A stretch of 50,531 bases of DNA from a virus, in IMG/VR virus record IMGVR_UViG_3300044620_000612, positions 1-50,531 of that record. One strand, given 5' to 3'. The translations under genes and the position numbers were made by a program. Below, one piece after another: positions 1 through 50,531 of the stretch. The notes under the pieces are model-generated. The model was not told the origin of the DNA, did not search any database, and saw only the letters and a program-made list of their open reading frames with translations. Positions within the stretch are counted from its first letter, which is position 1, and each line of letters opens with the position of its first letter.

Positions 1-3000
1 GAGTTCAGCATTAGCGTAGTCAATTATCCCTATTGGATTTTAAAGCGTTACGAGTTCACGACTACATGGAATAACGCAACTAACGGCGTTGTGCCGCCAG
101 TATCCATTAGCAACAGAAACAATGCGTTAGACTTCGACTATGAGTTAGAGACTGTGAGCGTTGGCTCCTACTATCGAAGGTTTAGAATTAAGAGGACGAA
201 GGGCACGACTGCAAACGTCCAAGCAATGGTTCTAATGCGTAGCTTCGGAGATTTCGCCACACATTCGCGAACCGAGCTTACCGGGACTGGAACATCAACA
301 TACAGCTCGTACATCACTCGAAGCTACGACTATGTAAACCCAAACATTGCTGCGCCACCGCCTGCAAACTACAGCGGAAGCGGAACGCCGCTTTCCCTGT
401 ACGCCAGCAACGCAATCGGCACAGGAGCTGGTGGCGGATTAGCACTGCAAGCCGGTAACGCAGCAAGCACAGGCGGCGGTGGGAGCATAACGCTCTACAC
501 AGGAGCAGGTGCAGGAGGCGGCGTAGGCGGTGCAATTCTGAGCCGAAGTCAAGCGGACTCGTACAACCGAAGCCACAAGTTCATCTTAGTCAGGAGCATC
601 CCTGATACTGTTGGCAACTATGTGGAGCTTGGGAGAATTGGCTGGCTAGCCGGAGCGATCCTAAAAGTATCTGTATTCGCTAGTCGAGGGGCGTTTCACG
701 CTGCTTTCAATACTTACAATGCTCTCGGCAAAGAGTACGAGATTTACACTCACTACTACAGTAGTGGAACTGTAGCTCCAAGGGCGATTTCTGGCGATCT
801 AGTAGGCGGACGGCAACCAAACGAGTTTGAGCTTGAGCTAGCTTGGAACGGCAACGGATACCAAGTATTGCGCCTTAGAAGATCCAAAGCTGACGCTACC
901 AACTTCAGCGGCTACACAGCTACAGTTGTTATTGAACAGTTAATCTGGTCGCCACACGCCTTTGAATTCGTTGAGTTGTCGGGCACAGGTACCTCAGCCC
1001 TCACTAACGCTTACCTGACTAACACCGGCACTTATTGCTATCCAGCCCTGATCCCGCCTCCAACTGTTGGCACTTCTGGAGCCGGTACAGACCTAGCTAT
1101 TTACGGTGGCAGCGCAATCGGCACAGGTGCTGGCGGTTCCATAATCCTTCAGCCGGGAGCACAGGCTACGAGTGGTGGCGATGGCACAGTTATCAGTCGT
1201 CGCGGGGCTAACGGCGTATCAAACATTCATCATTTTCAAGTCGGCACTAGCACATACGCATTTATTGACAGCAGCGGGCGATTATGCATAACCCCTGAAG
1301 TTTCAACCACAGTTATGCCTGTGGATTGTGGCTTATTTGTAACGCCGAGAAACAACGCAAACACTATTGGTGTTGTCGTCAGAGGTGTTTCTGGGCAGGC
1401 GGGCAACCTTCAGCAGTGGCAGAATAATGCTGGAACCGTCCTGTCTGCCATCAACAGCGCAGGCGACTTTACGAATACTGGCGGGCAGGCTCAATCTGAA
1501 AAATTTGGAAATGGAGCTGTAGTTTCTGTTGGACAAGCAACAGCGATTGGAAATGGAGCATCGGCTGGACAGCTTTCAACTGCTGTTGGGTATGCCGCAG
1601 GAACTACTGGCGTTACTGGGGTTGCTGTAGGGGCACAAGCAAGTGCCAACGATGGCTCAGTTGCCGTTGGCAGGCAGGCTGGCGCAAGTGGCGGTTCTGC
1701 TATAGCGATTGGTCCTAACGCATCAGCAACAGGAGCCAACTCAATAGCGGTCGGAAGGCTTTCTGCGTCCAGTGGTGGCATATCGATTGGCTACAACTTT
1801 ACTGGCGTTGGTCTTGGATATACAAGTTTCAACGCTTCAACCAACGGCACTTCGTCCACAGGCGCAATAGCTGTTTATGCTGGTGATGGTGCAAACAACG
1901 GCAATTTTAGCCGTCAGCACTCCATGCTCGGCACTTGGTCAGTAGCCACTTACGCATCACGCCTTGGCCGTGTCCAGTTGCGTGTCAACGACTACACGAC
2001 AGATCGTGAAGCAATCCGCTACGAGTCTGACGGTGCAAATGCACTGACTAGCATCGGTGGCAGTGCGATAATCGCCAACACTACGCTGGCAGTTCAGCCT
2101 GCTGTTTCTGGTAACAAGGGCGTTGTAGTAAAGGGTGCGTCTGGACAGTCTGCAAATCTTCAGGAGTGGCAAAACAACAGCGGCACCGCTCTAGCGTCAA
2201 TTGATTCTGCTGGAAACTTCGGCGTTAATTCCATCACTTCGACTGGAGCGTTTGATACATACTTCGACACTTGGTACGGAGCAGTTAAGAGGCGTGTGTA
2301 CAGGGTTTCTGTACCAAGCACGATTGGCAACTACCAAGAAATATTCAGGCTAAACTGGTCAAGTAATGTTATTGCAAAGATCAAGGTTCTTGCATTTGGC
2401 AGCGGCATAGCAAACGCCAAAGAATACGATTTCAATTCGTCATATGGAATGACCGGCGTGCTTGCCCCGCTAAGGTCTGCATACTTGTACAACACGGTTG
2501 CTGTTCAATACGAGCTTGAGAACGACTGGAATGCTGGCACAGGCTGGAACACCATTCGTGTCAAGAGGACTTCAGGCACAGATGCTCTGAACCTGTTTGT
2601 CTACGTTGAGGTTCTTGATGCAACTTCAGGACATCCTCAAGCTGTAAGTGGAACCGGCACTTCATCAATTGGCGGCATACTTGGCTCATACGCAAGCTTC
2701 ACATCAATTACCCCGCCAGATGTAGTTGGCGGCAATGGTAATGGCTACCAACTCAGCCTGTACGGTGGCAATGCGCTTGGCACTGGTAATGGCGGCAACA
2801 TCCTACTGCAAGCCGGTGCGCTGTCTACCAGCGGTTCCAACGGCAAAGTCATCGTGCGTGGCTTGGCGAGTAATACTGCGAACTTGCAAGAGTGGCAGAA
2901 TAATGCTGGGACGGTTTTGGCTTATGTCAGCTCTGACGCATCAGTAATAGGCACCCCATCTAATTGCTATATTGGGGCAAACGACAACTCTGGCGGCCAG

Positions 3001-3420
3001 ATAATACTTTATGGTTCTGCTGGCGGTTACGGGGTTGGCTTCAAAACAACTAGCTCAGGCAGTGAAGTAATAAGGTTCAACAGCGGACAAATCGCGCTTA
3101 CAGTTGGCCAAGGCGGGAATAATGCTGGCTTGCTAGTCAACGGGAATTTAGGCTCGTCTGGAAGTGTTGCATCATTTGTAAACGCTGGTAATGCTGCCTC
3201 TAAGGGCATCGTAGTCAAAGGCGCAACTAGCCAGACAGGCAATTTGCAGGAGTGGCAGAATAATGCTGGTTCAGTCCTATCAGCAGTAAAGTCTGATGGA
3301 TCAATTCAACCAGCAAGCATGGCTGATTCGGCAGCTACAAACAATTCAATCTATTATTCAACTACAGCGTCAAAACTGGTTTACAAGGATGCTGCCGGGA
3401 CTGTTAATAATCTTTATTAA
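1..3420 (+). CDS. Tail fibre protein, C-terminal part (5' end outside window)
   Basis: The frame is open from base 1, so the start lies outside the window; about 1,139 residues are present. It is a modular beta-rich receptor-binding fibre. It has beta-sandwich modules ending in short G-T-G-T-S segments, Gly-rich stretches of the G-T-G-A-G-G type, a trimeric-adhesin-like roll (1534-1797) and four modules carrying the motif NLQEWQNNAG. The first residues look like the continuation of the module cut off at 50531, so this is probably the 3' part of the fibre gene that starts at 48713. It would sit at the tail tip and bind the host surface. The fibre assignment is firm; the receptor is unknown. 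Confidence 0.85.
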   Translation, partial: EFSISVVNYPYWILKRYEFTTTWNNATNGVVPPVSISNRNNALDFDYELETVSVGSYYRRFRIKRTKGTTANVQAMVLMRSFGDFATHSRTELTGTGTSTYSSYITRSYDYVNPNIAAPPPANYSGSGTPLSLYASNAIGTGAGGGLALQAGNAASTGGGGSITLYTGAGAGGGVGGAILSRSQADSYNRSHKFILVRSIPDTVGNYVELGRIGWLAGAILKVSVFASRGAFHAAFNTYNALGKEYEIYTHYYSSGTVAPRAISGDLVGGRQPNEFELELAWNGNGYQVLRLRRSKADATNFSGYTATVVIEQLIWSPHAFEFVELSGTGTSALTNAYLTNTGTYCYPALIPPPTVGTSGAGTDLAIYGGSAIGTGAGGSIILQPGAQATSGGDGTVISRRGANGVSNIHHFQVGTSTYAFIDSSGRLCITPEVSTTVMPVDCGLFVTPRNNANTIGVVVRGVSGQAGNLQQWQNNAGTVLSAINSAGDFTNTGGQAQSEKFGNGAVVSVGQATAIGNGASAGQLSTAVGYAAGTTGVTGVAVGAQASANDGSVAVGRQAGASGGSAIAIGPNASATGANSIAVGRLSASSGGISIGYNFTGVGLGYTSFNASTNGTSSTGAIAVYAGDGANNGNFSRQHSMLGTWSVATYASRLGRVQLRVNDYTTDREAIRYESDGANALTSIGGSAIIANTTLAVQPAVSGNKGVVVKGASGQSANLQEWQNNSGTALASIDSAGNFGVNSITSTGAFDTYFDTWYGAVKRRVYRVSVPSTIGNYQEIFRLNWSSNVIAKIKVLAFGSGIANAKEYDFNSSYGMTGVLAPLRSAYLYNTVAVQYELENDWNAGTGWNTIRVKRTSGTDALNLFVYVEVLDATSGHPQAVSGTGTSSIGGILGSYASFTSITPPDVVGGNGNGYQLSLYGGNALGTGNGGNILLQAGALSTSGSNGKVIVRGLASNTANLQEWQNNAGTVLAYVSSDASVIGTPSNCYIGANDNSGGQIILYGSAGGYGVGFKTTSSGSEVIRFNSGQIALTVGQGGNNAGLLVNGNLGSSGSVASFVNAGNAASKGIVVKGATSQTGNLQEWQNNAGSVLSAVKSDGSIQPASMADSAATNNSIYYSTTASKLVYKDAAGTVNNLY
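481..661. repeat. Fibre module repeat, copy A
   Basis: This 181-base stretch is about 97% identical to 50351-50531; I count five mismatches. It codes for a Gly-rich run followed by a segment ending in the residues GRIGWLAGAI. The window ends exactly inside the other copy, which suggests that an assembly stopped in this repeat. Confidence 0.9.
1369..1464 (+). repeat. NLQxWQNNAG fibre module 1
   Basis: A 32-residue module with a V-V-V-R-G start, NLQQWQNNAG in the middle and an I-N-S-A-G end. Related modules lie at 2119, 2842, 3205 and 49694. It is probably a short beta element that joins fibre domains. Confidence 0.85.
1534..1797 (+). other. YadA/Hia-like head repeats inside the fibre
   Basis: Successive units of about 14 residues with a repeating A-V-G or A-I-G core (for example SAIAIGPNASATGANS) match the left-handed beta-roll repeats of trimeric autotransporter heads. 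About six units are present. In that family each unit adds one turn to a trimeric roll that binds host surfaces. Here the roll is built into a phage fibre, which fits a trimeric adhesive domain. Confidence 0.7.
2119..2214 (+). repeat. NLQEWQNNSG fibre module 2
   Basis: Second copy of the 32-residue module, with V-V-V-K-G-A-S-G-Q at its start and D-S-A-G at its end. It directly precedes a beta-sandwich module. Confidence 0.85.
2842..2940 (+). repeat. NLQEWQNNAG fibre module 3
   Basis: Third copy of the module. It is more diverged at its C-terminal end (A-Y-V-S-S-D) but keeps the central motif. Confidence 0.8.
3205..3300 (+). repeat. NLQEWQNNAG fibre module 4
   Basis: Fourth copy of the module, about 40 residues before the fibre C-terminus. 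Confidence 0.85.
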
Positions 3421-3431
3421 GGAGCTTTCTA

Positions 3432-3791
3432 ATGCCTGATCCAGAAGTAAACGCTGTAATGCCTGACTTTCCTCCAGTCCCTGCTGCTGATCCAGTAGTC
3501 ACTCCTCCAGTACCTGAAGAGACTCAGGATGTATGGGGTCTAGATTACCAGCATATTCGCCGCTACGAAGTCGAGGGCGGATTCAAATTTGAGCTATACA
3601 CGATCTGGTCTTTAGGCCGAATGTCAGCTACCGGAGTTTGGACTCCAGCTAAGCCAGAAAACAAAAAGAATGTTGTTCTAGCCGATATGCTGTCGCCAAC
3701 TTCTCTAGACGAAAATCCTGAGATCGGTGCGATTGCAACGCCATTCTTTACTAACCTTGCATCTCTATGTAAGCGAGTTGGCAACCTGTAA
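3432..3791 (+). CDS. Small protein following the tail fibre, unknown function
   Basis: A 119-residue protein with a Shine-Dalgarno AAGGAG placed well for this ATG. The first 35 residues are rich in Pro, Ala and Val and look like a flexible arm. The rest is a compact domain with W-G-L-D-Y and a hydrophobic C-terminal helix (about residues 100-117). It lies 11 bases after the fibre stop and 9 before the next gene, so it is co-expressed with the fibre. It could be a fibre chaperone or accessory tail protein; this is context only. Confidence 0.75.
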   Translation: MPDPEVNAVMPDFPPVPAADPVVTPPVPEETQDVWGLDYQHIRRYEVEGGFKFELYTIWSLGRMSATGVWTPAKPENKKNVVLADMLSPTSLDENPEIGAIATPFFTNLASLCKRVGNL

Positions 3792-3800
3792 GGAGCTTAA

Positions 3801-4937
3801 ATGCTCGGCGGTTATCCACTAGCAAAAGCACCATTAGCAAGCCTCGGTTCAACTGGGGCTAATGCTATTGGTGCGTTTGTTTCGTTGGTTTTAACTGTGC
3901 AATCTGGAACGGCAACTGGTACTGCTTCGGCTTCAGGCCTGTCGAATTCATTAGTAGTATCCAAGCAACTTGGAACAGCAACTGGAACAGCAGCGGCTTC
4001 AGGCTTATCGAACAATCTTGCCGTATCTAAGCAGATTGGCAGCGCATCTGGAGCGGCATCGGCTTCAGCATTATCCAACAGCCTAGCAATATCAAAACAA
4101 CTTGGTTCTGCTACTGGGAATGCCTCGGCTAGTGGTCTATCTAATTCGTTGCCGTTATCGCCTTTGTCTGGATCATCAAGCGGTTCATCGTCTGCCTCTG
4201 GATTGTCCAACAGCCTGACGATTTCTAAGCAATTAGGATCGGCTACAGGAACAGCACTAGCATCTGGACTGTCCAATAATATAGCCATCGTCAAGCTGGA
4301 TGGTTCATCGTCTGCCTCTGGTAACGCATCCGGCCAATCAAATAATCTCGCCATAGTTAAACTTGACGGCTCATCATCTGGATCAGCTAGTGCGTCTGGG
4401 ATAGCCCAGAACATTTCCTTAGCCAAGATGAATGGTTCTTCAATAGGTAGTGCTGTTACTTCCGGTTTAATAACCAACATTGCATTGGCTAAACAGCTAG
4501 GCTCAGGTTCTGGATCGTCTACGACTTCAGGAACAATCACTTCGGTTTCAATTACAAAACAGCTTGGCAGCGCAATAGGCGGGGCATCAGCATCAGGCCA
4601 ATCCAATTCAATAACGATTGTAAAGCAGCAAGGTACTGGATCAGGTTCGGCAAATACATCTGGAATAATCCAGTCAATAACAATCCAGCCTGTTGCAGGT
4701 TCGGCTTTTGGATCAGCTGTAGCCAACAGCGATATGACTTTTGTGGCTATCGTCCATCAAGACGGTTCAGCCAAAGCATTCAATCCTCCAAGTTGGGCGA
4801 GGGCAAGAGTTTCAGAAATAACCAATGCCAATGCAAGTGTAAGAAAAATTGGATTCACAAACAGGATTGTTGCTCAGTCTTATGTAAAAATTAATAATTC
4901 AACAAGAACAGCAAATACTATTGTCCCAATTGATTGA
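3801..4937 (+). CDS. Tandem 22-residue repeat protein, probable tail/fibre structural protein
   Basis: 378 residues, of which about 290 form 13 tandem repeats of exactly 22 residues with the consensus h-x-h-S-K-Q-L-G-S-A-S-G-x-A-S-A-S-G-L-S-N-S. The regular alternation of a hydrophobic triplet, a Gly-Ser turn and a second Gly turn is what a beta-solenoid or thin fibrous shaft would need. A non-repetitive tail of about 65 residues follows (from S-W-A-R-A-R), rich in basic residues and Asn. AAGGAG precedes the ATG. Gene order (fibre, this, Ig-like protein) supports a virion surface protein. The long minus-strand ORF opposite it is an artefact of the repeats. Confidence 0.8.
   Translation: MLGGYPLAKAPLASLGSTGANAIGAFVSLVLTVQSGTATGTASASGLSNSLVVSKQLGTATGTAAASGLSNNLAVSKQIGSASGAASASALSNSLAISKQLGSATGNASASGLSNSLPLSPLSGSSSGSSSASGLSNSLTISKQLGSATGTALASGLSNNIAIVKLDGSSSASGNASGQSNNLAIVKLDGSSSGSASASGIAQNISLAKMNGSSIGSAVTSGLITNIALAKQLGSGSGSSTTSGTITSVSITKQLGSAIGGASASGQSNSITIVKQQGTGSGSANTSGIIQSITIQPVAGSAFGSAVANSDMTFVAIVHQDGSAKAFNPPSWARARVSEITNANASVRKIGFTNRIVAQSYVKINNSTRTANTIVPID
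3863..4720 (+). repeat. 66-base tandem coding repeats (about 13 copies)
   Basis: Each copy is 66 bases and keeps the reading frame; copies differ at many third positions, so the array is old or under protein-level selection. Conserved peptide core: SASGLSN. Confidence 0.85.
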
Positions 4938-4945
4938 GGTAAATC

Positions 4946-5230
4946 ATGGCATATGACATTGGTGATACCTTGAGATTAACCGTCACATTTACAAGCGTTA
5001 TTAACTCAACGCCAGCAGATCCAACCAATGTAAAACTTATAGTAAAACGCCCTGATTTAATTGAAGAAGAATTTTTATACCCTGCTATTTTACAAAAAGA
5101 TTCAATTGGAATATATCATCACGATTATTCTATAGATCGAAGTGGTAGATTCTGGTATCGTTGGGAGGGAACTGGAGCAAATCCTTCTGCCGTGGAGGGT
5201 TATTTCATAGTTTCCCAAAGTCAGTTTTAG
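4946..5230 (+). CDS. Small Ig-like/beta-sandwich phage protein
   Basis: 94 residues starting YDIGDTLRLTVTF and ending GRFWYRWEGTG followed by a short beta strand. This pattern is common in small phage virion proteins with an immunoglobulin-like fold, often encoded beside tail or neck genes. GAGG precedes the ATG and the gene starts 8 bases after the repeat protein. It probably decorates the virion or caps a fibre. The function beyond the fold is inferred. Confidence 0.7.
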   Translation: MAYDIGDTLRLTVTFTSVINSTPADPTNVKLIVKRPDLIEEEFLYPAILQKDSIGIYHHDYSIDRSGRFWYRWEGTGANPSAVEGYFIVSQSQF

Positions 5231-5255
5231 GTGAAATATCCGGGGCAGGGCGGGG

Positions 5256-5381
5256 ATGTTTTTGCTGTTTCCTGTCACGCCTCATACCACACCAGAAGAT
5301 GAACAGCGTCATGGAGTGGTTGCCCCGGTTATCCTTCTTTTACTGGAGAGTCTAAATGGATTGGTCAATTCGACAAACTGA
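5256..5381 (+). CDS. Possible small hydrophobic protein in the 5231-5355 gap
   Basis: A 41-residue ORF in an otherwise empty gap. It has a hydrophobic N-terminus (MFLLFP), a polar centre (TTPEDEQRHG) and a hydrophobic stretch (VVAPVILLLLE). A G-rich run precedes the ATG, and it overlaps the next gene by 26 bases. The composition looks protein-like and the gap has no other content. I cannot exclude chance. Confidence 0.35.
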   Translation: MFLLFPVTPHTTPEDEQRHGVVAPVILLLLESLNGLVNSTN

Positions 5382-6207
5382 TCCTCATGCTTATCGCTTA
5401 GACTTTACAGGATTGAAGGATAGGGATTGGAGGCGTGTCATGCTCCTATCCGATCTGCACTGGGATTCTGCTCAATGTAATCGGGAACTGCTCAAGAGAG
5501 ATCTAGACGAGGCATTAAAAACGGGAACCCCTGTCATTCTGGTTGGCGATACCTTCGATATTATGCAGGGTAAATTTGACAAGCGAAAATCGGCTAAATC
5601 CCTTCGACCAGAACACCAAACCGACAACTATATCGACACAGTAGTCGATGACGCAATCGACTGGTTTACCCCTTACAGAGATGTCCTAGCTCTTGTCTCC
5701 AAAGGCAACCATGAAACATCATGGGAAAAATACCATGATACAGATGTATGCGCCCGATTCGTATCCGGCCTAAAGCGTAACAAATCCTCGGTACTTCTTG
5801 GAAAGTACTGGGGTTTTGTACAAATCGGTTTAATTGAAAGTCCCAAAAACAGGGTATCTAAAACCCTATTTTTTCATCATGGCGCAGGCGGGGGTGGAGA
5901 AATTACACGGGGTATGATAGATAATTCTAGAACTAGAGGTATGTATATGGCAGATGCTTTCATATCTGGACATATCCATAGACGAAATTTAGATGAGAAT
6001 ATAGTATATCATTTAAACAACTTAGGAACAGTATGTGCAAGACAGCAGCTATTCCTTCGTAGTTCGACATACAAGATTGAGGATGATGGGTATCACGCAG
6101 AGAAAGGACGGGGGCCAAGGCCTCTGGGTGGATGGTGGCTTGAATTCCGCTATCTACGAAATTCAGATGTTGGGACTGATTGCAATATGAGGGCTTATCA
6201 GACATGA
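5356..6207 (+). CDS. Calcineurin-type metallophosphoesterase
   Basis: 283 residues with the complete metal-binding set of the family: D33-L-H35, GDxxD at 64-68, GNHE at 117-120, a His pair at 174-175 and GHIH at 205-208. Such enzymes cleave phosphomono- or diesters using two metal ions; phage members act on nucleic acid ends, cyclic nucleotides or signalling nucleotides. The substrate cannot be read from the sequence. It sits among virion genes, and its stop overlaps the next ATG (ATGA), so it is late-expressed and might be packaged or act in host takeover. Confidence 0.85.
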   Translation: MDWSIRQTDPHAYRLDFTGLKDRDWRRVMLLSDLHWDSAQCNRELLKRDLDEALKTGTPVILVGDTFDIMQGKFDKRKSAKSLRPEHQTDNYIDTVVDDAIDWFTPYRDVLALVSKGNHETSWEKYHDTDVCARFVSGLKRNKSSVLLGKYWGFVQIGLIESPKNRVSKTLFFHHGAGGGGEITRGMIDNSRTRGMYMADAFISGHIHRRNLDENIVYHLNNLGTVCARQQLFLRSSTYKIEDDGYHAEKGRGPRPLGGWWLEFRYLRNSDVGTDCNMRAYQT

Positions 6208-6911
6208 TTACCACCACTCTTGGGCTGTTAATGCTAATTGCGAATCAGCAACCAAAGCTGACTTTTCCAGCCAAGTTGCAGGGATTGCCGGGTTCATTCA
6301 TCGTTGTCAAGCCTATCCAGATTGATGGGAAATCGGTCAAATATTTCACTCCATCACCCGGCCTGAATCTATTCCCAGCTGACCTACTATCTGACAAGAC
6401 TGCAACGGTTGCAACTGCCAATCTACCGGGTAAATACCTTGTCTATGGCTATACGGCACTGGGCGACATTCCAAGCGATCCAGCATCAATTGAAATCATT
6501 ATTGGCGATCCCGGCCCAACTCCATTCCCTCCTCAGCCTCCAGCCCCAAATCCTCCTAATCCTGATCCAACTCCAGATCCGCTAATGGAATCCCTGCAAG
6601 CTATTTGGGGCGCATTGGATGAGCCGGGTAAATCCCAATCTAAATCTAAGCTGGTTCAAGTCTACCGGGAATCGGCCAAGATCTGTAAAGATCCCGCTTT
6701 CCTAACTGTTGGACAGGCTTTTGCACGATCCAAGGAGATCGGGAAAGCTGCATTGCCAGATTCAGCATTATCTTCGCTCAGATCGAGGATCAGTGAGGAA
6801 TTGAGGTCTGTAGTCCCAATTGATCCTTCAGTCATTCTAAACGCAGAATTGAGGGCAAAGATTGCCTCTCAGCTGGATCGTATGGCTATCCTTGTGGAAT
6901 CTCTGAGGTAA
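6204..6911 (+). CDS. Proline-linker protein of planctomycete type, unknown function
   Basis: 235 residues from the ATG that overlaps the upstream stop. There is a short hydrophobic N-terminus (TTTLGLLMLIA), possibly a signal or anchor. A beta-sandwich domain (about 15-100) with G-S-F-I-V-V-K-P and G-K-Y-L-V-Y-G-Y follows, then a Pro-rich linker (about 103-128) and an alpha-helical domain of about 105 residues. I recall this three-part layout from Planctomycetes and associated phages. It forms a unit with the following protease and hydrophobic small protein, perhaps acting on the cell envelope. Confidence 0.7.
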   Translation: MITTTLGLLMLIANQQPKLTFPAKLQGLPGSFIVVKPIQIDGKSVKYFTPSPGLNLFPADLLSDKTATVATANLPGKYLVYGYTALGDIPSDPASIEIIIGDPGPTPFPPQPPAPNPPNPDPTPDPLMESLQAIWGALDEPGKSQSKSKLVQVYRESAKICKDPAFLTVGQAFARSKEIGKAALPDSALSSLRSRISEELRSVVPIDPSVILNAELRAKIASQLDRMAILVESLR

Positions 6912-6915
6912 TCCA

Positions 6916-7821
6916 ATGGAAGACCAATTCTATAAACCCGGTTGGGAAGATCGACCAGAAGAGGTTGTAGCGATTGCTGACCTACAGCCTATGCCTGTAT
7001 TCGGTGACACTCCAGCAGGGCAGGCGGATATTGTCCTACCTAAAACCTGTTACTTTTGGAAAATCCATGAGCAGGTAACTGGGCAAAAGCCAATTCCCTA
7101 TAACCAAAAATCCGTAGGTAGCTGCGTTGCCTTTGGAGCAGTTTCGGCCATTGAGGGAACAATGGTCAATGAGATCATGCGGGGGGAGAAAGAGGAGTTT
7201 CGCCATCTTTGCCAAGAGGTCAGTTATGCCGGTTCACGCATTGAAATTGGCAAAGGTAGGCTTGGTAGAAGTGATGGCTCAATTGGCGCATGGGCAGCTG
7301 AATTTGCTTTGAAGTACGGATCAATTGATCGTGGAGTTCATGGTAAATACGATCTTAGCAAATATGATGAAGAACGATGCCGAGCATGGGGTAACTCTGG
7401 GGTTCCAGACGATCTTGAACCTACTGTCAAGAAGTATCCCGTGAAGGGGATTACACTGGTCAAAACTTGGGAAGATGCCAAGAAGGCATTGGCTCAAGGC
7501 TACGGGATTAGTGTTGCATCTAATCAGGGCTTTACAATGGCCCGTGATGCAAAGGGGATGGCCCAGCCCAAGGGGCGATGGATGCACCAAATGTGCCTAT
7601 GGGGCTACTCCACAGAAGGCAGTGAGAAGGGCTGGATTAGAAATAGTTGGGGCGCAAATGCCCATACTGGCCCAGTTGGTGAAGGTGATCCACCCACTAG
7701 CGGATTCTGGGCTGATGTCGAAGTTATTTCAAAAATGTTAAGCCAAGGCGATTCTTGGGCATTCTCTGGACTGTCTGGATTCCCAGCCAAAGATGTGATT
7801 AATGTTGATTGGAATCTCTAG
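6916..7821 (+). CDS. Papain-like (C1 family) cysteine protease
   Basis: 301 residues with the C1 catalytic layout: Gln and Cys in NQKSVGSCVAFGAVSAIEG (about 58-76), His in RWMHQMCLWGY (about 220-230) and Asn in WIRNSWG. There is no long pro-region, and no clear signal peptide despite its late position. GAGG sits 7 bases before the ATG. Papain-fold proteases are uncommon among characterised phage lysis or maturation enzymes. Candidate roles are breaking a protein-rich host envelope during lysis or entry, or processing a virion protein. The family is secure; the role is inferred. Confidence 0.85.
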   Translation: MEDQFYKPGWEDRPEEVVAIADLQPMPVFGDTPAGQADIVLPKTCYFWKIHEQVTGQKPIPYNQKSVGSCVAFGAVSAIEGTMVNEIMRGEKEEFRHLCQEVSYAGSRIEIGKGRLGRSDGSIGAWAAEFALKYGSIDRGVHGKYDLSKYDEERCRAWGNSGVPDDLEPTVKKYPVKGITLVKTWEDAKKALAQGYGISVASNQGFTMARDAKGMAQPKGRWMHQMCLWGYSTEGSEKGWIRNSWGANAHTGPVGEGDPPTSGFWADVEVISKMLSQGDSWAFSGLSGFPAKDVINVDWNL

Positions 7822-7830
7822 GAGTTAGTT

Positions 7831-8169
7831 ATGGCCTTGCTTCCCTACCCAGCAGTTTTCCCTCAAGAAGCTCTCCTGATGATGCTCGACAAGTTTCGAG
7901 GCAGAGAAGTATCTACTCCTGATCTTGTCAATGCTGCATGGAATGTAGCTGGCTATTCGCTTGGACAGTCTCTTGGCGGGGGCCAAATGGTTGCAGGTAA
8001 TTTGCCTCAACTAGACTCCGGTGAAATCAATGAAGCCGATCTGGTTGCATCTGTATTGCAACAGCATGGTTCCCAAGTTGATGGCGAAGAGAAGGCAATT
8101 ACCTTCACTGTTATCCCTTGGATCGTTTTGGCCAAAGTTGCTATTAAGCTGCTTGCCAATCTGCTCTAA
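7831..8169 (+). CDS. Small protein with hydrophobic C-terminus, protease partner
   Basis: 112 residues. AGGAG precedes the ATG, 9 bases after the protease. An N-terminal helical domain contains NAAWNVAGYSLGQSLGG. An acidic centre (E-I-N-E-A-D) follows. The last 20 residues (about 93-112: VIPWIVLAKVAIKLLANLL) could cross or enter a membrane. It is the last gene of the plus-strand late unit. A holin-like or membrane-targeting role next to the protease is possible. I do not recognise a named family. Confidence 0.65.
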   Translation: MALLPYPAVFPQEALLMMLDKFRGREVSTPDLVNAAWNVAGYSLGQSLGGGQMVAGNLPQLDSGEINEADLVASVLQQHGSQVDGEEKAITFTVIPWIVLAKVAIKLLANLL

Positions 8170-8177
8170 CGAACCAA

Positions 8178-8239
8178 GGGGTTGAGTAGGTAATTGGCTA
8201 TCTGTGTTGGATTGCCAAGGTGGGGGCCTACTCAACCCC
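8178..8239 (+). terminator. 13-bp perfect stem-loop at the end of the late operon
   Basis: GGGGTTGAGTAGG (8178-8190) pairs perfectly with 8227-8239. An inner 5-bp helix (TTGGC 8194-8198 with GCCAA 8214-8218) lies in the 36-base loop. There is no U-run, so it is not a standard intrinsic terminator. It could be an RNA-processing or mRNA-stability element or a protein-binding site between the late operon and the HNH gene. Confidence 0.5.
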
Positions 8240-8253
8240 AAGGATACCCTTCT

Positions 8254-8601
8254 ATGTTATCAGACATTATTAGCTTTGGTCAGCGCATTTGGGGTGAGAT
8301 CCAGCGTTCATCTCGTTGGCCATCCGTTAGAGCTAAATTCTTAAAGGGGAAATCCTGCTCTGCTTGTGGGACGAAAAAGAATTTGGAAGCGCATCATGTT
8401 ATACCACTGGCTCATGGTGGAGAGGAATTAGAAGAATCAAATCTAATTGGACTATGCCGTAACTGTCACTACTTCATTGGACATCTCCAAGACTGGACAA
8501 GTTACAATTGCGATGTTCATGCCGATTCTGCATCATATCTACAGAAGCATACTAATCGCCCAAAACTTATCCACCCGGAAGAAGATACGCCACTCATTTA
8601 A
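8254..8601 (+). CDS. HNH endonuclease (small, free-standing)
   Basis: 115 residues. A zinc knuckle C-x2-C (CSAC, about 36-39) is followed by NLEAHHVIP, GGEELEESNLIGLC and RNCH, the standard Cys4-HNH layout. It cuts DNA using a His-metal active site. The ATG chosen follows the inverted repeat; the upstream TTG would start inside the stem-loop. Its stop overlaps the convergent gene by 4 bases. It is either a homing nuclease or a packaging-associated HNH protein; distance from the terminase favours the former. Confidence 0.85.
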   Translation: MLSDIISFGQRIWGEIQRSSRWPSVRAKFLKGKSCSACGTKKNLEAHHVIPLAHGGEELEESNLIGLCRNCHYFIGHLQDWTSYNCDVHADSASYLQKHTNRPKLIHPEEDTPLI

Positions 8602-9023
8602 TGCCTAATACAAGTCTTACTTTTCGGCATTGCCTTAGATTGGCAACCTTTAGCTGCACAACGACCATTGGCAATCTTCTCTTTCATTATTTGCAAATCT
8701 TGTTCTTTTTTAATTTGAGGCAATCGACAACTACGACATATAAGTTTTGGCTTAATCACATAACAGTCCCCGCATCTTTGACACTTCTCTCTCCTGTTAC
8801 CTCGTTTGGATGGTTGTTGTTTGCATCGAAAACAAATACCAGTCTTATCCTTTGTTGGCCAATTGCATTTCTTGCACTTTGTTTTTCCATCTAAATCCTC
8901 AATCTTTTTGGGAGCAGGCTTTTTCTTTGTTTCTGATCTAAATAGCTCTTGTCGTCTCCTACTTCTTTTAGCTGCCTGTTGCCGAATAAACTCTAAATAA
9001 TCACCAGCATAATACTCGTCCAT
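8598..9023 (-). CDS. Multi-zinc-knuckle protein, probable nucleic-acid binding
   Basis: 141 residues, last gene of the leftward operon. The N-terminus is basic and helical (KRSRRRQELFR). Three Cys clusters follow: CKKC...CFRC, CQRC...CRSC, and C-x4-C...C at the C-terminus with a final His. The spacing suits small zinc ribbons. About a quarter of residues are Lys or Arg, so it probably binds DNA or RNA. No named family recognised. Confidence 0.75.
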   Translation of the reverse strand: MDEYYAGDYLEFIRQQAAKRSRRRQELFRSETKKKPAPKKIEDLDGKTKCKKCNWPTKDKTGICFRCKQQPSKRGNRREKCQRCGDCYVIKPKLICRSCRLPQIKKEQDLQIMKEKIANGRCAAKGCQSKAMPKSKTCIRH

Positions 9024-9025
9024 CG

Positions 9026-9361
9026 CTACCGCATCCTCACCTTACTGATCTGATTCAAATACTGGCTCCTTATTTCCTTGTGGCAAAGAACAAAACCTGC
9101 GGTGCTAAACAGGAAAATTGCGACAATAATTAACACGCTCCAAGCAGAAAACCTTAGCCAGAACATCAATGATTCCTTCCAGCTTTCGATTGTGTCGATC
9201 CGATTTCTTATAATTTTTGAATCCTCAAAGAAAGAACTGTAATGCTTGGAATATAAGTCCAATCGTTTCTTGTTTTCCTCAATCTGATGCTTGGCATTTC
9301 TCCAGTCATCAGCAGAGATGCTAATCAATTTGTTTAATTGAATATTATTTTCATCACCCAT
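9026..9361 (-). CDS. Coiled-coil plus single transmembrane protein
   Basis: 111 residues from the ATG at 9361, which overlaps the upstream stop (TGATG); a GTG three bases earlier is an alternative. Residues about 15-65 are a charged helix likely to form a coiled coil. About 68-92 (FWLRFSAWSVLIIVAIFLF and onward) is one membrane segment, followed by a short basic tail. The topology resembles membrane anchors or holin-like proteins, but position in a replication operon argues against a lysis role. Confidence 0.7.
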   Translation of the reverse strand: MGDENNIQLNKLISISADDWRNAKHQIEENKKRLDLYSKHYSSFFEDSKIIRNRIDTIESWKESLMFWLRFSAWSVLIIVAIFLFSTAGFVLCHKEIRSQYLNQISKVRMR

Positions 9362-9465
9362 CACTCACCTCTGATTGTTTTTAAGTAAATAATGCCGATC
9401 ATAAAACCTATTAATATTTTCACGACATCGAAGAACTGATCCAACCAAAAGTTTCGGGCATTCAT
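9361..9465 (-). CDS. 34-residue single-pass membrane peptide
   Basis: Short gene filling the gap between its neighbours. AGGGGAG sits about 6 bases before the ATG. Residues about 13-31 (DVVKILIGFMIGIIYLKTI) form a membrane helix, ending with a basic and acidic tail. The stop overlaps the ATG of the coiled-coil membrane protein, so the two are translationally coupled and may work together in the inner membrane. Confidence 0.6.
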   Translation of the reverse strand: MNARNFWLDQFFDVVKILIGFMIGIIYLKTIRGE

Positions 9466-9468
9466 TGC

Positions 9469-9708
9469 TTACTCCCCTCCCGGCAGCGGGCCAATTGCTT
9501 TCCACCAGACAACCTGTGGGTTCTGCCACCCATCCGTCAGGTGGTAGTAATTTAGGCCGAAGTGATAACCAGTAGTGACATAAAGACCGCATTGATCTGG
9601 AACATCTTCTGGCCACTTACGCCAGCGAAGCAGGTCACGCAATCGATCAACCTCAGCTCTTGCTTCTTGCAGTTCAGCCAGCGTATGTTCTGCGTCACGA
9701 TCACTCAT
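9469..9708 (-). CDS. Small DUF551-like protein
   Basis: 79 residues. An N-terminal coiled-coil helix (AELQEARAEVDRLRDLL) is followed by WRKWPEDVPDQCGLYVTT and an aromatic-rich end with VVWWKAIGPLP. The W-P-E-x-x-P...Y-V...W-x-x-I-G-P-L-P pattern resembles the DUF551 family of small phage proteins, whose function is unknown. Its ATG overlaps the upstream stop (ATGA). Confidence 0.65.
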   Translation of the reverse strand: MSDRDAEHTLAELQEARAEVDRLRDLLRWRKWPEDVPDQCGLYVTTGYHFGLNYYHLTDGWQNPQVVWWKAIGPLPGGE

Positions 9709-10070
9709 TTCTTTTTCTTCCTTTTCAGTTTTGCGTTCTCTTCTTCCAATTCAATAACTCTAGCCATCAATCGCTCATGCACTTCATCTTTAATTGAATC
9801 GTAAAGCCTAGGTACATTTGAAGCATTCTCTACTGGGTTTTTATCTACACGAATCTGTATGTTCAACTTGTAGTATTGCTCCTTAAAAGTTGGTTGAACA
9901 TACTGCATCCCATCTTCTAAGGAATTAATAGTCTCAGCATTCATAATGTATTCTGGATAAATCTTAATGTCTGTAACATTTGGTATTTTCAATCCAAAAA
10001 ATTGAAGGTCTACTCCAGATGATTCATCGCTTGGTAAAATTGTCCAAGGCGAACTGCCAATATTGCTCAT
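9705..10070 (-). CDS. Hypothetical protein with basic coiled-coil C-terminus
   Basis: 121 residues; AGGAG lies 6 bases before the ATG. The N-terminal two-thirds is beta-rich (D-L-Q-F-F-G-L-K-I-P, N-I-Q-I-R-V-D-K). The last 35 residues form a helix ending in a run of lysines. No family recognised. Tightly coupled with the DUF551-like gene downstream. Confidence 0.65.
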   Translation of the reverse strand: MSNIGSSPWTILPSDESSGVDLQFFGLKIPNVTDIKIYPEYIMNAETINSLEDGMQYVQPTFKEQYYKLNIQIRVDKNPVENASNVPRLYDSIKDEVHERLMARVIELEEENAKLKRKKKK

Positions 10071-10084
10071 TTTGTTCTCCTATT

Positions 10085-10109
10085 TCACCCCCAAGGAATC
10101 GAACCTTGG
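10085..10109 (-). other. tRNA T-arm/acceptor-like element (no full tRNA)
   Basis: On the minus strand CCAAGG, the loop TTCGATT and CCTTGG form a perfect 6-bp T-arm with the conserved T-loop, followed by GGGTGA. No 5' acceptor strand, D-arm or anticodon arm can be folded upstream. It could be a tRNA remnant, an attachment-site core copied from a tRNA 3' end, or a tRNA mimic. A second such element lies at 25591-25660. Confidence 0.4.
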
Positions 10110-10157
10110 CGCACACAACCAGCAGATGAACATGAAAGTAGCATCGATTTGCGAAGT

Positions 10158-10256
10158 GGCCATATTCTAAATGGCCTTAATGTTTAGACCCAATATGGTT
10201 GCCGTCCTTCATTCCTCCCGGTTTAATTTCCCTAATTGCACGGGAGATCAATTAGG
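10158..10256. other. Two inverted repeats in a 200-base non-coding gap
   Basis: The 10071-10273 gap has no gene that I can support. It holds GGCCAT/ATGGCC (10158-10163 and 10171-10176, 7-base loop) and CCTAATTG/CAATTAGG (10231-10238 and 10249-10256, 10-base loop), the second followed by TTTT on the plus strand. They may be weak terminators or processing sites within the leftward transcript. Confidence 0.4.
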
Positions 10257-10273
10257 TTTTCCACTCAAGTGGT

Positions 10274-10732
10274 TCATCGTGCAATAGAGCAGGCAGCGCA
10301 AAGGCTTTGCTCTACTGGTATACCTCTAACCCCGCAATCAAAACAGACATTATCCACACTTCCAAGGTCTGAGTGGGACTTGCCGTTTTTCAGCCAAAAG
10401 AATATTTTGTAGTATTCTTCCTCCCCGCCCCATAAATCGTATGTGGCTTTTTGTAAGACAGAATTCATCCGATTATCAAGATTAGCCTCGCCAACACGCC
10501 CCAGAATAGAGGCGCAAACTTCATCACCTGTTCCTATTTCCATGCCATCTCTCTGGACAGTTACCCTTGGCTTTTCGCCAGTTCCTACCCAAGAAAGTGA
10601 CTCTCTCGATATTTTGTACGAACCAATAGTGACGCTATCTGGCCCGCACTTAATTGCGCTAGGCGGTTTTGGGCGACTCATTATCCGAATTATTTGAATC
10701 AGATTGCATTCTTGTGCTGTAAGCAATTCCAT
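10274..10732 (-). CDS. Hypothetical protein with C-terminal zinc ribbon
   Basis: 152 residues; AGGA is 6 bases before this ATG, while the internal Met18 has no clear ribosome site. The centre is beta-rich and charged (YKISRESLSWVGTGEKPRV). Residues about 129-148 carry CFDCG...CAAC, a four-Cys zinc knuckle. It is probably a small nucleic-acid or protein-binding factor. No family recognised. Confidence 0.65.
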   Translation of the reverse strand: MELLTAQECNLIQIIRIMSRPKPPSAIKCGPDSVTIGSYKISRESLSWVGTGEKPRVTVQRDGMEIGTGDEVCASILGRVGEANLDNRMNSVLQKATYDLWGGEEEYYKIFFWLKNGKSHSDLGSVDNVCFDCGVRGIPVEQSLCAACSIAR

Positions 10733-10803
10733 ATCCTTTTCCTTTCATATAAAACCCAACCAGAGGGGGGATTGTGCGTTCCACCCCTCCAGCTGGATAG
10801 GCC

Positions 10804-11139
10804 TTAGCGGTAGCGGACTACTGCAATCCACATTCCGTTATTCAGACGAGCAGTGCCAATATCGACTGCATTGCGCTTGCCCCAATAGCAGCAATTTTGA
10901 ATTGCGCCCTGCTGAGTCGATGCCATGCCGATCCCTTCAAACAGTCCAGCTGGATGACCATGATGACGGAATCGACCAGTTTCAACAATCAGCAATGCTG
11001 CATTTTGGGCTGTTGAGGTATCGCCTTTAACTGCCACAACTGGAGCAGCTGCAACTACCCGTGTCTTGCGAAATACACCAGCATCAGAAGACTGTACCAA
11101 ACCAAGGCAAGCAGCAAGGCCAAGAGCAAATCGAAACAT
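10804..11139 (-). CDS. Secreted small protein with CCYWG motif (planctomycete-type)
   Basis: 111 residues from the ATG preceded by AAGGAG. Residues 1-21 are a typical Sec signal peptide (basic Arg, hydrophobic ALGLAACLGLV, then S-S-D-A-G). The mature part has a His-rich stretch (RFRHHGHPAG) and the domain with EGIGMASTQQGAIQNCCYWGKR and W-I-A-V-V. I recall this motif from secreted planctomycete proteins. Export to the periplasm or surface is likely. A role in superinfection exclusion or envelope interaction would be a guess. Confidence 0.75.
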   Translation of the reverse strand: MFRFALGLAACLGLVQSSDAGVFRKTRVVAAAPVVAVKGDTSTAQNAALLIVETGRFRHHGHPAGLFEGIGMASTQQGAIQNCCYWGKRNAVDIGTARLNNGMWIAVVRYR

Positions 11140-11152
11140 AAAGAACTCCTTT

Positions 11153-11371
11153 TCAAAATCGGACTTCATCCTTCTCATATTCCTCAACAACCCGTTCGAG
11201 GAATCCAAGCTCGACGACAAGAACTTTGATTAATTCTATCAATTTCTTCGTGTCATCGTAGTTTACTATATGCGGAACTTGGTCTATTCTATGAATGATG
11301 CTCAAAAATTCTTTTCGAGTCATCCTTGATTTATTAGGCCAGAACTCTGGCCATACATCATCCTGATTCAT
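11153..11371 (-). CDS. Small helical hypothetical protein
   Basis: 72 residues from the ATG that has GGAGG six bases upstream; longer starts lack spacing. Mostly helical and charged: DDVWPEFWPNKSR at the N-terminus, then long amphipathic helices (LIELIKVLVVELGFLERVV). It overlaps the upstream gene by 14 bases. No family recognised. Confidence 0.65.
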   Translation of the reverse strand: MNQDDVWPEFWPNKSRMTRKEFLSIIHRIDQVPHIVNYDDTKKLIELIKVLVVELGFLERVVEEYEKDEVRF

Positions 11372-11702
11372 TGCCATCCTCCGGTTCAATATTATCAATC
11401 TCTTTTTTAATTCGCTTCATCTCATGCACCAAAGTACCAAGCAATCCTCCAGCCTTCCTCAAATGTCTAATACTTTCATCGTAATTCTTTTTTGGACGAG
11501 TTATATAATGAATCACAGTAAAAGACATATACATGAAAATGTACTTGTAGCGCAATGAGCAAAAATCTGGAATTAACTTTTCAGAATCTAGATGATCTAT
11601 TCCTTCACCAGAATCGAGTAATTTAGATACACGAACAATATCGTCATACTCAAAATCGGCATCAATAGCATCGTCAATAAATTCCTCAAATTCACTGCTC
11701 AT
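11358..11702 (-). CDS. Helical hypothetical protein
   Basis: 114 residues; GAGG, taken from the end of the primase gene, sits 5 bases before the ATG. Acidic N-terminus (EFEEFIDDAIDADFEYDD), a central hydrophobic helix (KYIFMYMSFTVIHYI, about 53-67) and a basic-acidic amphipathic C-terminal helix. It follows the primase-helicase directly, so it may be a helicase accessory factor; this is context only. Confidence 0.65.
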   Translation of the reverse strand: MSSEFEEFIDDAIDADFEYDDIVRVSKLLDSGEGIDHLDSEKLIPDFCSLRYKYIFMYMSFTVIHYITRPKKNYDESIRHLRKAGGLLGTLVHEMKRIKKEIDNIEPEDGNESG

Positions 11703-11704
11703 TG

Positions 11705-13714
11705 CTACCTCAGCCGGGCAAATTGCACTCCGTTTACAGGCGCAATGGTTGCCATATCGTTTAGACTATCTTGTACTTCAGTAACATTATATCCACAATT
11801 AATGGCATCACGGATAAGTAAATCAACCAATTTCCTACCAGTAGATAGATATGATCCTATCCACCAGCGAATATCCATTGTTGGCGCATTTTGGACTTGG
11901 CCGGGAACAACATAATCATTCCCAGAATTGCCCATGCGAACATCTAATTCAGCAGGTATAACGCTATTCGATTTAGATACGAATAGCCGACGAATATTGC
12001 TGTTTGCCGGTTCGCCATCCACTCTGGACAGGTTAATCATTTGACGGCATTGGCCAACGATACGCCTACCCAGTGCTTCTCCACCAGAAGATAAATGCGT
12101 TACCATGACAATCGAGGTATTGGTTCTCTGGGCTATCTCAGCTAATGGCCGAAAATACTTAACACCATCCTCTGGGCGCATCGTGTTGTGACTTGTGCTG
12201 TTCATCACAGTATCAACAAAGACCAGACTAACCCCAATGCGCTTTATGCGATCTTCAAGCATTTTGAATTGATCTGGTTTATCCAGCATCGTTCCTTCCG
12301 TTGGATCGTCATTCCAGCCATTCAAATAGATGGCATCAGCTGGAATTCCAAACTGTTCGGGAAATTGGGCTATTTCGCCCCACTGATTGTCGCAGCATAA
12401 CCACAATACTTTTGATCCCTTATCCAGTGTTGGAGCAGTTCCATCCGGCCAAGGCATATGGTTATAAACACGCCTTGCCAAGTCAGCGCACAATCGAGTC
12501 TTACCAGCACCCGGTTCAGCAGCTATGCCAACTAGCACACCTCGTTGAATCCATCCCGGCCAAATCCACTGCATGGACTGCCCAAGGCGAATGAGGTCAG
12601 CAACAGTTGCATCGCTCTTATCTGCTGGAACAGTTTTAGTTGATTCGGAAATCGTCTGCTTTTTAATCAAACTACCAATTTTCGATTGGTCGATTTTTCC
12701 GGCAGCAGATGAAATTTTATGGGCTAAATCGCTATCGCTCCAAGGAGGTTGGCATCCCTGATTCCAATCACGAATAGCTGCAAGTGCGTCTGGTTCACTT
12801 AAACCAAAACCCTCCAACAGGATGGAGGCAACCCGATAAGTTTTGTTGTGGCCACTCTGCCCTGATACAGCTGGTTCAATATTTGAAATATACTTCTTAG
12901 CCAAATCCAATGGGCTTTTGACTGTGTCTTGATTAGATGAGTAAGCATTCTGCTCACGCCATGCCTCAACTAATTTCTGAATAGATTCAGTATTAGCTTT
13001 CCTCGCCTCTGGACTGGTATCGCCAACAGATACTATTCCAGTGCAACGCCAAGGCCTTTCAGCTGTAGAGTCGCCTTTTCGAGCCATTGTGCCGTACACA
13101 CGAACCATGCGCTGGACATCGAATGTAACCTTGTCGATCTTTGCGCCAGACGATATACACCTGCTACTTAGCTCAGAAAGGAATTCCTTTATAAGGTGAT
13201 CACTTGCTTTGTTGGCGGGCATATCCACTGGATAGAGCAGATGGCAACCATTGCCAGAATCGGCCTTGATTGGATCCCTGAAGCCGAATGCTTCCAATGT
13301 GGCGATTGCATCGTCTGCAAGCTCAAACGCTTTGCTGCGCTCAAATTCAGTGGCGGAAACATCGCTTGGCCGATTAGAATCACAGTCAATAAATAACCAT
13401 CGGCGTGAAATAGTTTCCTTTGAACTACTGGACTTAATCTTGGTTAGGAATGGCTTGCGCCAAACAGATTGATTTAGATTGGCCAGATCAGGATTGACCG
13501 GGTTAGAAACCAGATAGATTCCAACGCATTCGTTTTTAGAATCTATTTTGTGTACATCGGTTGCAACCGTTTCAGCATCCCGGCCAAAGTAGTATTGGTT
13601 ACGGCATATGCGGGAATCTTCATTCTGCGGGGAGCGTAGAAGAGCCCGAACCTCAGTGAGAGATTCGGGCTCAACCAGCAGGCGAATGGAATCGGCGATA
13701 CCAAAGATAGCCAT
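11705..13714 (-). CDS. Primase-polymerase/RecA-fold helicase (replicative)
   Basis: 669 residues from the ATG with AAGGGA six bases upstream; a start at 13753 would overlap the upstream gene and lacks support. The N-terminal archaeo-eukaryotic-type primase has FIDCD (about 108-112), SGNGCH (153-158) and an R-M-V-R-V-Y-G-T segment (about 202-209). A winged-helix-like linker (around 290-340) follows. The C-terminal RepA/DnaB-like ATPase has Walker A EPGAGKT (400-406), Walker B VFVDT (498-502) and the motif MVTHLS (about 537-542). It would prime and unwind DNA at the fork. Confidence 0.85.
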   Translation of the reverse strand: MAIFGIADSIRLLVEPESLTEVRALLRSPQNEDSRICRNQYYFGRDAETVATDVHKIDSKNECVGIYLVSNPVNPDLANLNQSVWRKPFLTKIKSSSSKETISRRWLFIDCDSNRPSDVSATEFERSKAFELADDAIATLEAFGFRDPIKADSGNGCHLLYPVDMPANKASDHLIKEFLSELSSRCISSGAKIDKVTFDVQRMVRVYGTMARKGDSTAERPWRCTGIVSVGDTSPEARKANTESIQKLVEAWREQNAYSSNQDTVKSPLDLAKKYISNIEPAVSGQSGHNKTYRVASILLEGFGLSEPDALAAIRDWNQGCQPPWSDSDLAHKISSAAGKIDQSKIGSLIKKQTISESTKTVPADKSDATVADLIRLGQSMQWIWPGWIQRGVLVGIAAEPGAGKTRLCADLARRVYNHMPWPDGTAPTLDKGSKVLWLCCDNQWGEIAQFPEQFGIPADAIYLNGWNDDPTEGTMLDKPDQFKMLEDRIKRIGVSLVFVDTVMNSTSHNTMRPEDGVKYFRPLAEIAQRTNTSIVMVTHLSSGGEALGRRIVGQCRQMINLSRVDGEPANSNIRRLFVSKSNSVIPAELDVRMGNSGNDYVVPGQVQNAPTMDIRWWIGSYLSTGRKLVDLLIRDAINCGYNVTEVQDSLNDMATIAPVNGVQFARLR

Positions 13715-13730
13715 CCTATATCCCTTCCAA

Positions 13731-14072
13731 TCAAAGAATCTCTTCAGACTCAATCATAGGATCTTCGCCTTCTGGCTCAGAATCTACATGGGATTTTGGC
13801 CCCCGAATTCCAGACATGAATGTAATATCATTCTGGTTTTCCCATATCCAATCGGTCACAACTTCATCGTTGGTATACCACCTACTACCAATTCGGATAG
13901 CAGGCAGTTTCCCAACCAAAACCCAATTTGACAAAGTGAGATTCGAGAAGTGCTTGCTCAGGAAACATTCGCTCACTGGAACGATAATGCCACCCGATTT
14001 CATCACTTCCATGATCCGCTTATCGAAGATATTGGGCTTGCGCTTATCAACTGTAATTGTTGGTTCGCTCAT
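13731..14072 (-). CDS. Excisionase/DUF1580-like helix-turn-helix protein
   Basis: 113 residues. The core (about 44-77) reads NLTLSNWVLVGKLPAIRIG then SRWYTNDEVVTDWI. This is the winged helix-turn-helix layout of excisionases and of DUF1580, which I know mainly from Planctomycetes. The tail is acidic. TAATG overlap with the SSB-like gene couples them. Since no integrase is visible, a role in origin binding or transcription control of the replication operon is more likely than excision. Confidence 0.65.
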   Translation of the reverse strand: MSEPTITVDKRKPNIFDKRIMEVMKSGGIIVPVSECFLSKHFSNLTLSNWVLVGKLPAIRIGSRWYTNDEVVTDWIWENQNDITFMSGIRGPKSHVDSEPEGEDPMIESEEIL

Positions 14073-14569
14073 TAGAATGGAGTCTCCTGTACTGGTTCCT
14101 CAGATTCGGCCTTCTTGAGACTTGTCACAGTGATATTGTGGTAAGTCTTACCAGTGGTCTGGTTCGTGTTGGCCTTTTTACGGCCATTGAAAACCTTGCC
14201 AATGGATTTAGAAATAGCCCCCATCAGCAGCTTGGATAGTGGAACACCGGACTTCTTCCACTCACGATCCAGACTGCCAAGCAGCACCAGATCTGAACCA
14301 AGAATGTTCAAGGCAACCGGCTTAGCAAAGTAGCTGGTACGGTCAACACTGGCTCCAACACAGCTTGGGCCAGCTTCAACCTTCAGGCTCCAGCGCAGAA
14401 TTGGATTGCCAGTCTGCTCAATCTTGGACAGTTCCATATCGGTGATCTTGAAGACATAGTTGCCATCTTCAAGTGCATCCGCATTAACCTTGCTGGACGG
14501 ATCGAATTCTGAAGCCATCGAGTCAATAAGATCTTCGACCCAGTCATAATTCGGTTGATCGCTAGACAT
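14072..14569 (-). CDS. SSB-like protein (DUF669-type)
   Basis: 165 residues from the ATG preceded by AGGAG. The body is an OB-like beta domain: D-G-N-Y-V-F-K-I-T-D, then GNPILRWSLKVEAGP, then I-L-G-S-D-L. This resembles the DUF669 group of phage proteins found next to helicases and annealases. The C-terminus ends EEPVQETPF, an acidic tip with terminal Pro-Phe like that of bacterial SSB, which recruits replication proteins. It lies between helicase and primase genes, so ssDNA binding at the fork is the natural role. Confidence 0.65.
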   Translation of the reverse strand: MSSDQPNYDWVEDLIDSMASEFDPSSKVNADALEDGNYVFKITDMELSKIEQTGNPILRWSLKVEAGPSCVGASVDRTSYFAKPVALNILGSDLVLLGSLDREWKKSGVPLSKLLMGAISKSIGKVFNGRKKANTNQTTGKTYHNITVTSLKKAESEEPVQETPF

Positions 14570-14585
14570 AATTCGCCAACTCCTA

Positions 14586-16169
14586 TCATCGGTGAGAAAA
14601 ACGAGGCTTAGGCATTTGCCTGCTGGCAATATCCCCAATCCACTGGTTAAGTTCTGGCCTACTTGCACCAGACCCATCTGCAAACACTAGATGGCTTTTA
14701 GCTCTTGTCAGGGCGACATAGAGCAGATTCTTTTCCTGCTGGAAGGCCTCTTCGTCCTTCGCACGGATACACATTAGATCGGGGCGAAGCAGTGTAACAT
14801 TATCAGCCTCCAACCCCTTGGCCCTATGTATCGAGGATAGATTCACTTTGTTCACATCTTCCGATTCAGTGAATAGATCTCGACACAATGAAATCATCTG
14901 TTCGATTGTTTCGCACTCTTGAGACAGTTCCGTTATACATTCCACCTTATCTTTAAGAGCATCGAATGCAGTTTCATGGGCATCACGATCAAGCAGCTTT
15001 TTCTGCTCCCGTTCGTTCCATCGACCCAATCGGGAATGTAGATCCTTAATATCGAGAGGGTCAAGTTTAACAACCAGATTAACTATATCGTCTCCAATCG
15101 ACTTACCCTTAACAGCGCATGGTACTTTCAATCGCATAAGATTATAAGCTGCTCCAACGAGTGGGGCATTGTTTCGACAGATAATTAGATCGCCCGCCTT
15201 AGCCTGCCCAGCAAGAGCATATTTAGTTATCTGACTAATATCACCTTTAATCGCATCTGGACGGGCTTCAATATGCGGAACAAGCATACGAGCTAATTCT
15301 AGATGAGATGACGGGCAACGCCAGCAGACTGACAGGGGCATCGACTTGGCATCTAGCTGGTTGGTCAGATTTTTAAACGAGTGGGTATCTGCTCCAGCCC
15401 ATCCCATAATCGACTGGTATGGATCTCCCACTATAACTGTGTTGGCTGATACGCTGAGGATCAGTTTCTGCTGACAGGGATTAAAATCTTGGGCCTCATC
15501 TGCAAATAGCAAATCATAATCCTTATTTGCTATTCCAAGGCGGACAGGCAACCAGATCATATCCGCAAAATCCATCTCCACTATATGCTGCGGATCAGAT
15601 CCAATCTCAAGGATGTGAAACGCTGCACCAATAACTTCATCCACATACTGCTTGGCTGGAAGAGTAATACCTTGAATATCAGCAGCTTTGCAAACCTGAT
15701 CCCGTAGCACCTGAGTCAAGGTATCGACAGGAATTGCCTGACTACGAATCAGATTGATTAGAGCGAATAGGCTGGCCACTTCTGGACGCAACCAGCTTTT
15801 AGTTCCACGGGATTCGAAATAGTTTGGGTAGATAGCCTTGGCAATTTTTTGGTACTTCTTGCCGTATTGGTCAATTTGTAGGGACGGGATCTTGGATTTA
15901 ACCAGTCTCATGCCCAGTGAATGAAGAGTGGATGCTTGTGCCGATCCATCTAGCTTCTTGCCAAGCTCTTCGGCAATGGCTTTATTAAACGCAGTAAATG
16001 CAATCTTACCAAATTTCTTAGCAGCATATTTTGCAGCTTGGACAGCGGTAGTTGTTTTACCGCTGCCAGCCACAGCATTGACACTGATGTTCCCAGATTC
16101 AGTTTGGCGCAGCTTTTTATTGCCCGCTAGAATATCATAGATTGATTGTTGCTGAGCCGTAGGAATCAT
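14586..16169 (-). CDS. UvrD/Rep-type superfamily 1 DNA helicase
   Basis: 527 residues. Motifs in order: Walker A AVAGSGKTT (32-40), motif Ia FTAFNKAIAEE (about 58-68), motif II DEAQD (224-228), motif III VGDPYQSIMGWAGA (247-260), motif IV CWRCPSSH, motif V SSIHRAKGLE, motif VI LYVALTRAKSH. This is a complete 3'-5' helicase set without the long 2B insertions of host UvrD. It would act in replication or recombination. GGAG precedes the ATG. Confidence 0.9.
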   Translation of the reverse strand: MIPTAQQQSIYDILAGNKKLRQTESGNISVNAVAGSGKTTTAVQAAKYAAKKFGKIAFTAFNKAIAEELGKKLDGSAQASTLHSLGMRLVKSKIPSLQIDQYGKKYQKIAKAIYPNYFESRGTKSWLRPEVASLFALINLIRSQAIPVDTLTQVLRDQVCKAADIQGITLPAKQYVDEVIGAAFHILEIGSDPQHIVEMDFADMIWLPVRLGIANKDYDLLFADEAQDFNPCQQKLILSVSANTVIVGDPYQSIMGWAGADTHSFKNLTNQLDAKSMPLSVCWRCPSSHLELARMLVPHIEARPDAIKGDISQITKYALAGQAKAGDLIICRNNAPLVGAAYNLMRLKVPCAVKGKSIGDDIVNLVVKLDPLDIKDLHSRLGRWNEREQKKLLDRDAHETAFDALKDKVECITELSQECETIEQMISLCRDLFTESEDVNKVNLSSIHRAKGLEADNVTLLRPDLMCIRAKDEEAFQQEKNLLYVALTRAKSHLVFADGSGASRPELNQWIGDIASRQMPKPRFSHR

Positions 16170-16195
16170 AGTTAATTCTCCTATCCTATCCTGTT

Positions 16196-16897
16196 TTACT
16201 GTTGAACTGTATCAAGCCACTCGTTTACTTCTCTAATATCATAGTCAGTCATTGTCGAAGAGTCAAGTTTAGGAAATTTATTTTTCATGGTTTCCTTTAG
16301 ATTTTCAACATTTTTTGCAACCTCAGAGAACCTAGCAAACAATGCAGCTTTGTCAGCTTTAGAAGCAAACTTAACTGTTGTTTGGGCAGAGTAGTTTGGA
16401 ATATCTGAAACCTCTGTTTCATCTAGAAATCCTAAACCGCACATTGCCAGAGTGGTTCGCCTGATTGCTTTAGTATGCGCTTTCATAAACGCATTGGCCA
16501 GATCCACGCCAACCAAAGTCTTAGGGATAAATACATCTCCACGATTAATAGAGATGCGTCCATCCCTGTCTTGCATTTTAACACGAACTGTAAAGATACC
16601 AGTCTCTTTGTTATATGATTCATCTGCTTCGATTATGGACAGTCCATATAACTTAGACAGTTGGTCAGTGCAGTTCCGCTTGGCATACAGAACTTCTTTT
16701 CCTTGCAAGTTAAAGAACCCGAATGGTTGCCCAAGCGGATTCAATCCCATGCTTTCGCAAGTCTTATTGAGGAGTGCCATACGCTCCTCTGGGCTTAGCT
16801 TACTGTAATCATTCTTAACCAGTGCTGATTCAACAGCAGACCAATTGACTGGCTTTTTCTCAACAATCGCACTATCAACCTTCGCTTCAATTTCCAT
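16196..16897 (-). CDS. Putative RecT-like ssDNA annealing/recombination protein
   Basis: 233 residues. Conserved blocks: LSPEERMALLNKTCESMGLN, PFGFFNLQGKEVLYAKRNCT, a beta-rich centre with R-D-G-R, and FMKAHTKAIRRTTLAMCGLG then FLDETEV. This pattern is widespread in phages beside SSB and helicase genes and is often labelled as RecT-like or hypothetical. AAGGAG precedes the ATG. Neighbours (SF1 helicase, SSB-like, RusA elsewhere) support annealing-based recombination. The family is recognised by memory only. Confidence 0.6.
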   Translation of the reverse strand: MEIEAKVDSAIVEKKPVNWSAVESALVKNDYSKLSPEERMALLNKTCESMGLNPLGQPFGFFNLQGKEVLYAKRNCTDQLSKLYGLSIIEADESYNKETGIFTVRVKMQDRDGRISINRGDVFIPKTLVGVDLANAFMKAHTKAIRRTTLAMCGLGFLDETEVSDIPNYSAQTTVKFASKADKAALFARFSEVAKNVENLKETMKNKFPKLDSSTMTDYDIREVNEWLDTVQQ

Positions 16898-16930
16898 TTC
16901 AATCTCCTTTTAATCGGGAAAACAACCACA

Positions 16931-17212
16931 CTATCGCAGCAACTCACTCCGTAAAATACGAACATTATCCGACATGATTAGACGCAAGGATACTCTCCCG
17001 CCTTCTATTCTTTCCAGATAGATTGCATCACCATCAAGACCAATCGAATCATCGGGGAACAAATCATAGCGCACACCATCCAAGGTGAGGCGGGCAGAAC
17101 CATCTGGATTAATCATTTCAAATTTAACACGCCTATCCAATCCTCCTTTATATTTGAGTTGAATTTCTTCAGTCATTTTACGCATAATAACTAAGCCACC
17201 AATACGCTGCAT
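16931..17212 (-). CDS. Small beta-rich hypothetical protein
   Basis: 93 residues; AGGAG lies 6 bases before this ATG. Alternating strands (VKFEMINPDGSARLTLDG, RYDLF, GRVSLRLIM) suggest a small beta-barrel, possibly OB or Sm-like. No family recognised. Lies between the annealase and a helical protein. Confidence 0.65.
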   Translation of the reverse strand: MQRIGGLVIMRKMTEEIQLKYKGGLDRRVKFEMINPDGSARLTLDGVRYDLFPDDSIGLDGDAIYLERIEGGRVSLRLIMSDNVRILRSELLR

Positions 17213-17222
17213 TCCATTCTCC

Positions 17223-17687
17223 TTATGCCATACTCTTAGCTACAATAACCAACAGCATTTCCAATCGCTCAATCTGCCAACGACCGTTGTTCAGAATCTT
17301 TAGATTAGAAATACACACTTCGGGCACAACATCATTCAGCAACGAGTTGATTTCGTTAAGCCCACATACACTATACGCAACCGAAATAATCTGATCTTGA
17401 CTTAACGGCAATGCACCAAGGTAGTTTTGGATCATGCCACTCGCCAAGATGAACGGATGCTCTGGTGGGAAACTATCAACCGAAATCTTCTCACGCAAAA
17501 ATGCTAACGCCTTGGTTGCATTGTTGTGTATGAAGTACTTCATCAGCTGATTGTAGATAGCACCATCATGAGTTCCATCCAGATCCTTTATGGAGATCCG
17601 CATCATATCGACAGTTTCGGCATGAAGCCTACCAATCTGCCTGAAATATATGATCGATGATTCAGTTTCTGGAGAATTCTTTGCCAT
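17223..17687 (-). CDS. Helical hypothetical protein
   Basis: 154 residues from the ATG with a GGGGG ribosome site; the frame is open upstream but would overlap the membrane-protein gene further. Nearly all helical, with no Cys clusters or catalytic motifs; contains NQLMKYFIHNNATKALAFLR and R-W-Q-I-E-R-L-E-M-L. Overlaps the upstream gene by 26 bases. Function unknown. Confidence 0.65.
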   Translation of the reverse strand: MAKNSPETESSIIYFRQIGRLHAETVDMMRISIKDLDGTHDGAIYNQLMKYFIHNNATKALAFLREKISVDSFPPEHPFILASGMIQNYLGALPLSQDQIISVAYSVCGLNEINSLLNDVVPEVCISNLKILNNGRWQIERLEMLLVIVAKSMA

Positions 17688-17829
17688 CGCCAGCCCCCTC
17701 ATTCTGGTGGACTTCGATGTGGGTAACATACTTTAGCAGAATGCTAGCAAGAAACCATATCCCAATAAATGTTCCAGCCAATGGAACAAATAAGCAGAAC
17801 CATCCAGCAAACATAAGCGCATTAGTCAT
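17662..17829 (-). CDS. Small two-helix membrane protein
   Basis: 55 residues from the ATG with AAGGA upstream. About 3-20 and 21-37 are two hydrophobic stretches (ALMFAGWFCLFVPLAG and TFIGIWFLASILLKYV) with a turn between them, then a polar tail. Probably a helical hairpin in the inner membrane. It overlaps genes on both sides, as is common in this operon. Function unknown. Confidence 0.65.
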   Translation of the reverse strand: MTNALMFAGWFCLFVPLAGTFIGIWFLASILLKYVTHIEVHQNEGAGDGKEFSRN

Positions 17830-18070
17830 TTCCTTGTCCTTTCCTCGAATAGGATTCAATCAGGAATCTCAAATAGTTTTGGGCTTTTTGTAAATCCAAA
17901 ACCCCGTTTTTTTCTCGGAACCTGAATAGGTATTTGGTTATGCAGCCAACGCAATAGTCCTCAAATCCCTTCTGCCCAACAGCTGATTCAATTGCATTCC
18001 AGCAGCTGACTCCATCAATAGATTTAGATAGATAATAATCTGGATGGATTGGATTCACTGGCTCAGTCAT
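17822..18070 (-). CDS. DUF3310 family protein
   Basis: 82 residues from the ATG preceded by GGGAG. Motifs match the DUF3310 family of phage proteins: HPDYY near the N-terminus, W-N-A-I-E, FEDYCVGCITKYLFRF and LDLQKAQNYLRFLIE. The family occurs in phage nucleotide-metabolism and replication clusters; its activity is not established. Overlaps the sigma-like gene by 8 bases. Confidence 0.8.
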   Translation of the reverse strand: MTEPVNPIHPDYYLSKSIDGVSCWNAIESAVGQKGFEDYCVGCITKYLFRFREKNGVLDLQKAQNYLRFLIESYSRKGQGND

Positions 18071-18632
18071 ATAAATACTCCCATTCGATTCCTGATTCCT
18101 GAATAGCTTCACGAATATTCTGTATTGCCAACCGCTTGAGTTCAGTCACATTGTGGTAATGGATTCCTCGCTCCTTAGCGATCTCGCCATGAGATAGACC
18201 ATCCAGATGACGCAGGATAATCTCCCGGCGTTTGCCATCTATCATATTAATCAGTTTGTAGAGAAAATCCTTGTTATATTGCAATACTTCCGAGTCTTCT
18301 AGATCGATTCTATCAGTACAGGATGCTTGAGCTATCACTGAAGATGGATCATCATTATAGCATGGGCGGACTTTGCTAGACCGAATAACTCCTCGACGCA
18401 ATGTCATTCGGCAGAAATGGAATCCCCTAACAGCATATGTGGAAAATCTACATCCACTTGGATCGTATGTGGTAGCTGCTTTCCATAATGCTATCAGTAG
18501 TTCAGACTGATACTCATCATAGGTATAGCCCTTAACTTCTGGATACCTACCCATGTAGAATCCAATTAAACCCAGATTTTCATTAACGAGTTCCTCGACT
18601 GTCCGTGTCCTATTCTCGTCAACCTTCGCCAT
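18063..18632 (-). CDS. Sigma-70-family-like transcription factor 1
   Basis: 189 residues. The N-terminal half (about 10-85) looks like sigma region 2: NENLGLIGFYMGR, YDEYQSELLIALWKAATTYD, RFSTYAVRGFHFCR. The C-terminal part (about 128-180) is sigma region 4, with the helix-turn-helix LSHGEIAKERGIHYHNVTELKRLA. A phage sigma factor would redirect host RNA polymerase to phage promoters, probably late ones. AAGGAG-type ribosome site (AAAGGAGATAGG). A second homologue is at 19011. Confidence 0.75.
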   Translation of the reverse strand: MAKVDENRTRTVEELVNENLGLIGFYMGRYPEVKGYTYDEYQSELLIALWKAATTYDPSGCRFSTYAVRGFHFCRMTLRRGVIRSSKVRPCYNDDPSSVIAQASCTDRIDLEDSEVLQYNKDFLYKLINMIDGKRREIILRHLDGLSHGEIAKERGIHYHNVTELKRLAIQNIREAIQESGIEWEYLYD

Positions 18633-18650
18633 CGTCCTATCTCCTTTTAA

Positions 18651-18803
18651 TTACTGCTTAACTGTGATAGCCACACAACTATCCTTGCTTTGGTATGTGG
18701 CAGTTACTGAAACCTCAATTGGTTTAGGCATAGTTGAATGCCTTGATGATTGGCAACCTACTATCCACGGCAACACGAACAGACTGATGGTGGTGAATCG
18801 CAT
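18651..18803 (-). CDS. Small lipoprotein overlapping its upstream gene
   Basis: 50 residues. Residues 1-17 form a lipoprotein signal: basic Arg2, hydrophobic ISLFVLPWIV, then the lipobox I-V-G-C with Cys17. The mature part is about 34 residues, polar with a beta segment (IEVSVTATYQSKDSC). AGGAGG lies about 10 bases before the ATG. It overlaps the end of the upstream gene by 43 bases in another frame. It would be anchored to an outer or inner membrane and could act in exclusion or as an outer spanin, though it is far from the late genes. Confidence 0.6.
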   Translation of the reverse strand: MRFTTISLFVLPWIVGCQSSRHSTMPKPIEVSVTATYQSKDSCVAITVKQ

Positions 18804-18985
18804 TGAATGCAAACCTCCTGCTCCGATGATCTTATCCGTATCCTATTACCTGCCATCTCCAGCCAGTCTGTTTTATCGCCCGATTGACCCACAAAATTTA
18901 CTATTTCTTCCGCTAAACCGCAATGGCATTTTTTGTTGGTTTTGGCCAGTTTCTGAATGCCAGTAATGGTAGCAGAACGAAGCAT
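18761..18985 (-). CDS. Small Cys-rich protein
   Basis: 74 residues from the ATG with GGGAG eight bases upstream; an upstream ATG at 19000 is less well placed. Cys motifs: K-C-H-C-G (about 20-22) and C-I-Q-C-D...C-S-C-C at the C-terminus, suited to zinc binding. The centre is charged and helical. Its 3' end is overlapped by the lipoprotein gene. No family recognised. Confidence 0.55.
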   Translation of the reverse strand: MLRSATITGIQKLAKTNKKCHCGLAEEIVNFVGQSGDKTDWLEMAGNRIRIRSSEQEVCIQCDSPPSVCSCCRG

Positions 18986-19010
18986 TGATATATCTCCCAA
19001 AAATCATTCA

Positions 19011-19724
19011 TCATACATTTGATTGCTCCTGTTGCAATTTGTTTTGCCACCTAAACAGCTTATTTTTTATGTACTTGTTTCTGGCCTTACACTCCCTGCA
19101 CCTTAAATTACGATTGCGATTCAACATACTAATCTTGCAGCTGTATTCGCATCCACAGTCCATGCACAGACCTATCTGGGATATAAGCTCATCTGTGGCA
19201 TACTCTTCTGACATACGCTTGATAGCCTGTCGAACTGCTTCACGGGTTATGCCCAGCCCCTTACCAATCTGCTGTAGTGTTTTACCCTGCAATATCCCTT
19301 CACATATAGTTTTCCTTTTCCCAGTAAGTCTACTGATTAGATTGTGAATTGAATCCTTATTTTCTATATTGAATGATGGATCTTTAGCTTTCACATCCTC
19401 GACCATATCGCAGACTGGCACATCGGCTTTTTCTGAAATATGGTTGAGCGATACATGGGTGTGCTTTTTAGCCTGATTGATTACCCATGATCGTTTATGC
19501 AGAACTAAACGAAACATGAGAGTAGATAGCTTTCCTTTCTCTGGATCGTAATACAGGATAGTTTGAACTAAACACGACAGAACCTCTTGATACCAATCCT
19601 CATCATCAAACCCCATTGGGCATTTTACTTTTTTAGAGAAAAACTTAGCTAACTTTATATTATCATTGAATAGCTTGTGCCCTTCGCAAGTCATCTTCCC
19701 ATCAATTGCAAATGGCGATAACAC
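19011..19724 (-). CDS. Sigma-70-family-like transcription factor 2 with zinc ribbon
   Basis: 237 residues from a GTG that overlaps the upstream stop (TAGTG), with AAGGA upstream. About 20-90 resembles sigma region 2 (FDDEDWYQEVLSCLVQTILYYD, KLSTLMFRLVLHKR). Around 145-170 is a region-4 helix-turn-helix (LQGKTLQQIGKGLGITREAV). A C-terminal extension has a zinc ribbon (CMDCGCEYSC...LRCREC) and a basic helix. The zinc extension is unusual for a sigma factor and may bind DNA or polymerase. Confidence 0.7.
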   Translation of the reverse strand: MLSPFAIDGKMTCEGHKLFNDNIKLAKFFSKKVKCPMGFDDEDWYQEVLSCLVQTILYYDPEKGKLSTLMFRLVLHKRSWVINQAKKHTHVSLNHISEKADVPVCDMVEDVKAKDPSFNIENKDSIHNLISRLTGKRKTICEGILQGKTLQQIGKGLGITREAVRQAIKRMSEEYATDELISQIGLCMDCGCEYSCKISMLNRNRNLRCRECKARNKYIKNKLFRWQNKLQQEQSNV

Positions 19725-19963
19725 TAGAATAATTCCTTTCTACGCTGGAGCCCCAATTTTGAGCCCTGAGCCACTGTTTTGCCAAACTTGGGCAATACCT
19801 CAACGAAGTAGTCTAAACCGTCTGTAATGCAAAATTCAGAGGCATTGCGGGCAAGTTTGTAGGCCTCAGTCTCGCATTTCGTCAGTCGCTGCTTCTGGAT
19901 AGTCTTTCCATCACGCCAGTAGCGCAGTACGACTAGAAACGAATCACCATGAATTGGTGGCAT
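19724..19963 (-). CDS. Small hypothetical protein
   Basis: 79 residues from the ATG preceded by AGGAGG. Beta-strand start (SFLVVLRYWRDGKTIQKQR), then a helix (ETEAYKLARNASEFC) and a basic tail. The layout recalls small AP2-like or integrase-N-terminal-like DNA-binding folds, but the match is too weak to claim. Coupled to the sigma-like gene by a TAGTG overlap. Confidence 0.6.
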   Translation of the reverse strand: MPPIHGDSFLVVLRYWRDGKTIQKQRLTKCETEAYKLARNASEFCITDGLDYFVEVLPKFGKTVAQGSKLGLQRRKELF

Positions 19964-19965
19964 GA

Positions 19966-20250
19966 TTAGACCTCCTGCCAAACTGCTGAAGTGGCAGCTA
20001 TTTCGTCTATGAGATTGGCAGCTGCTAGTTCAGCATTAACCATAGCAGAGATGCAACAATCGTGTTCAGACTGAGATGCTTTAGATCTGCTGCCTAAGAA
20101 CCAAACCATTTGAATGTATTTCTTAGTTACAACGCATTGGTAAACACAAAGCATTATTTCGTCTTCTCTGACGATTCCTCGCTTAGTTAAGCTGGTAATA
20201 CTGGCGCAAATGCCATTACCTGACGGATTAACATTCCAATTGATCTTCAT
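19966..20250 (-). CDS. First gene of leftward operon, hypothetical
   Basis: 94 residues; GGAGATAGGACA precedes the ATG. Several Cys residues (G-I-C-A-S, M-L-C-V-Y-Q-C, D-C-C-I-S) and a beta-rich N-terminal half, then a helix rich in Ala (AMVNAELAAANLIDEIAA). No family recognised. As the promoter-proximal gene of the replication operon it should be expressed early; a takeover role is possible. Confidence 0.6.
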   Translation of the reverse strand: MKINWNVNPSGNGICASITSLTKRGIVREDEIMLCVYQCVVTKKYIQMVWFLGSRSKASQSEHDCCISAMVNAELAAANLIDEIAATSAVWQEV

Positions 20251-20275
20251 TGTCCTATCTCCTCTTTCCTTTGCG

Positions 20276-20293
20276 TCGAACTTTGTTGTTCGA
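20276..20293. promoter_or_regulatory. Palindromic operator between promoter and start of leftward operon
   Basis: TCGAAC (20276-20281) and GTTCGA (20288-20293) form a perfect inverted repeat with a 6-base spacer. A third half-site TCGAAC lies at 20316-20321, inside the promoter spacer. The arrangement is typical of repressor binding around a start site. Confidence 0.6.
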
Positions 20294-20300
20294 TGATTTA

Positions 20301-20329
20301 TTTATAGACCACCTATCGAACCGTGTCAA
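20301..20329 (-). promoter_or_regulatory. Consensus sigma70 promoter for the leftward operon
   Basis: On the minus strand, TTGACA (20329-20324), a spacer of exactly 17 bases and TATAAA (20306-20301). It lies about 50 bases upstream of the first leftward gene and would drive the replication operon. It uses host housekeeping polymerase, so early expression is expected. Confidence 0.8.
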
Positions 20330-20479
20330 GCCGTTTGTTCAATTATTTTTATTATTTTTTATTCTCTATTATTTTCTTAATAGCTAGTTGCCCTAAAAAT
20401 GGCTTATTCTAATTACGCACAATCTTTATGGCTATTCGTATCTCCTTCTGGAATAGTGACTTATGGAATTGGAAACGAT

Positions 20480-20495
20480 TGGCACGGGATTTGCT
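20480..20495 (+). promoter_or_regulatory. Consensus sigma54 (RpoN) promoter
   Basis: TTGGCACGGGATTTGCT carries GG (20481-20482), exactly 10 bases, then GC (20493-20494), matching the -24/-12 consensus TGGCAC-N5-TTGC. Transcription would start near 20506 and run rightward through the stem-loop at 20537-20608 into the gene at 20719. It needs an enhancer-binding ATPase of the host, as none is seen here. Phage use of RpoN is rare. Confidence 0.65.
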
Positions 20496-20536
20496 ATTAG
20501 TATATAGTATACTAAGTTAGTTAAATAATATAAGCT

Positions 20537-20608
20537 AAAAATTGACGGTTAGAGGGAGGAGGGGGACGCTGCGGAGCAAGTCCAACCCTCATCCCGCCGT
20601 CAATTTTT
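20537..20608 (+). ncRNA. Leader stem-loop / bidirectional terminator-like RNA
   Basis: A perfect 12-bp stem (AAAAATTGACGG 20537-20548 with 20597-20608) encloses GAGGG/CCCTC and GGAC/GTCC helices. The A-run on one side and T-run on the other make it terminator-like in both directions. Its loop contains CGGAGCAAGTCC (20572-20583), complementary to 20919-20930. It lies between the sigma54 promoter and the first rightward gene, so an attenuator is plausible. Confidence 0.55.
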
Positions 20609-20718
20609 TAATTGTCTAGTTAAATTAATAATAGGGGTAAAAAAAAATTGAGAAAATCGCCGTTCGTTGCTAGAGTATTTCAGCGTAGTTAAGATGCAAA
20701 AAAAATGGAGAGGGGAGA

Positions 20719-20886
20719 ATGGAATACAAAGATTTATACCGGCCTGAAAATGTGATGCTGCTGGCCAAATTGACTGATAAAGCGATTGGCTTGATTATAA
20801 ATAAAAAGTCAAATCCAAGCCCAGATGAAATAGATCTAATCAGGAAGGACTTATTTAAGAAGCAGAGTGAAGTGTTGAATGGTTAA
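20719..20886 (+). CDS. Small helical protein, first rightward gene
   Basis: 55 residues with a strong ribosome site (GGAGAGGGGAGA) right before the ATG. Mostly helical and charged: ENVMLLAKLTDKAIGLIINKK then a polar turn and DEIDLIRKDLFKKQSE. No family recognised. It is the first gene downstream of the sigma54 promoter and its leader, and is followed by a structured 130-base gap. Confidence 0.6.
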   Translation: MEYKDLYRPENVMLLAKLTDKAIGLIINKKSNPSPDEIDLIRKDLFKKQSEVLNG

Positions 20887-20894
20887 GCGCAAAA

Positions 20895-20977
20895 GGGATT
20901 ATTGCCCTTCGGCGGGCGGGACTTGCTCCGAGGAAGCCTCGTCGCCCCCTATACCCCGCCTTTACGGGCATAATCCC
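20895..20977 (+). ncRNA. Structured RNA candidate between small genes
   Basis: GGGATTATTGCCC (20895-20907) pairs with GGGCATAATCCC (20966-20977). Nested inside are GGCGGG/CCCGCC (20911-20916 with 20955-20960) and CGAGG-AAG-CCTCG (20929-20941). The loop side carries GGACTTGCTCCG (20919-20930), complementary to the loop of the 20537-20608 RNA. It is GC-rich in an AT-rich region, with no ORF. A regulatory RNA or protein-binding RNA is likely. Confidence 0.55.
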
Positions 20978-20989
20978 GGCTAAGCTAAA

Positions 20990-21004
20990 GCGGGGATACC
21001 CCGC
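20990..21004 (+). promoter_or_regulatory. GCGGGG-ATA-CCCCGC hairpin before the next gene
   Basis: A perfect 6-bp GC stem with a 3-base loop, ending 17 bases before the ATG at 21022 and just upstream of its ribosome site AAAGGA. It may shield or expose that site, or protect the mRNA 5' end after processing. Confidence 0.5.
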
Positions 21005-21021
21005 ACCCCAAAGGATAAATT

Positions 21022-21303
21022 ATGCTGAGATATGAACAGATACAGGAGTTAGCAATTGCCAGTGAACAAGACATTCCAATGCTTGCAGATTTTGATGATT
21101 GTATTGCTGGTGTGATTTATAAGAAAAACAAGTATTATGTAGTTTATAGTAGGTCTAAGATTCTAGATAAGTTGATGAACGACAATGGATGGCAATATCT
21201 CGACGCATTAGATTATTATGAATTCAATATTGAATGCGCTTATTATGGACCACAATCGCCATTGATACTTATCGACGAATTACCCGATGGGCCAAATCTA
21301 TGA
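21022..21303 (+). CDS. Hypothetical acidic protein
   Basis: 93 residues, ribosome site AAAGGA. Acidic, Tyr-rich (KKNKYYVVYSRSK, LDALDYYEFNIECAYYGP), with beta strands and one helix. Its stop overlaps the RusA ATG (ATGA). A C-terminal acidic end and small size could suit a DNA-mimic or inhibitor, but there is no direct evidence for this. Confidence 0.65.
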   Translation: MLRYEQIQELAIASEQDIPMLADFDDCIAGVIYKKNKYYVVYSRSKILDKLMNDNGWQYLDALDYYEFNIECAYYGPQSPLILIDELPDGPNL

Positions 21304-21719
21304 GTATTCTATCTAGACTGATTGATCCTATATGGTCAATTACTGTTCCAGCCCCCACAAGCAACAACAAGATGTATATGCCAGTGGGTAACAAAGGAAG
21401 GGGCGGGAGCAGACTAATAATCAGTCCAGAATATAGATTGTGGCGAGAGAGTTTGAACCTGCTTGAATGGAACAGTCCGATCATTGATGGAAGAGTATTT
21501 GTTGGAATTGAGGTTCGCCCCGGCCAGACCATGACAGACAAATCTGATTCAGATGGCTTTATTAAAGCTAGCATTGATTGCCTTGTACGGCATGGAGTGC
21601 TAGCAGACGATAGTCGAAAATATGTAGTTGGTTCACTATGCTATTTTGGTAGACCAGTTATTGAATGTATCCACGAAGGTTATGCCATAATTTCAGTATA
21701 TCCAGAGAGCATTTTATGA
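21300..21719 (+). CDS. rusA: RusA-like Holliday junction resolvase
   Basis: 139 residues. The N-terminal strand W-S-I-T-V-P-A-P-T-S-N-N is followed by an R-L-I-I-S-P-E-Y segment. The acidic core is D-K-S-D83-S-D85-G-F-I-K-A-S-I-D93 and later L-A-D-D-S-R-K. These match the RusA fold with its three catalytic Asp residues and the downstream D-D. The enzyme resolves four-way DNA junctions from replication and recombination before packaging. The ATG overlaps the upstream stop; a longer start at 21234 is not needed. Confidence 0.8.
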   Translation: MSILSRLIDPIWSITVPAPTSNNKMYMPVGNKGRGGSRLIISPEYRLWRESLNLLEWNSPIIDGRVFVGIEVRPGQTMTDKSDSDGFIKASIDCLVRHGVLADDSRKYVVGSLCYFGRPVIECIHEGYAIISVYPESIL

Positions 21720-21967
21720 TGACATATTATTACATTTGGAATAAGATGAGAGCGTTGAAAGGTGAGATTTATGTTCTAGAATCTAAAGCTCGTAATGGAA
21801 GCATTAGCGTTGAGCAGATAAATAGATTGGTTGAGCTAGAATCAGATCATGAGCATTTGGAAATGCTAGAATCTATCTGGAATAAATATGGGGAGAGCGG
21901 ATTCGATGGATATAAACCAAAACAAGAATTCGTCGATGAGCGCAATAAAGCTAAAGCGATTAGCTGA
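21716..21967 (+). CDS. Small coiled-coil protein
   Basis: 83-84 residues, starting at one of two adjacent ATGs overlapping the RusA stop (ATGATGA). Long helices (MRALKGEIYVLESKARNG, EQINRLVELESDHEHLEMLE) suggest a coiled-coil hairpin. Highly charged. No family recognised; coupled to the resolvase gene. Confidence 0.65.
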   Translation: MMTYYYIWNKMRALKGEIYVLESKARNGSISVEQINRLVELESDHEHLEMLESIWNKYGESGFDGYKPKQEFVDERNKAKAIS

Positions 21968-22154
21968 ACTAAAAGAATTTGTATACTCAGATAGAATTGA
22001 TCCTGACAAATTTAGGATCACAGTATCGGATGCGCTGCTCTTGCTGGAGAGTCAATGGGAAGAGTATTGTAATGGTGCAGAGGTTGCATTCCAGATCCAA
22101 CGGGAATCAGATATAGCCAAGCTATTATCTAAAGAGGAAATCAAGCCCGTTTAG
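21906..22154 (+). CDS. Small helical hypothetical protein
   Basis: 82 residues from the ATG with GGGGAGAG about 8 bases upstream; ATG 21936 is an alternative. Overlaps the preceding gene by 62 bases. Helical and charged (AIKLKRLAELKEFVY, DALLLLESQWEEYC). It is the last gene before the 740-base non-coding, origin-like region. Confidence 0.55.
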   Translation: MDINQNKNSSMSAIKLKRLAELKEFVYSDRIDPDKFRITVSDALLLLESQWEEYCNGAEVAFQIQRESDIAKLLSKEEIKPV

Positions 22155-22299
22155 GAAATCTCTAGAATTAAAAAGTCACTTTTTTTTAAAGCGGAAATTG
22201 AGCATAGTCAGGAAAACTAAGCATTTATTTATACGATTTATTTTGAGACGATTTTTTCAACTCCCGGTTCAATCTGGGCCAGTTCTTAGCTAATTTCTG

Positions 22300-22416
22300 A
22301 CGCAATTCCTAAACTAATTTCAATTAATGCGCCAGCCATAGTTTACTTGTGGGCCAACAACTTACGGCAATTGCGTTAGCTAAAATTGACGCAATGCGGG
22401 GATAATTTTACGCAAT
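22300..22416. repeat. ACGCAAT heptamer cluster (iteron-like)
   Basis: Four exact ACGCAAT copies in 117 bases, three in plus orientation and one inverted, several preceded by TG or TT. Short repeats of this kind bind initiators or regulators. Confidence 0.5.
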
Positions 22417-22460
22417 AAAGTTTAGGACTGGTTCGCTTCTCGCCTTGGAGCAGTCATTGG

Positions 22461-22515
22461 ATAAGCTGGGAATAAGTTTGGGGGAAAAATAATTTTTAAA
22501 AAATTCCCGGCTTAT
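22461..22515 (+). terminator. 13-bp stem-loop with T-rich tail
   Basis: ATAAGCTGGGAAT (22461-22473) pairs with ATTCCCGGCTTAT (22503-22515), with one G-U pair and a 29-base loop, followed by T-runs. It could end rightward transcription from the 20.7-22.1 kb genes, or be an origin structure. Confidence 0.5.
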
Positions 22516-22597
22516 ATTTTTTATTTTTCGAATACCCATTTTTGACCCCAAAAATTCTGGCGGTATTTCGGATCGGTTATATATTTTTATACCCTGT

Positions 22598-22623
22598 GGG
22601 GGTGGTGTGGGGGTGGTGTGGGG
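22598..22623 (+). repeat. GGGGGTGGTGT tandem G-tract repeat
   Basis: Two exact copies of GGGGGTGGTGT followed by GGGG. Several G-runs within 26 bases could fold into a G-quadruplex on the plus strand. Confidence 0.7.
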
Positions 22624-22631
22624 TTTGATAT

Positions 22632-22651
22632 AAGCTTTGATATCAAAGCTT
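22632..22651. repeat. Perfect 20-bp palindrome
   Basis: AAGCTTTGATATCAAAGCTT is identical to its reverse complement. It lies 8 bases after the G-tract repeat and directly before a 45-base polypyrimidine tract. It may be an initiator or repressor dimer site or a cruciform. Confidence 0.8.
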
Positions 22652-22817
22652 TTTCAACTTCCTTTCCCTTCCCTTCCTTTGGTTTTCTTTCCCACCCTTA
22701 TATACTATCGGTTTAAATGCTTTACTTGCAAGTCTTTATAAGGCAAGATAGCAATATTAGACTTTTTTGTTTTTTTCTCTTTTTTTTACTTTTTTTCTTT
22801 TTTATTGTTTTTTTGTG

Positions 22818-22846
22818 TTGACAAGTAAAAAAGCATACGATAGTAT
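22818..22846 (+). promoter_or_regulatory. Cassette promoter 1 (sigma70)
   Basis: TTGACA (22818-22823), 17-base spacer, TAGTAT (22841-22846), preceded by a tract of T-runs and followed by the cassette leader. Drives the gene at 22899. Confidence 0.75.
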
Positions 22847-22898
22847 TAAAGAAGACAAGTAAGAAAGCTTGTCAGCACAAAAGGAAAGGAAGTGGATT

Positions 22899-23093
22899 AT
22901 GGAATATACCGCAGACATGAAAGTACTTCAAGTTGCAACCGCCTTGAGAATCCAAGCCAATACAGGCTTAAAGCATTCTAAGGGTAGTGTATTAAAGCTT
23001 GCCAAAGCCTTGTATCTAGTGAAAGGTAATACAGCCCGCCAAGTACTAGAATCAATGAAAGAATGCTTTTCTAATATTCCAAAGCATTGGTAA
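22899..23093 (+). CDS. Cassette gene 1, small helical protein
   Basis: 64 residues, almost all helical and basic (VLQVATALRIQANTGLKHSK, SVLKLAKALYLVKGNTARQV). Leader AAAGGAAAGGAAGTGGATT directly precedes the ATG, as in its neighbours. An intrinsic terminator follows at 23108. No family recognised; size and position suit an early host-takeover factor. Confidence 0.65.
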   Translation: MEYTADMKVLQVATALRIQANTGLKHSKGSVLKLAKALYLVKGNTARQVLESMKECFSNIPKHW

Positions 23094-23107
23094 AATACTA
23101 GGCTTGG

Positions 23108-23134
23108 GGGCTTGCCTTAAAAAAGCCCTTTTTT
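23108..23134 (+). terminator. Intrinsic terminator after cassette gene 1
   Basis: GGGCTT (23108-23113), 9-base loop, AAGCCC (23123-23128), then TTTTTT. The T-run continues into the poly-T tract before promoter 2. Confidence 0.75.
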
Positions 23135-23172
23135 GTTTTTTTTCTTTTTTTTTACTTTTTTTGTTTTTTCTC

Positions 23173-23201
23173 TTGACAAGCTTTTGAGTGTAGCATATAG
23201 T
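23173..23201 (+). promoter_or_regulatory. Cassette promoter 2 (sigma70)
   Basis: TTGACA (23173-23178), 17-base spacer, TATAGT (23196-23201), in the second copy of the poly-T unit. Probably drives genes 23252-25228 as one operon. Confidence 0.75.
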
Positions 23202-23251
23202 AATAACACAAGGCAAAAAGCCTTGGGAACCAAAAGGAAAGGAATTGGATT

Positions 23252-23467
23252 ATGACAAGGCAAGAGGTTATGGCAAGTGAAGGCTTTGTTATTACTTGGG
23301 ATACCAAAGAATTACAAGAAAGCTTCGAAGTATTAGGCTTTTGCCTAGGCTTTTGTGGGGTTAAGTGTCGAAAGACTGGCAAGCTTGGGAGTCTTTCTTT
23401 TGATAGGTATCAAATAGATGATAAGGCCACAAGGCTTTATCATTCTTTGGTGTGGGATTCCAAGTAA
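23252..23467 (+). CDS. Cassette gene 2, hypothetical
   Basis: 71 residues with leader AAAGGAAAGGAATTGGATT before the ATG. Two Cys pairs in FCLGFCGVKC could bind metal. The rest is mixed alpha/beta (GFVITWDTKELQESFEVLG). No family recognised. Confidence 0.65.
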   Translation: MTRQEVMASEGFVITWDTKELQESFEVLGFCLGFCGVKCRKTGKLGSLSFDRYQIDDKATRLYHSLVWDSK

Positions 23468-23490
23468 TTAAAAGGAAAGGAAAGTGGATT

Positions 23491-23778
23491 ATGGAAAGTA
23501 AAAAGCTTTTTTGGGGTGCGGATCGTAGGGTATCCAATATGGTAATACCCAAGTCTTGGGATGGTATAATCACGCAAAATGGCGATCGTATTACCTTTTC
23601 TTTTATTCAAGAGGATCCCAAGACTTACCTAGTCTTTGGGTACTTATCATCTTTGCTTGAAACGCAAAAAGACTATAGGCTTGTGACAAGAATGCCAAAG
23701 TCTTTACTTTTCAAGCTTTTTGGCGATAAGGAAGCCTTTTTGTTCTACTGTGACAAGCTTTGGATTGAAACCCGATAA
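23491..23778 (+). CDS. Cassette gene 3, hypothetical
   Basis: 95 residues from the ATG that carries the cassette leader; an upstream ATG at 23452 overlaps gene 2 and lacks a ribosome site. Mixed fold (SNMVIPKSWDGIITQNGDRI, TYLVFGYLSSLLE), aromatic-rich. No family recognised. Confidence 0.65.
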   Translation: MESKKLFWGADRRVSNMVIPKSWDGIITQNGDRITFSFIQEDPKTYLVFGYLSSLLETQKDYRLVTRMPKSLLFKLFGDKEAFLFYCDKLWIETR

Positions 23779-23794
23779 GAAAGGAAAGTGGATT

Positions 23795-24184
23795 ATGCGC
23801 AATGAGAAAAGGATCAAAGAGGTTCTTGATAGTACTTTGCAAAAGCACTATGTCAAGGAAGCTTTCAGACTTTTAGAATTAAAAGATTTTTCTTTTGAAG
23901 AATTTGAAACCCTTTTGATAAGTACTTGTAAAGTGGCTAAGGGTATCGTATCTTTCAAAAAAGCTTATAATGGGCCAAGTGAGCTTACAAAAGTCTTTCT
24001 TGTGGTCTGGCATGACAAGCTGAGGGAAGACGGACTAAAAAAGCAGCTTGGAAGCTTTTATAATACTTTTGACTTTTCAAGGCAGACAAGCTTTTACTGC
24101 TCTGCATTTGACTTTCAATTATATTTAAAGGCTTTAAGCCTTGTAAGTCTTTTACGGTCTTGTTTTGGTATGGAAGTAAAATAA
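23795..24184 (+). CDS. Cassette gene 4, helical hypothetical
   Basis: 129 residues with leader AAAGGAAAGTGGATT. Helical throughout and basic (KRIKEVLDSTLQKHYVKEAF, KVFLVVWHDKLREDG). A start at 23720 would overlap gene 3 and is not supported. No family recognised. Confidence 0.65.
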   Translation: MRNEKRIKEVLDSTLQKHYVKEAFRLLELKDFSFEEFETLLISTCKVAKGIVSFKKAYNGPSELTKVFLVVWHDKLREDGLKKQLGSFYNTFDFSRQTSFYCSAFDFQLYLKALSLVSLLRSCFGMEVK

Positions 24185-24205
24185 ATAAAGGAAAGGAAGT
24201 GGATT

Positions 24206-24925
24206 ATGGAAGGTAATAGGTTGGCATTTGCGGTAGAAGTAAGTGAGAACAAAAAGGTGGGCTTGTCGTCTGGCACATATGCTAGCCAAGTGAGTACTTG
24301 CCCCGATTCTTGCCCCTTAAAGCCTACCGTTGATAGTAAAGGTAAGGTAATAAAGACCAATGGCTGTTATGCCAATGGCACTATGGTTGCCATGCAAAGC
24401 GCAAAGCTTAACCAAGCCCCTAGGCAAAGCCCAAGAGAAGCACAAAGGCAAGAGGTAAAAGCTATTGAAGGCTTGACTGGTAACCTAGACTTGCGAGTTC
24501 ACATAGTGGGTGACTGTGTTGACGATACCCATGCAAAAGCCTTGTCAAAAGCTATGTTAGCACATAGGCAAAAGAAAGGCAAAGCAGCTTGGACATATAC
24601 CCATAATTGGCGCAAAATAAAGGCTTCAAGCTGGCAAGGGGAAAGTGTATTGGCAAGCTGTGATAGTCTAAGTCAAGTAAAAGAGGCTAAAAATCTTGGC
24701 TATTCTTCAGCTGTAATAGTAGACTCTTTCGATAGTCAAAAAGTATATGTCAAGGATGGTATCAAGCTTTTGCCTTGCCTATACCAAACAAAAGGCATTC
24801 AGTGTGTTGATTGTAGGCTTTGCTTGGATAGTCAAAAGCTTTCAAGGCTTGGGCTTACCATAGCTTTTGTTCCGCATGGCGGGGGTAAGGCAAAGGCTAG
24901 AATCTCTTTGGGTATGGTATCCTAA
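24206..24925 (+). CDS. Cassette gene 5, GP88/DUF7227-like Cys-rich protein
   Basis: 239 residues. Cys clusters STCPDSCPLK (about 30-39), N-G-C-Y-A, and CVDCRLC (about 200-206) surround a domain with LRVHIVGDCVDDTHAKAL and AWTYTHNWR, ending A-F-V-P-H-G-G-G-K. This layout matches a phage-associated family I know as GP88-like or DUF7227, which I recall in many environmental phages. The cysteines probably bind a metal or cluster; the reaction is unknown. It carries the cassette leader. Confidence 0.7.
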   Translation: MEGNRLAFAVEVSENKKVGLSSGTYASQVSTCPDSCPLKPTVDSKGKVIKTNGCYANGTMVAMQSAKLNQAPRQSPREAQRQEVKAIEGLTGNLDLRVHIVGDCVDDTHAKALSKAMLAHRQKKGKAAWTYTHNWRKIKASSWQGESVLASCDSLSQVKEAKNLGYSSAVIVDSFDSQKVYVKDGIKLLPCLYQTKGIQCVDCRLCLDSQKLSRLGLTIAFVPHGGGKAKARISLGMVS

Positions 24926-24946
24926 CAAAAGAAAGGAAAGTGGATT

Positions 24947-25228
24947 ATGTTGCCCTACTCTGTTTTAGTGAAGTACTTGCCACCAACCGATTGCAAGGGT
25001 AGTAGGTTGAAAGCCTCTTGTGATGGTAAAAGTATTACAATTGGCTTTGATAATTCTTTGAATATTGATAAGAATTTTGATAATGCTTGTTTGGCTTTAA
25101 TTAAAAAGCTTGGCTTTTTTAAAGGAAGCTTAAGCCAATATTACCTAACAAGGGGAACAGTAAAAGAAAGGGAAAGAGTATACTCTTTCCACAGTTTCCA
25201 CACAAGGCTTGAGATTCCAAAGTATTAA
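24947..25228 (+). CDS. Cassette gene 6, small phage protein with YLPPTD motif
   Basis: 93 residues starting with VLVKYLPPTDCKGSRLKASC, a motif common in small phage and environmental proteins often encoded beside GP88-like genes. A beta segment (KSITIGFDNSLNI) and a helix (NACLALIKKLGF) follow. Function unknown. It carries the cassette leader, and an intrinsic terminator follows at 25236. Confidence 0.7.
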   Translation: MLPYSVLVKYLPPTDCKGSRLKASCDGKSITIGFDNSLNIDKNFDNACLALIKKLGFFKGSLSQYYLTRGTVKERERVYSFHSFHTRLEIPKY

Positions 25229-25235
25229 CCAAAAC

Positions 25236-25266
25236 AAAAAGCCTTGGCGCGGGCTTGGGCTTTTTT
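25236..25266 (+). terminator. Intrinsic terminator after cassette gene 6
   Basis: AAAAAGCC (25236-25243) pairs with GGCTTTTT (25258-25265), with a G-rich loop and a T-run that continues into the third poly-T tract. Confidence 0.75.
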
Positions 25267-25304
25267 CTTTTTTTTCTTTTTTTTACTTTTTTTATAATTA
25301 AGCC

Positions 25305-25333
25305 TTGACAAGCTTTTGCCTATGGTATATTCT
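25305..25333 (+). promoter_or_regulatory. Cassette promoter 3 (sigma70)
   Basis: TTGACA (25305-25310) with TATTCT at 17 bases (25328-25333); TATATT at 15 bases is an alternative -10. TTGACAAGCTTTTG is shared with promoter 2. Confidence 0.7.
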
Positions 25334-25386
25334 TTAATTACAAGCCTAAAAGAAAGGCTTGAAACAAAGGAAAGAGGAAGTGGATT

Positions 25387-25599
25387 ATGAATATTCTTAT
25401 CGTAGTGCCAGCCTATGGTCGTGACTATAAAAGCCAAAAGGAAGTAAAGGAAGCTTGGGCACAAGGCAAAGACTTTATAATAGCTTCTATGCATTCGGAT
25501 GATTATGGCCGATATGTAAACAATGAAGATGCACCTAAAAAAAGCTATGTTAACATACGGTTTAAGAAAGGGGCTGGATTAGTTGTAATAAAGACTTAG
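25387..25599 (+). CDS. Cassette gene 7, VPAYGRDYKS protein
   Basis: 70 residues starting ILIVVPAYGRDYKSQKEVKE, then W-A-Q-G-K-D-F, D-D-Y-G-R-Y-V-N and V-N-I-R-F-K. I recall this pattern in small proteins of environmental bacteria and phages; function unknown. Cassette leader present. Its last three codons form the 5' strand of the tRNA-like element that follows. Confidence 0.7.
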   Translation: MNILIVVPAYGRDYKSQKEVKEAWAQGKDFIIASMHSDDYGRYVNNEDAPKKSYVNIRFKKGAGLVVIKT

Positions 25600-25660
25600 G
25601 CTAATATTATAAGGCTTGGCTTGGTAGCCTTTAAGCTTGGTTCGATCCCAAGCAAGTCTT
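25591..25660 (+). ncRNA. tRNA-like element without anticodon arm
   Basis: AAGACTT (25591-25597) pairs with AAGTCTT (25654-25660), like a 7-bp acceptor. Directly inside is GCTTGG-TTCGATC-CCAAGC (25635-25653), a T-arm with the conserved loop. The remaining bases form AAGGCT/AGCCTT with a GG-containing loop resembling a D-arm. No anticodon arm or CCA is visible. A hairpin terminator-like GCCCA-CTT-TGGGC-TTTT follows (25663-25679). Confidence 0.45.
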
Positions 25661-25710
25661 TTGCCCACTTTGGGCTTTTGTAGGGTAATAGGATAAAAGG
25701 AAGGCTTGCC

Positions 25711-26160
25711 ATGAAAGTTAAAAAAGATTCTTTCATTCTTTCCATAGTTGAACGCACGGTAAAAGAATGTGAAAGAGAAGGAACTAATTGGGGTGAAGTA
25801 ATAGACGATAGGCTTGAAGAAAATGGTATAGAATTGCATGACGATAAACCCGATGGTAGGGATCATAATATAATAGCAAGGCTTGCCGATGGCAGGGAAA
25901 TATATTGTGAGACGGACGGAAGCGGAAGCTTGGGAATAACCAATAAATACTGGCATTACAATTATGAAATAGAAGGCCTAGAAGGAAGTGAAGATACCGT
26001 TACAGCTCGTAACCTATCGGAAGCCGTAAGAATTGCCAAAGATTGGCTTGGTGTAAAGTACTTAGCAAGCTTAAAGCTAACAAAGCCTTCAAGCCTTTGG
26101 GTAAGCGGTCCCGATGGTGAACATGGTGAGACGATTACAATCCAAAGCCTTTTAAAATAA
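25711..26160 (+). CDS. Cassette gene 8, hypothetical
   Basis: 149 residues. Ribosome site AAGGAAGG, but without the TGGATT spacer of the other cassette genes. An acidic helical N-terminus (VERTVKECEREGTNWGEVID) precedes a beta-rich part (ADGREIYCETDGSGSLG, HYNYEIEGLEG) and a helix (SEAVRIAKDWLG). No family recognised. The cassette ends with a strong terminator at 26182. Confidence 0.65.
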   Translation: MKVKKDSFILSIVERTVKECEREGTNWGEVIDDRLEENGIELHDDKPDGRDHNIIARLADGREIYCETDGSGSLGITNKYWHYNYEIEGLEGSEDTVTARNLSEAVRIAKDWLGVKYLASLKLTKPSSLWVSGPDGEHGETITIQSLLK

Positions 26161-26181
26161 ATAAATATAAATAATAATATT

Positions 26182-26216
26182 AAAAAAAGCCTTGCCTAAT
26201 AAGCTTGGCTTTTTTT
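26182..26216. terminator. Strong bidirectional terminator at cassette end
   Basis: AAAAAAAGCC (26182-26191) pairs with GGCTTTTTTT (26207-26216): a 10-bp stem with A- and T-runs, so it can act on both strands. Confidence 0.8.
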
Positions 26217-26514
26217 ATTTATTTATTATTAATTATTAGATTGGAATGGGTAAGTGTAGTGGATAAATTGTAAGCTATATTTAACTAACTATGCTACCAT
26301 CAAATATCGTGCCAAATAAAAATAATTTTAAAATTTATTTTGATAGTAGGAAATCATGAGGATAGGGGGTGTGAGGGTTTTAACCCCCCCAAAATTTAGA
26401 CTATAAAAAACTATAGCCTTCTACATTTTTACTAATACCAATTGACCTTGATTTCATATCACAAACTATCTAACCTAATTTTTTGGGGAGAAAATTTTCA
26501 AAGGTAACTTCCAG
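26217..26514. other. Gap before terminase genes, with inverted copy of the sigma54 element
   Basis: No gene seen. The minus strand at about 26313-26268 reads TTTGGCACGATATTTGATGG and then AGTTAGTTAAATA, resembling the sigma54 promoter region at 20480-20525, but the -12 element is GA instead of GC. A GGGGGT/ACCCCC stem (26365-26370 with 26383-26388) follows. No convincing sigma70 promoter for the late genes was found. Confidence 0.5.
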
Positions 26515-27063
26515 ATGAATAAGGACATCCTTGGCCTTGATCCTGACTCTGGAAAGTTAATTAAAAATAAACCGGCTAAGGGACCAGCTGGATTAAAGAC
26601 AAGTCATGTAATTAAGAATCTAACTAATGCCGAAATAATTGAAGCGATAACAAAGTGTCGAGGACTCCTATATCTTGCCTCAAATGTATTGAGCGTTAAT
26701 TACCAGACACTTGCTGAGCGGGTTAATAACGATCCCGAATTACAAGACGCAGTCAAGGATCAACGGGGTAAAACCCTTGACATGGCTGAAGCCAAATTGA
26801 TGCAGGCAGTCGATAAGGGAGAGCAATGGGCAATCACCATGCTCCTCCGTACTCTGGGGCGTGAGAGGGGCTTTGTGGAGCGTCAAGAGGTATCCAATGT
26901 AACCACAGTCCGGCTGCAAATAGTCGAGGAAATTGTCGATTCTAATCAGAAGCAAATTGCCGTAACAGTTAATCCGACAATCGACTATCGGCCAAACTTG
27001 CCAGAAGGATTCAGCGATGCCAAGACCGAAGGGGCCGAGCTTGAAGGCGAGTATGACGGCTAA
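26515..27063 (+). CDS. terS: Small terminase subunit
   Basis: 182 residues directly upstream of the large terminase. A helix-turn-helix-like N-terminal part (NAEIIEAITKCRGLLYLASNVL, NYQTLAERVNNDPELQDAV) is followed by a helical oligomerisation region (TLDMAEAKLMQAVDKGEQWAI) and MLLRTLGRERGFVERQEV. This is the usual layout of TerS, which recognises phage DNA and hands it to TerL. Ribosome site AAAGG. The C-terminus is acidic. Confidence 0.8.
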   Translation: MNKDILGLDPDSGKLIKNKPAKGPAGLKTSHVIKNLTNAEIIEAITKCRGLLYLASNVLSVNYQTLAERVNNDPELQDAVKDQRGKTLDMAEAKLMQAVDKGEQWAITMLLRTLGRERGFVERQEVSNVTTVRLQIVEEIVDSNQKQIAVTVNPTIDYRPNLPEGFSDAKTEGAELEGEYDG

Positions 27064-29218
27064 AAAGCCGGTTGAAACAATCAGTAAGACCTTCAAGCTA
27101 CATCAAATTCAATATGATTTTCACCATTCCCAAGCCCTGTATCGAGGATTTGTGGGTGGCATCGGTTGCACCGCTCCAGAAACTCTTCTGGGCGGTATAC
27201 CAATTGGCGATCTTACTTCTTCTGGGGGAGAATGCCGGACTCTATTAGGTGACGCTCTAAGATCACCATCTTTCTGTAAGGGGAAAGCTGATCTTTATCG
27301 AGTGACAATGGAATCAGGTCGAGAGGTAACGGTAACCTTAGCCCACCGTTTTCTAACGCCAGAAGGCTGGATTCCTCTGAGCAAATTGCGTATCGGCTCT
27401 TTATTAGCTGCTGATGGTAGCGAAGATGCGATTCGTGACTTGGGAAAACCCATAGATTTGAAGGGTGATTATTGGCGGGGACTTCATCGTGATGATGTAC
27501 AGTCTCACCCGATTCAAGCATTCTATTTAGACAAAATTCAGCAATCCTTCGAGCGAATTTCCGGCAATCGCTCCATTCAATCTGGGATTTTCCACCCTTC
27601 CATTGGCGATTCTTTGGCCCAGAAGCATTGCCAGCCTTCCTCATCTGGAGAGTCTTATCATGCTTCAACATTCTCCTGCGTATCACTTCAGCATCAACAC
27701 TATAAAGCCTGCCCAAATCAATCGTTGACATTCCTTCCTTATATTGACAAACAACCTGATCCATTGGCAATTGATGAATTGGATTCCTTGCGCCCCTTCC
27801 GGCAAACACGCCATTCCTCCGAAGAACTCTTGAAACTTGACTTTGACCAATGCCAAGTTGAGCAGCAACAATCTTCTGATTTTTATGGGCATTCCATAAA
27901 TCAACCACAATATTATCCATATAGCCTCCGAGAGTGCTTAGGTTCAATTACTTATACTAATTCATTCTGGGACAAAGTTCAAGATATATCATTTATAAAA
28001 CATGGTGATTTTTATGATTTAACGGTTCCCGGTCTTGAGCATTATTCTGCTGCTGGGCTTTATCACCACAATAGTGGAAAGTCATGGGTTGGAGCTTACG
28101 ATTTGCTACGCCGGGCGATGAGTGATGATGGCAAGGGCCGCCTCTACATGGTCATTTCCCCGACCTACAATATGCTCCAAGACGCAACCATGCGAACAAT
28201 CAACCAGTTGGGAGAAGAATTAGAAATAATCCGAGAGAAGTGGAAACAGCCTCCCCGCCTTGTTCTTACAAATGGATCAGAAATTATCTTCCGTTCCGGT
28301 GACGATCCAGACAAGCTACGGGGGCCAAACATTAGCGGAATCTGGATGGATGAAGCCTCGATCATGGAGGAAGAGGTATTCAATATTTGCATTGGTCGTT
28401 TGCGGGAAGGCGGAAAAGCTGGATGGCTAACATCAACCTTCACGCCCAAGGGAATGAGCCATTGGACTTACAATGTATTCGGCAAAGGGGATCGTGAGAA
28501 CACGGAGCTATTTAAATCCAAGACCTCCCAGAACCCGTTTCTTGCTGGAGAGTTCATTAAGGCAGTTTCCAAGCAATATTCAGACAAGCAGGCGAATCAG
28601 GAATTAGATGGCGAATTCGTCGATCAGGAGGGCGCAGAGTGGCCATCCGCCCATTTCGGTGAACATATCTGGTTTGAAGAGTGGCCTGTAAATTCCAACA
28701 TTAAAATCAAAACTATGTCAGTTGACCCGTCCAAAGGTAAAGATGCACGGCATGGGGATTATACGGCAATTATTAAATTAGCCCGTGATAATAACGGAAT
28801 CATCTATTGCGATGCCGAATTGAAGCGCATGGATGCCGAAACAATGGTAGCCAAGGTGGTGGCAGAGGCTGAGGCATTTGAGCCGGATGGCCTTGGAATT
28901 GAAACAAACCAATTCCAGCATCTACTAGCTACGCAAATACTTGAAGAATCAAAAAGGCAAGGAAATGCTATTCCAATCATGCAAATCTATAATAATATAA
29001 ATAAAGATGTGCGTATTAGGAGGCTGGGGCCATACCTCGCCAATAAACTAATTCGATTCAAGCGTAGTGAAGGCACTCGACTCCTTGTTGCACAGCTGCG
29101 TGAGTTCCCGCTTGGGAAACATGATGATGGGCCGGATGCCTTGGAAATGGCATTGCGGACTATGATTTCCATCTGGAATGGCAAGCGGGCTCCACTGGCA
29201 AGAAGGATAATCGCATGA
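27053..29218 (+). CDS. terL: Large terminase subunit with intein in the Walker A loop
   Basis: 721 residues before splicing, 419 after. The start at 27053 has AAGG upstream and overlaps the TerS stop; 27017 is an alternative. The intein interrupts GGIG|SGKS, so ATP binding depends on splicing. Downstream: Walker B GIWMDEAS; the nuclease domain has SVDPSKGKD, G-I-E-T-N and D-D-G-P-D-A-L-E. TerL pumps DNA into proheads and cuts it. The first part encodes FRLHQ-type N-terminal helix and F-V-G-G-I-G. The portal ATG overlaps its stop. Confidence 0.9.
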   Translation: MTAKKPVETISKTFKLHQIQYDFHHSQALYRGFVGGIGCTAPETLLGGIPIGDLTSSGGECRTLLGDALRSPSFCKGKADLYRVTMESGREVTVTLAHRFLTPEGWIPLSKLRIGSLLAADGSEDAIRDLGKPIDLKGDYWRGLHRDDVQSHPIQAFYLDKIQQSFERISGNRSIQSGIFHPSIGDSLAQKHCQPSSSGESYHASTFSCVSLQHQHYKACPNQSLTFLPYIDKQPDPLAIDELDSLRPFRQTRHSSEELLKLDFDQCQVEQQQSSDFYGHSINQPQYYPYSLRECLGSITYTNSFWDKVQDISFIKHGDFYDLTVPGLEHYSAAGLYHHNSGKSWVGAYDLLRRAMSDDGKGRLYMVISPTYNMLQDATMRTINQLGEELEIIREKWKQPPRLVLTNGSEIIFRSGDDPDKLRGPNISGIWMDEASIMEEEVFNICIGRLREGGKAGWLTSTFTPKGMSHWTYNVFGKGDRENTELFKSKTSQNPFLAGEFIKAVSKQYSDKQANQELDGEFVDQEGAEWPSAHFGEHIWFEEWPVNSNIKIKTMSVDPSKGKDARHGDYTAIIKLARDNNGIIYCDAELKRMDAETMVAKVVAEAEAFEPDGLGIETNQFQHLLATQILEESKRQGNAIPIMQIYNNINKDVRIRRLGPYLANKLIRFKRSEGTRLLVAQLREFPLGKHDDGPDALEMALRTMISIWNGKRAPLARRIIA
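27167..28072 (+). mobile_element. 302-residue intein in TerL
   Basis: Starts with Cys1 in CTAPETLLGGIPIGDLT (block A). Block B is GREVTVTLAH (about 51-60) with the Thr-x-x-His motif, followed by RFLTPEGWIPLSKLRIGS. It ends with YDLTVPGLEHYSAAGLYHHN, that is block F and the terminal His-Asn, before Ser+1. All splicing residues are present. The centre (about 95-260) has no LAGLIDADG motif and is rich in Ser, Gln and His; this DNA codes for an HNH protein on the other strand. Confidence 0.9.
27213..27920 (-). CDS. HNH homing endonuclease nested antisense inside the intein
   Basis: 235 residues from the ATG with CGGAGG four bases upstream. Two helix-turn-helix-like segments come first: KNQKIVAAQLGIGQSQVSRV, and STIDLGRLYSVDAEVIRRRM. 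G-P-K-N-R-Q-W-K-G-G follows, then the HNH domain VHHHDEVPANNHPSNLWVF with a following H-E-S-H-L-R-Y-H. This is the standard layout of phage HNH homing nucleases. It lies entirely inside the intein DNA, opposite to terL, including opposite part of the splicing block B. It would cut intein-free terL and spread the element. Confidence 0.8.
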   Translation of the reverse strand: MDNIVVDLWNAHKNQKIVAAQLGIGQSQVSRVLRRNGVFAGRGARNPIHQLPMDQVVCQYKEGMSTIDLGRLYSVDAEVIRRRMLKHDKTLQMRKAGNASGPKNRQWKGGKSQIEWSDCRKFARRIAEFCLNRMLESGETVHHHDEVPANNHPSNLWVFPSHESHLRYHQQLIKSRYAICSEESSLLALENGGLRLPLPLDLIPLSLDKDQLSPYRKMVILERHLIESGILPQKK

Positions 29219-31350
29219 ATACTTGGCAGAAAATCATCAATTTCCTTCTTCCGCCAAAACCTACCGGAGAGCATGGCAAGCGTGTCAAGAGGAACTTGCG
29301 TGAAAATGTACTCACGAATGATTTTTGGCTTGGCAATTATGTCGATCTTCTCGACCGTTTCCGTGATGGAGGCGTGTTCGCTTATCCAATCTCGAATCCA
29401 CAGGATCGGCGTTACGGATCGAATTTCCCATTCTGGTACTCAGAGCAACAGTTATCTATTATTCGGGCTCAAGCCCGGCTTGTTACCACTACGAATCCAA
29501 ATGCAATTGGACTCCTTAACGGATTATGCAGTTATGTCATTGGCAGTGGATTCAATTACCGTGTTGCCCCAAAGGGAACAATCGAGATCGACGAATCCAC
29601 AGTGCGACGATGCCAAGATGTACTCGACAGATTCCTGAATGAGAACGAATGGGATTTGATGGAGGACGAGATTTTCAAGCGTTCCCGAACTGATGGCGAA
29701 TGCTTCCTCCGTCTGTTCCCTCAACCTTCTGGACGGTTATTGATTCGCACAATTGAGCCAGAGCAAGTCTATCAACCACCCGGTGAAGACTTCGCCCATT
29801 GGTCATATGGAATTGAAACTGACCCAGACGATGTATTTAACATAATGAATTATTACATCGACTATAACGCTCCAAAGGGCGAAGAGGAGCGGGATGCCAC
29901 TGCTGGAAATGTAAATGGCGAAACAGTACCAGCCGATAGGATTATCCACATCAAGTGCAATGTTCCAAAGGCAATTAAGCGAGGATTGTCAGATTTTAGC
30001 TACGATACGCTAGATACATTTTCAACTTCGGCCAAGCTACGCAAGAATTTGGGAGAAGGCGCATCAGTTCAATCGGCAATTGCTGCTGTACGCCAGCATG
30101 ATGCAGCGTCTGCGTCTCAAGTTGAGGCATTTGTCGATGACATGATCGATTATTCGGTGGCCAATGCACCAAGTGGGCGACAGACAGATTATCAGCGTAT
30201 TGAGCCGGGTACATTCTTAGACATTCCAAAGGGAATGAATTATGTTAAACCACCCGGAGCAGATAGCGCAAAAGATCATCTGGAGATCTTCCAATCGCTA
30301 CTTCGCTCAGCTGGCAATCGACACAATGCGCCAGAGTGGCTATCTTCGGCCAATGTGGCTGGGGCAAACTATGCTTCCAGCTTGACGGCTGAATCTCCAT
30401 TCCTTCGCAACTGCGTTAGGATGCAGACATTCTACCGACGATACTTCTTGCGGATTGCCCGTGAAGCAATTCGTACTGCTGCCGAGATGGGTACTCTGCC
30501 AATCAACATCTTGGATGTTATTGATGTTATGGTCACTCCTCCAGCAGTAGAGGCCCGTGACAAGATTGCTGATTCTCAAGCTAACCAGACATACATGACA
30601 ATGGGTATTAAATCTGCCCAGACAATCACTCAAGAGCTTGGCCTTAATTTTGACGCAGAACAGCGCAACATTGAGCAGCAAGCTGAGAAGATGGCATCTG
30701 AAATTGCACCCGGTCAAGAGGATTCTTCCCAAGTGTCTGATTCTGCTCTGAACGGGTTGCAAATTGAGAATCTGGTAGGAATCGTCATGAGGGTAGCAAC
30801 TGGGCAGATTCCAGTTGAAGTTGGCAGATCAATTGCGTCTGCTGCATTCCCATTAATGCCTCAAGACCAGATCAATGCCATTTTCCCTGAATCGCTACAC
30901 GGGACGCAAGAGTTGCCTCCTCACTCCGCTGGACGGTCAGATCCAACGGGGCAAGATCCAATGGCTGAACAGCCTGAAGATCCATTACAGGTAGCTCCAG
31001 TGCAGGAGTCTAATGACGAAGGTAAATACGGCCACATAACTTTCACGCCTCCTGATTCAGTGCGTAAAGCTGCCAAGCGTGGATTAGAACTAAGGAAGAA
31101 GTATGGGCGAGGCGGAACTGCAATTGGCGTAGCCCGTGCAAGGGATCTAATGAATGGTGCAGAACTATCTCCATCAACCATTAATCGCATGGTTAGTTAC
31201 TTTGCCCGTCACGAAGTGGACAAGAAGGGCGAAGGATGGGGCAAAGATTCAGCTGGGTACATTGCATGGCTATTGTGGGGTGGAGACTCAGGAAAGTCTT
31301 GGGCAAGCAAAGTTTCCAAGCAGATGGATGCAGCGGATAAAAAGAAATGA
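29215..31350 (+). CDS. Portal protein (lambda-type) with C-terminal fused domain
   Basis: 711 residues. The body (about 1-500) is lambda-family portal: N-A-I-G-L-L-N-G-L-C-S-Y-V-I-G-S-G near residue 105, W-D-L-M-E-D-E-I-F, R-T-D-G-E-C-F-L-R, then HIKCNVPKAIKRGLSDF and SSLTAESPFLRN. A Pro/Asp-rich linker leads to an extra 95-residue domain with KKYGRGGTAIGVARARDL and RMVSYFARHEVDKKGEG, often a separate or differently fused phage domain. The portal is the dodecameric DNA gate of the head. ATG overlaps the terL stop. Confidence 0.85.
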   Translation: MNTWQKIINFLLPPKPTGEHGKRVKRNLRENVLTNDFWLGNYVDLLDRFRDGGVFAYPISNPQDRRYGSNFPFWYSEQQLSIIRAQARLVTTTNPNAIGLLNGLCSYVIGSGFNYRVAPKGTIEIDESTVRRCQDVLDRFLNENEWDLMEDEIFKRSRTDGECFLRLFPQPSGRLLIRTIEPEQVYQPPGEDFAHWSYGIETDPDDVFNIMNYYIDYNAPKGEEERDATAGNVNGETVPADRIIHIKCNVPKAIKRGLSDFSYDTLDTFSTSAKLRKNLGEGASVQSAIAAVRQHDAASASQVEAFVDDMIDYSVANAPSGRQTDYQRIEPGTFLDIPKGMNYVKPPGADSAKDHLEIFQSLLRSAGNRHNAPEWLSSANVAGANYASSLTAESPFLRNCVRMQTFYRRYFLRIAREAIRTAAEMGTLPINILDVIDVMVTPPAVEARDKIADSQANQTYMTMGIKSAQTITQELGLNFDAEQRNIEQQAEKMASEIAPGQEDSSQVSDSALNGLQIENLVGIVMRVATGQIPVEVGRSIASAAFPLMPQDQINAIFPESLHGTQELPPHSAGRSDPTGQDPMAEQPEDPLQVAPVQESNDEGKYGHITFTPPDSVRKAAKRGLELRKKYGRGGTAIGVARARDLMNGAELSPSTINRMVSYFARHEVDKKGEGWGKDSAGYIAWLLWGGDSGKSWASKVSKQMDAADKKK

Positions 31351-31553
31351 TCCAAGTCAATGCTGAGCATGATCCGCTTGATCTATGCAACCTGACTGTA
31401 GCTTTTATGCTACAGTTGGGTACAGTGAACGAGATTGTCAAGCATCAACCGGATAACGCACAAGCCATTGAGAAGAAGCAGTATTTAGAGAGCGGATTAA
31501 AAACTCACATAGCTGAATGCGATAGATGCCGGAATTCCCTAAAGGATGAGTGA
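31347..31553 (+). CDS. Small protein between portal and ParB-like gene
   Basis: 68 residues, ATG overlapping the portal stop (ATGA). Helical, with K-T-H-I-A-E-C-D-R-C near the C-terminus, a His-x3-Cys-x2-Cys pattern seen in zinc-binding anti-sigma-like peptides. No named family. Late head-gene context. Confidence 0.6.
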   Translation: MIQVNAEHDPLDLCNLTVAFMLQLGTVNEIVKHQPDNAQAIEKKQYLESGLKTHIAECDRCRNSLKDE

Positions 31554-31554
31554 T

Positions 31555-32829
31555 ATGGATTTCAAAGATAGGATCAAAGAGTTTAGGCGGATAAAGGCCA
31601 GTGATCTTTTAGCTAATCCGCTAAACCATAGAGTTCATCCAGAAAAGCAGCGCAAAGCATTACGCAAGACTCTAAAAGAGATTGGCTTTGCTGGAGCGTT
31701 ATTGTGCCGTGAGCATGATGGCAAGTTGATCTTGCTTGATGGTCATATGCGGGCAGCTGAGTGTGGCGATGCCGAAATTCCAGTCCTAATTCTTGATGTG
31801 AATGAGGATGAAGGAAACAAGATACTTGCCTCGTATGATGCCATCGGATCAATGGCAAAAATTGACGAGAAGATTTTAAATGATCTGATGGATTCATTCA
31901 CTAGCGATATTGGTGATGTATTCGGTGAAGTGAATTCATCAGGAAATATTTTTGAGGAAGACGAAGAGAAACAGAGGAAAAAAGAGGAGGAGGAAAACGA
32001 ATTAAGGGAGAAGGAGCAAAAGGAAGATAAGGCAAGACGAGAGCGGATAAAGAGTGGCGAAGAATTATTAGGTGTTAAGCCGGGAGAACTGTGGAAAATT
32101 AGGGATGGTTCTTACATCTACTGCGGTAGTTATAAGGACAAGATTTTCACAGATATGTTTATTGAGATGGCAAATTTTGGGGCAAAGACACGAACATACT
32201 ACAAGGTTATGTTAAACGCTCCAAGAGCGACAACTGCGGAATATGGCGCATTTGATTTCCTGTCCAATCTAATTAAATTAGACGAAGGTTGGACTTTTAC
32301 AAATAATGATCCAGCCCTTCTCGCCTCCCTGCTGGACAGTAACAGTGTGCAGGGACTATATACATTTTCCAATGGTGATTTCTCTCAAATAACGACATTC
32401 CACAGCAAGAATAAATCTGAGCCTATTTCTCATATGAAGAACCATTTTAATGAGGAAACTGACAGGGATAGGGGGAGGCATCTAACAGCGAATGTCGAAG
32501 CATTCCCTCCTCCGGTCAATGGCGCAAGAGTCCATAGATTTGCATTAGAAAAACTTATTGCCAAAACCAAGAGACACGCATCAGCACAAGAAAAAACTGT
32601 TCCGTTTCTAATTATTCCATGTTCAAACACTGGACTAATTACAAGAATTGCCTTATCAAGCCACCATTGCAAAATATTGGCAGCTGAACCAGACCCAAAT
32701 TTGGTAGAGTACACTCTTCAAAACTTTTTCGCTTTTCCGGCAAGACATAACGAAAACCGGGAAACTATGCCTCCACCAAAGAGGATAATTAGATGGAAGC
32801 AGCAACTAGGCGATTTAACGAACTCTTAG
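31555..32829 (+). CDS. ParB-like nuclease fold fused to degenerate DNA methyltransferase
   Basis: 424 residues from the ATG with AAAGGA 9 bases upstream; ATG 31546 would leave no spacing. N-terminal ParB/sulfiredoxin-like domain: ASDLLANPLNHRVHPEKQR, G-F-A-G-A-L-L, LILLDGHMRAAECGD. A charged coiled coil (about 140-170, E/K-rich) follows. The C-terminal part has GVKPGELWKIRDGSYIYCGS and FLIIPCSNTGLITRIALSS, a distorted copy of the amino-methyltransferase layout, with no D-P-P-Y. Methylation activity is therefore doubtful. Confidence 0.65.
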   Translation: MDFKDRIKEFRRIKASDLLANPLNHRVHPEKQRKALRKTLKEIGFAGALLCREHDGKLILLDGHMRAAECGDAEIPVLILDVNEDEGNKILASYDAIGSMAKIDEKILNDLMDSFTSDIGDVFGEVNSSGNIFEEDEEKQRKKEEEENELREKEQKEDKARRERIKSGEELLGVKPGELWKIRDGSYIYCGSYKDKIFTDMFIEMANFGAKTRTYYKVMLNAPRATTAEYGAFDFLSNLIKLDEGWTFTNNDPALLASLLDSNSVQGLYTFSNGDFSQITTFHSKNKSEPISHMKNHFNEETDRDRGRHLTANVEAFPPPVNGARVHRFALEKLIAKTKRHASAQEKTVPFLIIPCSNTGLITRIALSSHHCKILAAEPDPNLVEYTLQNFFAFPARHNENRETMPPPKRIIRWKQQLGDLTNS

Positions 32830-33875
32830 CTGCAAAGGTTGGTATTGAGCAGATAGAAGCACTGCATGATGCAGATATTGTTTCAAGGAAATTGCTTGGA
32901 CTAATATCTCAACGGCAAAAATTGGCAACAAATGCCAAGGATCTCAACGACTACACTTCAATCCATTTTAATTTGGAATGTATTTATCTGGAAATTAACA
33001 GTCTTGTAAACAGATTGTGCCCAAAAATACTTGAGGATCATTCAAGACGGCTCAATGTAATTATGGCCGACCTACTTGTAGGAAACGATTTACAAGAGTC
33101 AAAGCGCACAATTGCCCGTGATATTTTTCCCGGTATTCCAAAGAATTTAATCCTTGAAATAATTCGCAACAGAAATATTCCTCAGCGAATTATGCAAAAA
33201 ATGTCTCGTACCCGGATGAATCCAACTGCTGTAGCACAGCTAATTGCAATCCAGAAAGACCCGTTAATCCGGTCTGCAATGGTCACCCAGTATTTTCAAA
33301 CTATGCGGAATAATGCCTACATGATTGCCCGTACGGCAATTAGTTCAATGATGGGCCAAGTTGCCAGAAATACATATTCGTCACTGCCCAAGGAATTGGT
33401 GGGGTTCCAAATCCATGCCATTCTGGACAGTAGAACAAGACCAGCACACCGTGAACGGGATAAGACGGTTTATTACAAGAATCCTCGCTATGACAACCTT
33501 GGCTTTGACCAGATGCCAAATCCGCCACTGGAGGCAGATGGATCGACTGCATTCAATTGCAGGTGCTGGCTAACCCCAATTCTGAACACTGAGCCAACTA
33601 AATTTTATGATTTTAAAGGCCGAATCATTCCAGATGCCAAGACTTTCAGCCAGTGGTTTGGATCAAGTACGAAAGATAAGCAGGTTTTAGCGATTGGGGT
33701 TAAACGGCACCAGATGGCTTCAAAGCGTTTAAAGAAAGGCGAAACACTCCAGTGGTGGCATCTGCTAGACCCAGATTCTGGGATGTTACTTGATTTAGAT
33801 GAAATAAAATCAGAATCTCCCCAAAAAAGGGCAGGAAGAATTAAAAAAGCAAAAAATATCATATTCAAGGCTTGA
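32793..33875 (+). CDS. Head morphogenesis protein, Mu gpF-like
   Basis: 360 residues, overlapping the previous gene by 37 bases. The N-terminal two-thirds is helical. The gpF domain follows: ARTAISSMMGQVARNTY, then FQIHAILDSRTRPAHRERD, Y-Y-K-N-P and LEADGSTAFNCRCWLTPI. These residues define the minor capsid family that enters heads with the portal. Helps start head assembly and may be ejected. The last bases hold a promoter-like TTGACA for the next gene. Confidence 0.8.
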   Translation: MEAATRRFNELLAAKVGIEQIEALHDADIVSRKLLGLISQRQKLATNAKDLNDYTSIHFNLECIYLEINSLVNRLCPKILEDHSRRLNVIMADLLVGNDLQESKRTIARDIFPGIPKNLILEIIRNRNIPQRIMQKMSRTRMNPTAVAQLIAIQKDPLIRSAMVTQYFQTMRNNAYMIARTAISSMMGQVARNTYSSLPKELVGFQIHAILDSRTRPAHRERDKTVYYKNPRYDNLGFDQMPNPPLEADGSTAFNCRCWLTPILNTEPTKFYDFKGRIIPDAKTFSQWFGSSTKDKQVLAIGVKRHQMASKRLKKGETLQWWHLLDPDSGMLLDLDEIKSESPQKRAGRIKKAKNIIFKA

Positions 33876-33907
33876 CATAATTTTATATTGCTATCAATAT
33901 ATTTAAT

Positions 33908-35233
33908 ATGCCAACTAATCTTTCGCTTCTAGAAGACCTCAACTCTATTATTCCACTTAGCCAATGGTCGAGTGGCAAAGAGGCTTTGACGGTTGATCGT
34001 GAAGCCGGGATCATCAAAGGCATCAAGATTCTTGGGTTCACATCTCAGAATGGTAGGCGATATACGCCTGAAGCCTGTAAAGCTGCGATTTCCCTGTACG
34101 AAGGGAAAAAGGTCAATATTGACCATCCAGAAAAAGGCCCAACTCAGCAGCGTTCAACCTATGATCGCTTTGGAAAGTTCATCAATGTTCGCTTCGTTGA
34201 AGGCGATGGACTTTTTGGTGATCTCCTCTACCTCAAAAGCCATGAAATGGCTGAGAGTGTATGTGAAGCGGCTGAGCGCAAAGAACTAAATGATGTATTT
34301 GGAATGAGCCATAATGCTCAAGGCGAAGGATCTGTAGATAAACAAGGTATATTCGTTGTCTCACGGATAACGGAAGTGCGCCATGTCGATCTCGTCGCAG
34401 ACCCGGCAACGACACAATCGCTCACGGAATCAGCGACAGCAAAGCAGAAAACAGAAGAAGCAGCGTACTCTGGAGTTTATCGAACGAGTAAAAAACGCTC
34501 TCCTAAAGCGAGGAGGGGATTCGTGAAATCCAAAAGTAAAAGCGCAAACAAGCCTACTGGGACTATTAAAGAGAGCGAAGACGAGACTACTCCAGTAGTG
34601 AACGAAAAAGAAGAAGACAGAAAAGACTTGCACCATCGGGTCATGCAGATCATTACCCGTGACGATATGGCTGATGATCGTAAAGCTGATGCTGTTCTTG
34701 ATTTCCTTATGGATGAAATGGGAGACGAAGAAATGGATGCAACTGAGGCAATGGATCGTATCGATGATACAAATAAGGATCAGAAAAGCGATACGCCAGC
34801 TGATTCTGGATCGGATGATACAGAAGAGGCGAAGGGCACTAAGAAGTGCGCTAAGTGTGGTTGCGATTGCCAAGGCAGCGAGATGGATGCTGAAGAGGCA
34901 AAATGCAACGAAGAGGAAGGATCTTGTGGTGATGGGAAGGAGCGCATGAAACCTGTAAAAGAATCTAAAGATCCTAAAGAAGAGCTTGAATACTTGCGGG
35001 CCAAGGACAACATTCGAAACTTGTGTGAGCAAGCTGGAATCAAGTTCGAGGATTCCCTCGTAGAAGACCTTTCCAGCCTTTCCGCCTCCTCTTTGGAGCG
35101 TCAGATCAAGCGAATTGCTGCTTCTGAGAAAGCTGCAAAGCCAAAATGCCCACCAATCAATGCCCCGCTTCAAGAAAGTAAGGGTAGTGGTATTCCTGAA
35201 GGTGATTCTTTGTTCCGTTGGTTGCAAAACTAA
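33908..35233 (+). CDS. Prohead protease / scaffold fusion
   Basis: 441 residues. The N-terminal domain (about 25-180) matches phage capsid maturation proteases: G-I-I-K-G-I-K-I-L-G, S-Q-N-G-R-R-Y-T-P-E, NIDHP with His73, then RYGKF-type strand, and VRHVDLVADPATTQSL. The C-terminal half is charged and helical with an acidic, Cys-bearing stretch (CAKCGCDCQGSE), as in scaffolds removed by self-cleavage. No Shine-Dalgarno is visible before the ATG; a TTGACA lies 33 bases upstream, so a short leader is possible. Confidence 0.7.
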   Translation: MPTNLSLLEDLNSIIPLSQWSSGKEALTVDREAGIIKGIKILGFTSQNGRRYTPEACKAAISLYEGKKVNIDHPEKGPTQQRSTYDRFGKFINVRFVEGDGLFGDLLYLKSHEMAESVCEAAERKELNDVFGMSHNAQGEGSVDKQGIFVVSRITEVRHVDLVADPATTQSLTESATAKQKTEEAAYSGVYRTSKKRSPKARRGFVKSKSKSANKPTGTIKESEDETTPVVNEKEEDRKDLHHRVMQIITRDDMADDRKADAVLDFLMDEMGDEEMDATEAMDRIDDTNKDQKSDTPADSGSDDTEEAKGTKKCAKCGCDCQGSEMDAEEAKCNEEEGSCGDGKERMKPVKESKDPKEELEYLRAKDNIRNLCEQAGIKFEDSLVEDLSSLSASSLERQIKRIAASEKAAKPKCPPINAPLQESKGSGIPEGDSLFRWLQN

Positions 35234-35248
35234 AAAGGGGGTACGACG

Positions 35249-35788
35249 ATGAGTACGACTTTTGGTGGTGGTAGACTCTACAAGCCTGCTTCTGATACGG
35301 TTATGAATCTGCCCAGCGCAGCTTCGACCGCTATCACTCCCGGCGACCTGTTGTATTGGGATACTTCGGCAAAGGTTCTAAAGCCTTTCGATGTTTACCC
35401 CGCAACTGGAACGGTTAATACCGACCAAGCTGCAATTCGTGCAGTTTTCGCTGGTGTTGCCCTTCAAGGTAAATTGGCAGCTGATGCCAGCACTGGCTAT
35501 CCAGCTTTCAACGGTGAAGTAATCACTTTCACCCCTGATGCTCTTTACGAAGCAACTTGTGCAGCTACCACTTTCGAGCCGGGTGACTTGGTTGCAGCTT
35601 CGGTTGCAGCAACTGCTGGTGCTGGCAATGTCGCAGCACAGACCCTTGTAAAGACCACCGATGCGGGCGAAGCATTGGGTTATGTTGTTGAGCGTTATGC
35701 AAGTAACACAACTACGGTTCGTGTTCGCTTGATTGGGCGATGGTCGCCTTACAACTTCGCTGATTACAACACCATCACCTCGGCCTGA
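35249..35788 (+). CDS. Probable capsid decoration/stabilisation protein
   Basis: 179 residues between prohead protease and major capsid protein, the usual site of decoration genes. Beta-rich and Ala/Thr-rich (SAASTAITPGDLLYWDTSAK, F-E-P-G-D-L-V, GEALGYVVERYASNTTTVRV). The P-G-D-L and G-x-A-L-G-Y-V motifs recall small cement proteins with a beta-tulip fold. Should be abundant. GGGGG precedes the ATG. Confidence 0.7.
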   Translation: MSTTFGGGRLYKPASDTVMNLPSAASTAITPGDLLYWDTSAKVLKPFDVYPATGTVNTDQAAIRAVFAGVALQGKLAADASTGYPAFNGEVITFTPDALYEATCAATTFEPGDLVAASVAATAGAGNVAAQTLVKTTDAGEALGYVVERYASNTTTVRVRLIGRWSPYNFADYNTITSA

Positions 35789-35818
35789 TCCCTAACACAA
35801 TAAGAAAGGTACTGATCC

Positions 35819-37159
35819 ATGAACACGATGAAGTTGAGAAATCTGTACGAGTCCCGAACCAAAGAAACCAATGGTCGCTGGCGTTTCCTAACCGAAATGC
35901 GCCAAGGCCTTGGTCTTTGCGACAAGGATGGCAACGACAACAAGGACTTTGCTGGCAACCGCATCTTGAAGGACAGGAATGTCCGTCCAGAGCAGTTCAG
36001 CCTGCAAGAGCTTGCTGAATCCATTGTTGGGCCTAGCTGGAGGCAGATTTTCAATCCTGAATCCGGCACAATGAATCAGTACACCGTAGCTCGTTCGCTG
36101 GTGGAGAGTGGTTTCCCCAATGAGCAACGGGCACTGGTTGAGGCCACTGGTTTTGGCCTTGATCCATCCGCCTTCCTGAACATCAATACTTTCACCTCCA
36201 TCGTTGGTGGACTGGTTGAAGTAAAGATTTTGGAAGCATTCCAAAATCCTGCTCTGATTGCTGATCGCCTGATGCCTGTTGAGTCCACAAAGCTCAATGG
36301 CCAGAAGATTATCGGTCTTCAGAACATTGGTGATCGTGCCCGTAAGCGTGGCCCCGGTGAAACTCATCCTCGTGCCCAATTCGGGGAGCGTTGGATCGAG
36401 ACTCCAGAAACCCGTGAAAACGCCTTGGCACTTGATGTTCTCAAGGAAACGGTTTTCTTTGATCTGACTGGTGCAATTCTCCAGCAGGCATCTAGCATTG
36501 GTACTGAGTTGGCATACCGTAAGGAACTTGAAGTGATTGATACCTTCCTTGGTATCAACAACTCCTTCAAGTACAACGGTACGGCCTACAATACCTATCA
36601 GACGAGCCGAACCCTTGGCTATCTGAATGCCCATACGAACCAGCTAGTGGATTGGACTTCACTCCAGTCTGCATATCTGCTGTTCACTCGCCAAGAAGAT
36701 CCCCATACCGGAAAGCGTTTGCTCATCACGCCGGATACCATTTTGGTAAATCCAGCAAGGATGGCAACCGTCAATCTGATCATTGGGGCATCCTCCACTG
36801 ATCGCCGTACCACTCCGGGTTCTACTCAGGCTACTGCTGCTGAATTGAACATTAGCAGCACTCCGGGTAATCCTTACAGTGGCCAGTTCAATGTTGTGAC
36901 CAGTCCTCTTGTCGAGCAGCGTTGCTTGGCAGCGGATGGTCTGAACTTGAATCAGGCTAACACTGACGGCTTGTGGTTCATGATGCAAGCTGGTAAGGCG
37001 TTCCGCTATATGCAGAACTATCCTTTGACCGTTACCCAAGCAAGCCCCAGCCAGTACGAAATGCTGGATCGAGGCATCGTAGCATCCTACTTCGCTGAAG
37101 AGCGAGGTATCCCAAGCGTCTGGAGTCCTTGGCACATTGCCAAGAACAACAACGCTTAA
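35819..37159 (+). CDS. Major capsid protein
   Basis: 446 residues, size and position typical of an HK97-fold major capsid protein. An N-terminal helical part (1-120) could be a scaffold-like delta domain cut by the upstream protease. The rest has RKELEVIDTFLGINNSFKYN, TGKRLLITPDTILVNPARM and a C-terminal V-A-S-Y-F-A-E-E-R-G. AAAGG precedes the ATG. The codon mix is richer in GC than that of its neighbours, as expected of a highly expressed gene. Confidence 0.8.
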   Translation: MNTMKLRNLYESRTKETNGRWRFLTEMRQGLGLCDKDGNDNKDFAGNRILKDRNVRPEQFSLQELAESIVGPSWRQIFNPESGTMNQYTVARSLVESGFPNEQRALVEATGFGLDPSAFLNINTFTSIVGGLVEVKILEAFQNPALIADRLMPVESTKLNGQKIIGLQNIGDRARKRGPGETHPRAQFGERWIETPETRENALALDVLKETVFFDLTGAILQQASSIGTELAYRKELEVIDTFLGINNSFKYNGTAYNTYQTSRTLGYLNAHTNQLVDWTSLQSAYLLFTRQEDPHTGKRLLITPDTILVNPARMATVNLIIGASSTDRRTTPGSTQATAAELNISSTPGNPYSGQFNVVTSPLVEQRCLAADGLNLNQANTDGLWFMMQAGKAFRYMQNYPLTVTQASPSQYEMLDRGIVASYFAEERGIPSVWSPWHIAKNNNA

Positions 37160-37175
37160 CAATTGAGGCATACAG

Positions 37176-37376
37176 ATGAAACCCACCACATCTGATAAGC
37201 CTGTTGTTGCTGCGCCAATGATGAAGGCATGGGAAGTCGCTTATGGTGATTTACCCCGTGCCTTCATCAAGGCTTATGGCAGAGAACAGGCCAAGAACGA
37301 ATACCGAATTCGTTACCAGTTGCATGATAGTAGGCAACCAATCGCATCGGAGATAAAAGATGTCAGCGGAAACTGA
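37176..37376 (+). CDS. Small protein after capsid gene
   Basis: 66 residues, GAGG before the ATG. An N-terminal flexible arm and one helix (RAFIKAYGREQAKNEYRIRY). Overlaps the next gene by 17 bases. No family recognised; position suits a head-completion accessory. Confidence 0.6.
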   Translation: MKPTTSDKPVVAAPMMKAWEVAYGDLPRAFIKAYGREQAKNEYRIRYQLHDSRQPIASEIKDVSGN

Positions 37377-37578
37377 TCTAGATCAGGCAATCGCAAACAT
37401 CTCTTCGGCGATCAAGGAAATAACTGCTAGTCCCAAACCCAACTATACGGTCGATGGTCAGACCGTATCTTGGGGGGATTATCTCGATACATTGACAACC
37501 AAGCTGGCATCATTGGTTAAGACTAAGCAGATTATCGGTGGCCCATATCAGCGCATGACAAGGATGAAATCCCGATGA
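37360..37578 (+). CDS. Small neck-region protein
   Basis: 72 residues, GGAG before the ATG. Helical start (DLDQAIANISSAIKEITAS), then NYTVDGQTVSWGDYLDTL, a motif common in small phage proteins between capsid and neck genes, and a basic end. Function unknown. Stop overlaps the next ATG. Confidence 0.65.
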   Translation: MSAETDLDQAIANISSAIKEITASPKPNYTVDGQTVSWGDYLDTLTTKLASLVKTKQIIGGPYQRMTRMKSR

Positions 37579-37892
37579 AATACGCCAAAATTGACGCAGC
37601 TACAGCTGGATCAAACACTATTGTTGCTGCTGTTACAGGTAAAAGAATTTTGGTGTTACTGTATGCCATCACGAGTTCAGCGAACCAAAACGCATATTTT
37701 GCTTCAGGTTCTACAGCAATTACTGGAACAATGTATTTTGGGAATCACAGCAATACGATGGCAGCATATGGAGCAATGACTCCAGCTGGTACTGTTGGAG
37801 TGTTTAGAACCGAGATTGGCGAGGCCTTGAATTTGGTTCTAAGCGCATCAACAAGCCTTGGTGGTCATTTAACCTACATGGTAACGGACTAA
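37575..37892 (+). CDS. Small beta-sandwich virion protein
   Basis: 105 residues with KYAKIDAATAGSNTIVAAVT, G-K-R-I-L-V-L-L-Y-A-I and a Gly/Ala-rich beta end. This pattern is frequent in phage and prophage proteins linked to head or tail decoration. Coupled to the previous gene by ATGA. Confidence 0.6.
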   Translation: MKYAKIDAATAGSNTIVAAVTGKRILVLLYAITSSANQNAYFASGSTAITGTMYFGNHSNTMAAYGAMTPAGTVGVFRTEIGEALNLVLSASTSLGGHLTYMVTD

Positions 37893-37896
37893 TAAA

Positions 37897-38484
37897 ATGG
37901 CAAATCTCAGAACAGTATTGACAATTCAATACACTGATGAGTTGCCACCAGAAGAATCAATTCTTCCAGCTATTCCAGTTAAAGAAGAGAGAACTAAGCC
38001 CACTGGCATACTTTCAAAGGTAGGCGATTTCTTTACAAATTTATTTGGTAGATTTTCTGGGAAAAAGGCTAAAGACAAAGAAGTGGTTCAAGCTGAGCCA
38101 ACGATGGTTGAATTTGAACCTCCAGAGGTTGATAGAAAAGCTAGAAAGAAATATTTGCTTCAGTTTGCATCACAAATTGTTGAGAAACATAAGCAAAATA
38201 TTAATGTTAAGTATCCTCCAGCATCATTGCCGGGTGAATATCCAGCGAGACGATCTGGGAAACTGCAAAGAAGCGTTTACTACAAACCTCGTACTCCAGA
38301 ATCGCTTGAGGATAACAGCAGGATAAAAATTGGATATAAGAGTCAGGGAAAACCTGATCCTGCATTTTATTCTAAAATATTGGCTGGAAGAGGAAGACTT
38401 GGATTGGCCGATACGGCAGATAATATGCCAAAACCAAGTAAATTTGGTCAAATAGAAATACGCTATCCGGGGGATAGATCGTAA
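37897..38484 (+). CDS. Neck/tail-completion protein candidate
   Basis: 195 residues. The basic, helical N-terminal region is variable, with a loop of charged residues (FSGKKAKDKE). The C-terminal domain has QNINVKYPPASLPGEYPARR, S-G-K-L-Q-R-S and G-R-G-R-L-G, the conserved part of HK97-gp10-like or related minor tail/neck proteins. Gene order capsid, this, connector, terminator agrees. Confidence 0.6.
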   Translation: MANLRTVLTIQYTDELPPEESILPAIPVKEERTKPTGILSKVGDFFTNLFGRFSGKKAKDKEVVQAEPTMVEFEPPEVDRKARKKYLLQFASQIVEKHKQNINVKYPPASLPGEYPARRSGKLQRSVYYKPRTPESLEDNSRIKIGYKSQGKPDPAFYSKILAGRGRLGLADTADNMPKPSKFGQIEIRYPGDRS

Positions 38485-38816
38485 TGCTAGATATATCGTC
38501 AGACTATGAAGTATTTGACAACAAAGAGAATATTTCATTTCAAAATATTGGCGAAAACTCTATAGTAATTTCAAATGTTATTCGCCGTCCAGCAAATCTT
38601 GCATTTGAAAGTGCTGCTGGAACAATTATGTACACTGTAGCAGTTGAATTTATTATTTGGAAATTAGAAGCACCTGTAACATTTATACCAAAATTAAATG
38701 CAAAAATTACAGACAATTTAGGAAAAATATATAATGTAGACAGCATTGAAGATGGCGTGTTACGATCTAGATGGAATGTAAAAGCTACTGCTCAAGCATC
38801 ACTTGGGGTTAATTGA
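38484..38816 (+). CDS. Head-tail connector (head-closure-like) protein
   Basis: 110 residues, start overlapping the previous stop (TAATG). Beta-rich, with VEFIIWKLEAPVTFIPKLNA, K-I-T-D-N-L-G-K-I-Y-N-V and D-G-V-L-R-S-R-W. Size, fold and position fit a head-closure or connector protein such as SPP1 gp16-like. Family assignment is by context. Confidence 0.55.
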   Translation: MLDISSDYEVFDNKENISFQNIGENSIVISNVIRRPANLAFESAAGTIMYTVAVEFIIWKLEAPVTFIPKLNAKITDNLGKIYNVDSIEDGVLRSRWNVKATAQASLGVN

Positions 38817-39256
38817 TGGCTAGTTCAGTATTTTGGGAAGCACTGGTTTACACCAAGCAGCGTCTTGAGGCAATTCCAGCAATCCCAACTGTTAAAATTC
38901 GCAAGAAACCTGTACTGCTCCAAGAAGACACGATCCCGCTTATCCTTGTCACTCCGGGCAAGGAAAAGGTTGGGATGGAAGCATTTGAGCGGGTAGTCGA
39001 ATATATTTACGAAATTCAAATAACCATGATACGGCCCGGCAATCGTATATACGAAGCAGATGTTGAATCGTTCTTAAAATTAAGACAATCTATTAGAAAT
39101 AGTCTTTACCAGCCAAATCTTCCCGGTGCAGACACAGTAATTGATGCAATTATTGAAACAACCGCACCTTTTGATGTTGTATCTGGCGATGCAGGCAATT
39201 ATGATATATCTGGTTTAATTATTAGATATAAAAGTATTGAGGAGCGAGTTAGCTAA
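38816..39256 (+). CDS. Tail terminator-like protein
   Basis: 146 residues from the ATG overlapping the previous stop (TGATG). L-V-Y-T-K-Q-R-L near the start, then strands PLILVTPGKEKVGM and VEYIYEIQITMIRP, and a helix with FLKLRQSIRNSLYQ. The layout fits tail terminator proteins that cap the tube at the neck. Position before the tube genes agrees. Confidence 0.6.
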   Translation: MASSVFWEALVYTKQRLEAIPAIPTVKIRKKPVLLQEDTIPLILVTPGKEKVGMEAFERVVEYIYEIQITMIRPGNRIYEADVESFLKLRQSIRNSLYQPNLPGADTVIDAIIETTAPFDVVSGDAGNYDISGLIIRYKSIEERVS

Positions 39257-39738
39257 TGGCACTGAACTCTGCTTCAACATCATTGAGCTTATCGTGGGAT
39301 CAGCAAAAAACCCTTACTGGATTTGATTCAGTAAGTCAGGGGCCAGATGCCCTATCGCTATCCGTATCTCCAAATTTGACTGGAACTAATCCAGTAAATG
39401 TTGTATTCGCAGAGCAGCGAACCTTGGCAGCTGCTGGATCATACACCTACGACATGAGTACAGGGCTAACTGATTTCCTTGGAAATTCAATCGCATTGGC
39501 CCGAATTTTCGCCATTGCCGTTTCCTCATCCTCTGGAACAGTTGTATATGCTCCCGGTGCATCAAACGGTCTAGAGTGGTTCCTTGGCGGAACAAGCCCA
39601 ACTATTAGCATTCCAGCTGGGGCAGGTTTTATATTTACGACTCCCACTTTCCAAGCAGTTAGTGGAACCGACAAAACACTGACTCTTTCTAGTTCCGCTG
39701 GTGCTACCTACAAAATTGCATTTCTAGGAGGTCAGTAA
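39256..39738 (+). CDS. Beta-rich tail protein
   Basis: 160 residues, rich in Ser, Thr, Ala and Gly. Strands such as SYTYDMSTGLTDFLGN and SNGLEWFLGGTSP, and a C-terminal strand YKIAFLGG. Resembles small tail-associated proteins of the S-x-x-W-x-x-x-K type seen in environmental phages. Stop is followed by the tube gene after one base. Confidence 0.6.
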   Translation: MALNSASTSLSLSWDQQKTLTGFDSVSQGPDALSLSVSPNLTGTNPVNVVFAEQRTLAAAGSYTYDMSTGLTDFLGNSIALARIFAIAVSSSSGTVVYAPGASNGLEWFLGGTSPTISIPAGAGFIFTTPTFQAVSGTDKTLTLSSSAGATYKIAFLGGQ

Positions 39739-39739
39739 T

Positions 39740-40180
39740 ATGGCTTATTACGCTGGCAAGACCGGGTTCCTCTCCATTACTCCTGTTGGCGGAACTGCCA
39801 CCCGTCTCCCTCTGGAAGAGTGGAGCTTGGAGCTTGAGACTGAGGAAGTAGAGTTCACCAATTTTGAATCATATGGAATGAAGTCATTGCTCGGTGGTAT
39901 TCGTGGTGGAACCGTTTCTGGTTCAGGTCAATTTGAGAGCGTTGCCGTTGGCACTGTCCTAGCCGACTTCCAAACCAATAGCGGTAAAGTTGTCGATGTT
40001 GAGCTTGGACTGCTCCAGACCGGAACTATTGGATTTACGGTTAAAGCCGTCCTTACCGGAATGACACTCGGCCACAATGTCAAAGAAAAGGCTACATTTG
40101 AATTTAGTGGCACATTGACCAATATGGACAACACTGGGGCAATTGTTGCTCTTCAGAATCAGTCTATTGCTGCTTCCTAA
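39740..40180 (+). CDS. Tail tube protein 1
   Basis: 146 residues; GGAGG before the ATG. Beta-rich with LPLEEWSLELETEEVEFTNF, E-S-Y-G-M-K-S-L and T-G-T-I-G-F-T-V-K-A-V-L, then an end F-E-F-S-G-T-L. The W-x-L-x-x-x-x-x-E-V-E-F-T-N-F pattern is typical of tube proteins that stack as hexamers. A related gene follows. Confidence 0.7.
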   Translation: MAYYAGKTGFLSITPVGGTATRLPLEEWSLELETEEVEFTNFESYGMKSLLGGIRGGTVSGSGQFESVAVGTVLADFQTNSGKVVDVELGLLQTGTIGFTVKAVLTGMTLGHNVKEKATFEFSGTLTNMDNTGAIVALQNQSIAAS

Positions 40181-40192
40181 TGAGGTGATGCC

Positions 40193-40696
40193 ATGCCCTT
40201 CTATCTTGGTAAGGGTTCTGGTATTGTCTTCACTTCCGAGACTCGACCGGGAACCGTCCTTACTCTCTTTGCCGATGAATGGGGCATTGAGATTAAGGAC
40301 GAGTCCATTAATATCACAAGCATAAAACCACTTCGTGACAATAATGTCATAGATGATCTTTCAGCTGTTCCAGACTGGAAGAACTATGGCATTCCAATGC
40401 AAATGCTTAATGGCGGACTTCGTGAAACAGTAATTACTATTCACGGATTTGTATTTTATGACAACAGTGTAAGCGTTAATGATGGGGCAAGAATACCGAT
40501 TATTAACGAGCGTGGAAAACTTGAAATAAAATATAGTAATAACGCCGGGATTAAAAAAAACCTATTTAAAGCAGACAGTGTTGTTGTAATTAGTTCAAAA
40601 TTTGATATGTCAGTTACTGGTTCTTTAGAATATGATATAGAATTCAATGCTCTGACTACTGACATTGATTATGTAACCCACCCAGCGAAGGTTTAA
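40193..40696 (+). CDS. Tail tube-like protein 2
   Basis: 167 residues; GAGG before the ATG. The same order of strands as the previous gene (DEWGIEIKDESINITSIK, then G-L-R-E-T-V-I-T-I-H-G-F and SLEYDIEFNALTTDIDYV). It looks like a diverged paralogue, possibly a second tube subunit, an initiator or a tube decoration. Confidence 0.6.
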   Translation: MPFYLGKGSGIVFTSETRPGTVLTLFADEWGIEIKDESINITSIKPLRDNNVIDDLSAVPDWKNYGIPMQMLNGGLRETVITIHGFVFYDNSVSVNDGARIPIINERGKLEIKYSNNAGIKKNLFKADSVVVISSKFDMSVTGSLEYDIEFNALTTDIDYVTHPAKV

Positions 40697-40698
40697 TC

Positions 40699-41142
40699 AT
40701 GGGAATTAATACGCTTTCTGATTCACTTGGACAGTCTGGCGGATCAATTGAATGGACTTGCTCCAAGGGAAACAAATACAAAATCTCGCTAATGACGCTT
40801 GAAAAGCAGTCAGAATTTGAGCGGGCATTAGAGAAGCGGGCAATTGAGAAAGTAAGAACTCTGAAAGATGTTCTTGACAAAGATGAATACTCAGCAGAAA
40901 TATCCAAGGCAATCGAATCAATTAAAGATGGTCATTACATTTTTGGTGGCCCAGCTGCATCAGAAGCATTAAAAACTCTTTGGGGAATTTCCCATTTAAT
41001 GTCAATCCTAATCGGTGTGCCACCTAATGATGCCAGCATTATTATTGCTGAGAACAATGATATTGGCGAAATCATGGAAATGGTGATTGAAAGATCTTTC
41101 CCGGTGGCATCGGGAAAGGGGAAGAAGGGGGAGGGCCAATAA
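40699..41142 (+). CDS. Tail assembly chaperone (G-like, unshifted product)
   Basis: 147 residues between tube and tape measure. An N-terminal beta part and a helical core (LEKQSEFERALEKRAIEKVR, AASEALKTLWGISHLMSIL) suit lambda gpG-like chaperones. The end contains the slippery heptamer GGGAAAG (41112-41118), where some ribosomes shift -1 into the next frame. Confidence 0.75.
   Translation: MGINTLSDSLGQSGGSIEWTCSKGNKYKISLMTLEKQSEFERALEKRAIEKVRTLKDVLDKDEYSAEISKAIESIKDGHYIFGGPAASEALKTLWGISHLMSILIGVPPNDASIIIAENNDIGEIMEMVIERSFPVASGKGKKGEGQ
41112..41118 (+). promoter_or_regulatory. Programmed -1 frameshift site GGGAAAG
   Basis: In the zero frame it reads G-GGA-AAG, the X-XXY-YYZ form and the same heptamer used in lambda G/GT. 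The -1 frame stays open from here through the 41175-41414 gene without a stop. Confidence 0.75.
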
Positions 41143-41414
41143 GGCCAAATTGGCCACAGCTTGTCGCTGGATTAGTGGATGAGCCATATTGCCTGACAAT
41201 GGATCAGGTGGCAAAGCTAACCATGAGGCAAGTATCACTAATTTACTACCGGGAGCGTGACAGAAAAACCGGAGTTCCAAAGAAGATAAACCCAAGCTGG
41301 GATAATAGTGTAGACGCTGTTTACCAGCAGTTTATTTCGATGGGCCTCTTTTTCGGAAAGTCCATAGAAGAACTACAGGCGGAGTGGGACAAAGCAAATG
41401 GCAACTCCAGCTGA
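41118..41414 (+). CDS. Tail assembly chaperone, frameshifted extension (GT-like)
   Basis: The -1 frame after the slippery site codes for G-E-E-G-G-G-P-I-R-P-N-W-P-Q-L-V-A-G-L, then DEPYCLTMDQVAKLTMRQVS and YYRERDRKTG, about 98 residues. The GT fusion carries the tape-measure-binding domain. A GTG at 41175 could start a separate small product, but no ribosome site supports it. It ends 17 bases inside the tape measure gene. Confidence 0.75.
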   Translation, partial: GEEGGGPIRPNWPQLVAGLVDEPYCLTMDQVAKLTMRQVSLIYYRERDRKTGVPKKINPSWDNSVDAVYQQFISMGLFFGKSIEELQAEWDKANGNSS

Positions 41415-43002
41415 CAATCTAGACACAATGGTTGCATCTCTTGGATCAATCCAAGGAGTAATGTCCACTGTTAATTCCTCAGTCCAGTATTCAATTGCTG
41501 CGATAACTAATATAAGCGCAGGAATTGCAACTTTAGACATGACAACTAAGGTTGCAGCAAATGGGCTTTACCAGCAACTTGCACGATTAAATAATAATGT
41601 TGTGGGTGCAATACAGGCCAGTGGTGGCAGTGGTGTTGCAAATTTAACAACAGTTGAAACATTATTAAACAGCATTGAATCAAATACTGGGCTATTAAAT
41701 GGTGTTATTTCTGGTCTTGCAACTATTGATATGACAGTAAAGATTGCTGCAAACGGTCTTTATCAACAAATTGCAAGGCTAAATAATAACCTTGTTGGAG
41801 TAATTAGGGCTACAGGTGGAAACAACATAATTGCCAATATGTCAACATCAGAGGCTTTGCTTACATCTATAGATAGAAATATATTAGCACTTCTTAGATC
41901 TACAAATTTGAATGCAAATAAAAAACCTTACAATAGCAATCAGAAAAAAAATAAGAAGAAAAATGGCGAAGAGGATTTTGTAAAAGGCGAGGCAAGTTTT
42001 AATAAAGCATTGGCTGGAGTTACTGGTGGAATTGGAACGGCATTTGTTTCAATTACAACTGAACTTGCAAAATTTGGATTTCAAATAAAAGCAGCTGCAT
42101 CAAAAGGTGGATTTGCTGGATTTGCAGGAGTAATGGGACTTATTGCCACAGCAGCAGCTGGAATACCTGCTGCATTCATGAGCATAGTTTCACTTGGAAA
42201 GTCATTTGTTAGCGCACTTGATCCAGCATTAATGCAACAACTTGAACTGGCATTTGCCAATTTAAGCGCAGTAATAGGAGTTGCGTTTACACCAATAATT
42301 TCAGCAGCAGTTGTTATTTTCCAAATGATGGCAGACCAACTAAAGCCAGTAATGGAATTCCTTGTTCCAGCAATAAAGAATTTCGCTTTAACCTTAATAG
42401 ATATAGCTGTCCCGTATGTGGAAATGCTGGCTTATTCTTTAGCGGAAATGGGGCCAGTAATTGAGAATTTGACTGGATTAATGCAACCGCTTGCATCAAT
42501 GATAATGCCGTTAGTTATCGCTGGTTTTAGAGGAATTGCAACAATATTGAATGTAATTATTGGTGTTTTCAATTTTGCTATTGCTGGGGTTTATGCGTTA
42601 ATCGGAGCATTTAATAAAGCAGCTAGTTGGCTAGTTAGTTGGGTTAGTAAGGATAGTGCAAAAGCATTGGATAAAAGCGCACAAGACGCATTTGATAATG
42701 TGAAAAAATATGGCGATCAGGGAATGAAATCTTTCTCTGATGCTTTTGGAGATGTTAGCCAAAAGGTTGCTCCAGCTGTAAAAGGTGGCGGGGCTGGAAT
42801 GGCAGCAAGGCAAGCTAGTTATGCAGGCATATCTGACCTTGGAAAGAGCATGATGCAAGCTGCATTTGGTTCAAGCAAAGAGGCAGTTGCCAACCAGCAA
42901 CTTGAACAGCAAAGAAGAGCAGCTGATGGAATTGATCGTCTCGTTGGACTTGGATTGAGACAAGACAACGGCAATAGAAGGCAAGCAGGAGTTCGTGGAT
43001 AA
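41398..43002 (+). CDS. Tail tape measure protein
   Basis: 534 residues, the longest gene after the chaperones and rich in hydrophobic helices (VMGLIATAAAGIPAAFMSIV, FNFAIAGVYALIGAF). The N-terminal part holds a duplicated unit (IATLDMTTKVAANGLYQQL and LATIDMTVKIAANGLYQQI), and a Lys-rich linker follows (about 180-190). At roughly 0.15 nm per residue the tail would be about 80 nm. It sets tail length and is ejected with the DNA. Confidence 0.8.
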   Translation: MATPADNLDTMVASLGSIQGVMSTVNSSVQYSIAAITNISAGIATLDMTTKVAANGLYQQLARLNNNVVGAIQASGGSGVANLTTVETLLNSIESNTGLLNGVISGLATIDMTVKIAANGLYQQIARLNNNLVGVIRATGGNNIIANMSTSEALLTSIDRNILALLRSTNLNANKKPYNSNQKKNKKKNGEEDFVKGEASFNKALAGVTGGIGTAFVSITTELAKFGFQIKAAASKGGFAGFAGVMGLIATAAAGIPAAFMSIVSLGKSFVSALDPALMQQLELAFANLSAVIGVAFTPIISAAVVIFQMMADQLKPVMEFLVPAIKNFALTLIDIAVPYVEMLAYSLAEMGPVIENLTGLMQPLASMIMPLVIAGFRGIATILNVIIGVFNFAIAGVYALIGAFNKAASWLVSWVSKDSAKALDKSAQDAFDNVKKYGDQGMKSFSDAFGDVSQKVAPAVKGGGAGMAARQASYAGISDLGKSMMQAAFGSSKEAVANQQLEQQRRAADGIDRLVGLGLRQDNGNRRQAGVRG

Positions 43003-44081
43003 TGGCAATCGAACCATCATCAAGAGAACTATACGAACTTCTCGATAGGAACTCTCCATCAAAAGCCACATTCCAGACGGATGGTGGTTCTGCCAATATG
43101 GATTTCATTATCGAGCGTCAAAAGCTCGGTGCAATGGTAAGCGAAATACTTGGAAGTGTATATAAAGCTGGTGATGGAACTGGAATGCTTGTTCGTAGGC
43201 TCCCGGCAGCGCATCCATATTACGATTGGCTTTATGCCTCAAAGATAACAAATATTGAAGGTATCCGTCCATATGGCAGAGAGCTTGGCGAGAATTATCA
43301 ACGAGATAAAAGCCTAAATTATATTTACGATTTCGTTACTTACGAACAGTACAAAGTATCAGTTCAATTTGAACCTCGCCCTTACCTTATGATAAACGAT
43401 GCGGATTTGAAAGGTAAGCAAGAGCAGAAGAAATGGTACTACAATCTTGCAGAAGACTTTGTTAATTTTACTGATCCAAAAGAATACTTGCGGTTCGTAG
43501 ATGTTGAATGTGAACCTGCTGCTGAATTCCTTTCAAGTCCGCAAGGCCAATTCCGATTCAAGACATCTGACAATACTGCACCCGGTGGCCCTCCTCCTAA
43601 CGGTGGTAGCTCAGTTACGAATCAAAATGGTGGTGGAATCAATCTGCTAGTGGTTAAGCGGAAGATAAAATTTACATGGTTCTTTGTTCCATACGAAGTC
43701 ATATTTTCAGAAAATGTTGTCTCTGGTTTTGGGAAAGTCAACCAATATGATTTCTATGGATTTCCAGCTGGTTCGCTTCTGCTGGAGGGTACAGAGGTGA
43801 AGCGTTACCCACCTCCTGAACAGCTAATTAAACCTGACCCAGTAAATGCTGGCCCAGTGGCTCAGAAACTGTGTGATATTACATTTGTATTCAATTGTCT
43901 GATGCAACCGCAAAAGGATTTAAGTACCAAGATTCCAGCAAGCACTGGATTCAAGAAAACATATGGCCACAACCTCCTGCCCCGTGCAGGAGAATTGAAA
44001 TATTACTATGTAGAAGGCGATTTCAATAGCAGACCAGTCTACGAGTCTTATCCGATGGAGAGGCTTTTTCAGGTGATATAA
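43002..44081 (+). CDS. Distal tail/baseplate protein candidate
   Basis: 359 residues, start overlapping the tape measure stop (TAATG). Mixed beta-rich domains, a Gly/Asn-rich central loop (about 195-212) and a C-terminal part with P-A-G-S-L-L-L-E-G and F-V-F-N-C-L-M-Q-P. Position after the tape measure points to a distal tail or tail-tip protein. No named family. Confidence 0.6.
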   Translation: MAIEPSSRELYELLDRNSPSKATFQTDGGSANMDFIIERQKLGAMVSEILGSVYKAGDGTGMLVRRLPAAHPYYDWLYASKITNIEGIRPYGRELGENYQRDKSLNYIYDFVTYEQYKVSVQFEPRPYLMINDADLKGKQEQKKWYYNLAEDFVNFTDPKEYLRFVDVECEPAAEFLSSPQGQFRFKTSDNTAPGGPPPNGGSSVTNQNGGGINLLVVKRKIKFTWFFVPYEVIFSENVVSGFGKVNQYDFYGFPAGSLLLEGTEVKRYPPPEQLIKPDPVNAGPVAQKLCDITFVFNCLMQPQKDLSTKIPASTGFKKTYGHNLLPRAGELKYYYVEGDFNSRPVYESYPMERLFQVI

Positions 44082-44082
44082 T

Positions 44083-44490
44083 ATGGCAATGCAAGAAGTA
44101 AGAAATATTGGCGGAAAGAATCAGGTAGTAACACCTGATTGGTTCGTCGCACGAATTACGGAGGTTGGTGCAAGCCAGATTGGAAGCGGAACCTGTATTG
44201 GCTATCCTCATGGATGGTTGGAACAGACTGTTTGCAAAAATGCAATTGGATATGAAGACGCACCAGTTGAGTCAGCAGATTCCGGTACATTGGCCGATAG
44301 CGACAATCTTGCCTACATGATTGGTGGTGGTCAGGCAACAGTCGATGATCTTGTTCTAATGCGAATTAAAGGCATTGATACTGACGGGAAGACTATATAC
44401 GAATTTCAGCCAAGAGGTGGTGGTGGTGGTGGATCTGGATTTGTGACATCAGTCCAGTGTACTGGTGGATATTTGATTGTGAGCTATTGA
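44083..44490 (+). CDS. Tail-tip protein, Gly-rich linker
   Basis: 135 residues. Beta-rich with W-F-V-A-R-I-T-E-V and D-L-V-L-M-R-I-K-G, then a run of Gly (about 111-117) and a hydrophobic C-terminal strand (FVTSVQCTGGYLIVSY). The Gly linker plus final strand suggests docking on another tail protein. Function unknown. Confidence 0.6.
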   Translation: MAMQEVRNIGGKNQVVTPDWFVARITEVGASQIGSGTCIGYPHGWLEQTVCKNAIGYEDAPVESADSGTLADSDNLAYMIGGGQATVDDLVLMRIKGIDTDGKTIYEFQPRGGGGGGSGFVTSVQCTGGYLIVSY

Positions 44491-44492
44491 TA

Positions 44493-44942
44493 ATGGCAAC
44501 TTTTGACTGCAAAACACTGGCACCCGGCCTAACTTATAATCCTGCATATTTTCCATGCTGGGGGCTAAGAGCATTACCTGCAACCATGTCATTTTCTGCT
44601 GGCCCATCAACGCCAATTCCTCCAAATACAAGCTGCAATACTGGCTGGCCAACAACGGTTGTAACTGGAACACTCACCAGAACTGGGCCTTGTGATTTCG
44701 CATGGGGATATTCAACTGGTTCATTTGGAATCCTCTTCGCTTGGACTGGTGGCGATGTTCCACTTAGCTGCACGATTGACCAAGCAGAATTATATCCAAG
44801 CTGGTCATTGAACAATGTAACTGGAACTCCAACTGGTTCATGTTCACAAAATCCTTCGACTGGAATTGTCACATTGACATTCAATGGGATCATCTCAGAC
44901 GGATTTTGTACTGCTCCAATAACAGTAACTTTTAGTGGGTGA
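44493..44942 (+). CDS. Cys-containing beta-rich tail-tip protein
   Basis: 149 residues from the ATG next to the previous stop. Ser/Thr/Pro/Gly-rich with several Cys residues (F-D-C, F-P-C-W, S-C-N, G-P-C-D, L-S-C, F-C-T) that could pair or bind metal. It has no helices to speak of. Likely a small surface domain of the tail tip. No family recognised. Confidence 0.6.
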   Translation: MATFDCKTLAPGLTYNPAYFPCWGLRALPATMSFSAGPSTPIPPNTSCNTGWPTTVVTGTLTRTGPCDFAWGYSTGSFGILFAWTGGDVPLSCTIDQAELYPSWSLNNVTGTPTGSCSQNPSTGIVTLTFNGIISDGFCTAPITVTFSG

Positions 44943-44945
44943 CGC

Positions 44946-46040
44946 ATGGCCACTCACGGGCCTGTTTATCAACTTTCTGGGAATTGCGTAGTAACTCCCA
45001 GTAGATTATGTATGCCATTTAAAGAGTTTTGCATCCATACTCTGATGCACTCTCCCGCAATTGGTCAACCTATTGATCCAGAGGCTGGAACATTTGGTTG
45101 CATGGCTAGTCCACAAACAACGAATCTTGGAACTCAATTCCTTCCTCAGCCAAAGATTCCAAGCAATATCAATCGTGCGCCAGTATACGGAAGAACATCT
45201 GATAATTTGACTCTCGATTTTTATTACCAAGTAGCTGATCTTGCTCCTTGGAGATCAAGGAAAATACTTGGAATTTCCGATCCATACAACAAAAAGACTT
45301 CGGGGCCAGCTGTATACCAAGGGCATATGGTGACAGAGGTTAGGAGAAGGTTACGAGGAGCATCTCCAAATAACGCCAATTATGTTGGCCGATACTCGCA
45401 TTATTTTACTGATTCTAATACACCAATAAATGGAGAAGCAGACTGGTTGCGATTCATGCATCCAGCTGGATTATTCTGGACAAATAAAGGACTTTCTGAG
45501 CCATTCAAGGCAACTGATTACTATGAAGACACTGACCAGTACCCAATATTCACGGACAACTATAATCAATATTTCATTCCATTCTGTTCTCCCCTGAATG
45601 TCTATAACGAAATTGGCCAGCTTATTGGCCAGCACATTGGCTACACAATGATCTTTGAGTTTGGATTCGCCTACAATCGAGTTCCAATCAAGATAAATTT
45701 GCCAGAAGATTACTACATTAACCCGCAACCTGTTCCGCCAATAAAGGTGACTCCTGAAAACCAATTCATGTCACTGGACTGTCATTTATTCATGGTTAGT
45801 GCGCCAGTTGGTGGTGGTGACGGAGCTACTGAAATAAGATCTCCACTCTTAAATTCGGTGCGCTATTGGTTCTACAATAAGCCAACATCCACATACAATA
45901 TTTGTTCTCCATACATATATCTAAGTTGTGGCCTAACAACATCAGAATGGAAATTTGATGTGACATTTAACCACTATGGAGGCGGAAGCGAAGTAATAAA
46001 GTTTGGAATATCAAACCTACAAATTTATGTGACTCCATAA
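44946..46040 (+). CDS. Tail-tip/baseplate upper protein candidate
   Basis: 364 residues. Aromatic-rich beta domains: DNLTLDFYYQVADLAPWRSR, F-M-H-P-A-G-L-F-W, F-E-F-G-F-A-Y-N-R-V and S-E-W-K-F-D-V-T-F-N. Several Cys residues in the N-terminal 60 residues. Probably a structural receptor-binding platform component; evidence is position and composition. Confidence 0.55.
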   Translation: MATHGPVYQLSGNCVVTPSRLCMPFKEFCIHTLMHSPAIGQPIDPEAGTFGCMASPQTTNLGTQFLPQPKIPSNINRAPVYGRTSDNLTLDFYYQVADLAPWRSRKILGISDPYNKKTSGPAVYQGHMVTEVRRRLRGASPNNANYVGRYSHYFTDSNTPINGEADWLRFMHPAGLFWTNKGLSEPFKATDYYEDTDQYPIFTDNYNQYFIPFCSPLNVYNEIGQLIGQHIGYTMIFEFGFAYNRVPIKINLPEDYYINPQPVPPIKVTPENQFMSLDCHLFMVSAPVGGGDGATEIRSPLLNSVRYWFYNKPTSTYNICSPYIYLSCGLTTSEWKFDVTFNHYGGGSEVIKFGISNLQIYVTP

Positions 46041-46041
46041 A

Positions 46042-47493
46042 ATGCCAATTACTGAAGTAAGACCAGCATCGGCAATCGTTACAGCGACAACAAATGTCAC
46101 TGTGGCTACCAATGTCTGCGGTGATCTGCCATCAACAATTCCAGTCAATATTGACTGCTCACTGTGCAATCTTGGATTCCCCCAATTTGGCGGAAGAATT
46201 TCAATTAGTTTCTATGGGCCAATTTGTCCACCAGCTACAAATCCAAGTCCCAGTTTTTGGCTTGGATCAGCAGCAAAGGAAGCGCAATGGCAATGTCCTA
46301 ATCCCGGTATGAATGCTGAGCCCAACCCCAATAGGTGGGTGGCTACTGGATACTTTGGTGGAATTGCATCTGGATCATGTGCTAACCAATACAAATTTGA
46401 AGCCCAATTAAATGCGATAAATTACACGCAAATCAATGTATCCGTAAATGTATATGTTTTAGTCCCAGCAACTGGTGGTGCTACTTGGTCATTGTATTCA
46501 GCCTTTAGCGAAACAATGACTGAAACGCCAAGTATAGATACGAGTCTTTACAGGAGCAGGGCATTTCAATCGCCAACTTATATGTCTTTGACAGTCAGTC
46601 AGAATGGTGGAAAAGGCGATCCAGTAAGCTACTACAAGATGGTGGTTGGCACTGAGAGTATGCGGGTTGGGTGTGGAGATCCATCAGCAGCTGGAAACGG
46701 TGTTCCAGATGTATGCGGAATGTGGGATGGTTCTCAATGGCTTAGCTGTATGCGTGGATTTATCAAATCGACTGGCAATACATCAATCAGGGAATTTACC
46801 CAACTGGGATTTAACCCTTCTGGTTGTGGAGGAGTTGGTGGAACTCCATGCGAATGTGACACAATAAATTTAACTGCAACATCTCCACCGACTGGAACGA
46901 CGACATACAATTTTGATCCATCATTTGTAACGAGCTACGGGGTACTTGGAATAACAGGTGGAATTGAGGCAGTTGGCGCACGGCAGCAACTGCAAATAGC
47001 CAAGGGGACTGATTGCGGAATAGCGGTAGTTGTAAAGCAAATAAACAATGGGACGATTTACATTTGCACTAATGACAACGGGGCTGGATGGATCTGTTCT
47101 GCTGCAACATTGGCCCAAGCAAATAGTCCACACATATTGACGGCATCACGATCAACCTTTGTTGTCTATCTGTACTCGCTCAATTTTCCCAATCCTGAAT
47201 TACTTTCAACAGAATGTTATACCCCACCAGCTGAGGGATTCATTCCTCTAGAAATCCCGGCACAAGCTGAAATTGTGCAAGAACCAATCCCAGAGGATCA
47301 ATCTCAAATCAAGATGCTGAGGCGGATGAAATTGAACTGCATCCACCTTGGAGAAGTAATAGCCAATTCAAATCGAGGTGGTTGTGGATCATGCTCAAAA
47401 TATAAATGCGCCATTCATGGAGAATGCAGGAAAATAGATAATCTAAATGAAGTAGCACAGTGTGTGACTTGCGAGGATTATTCCAATGGCTAA
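46042..47493 (+). CDS. Tail-tip protein with C-terminal Cys-rich domain
   Basis: 483 residues. A long beta-rich body (CGDLPSTIPVNIDCSLCNLG, W-L-G-S-A-A-K, then a Gly/Thr-rich part). The last 70 residues form a Cys-rich domain: C-I-H-L-G-E, GGCGSCSKYKCAIHGECR and CVTCEDYS. I recall this C-terminal domain on phage fibre or tail-tip proteins from Planctomycetes. It may bind metal and anchor or cap the fibre. Overlaps the next gene by 8 bases. Confidence 0.65.
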   Translation: MPITEVRPASAIVTATTNVTVATNVCGDLPSTIPVNIDCSLCNLGFPQFGGRISISFYGPICPPATNPSPSFWLGSAAKEAQWQCPNPGMNAEPNPNRWVATGYFGGIASGSCANQYKFEAQLNAINYTQINVSVNVYVLVPATGGATWSLYSAFSETMTETPSIDTSLYRSRAFQSPTYMSLTVSQNGGKGDPVSYYKMVVGTESMRVGCGDPSAAGNGVPDVCGMWDGSQWLSCMRGFIKSTGNTSIREFTQLGFNPSGCGGVGGTPCECDTINLTATSPPTGTTTYNFDPSFVTSYGVLGITGGIEAVGARQQLQIAKGTDCGIAVVVKQINNGTIYICTNDNGAGWICSAATLAQANSPHILTASRSTFVVYLYSLNFPNPELLSTECYTPPAEGFIPLEIPAQAEIVQEPIPEDQSQIKMLRRMKLNCIHLGEVIANSNRGGCGSCSKYKCAIHGECRKIDNLNEVAQCVTCEDYSNG

Positions 47494-47908
47494 TTTCGTA
47501 TACAATAGTTTTTGCTATGATTTATGCTATAATACAATAAAAATCCCAACAGATGTATTCTACATGATGCTTGTTACATCGGCATACACTCCGGACAGGG
47601 CGCATTCCAAACGGAGTTCAATAACGAATGAAGTGTCAGGGGCGGGTTATACTGCTGGCGGGAAACAGGTAACCATGCTCCTCCAGACTGTAGATAATAC
47701 GAATAACGATGTTGAAATTTTCTTCGATACTGTAACTTGGGCATCTTCGTCCATCACTGCCCGTGGAGCAGTCATTTATAAGAGGCGAGGCGGGCCATCA
47801 TATTCAGATGAACTTATCCAATATATAGATTTTGTGACTGACAGAACTAGCAGTTCAGGCGATTTTATTGTCGCAATGGACGATTCACTTAAATTTCAAT
47901 ATATATAA
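47486..47908 (+). CDS. Tail-associated protein, paralogue 1
   Basis: 140 residues. Starts FVYNSFCYDLCYN, then YMMLVTSAYTPDRAHSKRSS, ITNEV, G-Y-T-A-G-G-K and A-R-G-A-V-I-Y-K-R-R-G-G. This family is widespread in tail operons, usually annotated as hypothetical or tail protein. Related to 48269-48697 over its whole length. The two flank the membrane-protein gene. Confidence 0.7.
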   Translation: MANFVYNSFCYDLCYNTIKIPTDVFYMMLVTSAYTPDRAHSKRSSITNEVSGAGYTAGGKQVTMLLQTVDNTNNDVEIFFDTVTWASSSITARGAVIYKRRGGPSYSDELIQYIDFVTDRTSSSGDFIVAMDDSLKFQYI

Positions 47909-47917
47909 GTATTGCAT

Positions 47918-47966
47918 GGCCTATATTTCTCAATTATATTGAATCAATAATCAATATTGAATTTGA
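47918..47966 (+). promoter_or_regulatory. AT-rich inverted repeat before the holin-like gene
   Basis: TCTCAA and TATTGA pair with TCAATA and TTGAGA across about 48 bases. AT-rich and without a T-run; a stability or operator element is possible. Confidence 0.35.
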
Positions 47967-47979
47967 GAGATCATACTGC

Positions 47980-48255
47980 ATGGACTGGCTCAAATTTGTC
48001 GAGCAGTATGGACTTGCATCAGCAGGGCTAGTTGCCGTGTTCTGGTATGTAGTTTTACCGCTAAAAGACCGGCATATTAAGTTCTTAGATACAACTGAAG
48101 AAACGAATAAATCTTTGGCTAGAACGATTGAAAAACAAGCTGAAATACTTGAAGGCGTACAAACTGGTCTAGAACGGATGAATAGTAAAATAGATAAGAT
48201 GGAAGAAGTAGTTGAGAAACTAAGCGTTGTAACTCAGCATCTTAGGATGCCATAA
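47980..48255 (+). CDS. Holin-like membrane protein with coiled coil
   Basis: 91 residues. One membrane helix (about 12-27, ASAGLVAVFWYVVLPL) follows a short N-terminal part, then a long coiled coil (TEETNKSLARTIEKQAEIL, SKIDKMEEVVEKLS). This is the layout of XhlA-like phage hemolysin/holin proteins. Placed between tail genes and fibre, it is the best lysis-hole candidate of the window. No endolysin lies beside it. Confidence 0.6.
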   Translation: MDWLKFVEQYGLASAGLVAVFWYVVLPLKDRHIKFLDTTEETNKSLARTIEKQAEILEGVQTGLERMNSKIDKMEEVVEKLSVVTQHLRMP

Positions 48256-48268
48256 CTGGGGGTAAATC

Positions 48269-48697
48269 ATGCCAAGTCTTGTTTATAACTCGTTCATGCG
48301 AGACATAGCCACAGGGCAAGTGGACTGTGATACCGACACTTTCAAGATGATGTTGGTAACCAGCACTTATACTGCTTCAAAGTCTCACGCAAAGCGTAGC
48401 GATATTACAAATGAGGTTGCTGCTGGTAGCGGTTATACGACAGGCGGAAATGCTTGTGCGTTGACTGTTGCAGCTACGGACAATGTGAACAACGATGTTG
48501 AAATTTCGTTCTCTGTCACCTCGTGGACGAGTGCTACGATCACCGCACGGGCAGGCGTGATCTACAAGTCTCGTGGTGGTCTTGCTACGGCGGATGAGCT
48601 TGTTGGCTATGTCGATTTCTTGTCAAACATAACCTCGACAAACGGCACTTTTGCCGTGACTGTATCCACACCATTGAGTCTGACAAACCCAAGCTAG
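48269..48697 (+). CDS. Tail-associated protein, paralogue 2
   Basis: 142 residues; GGGGG before the ATG. LVYNSFMRDIATGQVDCDTD, then MMLVTSTYTASKSHAKRSD, I-T-N-E-V and A-R-A-G-V-I-Y-K-S-R-G-G. Same family as 47486, with most motifs shared, so an old tandem duplication is likely. Lies just before the fibre gene. Confidence 0.7.
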   Translation: MPSLVYNSFMRDIATGQVDCDTDTFKMMLVTSTYTASKSHAKRSDITNEVAAGSGYTTGGNACALTVAATDNVNNDVEISFSVTSWTSATITARAGVIYKSRGGLATADELVGYVDFLSNITSTNGTFAVTVSTPLSLTNPS

Positions 48698-48712
48698 TTA
48701 GGATGATCACCA

Positions 48713-50531
48713 ATGGCGTTGATCAAAGCGGACAGGGTTAAAGAATCATCGACAAGCACCGGGGCAAGCACTTTCGCATTAGCGGGTGCTTTTACTGGTT
48801 TTCGAGCCTTTAGCTCTGTCTGCTCGGTTGGTGACACTTTTTACTATGTAATTGATTCTGACTTGGGAAGCGAGTGGGAGACTGGATTAGGCACTTATTC
48901 GGCAGCTAATACGCTGACTCGCACGACTGTCCATGCCAGCAGCAATGGCGGAAGCATTGTTACATTTTCAGCCGGTACGAAAAATGTTTACATTTCTCTT
49001 ACCGGGAATCAGCTTGGAACGCTGTCTACCTTGACTGGTAGCGAAACCCTCACAAACAAAACGATCAACGCCAGCAACAACACTATCACAAATGTTTCGC
49101 TAACCTCTGGCGTGACTGGCACTCTGCCACTAGCCAACGGTGGCACAGGCACAACTACAGCACAATTAGCAATTAACGCCCTAGCTGGTGCGGTTACAAG
49201 TGGATCGTATCTCAGAGGCAACGGCACTAATGTTGTCATGGCTACGATTGCTGCTGGTGATGTACCGACGCTGAATCAGAACACTACCGGCACAGCATCA
49301 GGATCGGTAAGCGGGACGGCTTCGTATCTGGCGAAGTTTACTGGTACTAATGTGGTGGGTAATTCGCAGATTATTGATAACGGTACAAGCGTTGGCATCG
49401 GCGCAGTTCCAGTTTCTGGATACACCGGGTATCGTCTACAAGTTGGCAATAGTGCTGATGTTCAAACATTTATCGTAATTGGCAACTCGACATCAGGTCT
49501 AGGCCCAACTAATGGCCTGATCGTAGGCAATGACAGCGGCAACGCTTACCTGATGAACAACGAGAATACTAGGCTTCGCATTGGCAATAATGGCAGCGAT
49601 CACTTTGTAATTGATGCTACTGGCGCAGTAGGAATTAACCAGTTTACGCCTGCATCACAACTTCATGTCACTACCGCAGCAGCAGCAACTAAGGGGCTCA
49701 TAGTCAAAGGTGCATCAGCGCAGTCAGCGAATTTGCAAGAATGGCAAAATAGTGCTGGGACGGCGTTGGCTAGCGTTAATTCTGCGGGCTCAATATCTGC
49801 GGGCTCAATCTACTCAAACAGGTTTTCACAGAACCGCTTCAACAAAATATCTACTTCCAGATCGTTACCTACTACAGTTGGCGACTATGTTGAGATTTGC
49901 AACTTTACCGAGAATGGTGGCAAGTACACGATAGTTATATCGTGCGACCAAGCTGGCGTAGGTCAGGTATCAAAAAAGTACGAGTTTGTTTGCGCCTATC
50001 AAACGCAGCAAGGCGTAATTCCTCCATCTTATGTAGTCTGGAATAGTGCATCAACAACGCCAACAAATGATTTTCATTTAGAAATCGTGAGACTGCCATC
50101 CGCATACGATGGCAGAATAAGGATTAAGCGTGTTGCCGGAACGGCGGCAATAACACTTTTTATTGATGTAGAGTACTCTGGAATTGGATCGCTCACCGAA
50201 TACAGCGGCACAGGTACATCATCGCTAACATCGTACACAAGCACCTACAATTACCAGATGTATGCTGCTCCGCCGCCGCCTTCTGGCAATAGCTACTCAG
50301 GCAACAGCTTCCCGATTTACGGCGGTAACGCAGCAGGCACAGGCAATGGTGGGAGCATAACGCTCTACACAGGAGCAGGTGCAGGCGGCGGCGTAGGCGG
50401 TGCAATTCTGAGTCGAAGTCAAGCGGACTCGTACAACCGAAGCAGTAAGTTCATCTTAGTCAGGAGCATCCCTGATACTGTTGGCAACTATGTGGAGCTT
50501 GGGAGAATTGGCTGGCTAGCCGGAGCGATCC
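48713..50531 (+). CDS. Tail fibre protein, N-terminal part (runs off window end)
   Basis: 606 codons present. The N-terminal 90 residues (ALIKADRVKESSTSTGASTF, then ANTLTRTTVHASSNGG) form the conserved tail-binding domain of many phage fibres. LTGSETLTNKTI is the classic fibre motif, followed by LANGGTGTT, one NLQEWQNSAG module and beta-sandwich modules. AGGA lies 11 bases before the ATG. The frame is open at the window end and the cut module appears to continue at base 1, giving more than 1,740 residues in total. Confidence 0.85.
   Translation, partial: MALIKADRVKESSTSTGASTFALAGAFTGFRAFSSVCSVGDTFYYVIDSDLGSEWETGLGTYSAANTLTRTTVHASSNGGSIVTFSAGTKNVYISLTGNQLGTLSTLTGSETLTNKTINASNNTITNVSLTSGVTGTLPLANGGTGTTTAQLAINALAGAVTSGSYLRGNGTNVVMATIAAGDVPTLNQNTTGTASGSVSGTASYLAKFTGTNVVGNSQIIDNGTSVGIGAVPVSGYTGYRLQVGNSADVQTFIVIGNSTSGLGPTNGLIVGNDSGNAYLMNNENTRLRIGNNGSDHFVIDATGAVGINQFTPASQLHVTTAAAATKGLIVKGASAQSANLQEWQNSAGTALASVNSAGSISAGSIYSNRFSQNRFNKISTSRSLPTTVGDYVEICNFTENGGKYTIVISCDQAGVGQVSKKYEFVCAYQTQQGVIPPSYVVWNSASTTPTNDFHLEIVRLPSAYDGRIRIKRVAGTAAITLFIDVEYSGIGSLTEYSGTGTSSLTSYTSTYNYQMYAAPPPPSGNSYSGNSFPIYGGNAAGTGNGGSITLYTGAGAGGGVGGAILSRSQADSYNRSSKFILVRSIPDTVGNYVELGRIGWLAGAI
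49694..49789 (+). repeat. NLQEWQNSAG fibre module 5
   Basis: Copy of the 32-residue module seen four times at 1369-3300, with L-I-V-K-G-A-S-A-Q at its start. Confidence 0.85.
50351..50531. repeat. Fibre module repeat, copy B (window end)
   Basis: About 97% identical to 481-661. The window ends at the last identical base, inside the codon after GRIGWLAGAI. Confidence 0.9.

Follow-up and report, generated by a model that had tools for sequence, protein, structure and literature searches.

An HNH nuclease gene encoded antisense to a TerL intein in phages and prophages

Introduction

Can one stretch of phage DNA serve as a protein-splicing element on one strand and as the gene of a homing nuclease on the other? 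The question is raised by the gene for the terminase large subunit (TerL) in the 50,531-base virus record IMGVR_UViG_3300044620_000612, which was analyzed at its full length and is referred to below as the window. A sequence-only reading had proposed that an intein in this gene and an HNH protein encoded opposite it form a single composite element. In published descriptions of inteins, the endonuclease forms an in-frame domain whose site is conserved (PMC6801210), and TerL inteins are common in mycobacteriophages (PMC5050341). In ShiLan, an HNH sequence lies in another frame of the same strand, where no splicing domain was found (PMC11855218), and nuclear group I introns may carry antisense homing endonuclease genes, for example Didymium L2066 (PMC9548176). 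No published antisense nuclease inside an intein was found in the literature searched, a body of work to which subscription papers and preprints mostly did not belong, and the paper on the Ymer genus mentions neither an intein nor an HNH protein.

The TerL gene and its intein

The intein-interrupted TerL ORF spans 27017-29218 on the plus strand and encodes 733 aa in a frame that is open throughout. The N-extein (27017-27166) and the C-extein (28073-29215, with the stop codon at 29216-29218) flank a 302-aa intein at 27167-28072 of the same strand, and the C-extein matches the terminase profiles Terminase_6N (1.9e-18), Terminase_3 (6.5e-17), and Terminase_6C (2e-07). The proposal that a complete intein splits the TerL P-loop is upheld. 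The Walker A motif is divided as GGIG/SGKS (the slash marks the junction), Pfam Intein_splicing matches the insert at 3.1e-11, above its curated cut-off, and the insert contains Cys1, a block B VTLAH (T-L-A-H), and a C-terminal HHN with its His-Asn end, followed by Ser+1 of SGKS. The intein profile also matches the DnaB intein structures 1mi8/4o1r/6frg. Among 66 defined inteins, a set in which Cys1 is part of the definition, 59 carry the block B TxxH pattern, and the +1 residue is Ser in 62, Thr in three, and Cys in one. The AF2 model of the intein, built from a six-sequence alignment, has a pLDDT of 29.9, too low to define the fold of the sense centre. The splicing motifs and profile matches predict self-splicing of the TerL intein.

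Between blocks B and F, profile searches of the sense product detect no HEN family, and an HNH model matches none of the sense inteins and all of the clade A antisense proteins (9/9). A group I or II intron is ruled out, since the segment 26900-28500 matches nothing in Rfam at E<=1 and the host frame is open through the insert.

The antisense HNH gene

On the minus strand, a gene at 27213-27920 (ATG at 27918-27920, stop at 27213-27215) encodes a 235-aa protein that matches the PHROG HNH endonuclease family at 1.2e-10. The Pfam HNH_3 match falls under the cut-off for the window's nuclease (4.8e-4) and above it in the relatives L047, L050, and L171; profile searches thus recover the HNH motif that had been read from the sequence alone. 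This motif covers approximately residues 139-165 (TVHHHDEVPANNHPSNLWVFPSHESH; 27426-27506, minus strand), and its core, formed by the columns His, Asp, Asn, Asn-Leu, and His, is the same in 72/72 cluster representatives. The AF2 model of the nuclease (pLDDT 73.5) comprises a beta-beta-alpha core at the motif and two three-helix helix-turn-helix (HTH) segments, residues 2-35 (H2-12/H15-22/H26-35) and 53-87 (H53-61/H66-72/H77-87), which are encoded within 27660-27917 of the minus strand and give weak HTH profile matches. A Foldseek search of the PDB with this model returned no significant match, and a PDB sequence search with the nuclease returned weak HTH matches and nothing further. The protein is predicted to cleave DNA site-specifically.

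A Shine-Dalgarno-like GGAGG (27925-27929, minus strand) lies four bases upstream of the nuclease ATG, and AGGAG- or GAGG-like sequences precede the ATG in the other close lineages. The antisense protein with two HTH segments, an HNH motif, and a GGAGG site is therefore as first described, and both frames recur in relatives. The clade A alignment contains a TTGnnn-17-TAnnAT-like pattern upstream of the nuclease start, which in the window corresponds to a candidate antisense promoter at 27954-27982 (minus strand), composed of TTGAAC (27982-27977), a 17-base spacer, and TAGTAT (27959-27954). Codons at the candidate promoter are AT-rich through synonymous choice, even where TerL third positions are 80% GC (L022, L026). 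In L021, L022, and L026, the -10-like box lies six bases from the nuclease ATG, a gap that may reflect a leaderless transcript. A consensus promoter scan detected no antisense promoter upstream of the nuclease gene, and the window candidate is a weak match to the consensus. The nuclease probably has its own promoter, and these signals are consistent with expression from the antisense strand.

Relatives and distribution

Nine close IMG/VR loci carry both frames, with an antisense protein that is 77-79% (or 100%) identical; where the nuclease identity is 77-79%, that of the sense centre is 52-55%. More distant loci include L021, L022, L026/L027, L028, and L094. A second set with a related HNH comprises IMG/VR loci around L035/L050, Pseudoalteromonas phage PHS3, and cultured Pectobacterium phages (Ymer, Abuela, Sabo, Koroua, Amona, Taid, and Pappous) and Dickeya phage Setonix. 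Prophages of E. coli MEI003 and Enterobacter cloacae also have the arrangement, and plasmids gave no match.

Two scans, in which the query was an alignment of the antisense proteins only, yielded 87 relatives (80 viral and seven genome loci). In 83/87, the strand opposite the nuclease is open over the length of the gene, in a terminase-type frame and in a1-s1 phase, and these 83 nearly always have an intein C-terminus joined to the P-loop on the sense strand. The four exceptions are L056 (in-frame TAA), L144 (frameshift), and the free-standing L175 and L176. The TAA of L056, near 3095-3097, interrupts the intein sense frame opposite an intact antisense nuclease and represents either a sequencing error or a dead TerL; together with the L144 frameshift, it indicates that some copies are damaged or misassembled. 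Under a stricter definition, the full arrangement is present at 101 loci, forming 73 clusters at 90%; the zero sense stops in this set arise partly by construction, since an open sense frame was required, and the unbiased figure is 83/87. Profiles built on one clade recognize the other for both intein and nuclease. The antisense state may have arisen once or more than once: the best quick tree needs four changes, and a single clade is not rejected (p-AU 0.435).

At L028 (IMGVR_UViG_3300037230_000061, 2644-5610), the same class of intein and antisense nuclease occupies another TerL position, LC/ADGD...SHN/CAPY, so the P-loop is not always the site. A TerL mini-intein at the same P-loop site, with no nuclease noted on either strand, is found at L029 (IMGVR_UViG_3300032160_000274, 1250-3454). 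The N and C parts of the TerL intein of Brochothrix phage BL3 (L044, 1936-2604) are in different frames, possibly through a frameshift or as a split intein, and this TerL is annotated as truncated.

Intein-free sites and mobility

TerL genes without the insert are found among IMG/VR contigs, in coliphage KW1E_UTAR, and in E. coli A41. An uninterrupted GGIG/SGKS is present in at least nine IMG/VR contigs whose TerL is 97-98% identical, and L067-L072 and others lack exactly the 906 bp of the intein. KW1E_UTAR reads AGFG/TGKS at the position of Ymer's intein. The intein of E. coli MEI003 is 1008 bp long and contains an antisense HNH gene, and strain A41 has the same TerL without an intein, with flanks identical to those of MEI003 at 86/90 and 278/300. 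No clear gradient of co-conversion was seen in the flanks.

Identities of the element and of its host gene do not correspond. The element is 97% identical between L015 and L019 with TerL at 73%, and the nuclease is 84% identical between L050 and L051 with TerL at 31%; L014 and L015 have 99% identical TerL and a 78% identical nuclease. This mismatch indicates that the unit moves as a whole, also between terminase families.

The same distribution bears on whether the HNH protein has been domesticated as a partner of TerL in packaging, with homing secondary or lost. Terminase-adjacent HNH proteins can act in packaging in HK97-type phages (cited in PMC11855218), but close relatives entirely lack the HNH protein, 774/5,426 E. 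coli genomes carry this TerL and only 1/5,426 carries the nuclease, and the distribution crosses TerL families, which makes this role unlikely. Marginally less probable still is a nuclease that mainly destroys the terL of co-infecting phages in phage-phage competition, with homing as a by-product. Its target is an essential gene, and intron-encoded nucleases do destroy target genes of co-infecting phages; such destruction is nevertheless compatible with homing and not exclusive of it, and the precise transfer of the whole unit indicates that copying occurs, which counts against pure competition.

Comparison with known elements

In the split inteins known as fractured genes, a free-standing homing endonuclease lies between the two halves. 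They share with the present element a separate nuclease gene associated with an intein, but here the host ORF and the intein are continuous and the nuclease overlaps both; with TerL a single ORF, a split intein is ruled out. Canonical HEN inteins, including those of phage TerL, share the Hint domain, Cys1, the His-Asn end, insertion into the TerL ATPase domain (the P-loop here), sporadic distribution, and mobility (PMC5050341, PMC6801210). The nuclease of HEN inteins is an in-frame intein domain, whereas here it is a separate protein of the opposite strand, extending over the N-terminal splicing domain in clades A and C. Group I introns such as Didymium L2066 likewise have a homing nuclease antisense to the splicing element (PMC9548176), but that element is an RNA and the nuclease gene lies in a non-coding loop, opposite a strand without protein-coding duty.

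The hidden HNH insertions of ShiLan and its relatives in phage methylases also place the HNH in another frame while the host frame stays open (PMC11855218), and the ShiLan-type HNH is related to the clade C nuclease, which raises the possibility that the sense frame here is unspliced, a ShiLan-like tolerated in-frame insertion with a hidden nuclease. The ShiLan insertion, however, is on the same strand, shows no splicing domain, and is believed to be retained in the host protein, whereas the present element combines the opposite strand with a Hint domain. Its Hint signature is full, Pfam Intein_splicing matches the window as well as the relatives L021 and L050, the splicing blocks are conserved more than the sense centre, and, the ATPase being essential, an insert left unspliced in its Walker A P-loop would be lethal. 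A ShiLan-type unspliced insertion is rejected on these grounds as very improbable.

Same-strand, out-of-frame ORFs were also encountered. Gordonia phage GAL1 (L064, 2715-3602) has a RefSeq "nucleotide kinase" with a ShiLan-like, same-strand out-of-frame HNH. A DNA polymerase intein (L039, IMGVR_UViG_3300033562_001075, 3086-3676) contains a central HNH ORF on the same strand, out of frame, and a clamp-loader (DnaX-like) intein (L043, IMGVR_UViG_3300033233_000052, 3206-4048) contains a same-strand out-of-frame ORF with a Vsr/EDxHD-like nuclease sequence at its end.

Phase and selection on the two frames

The phase of the two frames is identical in every case: antisense codon position 1 lies opposite sense position 1, so that antisense position 3 is paired with sense position 2 and antisense position 2 with sense position 3. 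By geometry, this phase pairs the most constrained position of each protein with the least constrained position of the other, a pairing that may explain why the phase is fixed.

In the central region, changes that are silent in the antisense frame and alter the sense frame occur at 0.79 per opportunity, vs 0.27 for those that alter the antisense frame and are silent in the sense frame, and this excess, about three times, is found in 411/412 pairs, which are not independent of one another. It identifies the nuclease as the conserved product of the element's centre. The central regions of the close clade give 0.34-0.60 (nuclease-silent, intein-altering) vs 0.10-0.23 (the reverse), and in the clade A, B, and C comparisons identity is higher for the nuclease than for the sense centre. 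The two-strand comparison that had been proposed for this locus thus finds homologues keeping the antisense frame while the sense centre drifts. Third positions change most in the sense-only C-terminal codons, the ordinary pattern.

The sense centre had been described as looking unconstrained, and it is indeed less constrained than the nuclease. The nuclease gene, however, is not confined to the intein's central DNA: from 27213 to ~27418 its C-terminal part lies opposite the N-terminal splicing domain on the other strand, and both frames are conserved there. The close-clade rates in this overlap are 0.08, 0.09, and, for changes that alter both proteins, 0.03 per opportunity, values low enough to indicate constraint on both frames.

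Shuffling of synonymous nuclease codons gives an expectation of ~4-7 sense stops per element in most lineages and of 473 over 73 representatives; the 17 elements tested have 0. Judged from these sequences, the sense frame in the centre is still kept free of stops. Long antisense ORFs can arise by chance, and the antisense gene is unannotated in most records, but the reading that the frame is open by chance or passively, across from an intein centre that has degenerated, is refuted by the substitution pattern and is barely conceivable for a profile-recognized HNH protein with an invariant core, better conserved than the sense centre, whose frame synonymous shuffling of the sense codons would usually break.

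Discussion

Sequence comparison documents the arrangement, its conservation, and its mobility. With high confidence, we read the locus as a homing intein whose HNH nuclease is a separate protein encoded on the antisense strand, a reading in which splicing, antisense expression, cleavage, and homing are the predicted activities. The intein, translated from the sense strand, would excise itself from TerL, and the antisense HNH protein would be made from its own start site, probably under its own promoter. When phages co-infect a cell or come into contact with a prophage, this protein would cleave intein-free terL in its P-loop sequence, and repair templated by the intein-bearing copy would put both functions in place in a single step. 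The original proposal of a composite element, with one DNA for intein and antisense nuclease, gains support from selection on both frames, intein-free sites, and transfer between TerL genes.

The further suggestion that the locus captures a step in how inteins acquire nucleases gains no support as a transient step, since the arrangement is widespread and diverged and hence not a rare intermediate. We lean instead, with some reserve, toward composite mobile elements that form a long-lived class, with a nuclease stably encoded on the strand opposite the splicing protein, as an adaptive end state. On this account, the antisense position would free nuclease expression from terL, the single phase would let both proteins evolve, and the class would have gone unnoticed because annotation pipelines retain the gene on a single strand and treat its counterpart as absent or as a pseudogene.

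Existing records illustrate the last point. In E. coli MEI003 (L177, NZ_CP071263.1, 1391-3799), RefSeq lists TerL as a pseudogene with a missing N-terminus because it kept the antisense HNH protein WP_077828224.1, although the TerL-intein frame is actually open. In the PHS3 record, TerL lacks its N-terminal half, and in those of the Ymer genus the fused ORF is entered as a hypothetical protein and the nuclease is omitted. The arrangement has been overlooked in part through annotation that keeps one strand and drops the other, an error that these records expose as systematic.

The arrangement is a widespread, overlooked genetic architecture that is new among homing inteins. It changes the accepted picture of the intein nuclease as an in-frame domain, placing selection for homing and for splicing on opposite strands of one DNA. 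It also provides a natural, replicated overlapping-gene system, with one fixed phase and intein-free controls, in which overlap theory becomes measurable, and its mechanism is testable now through E. coli prophages and cultured phages.
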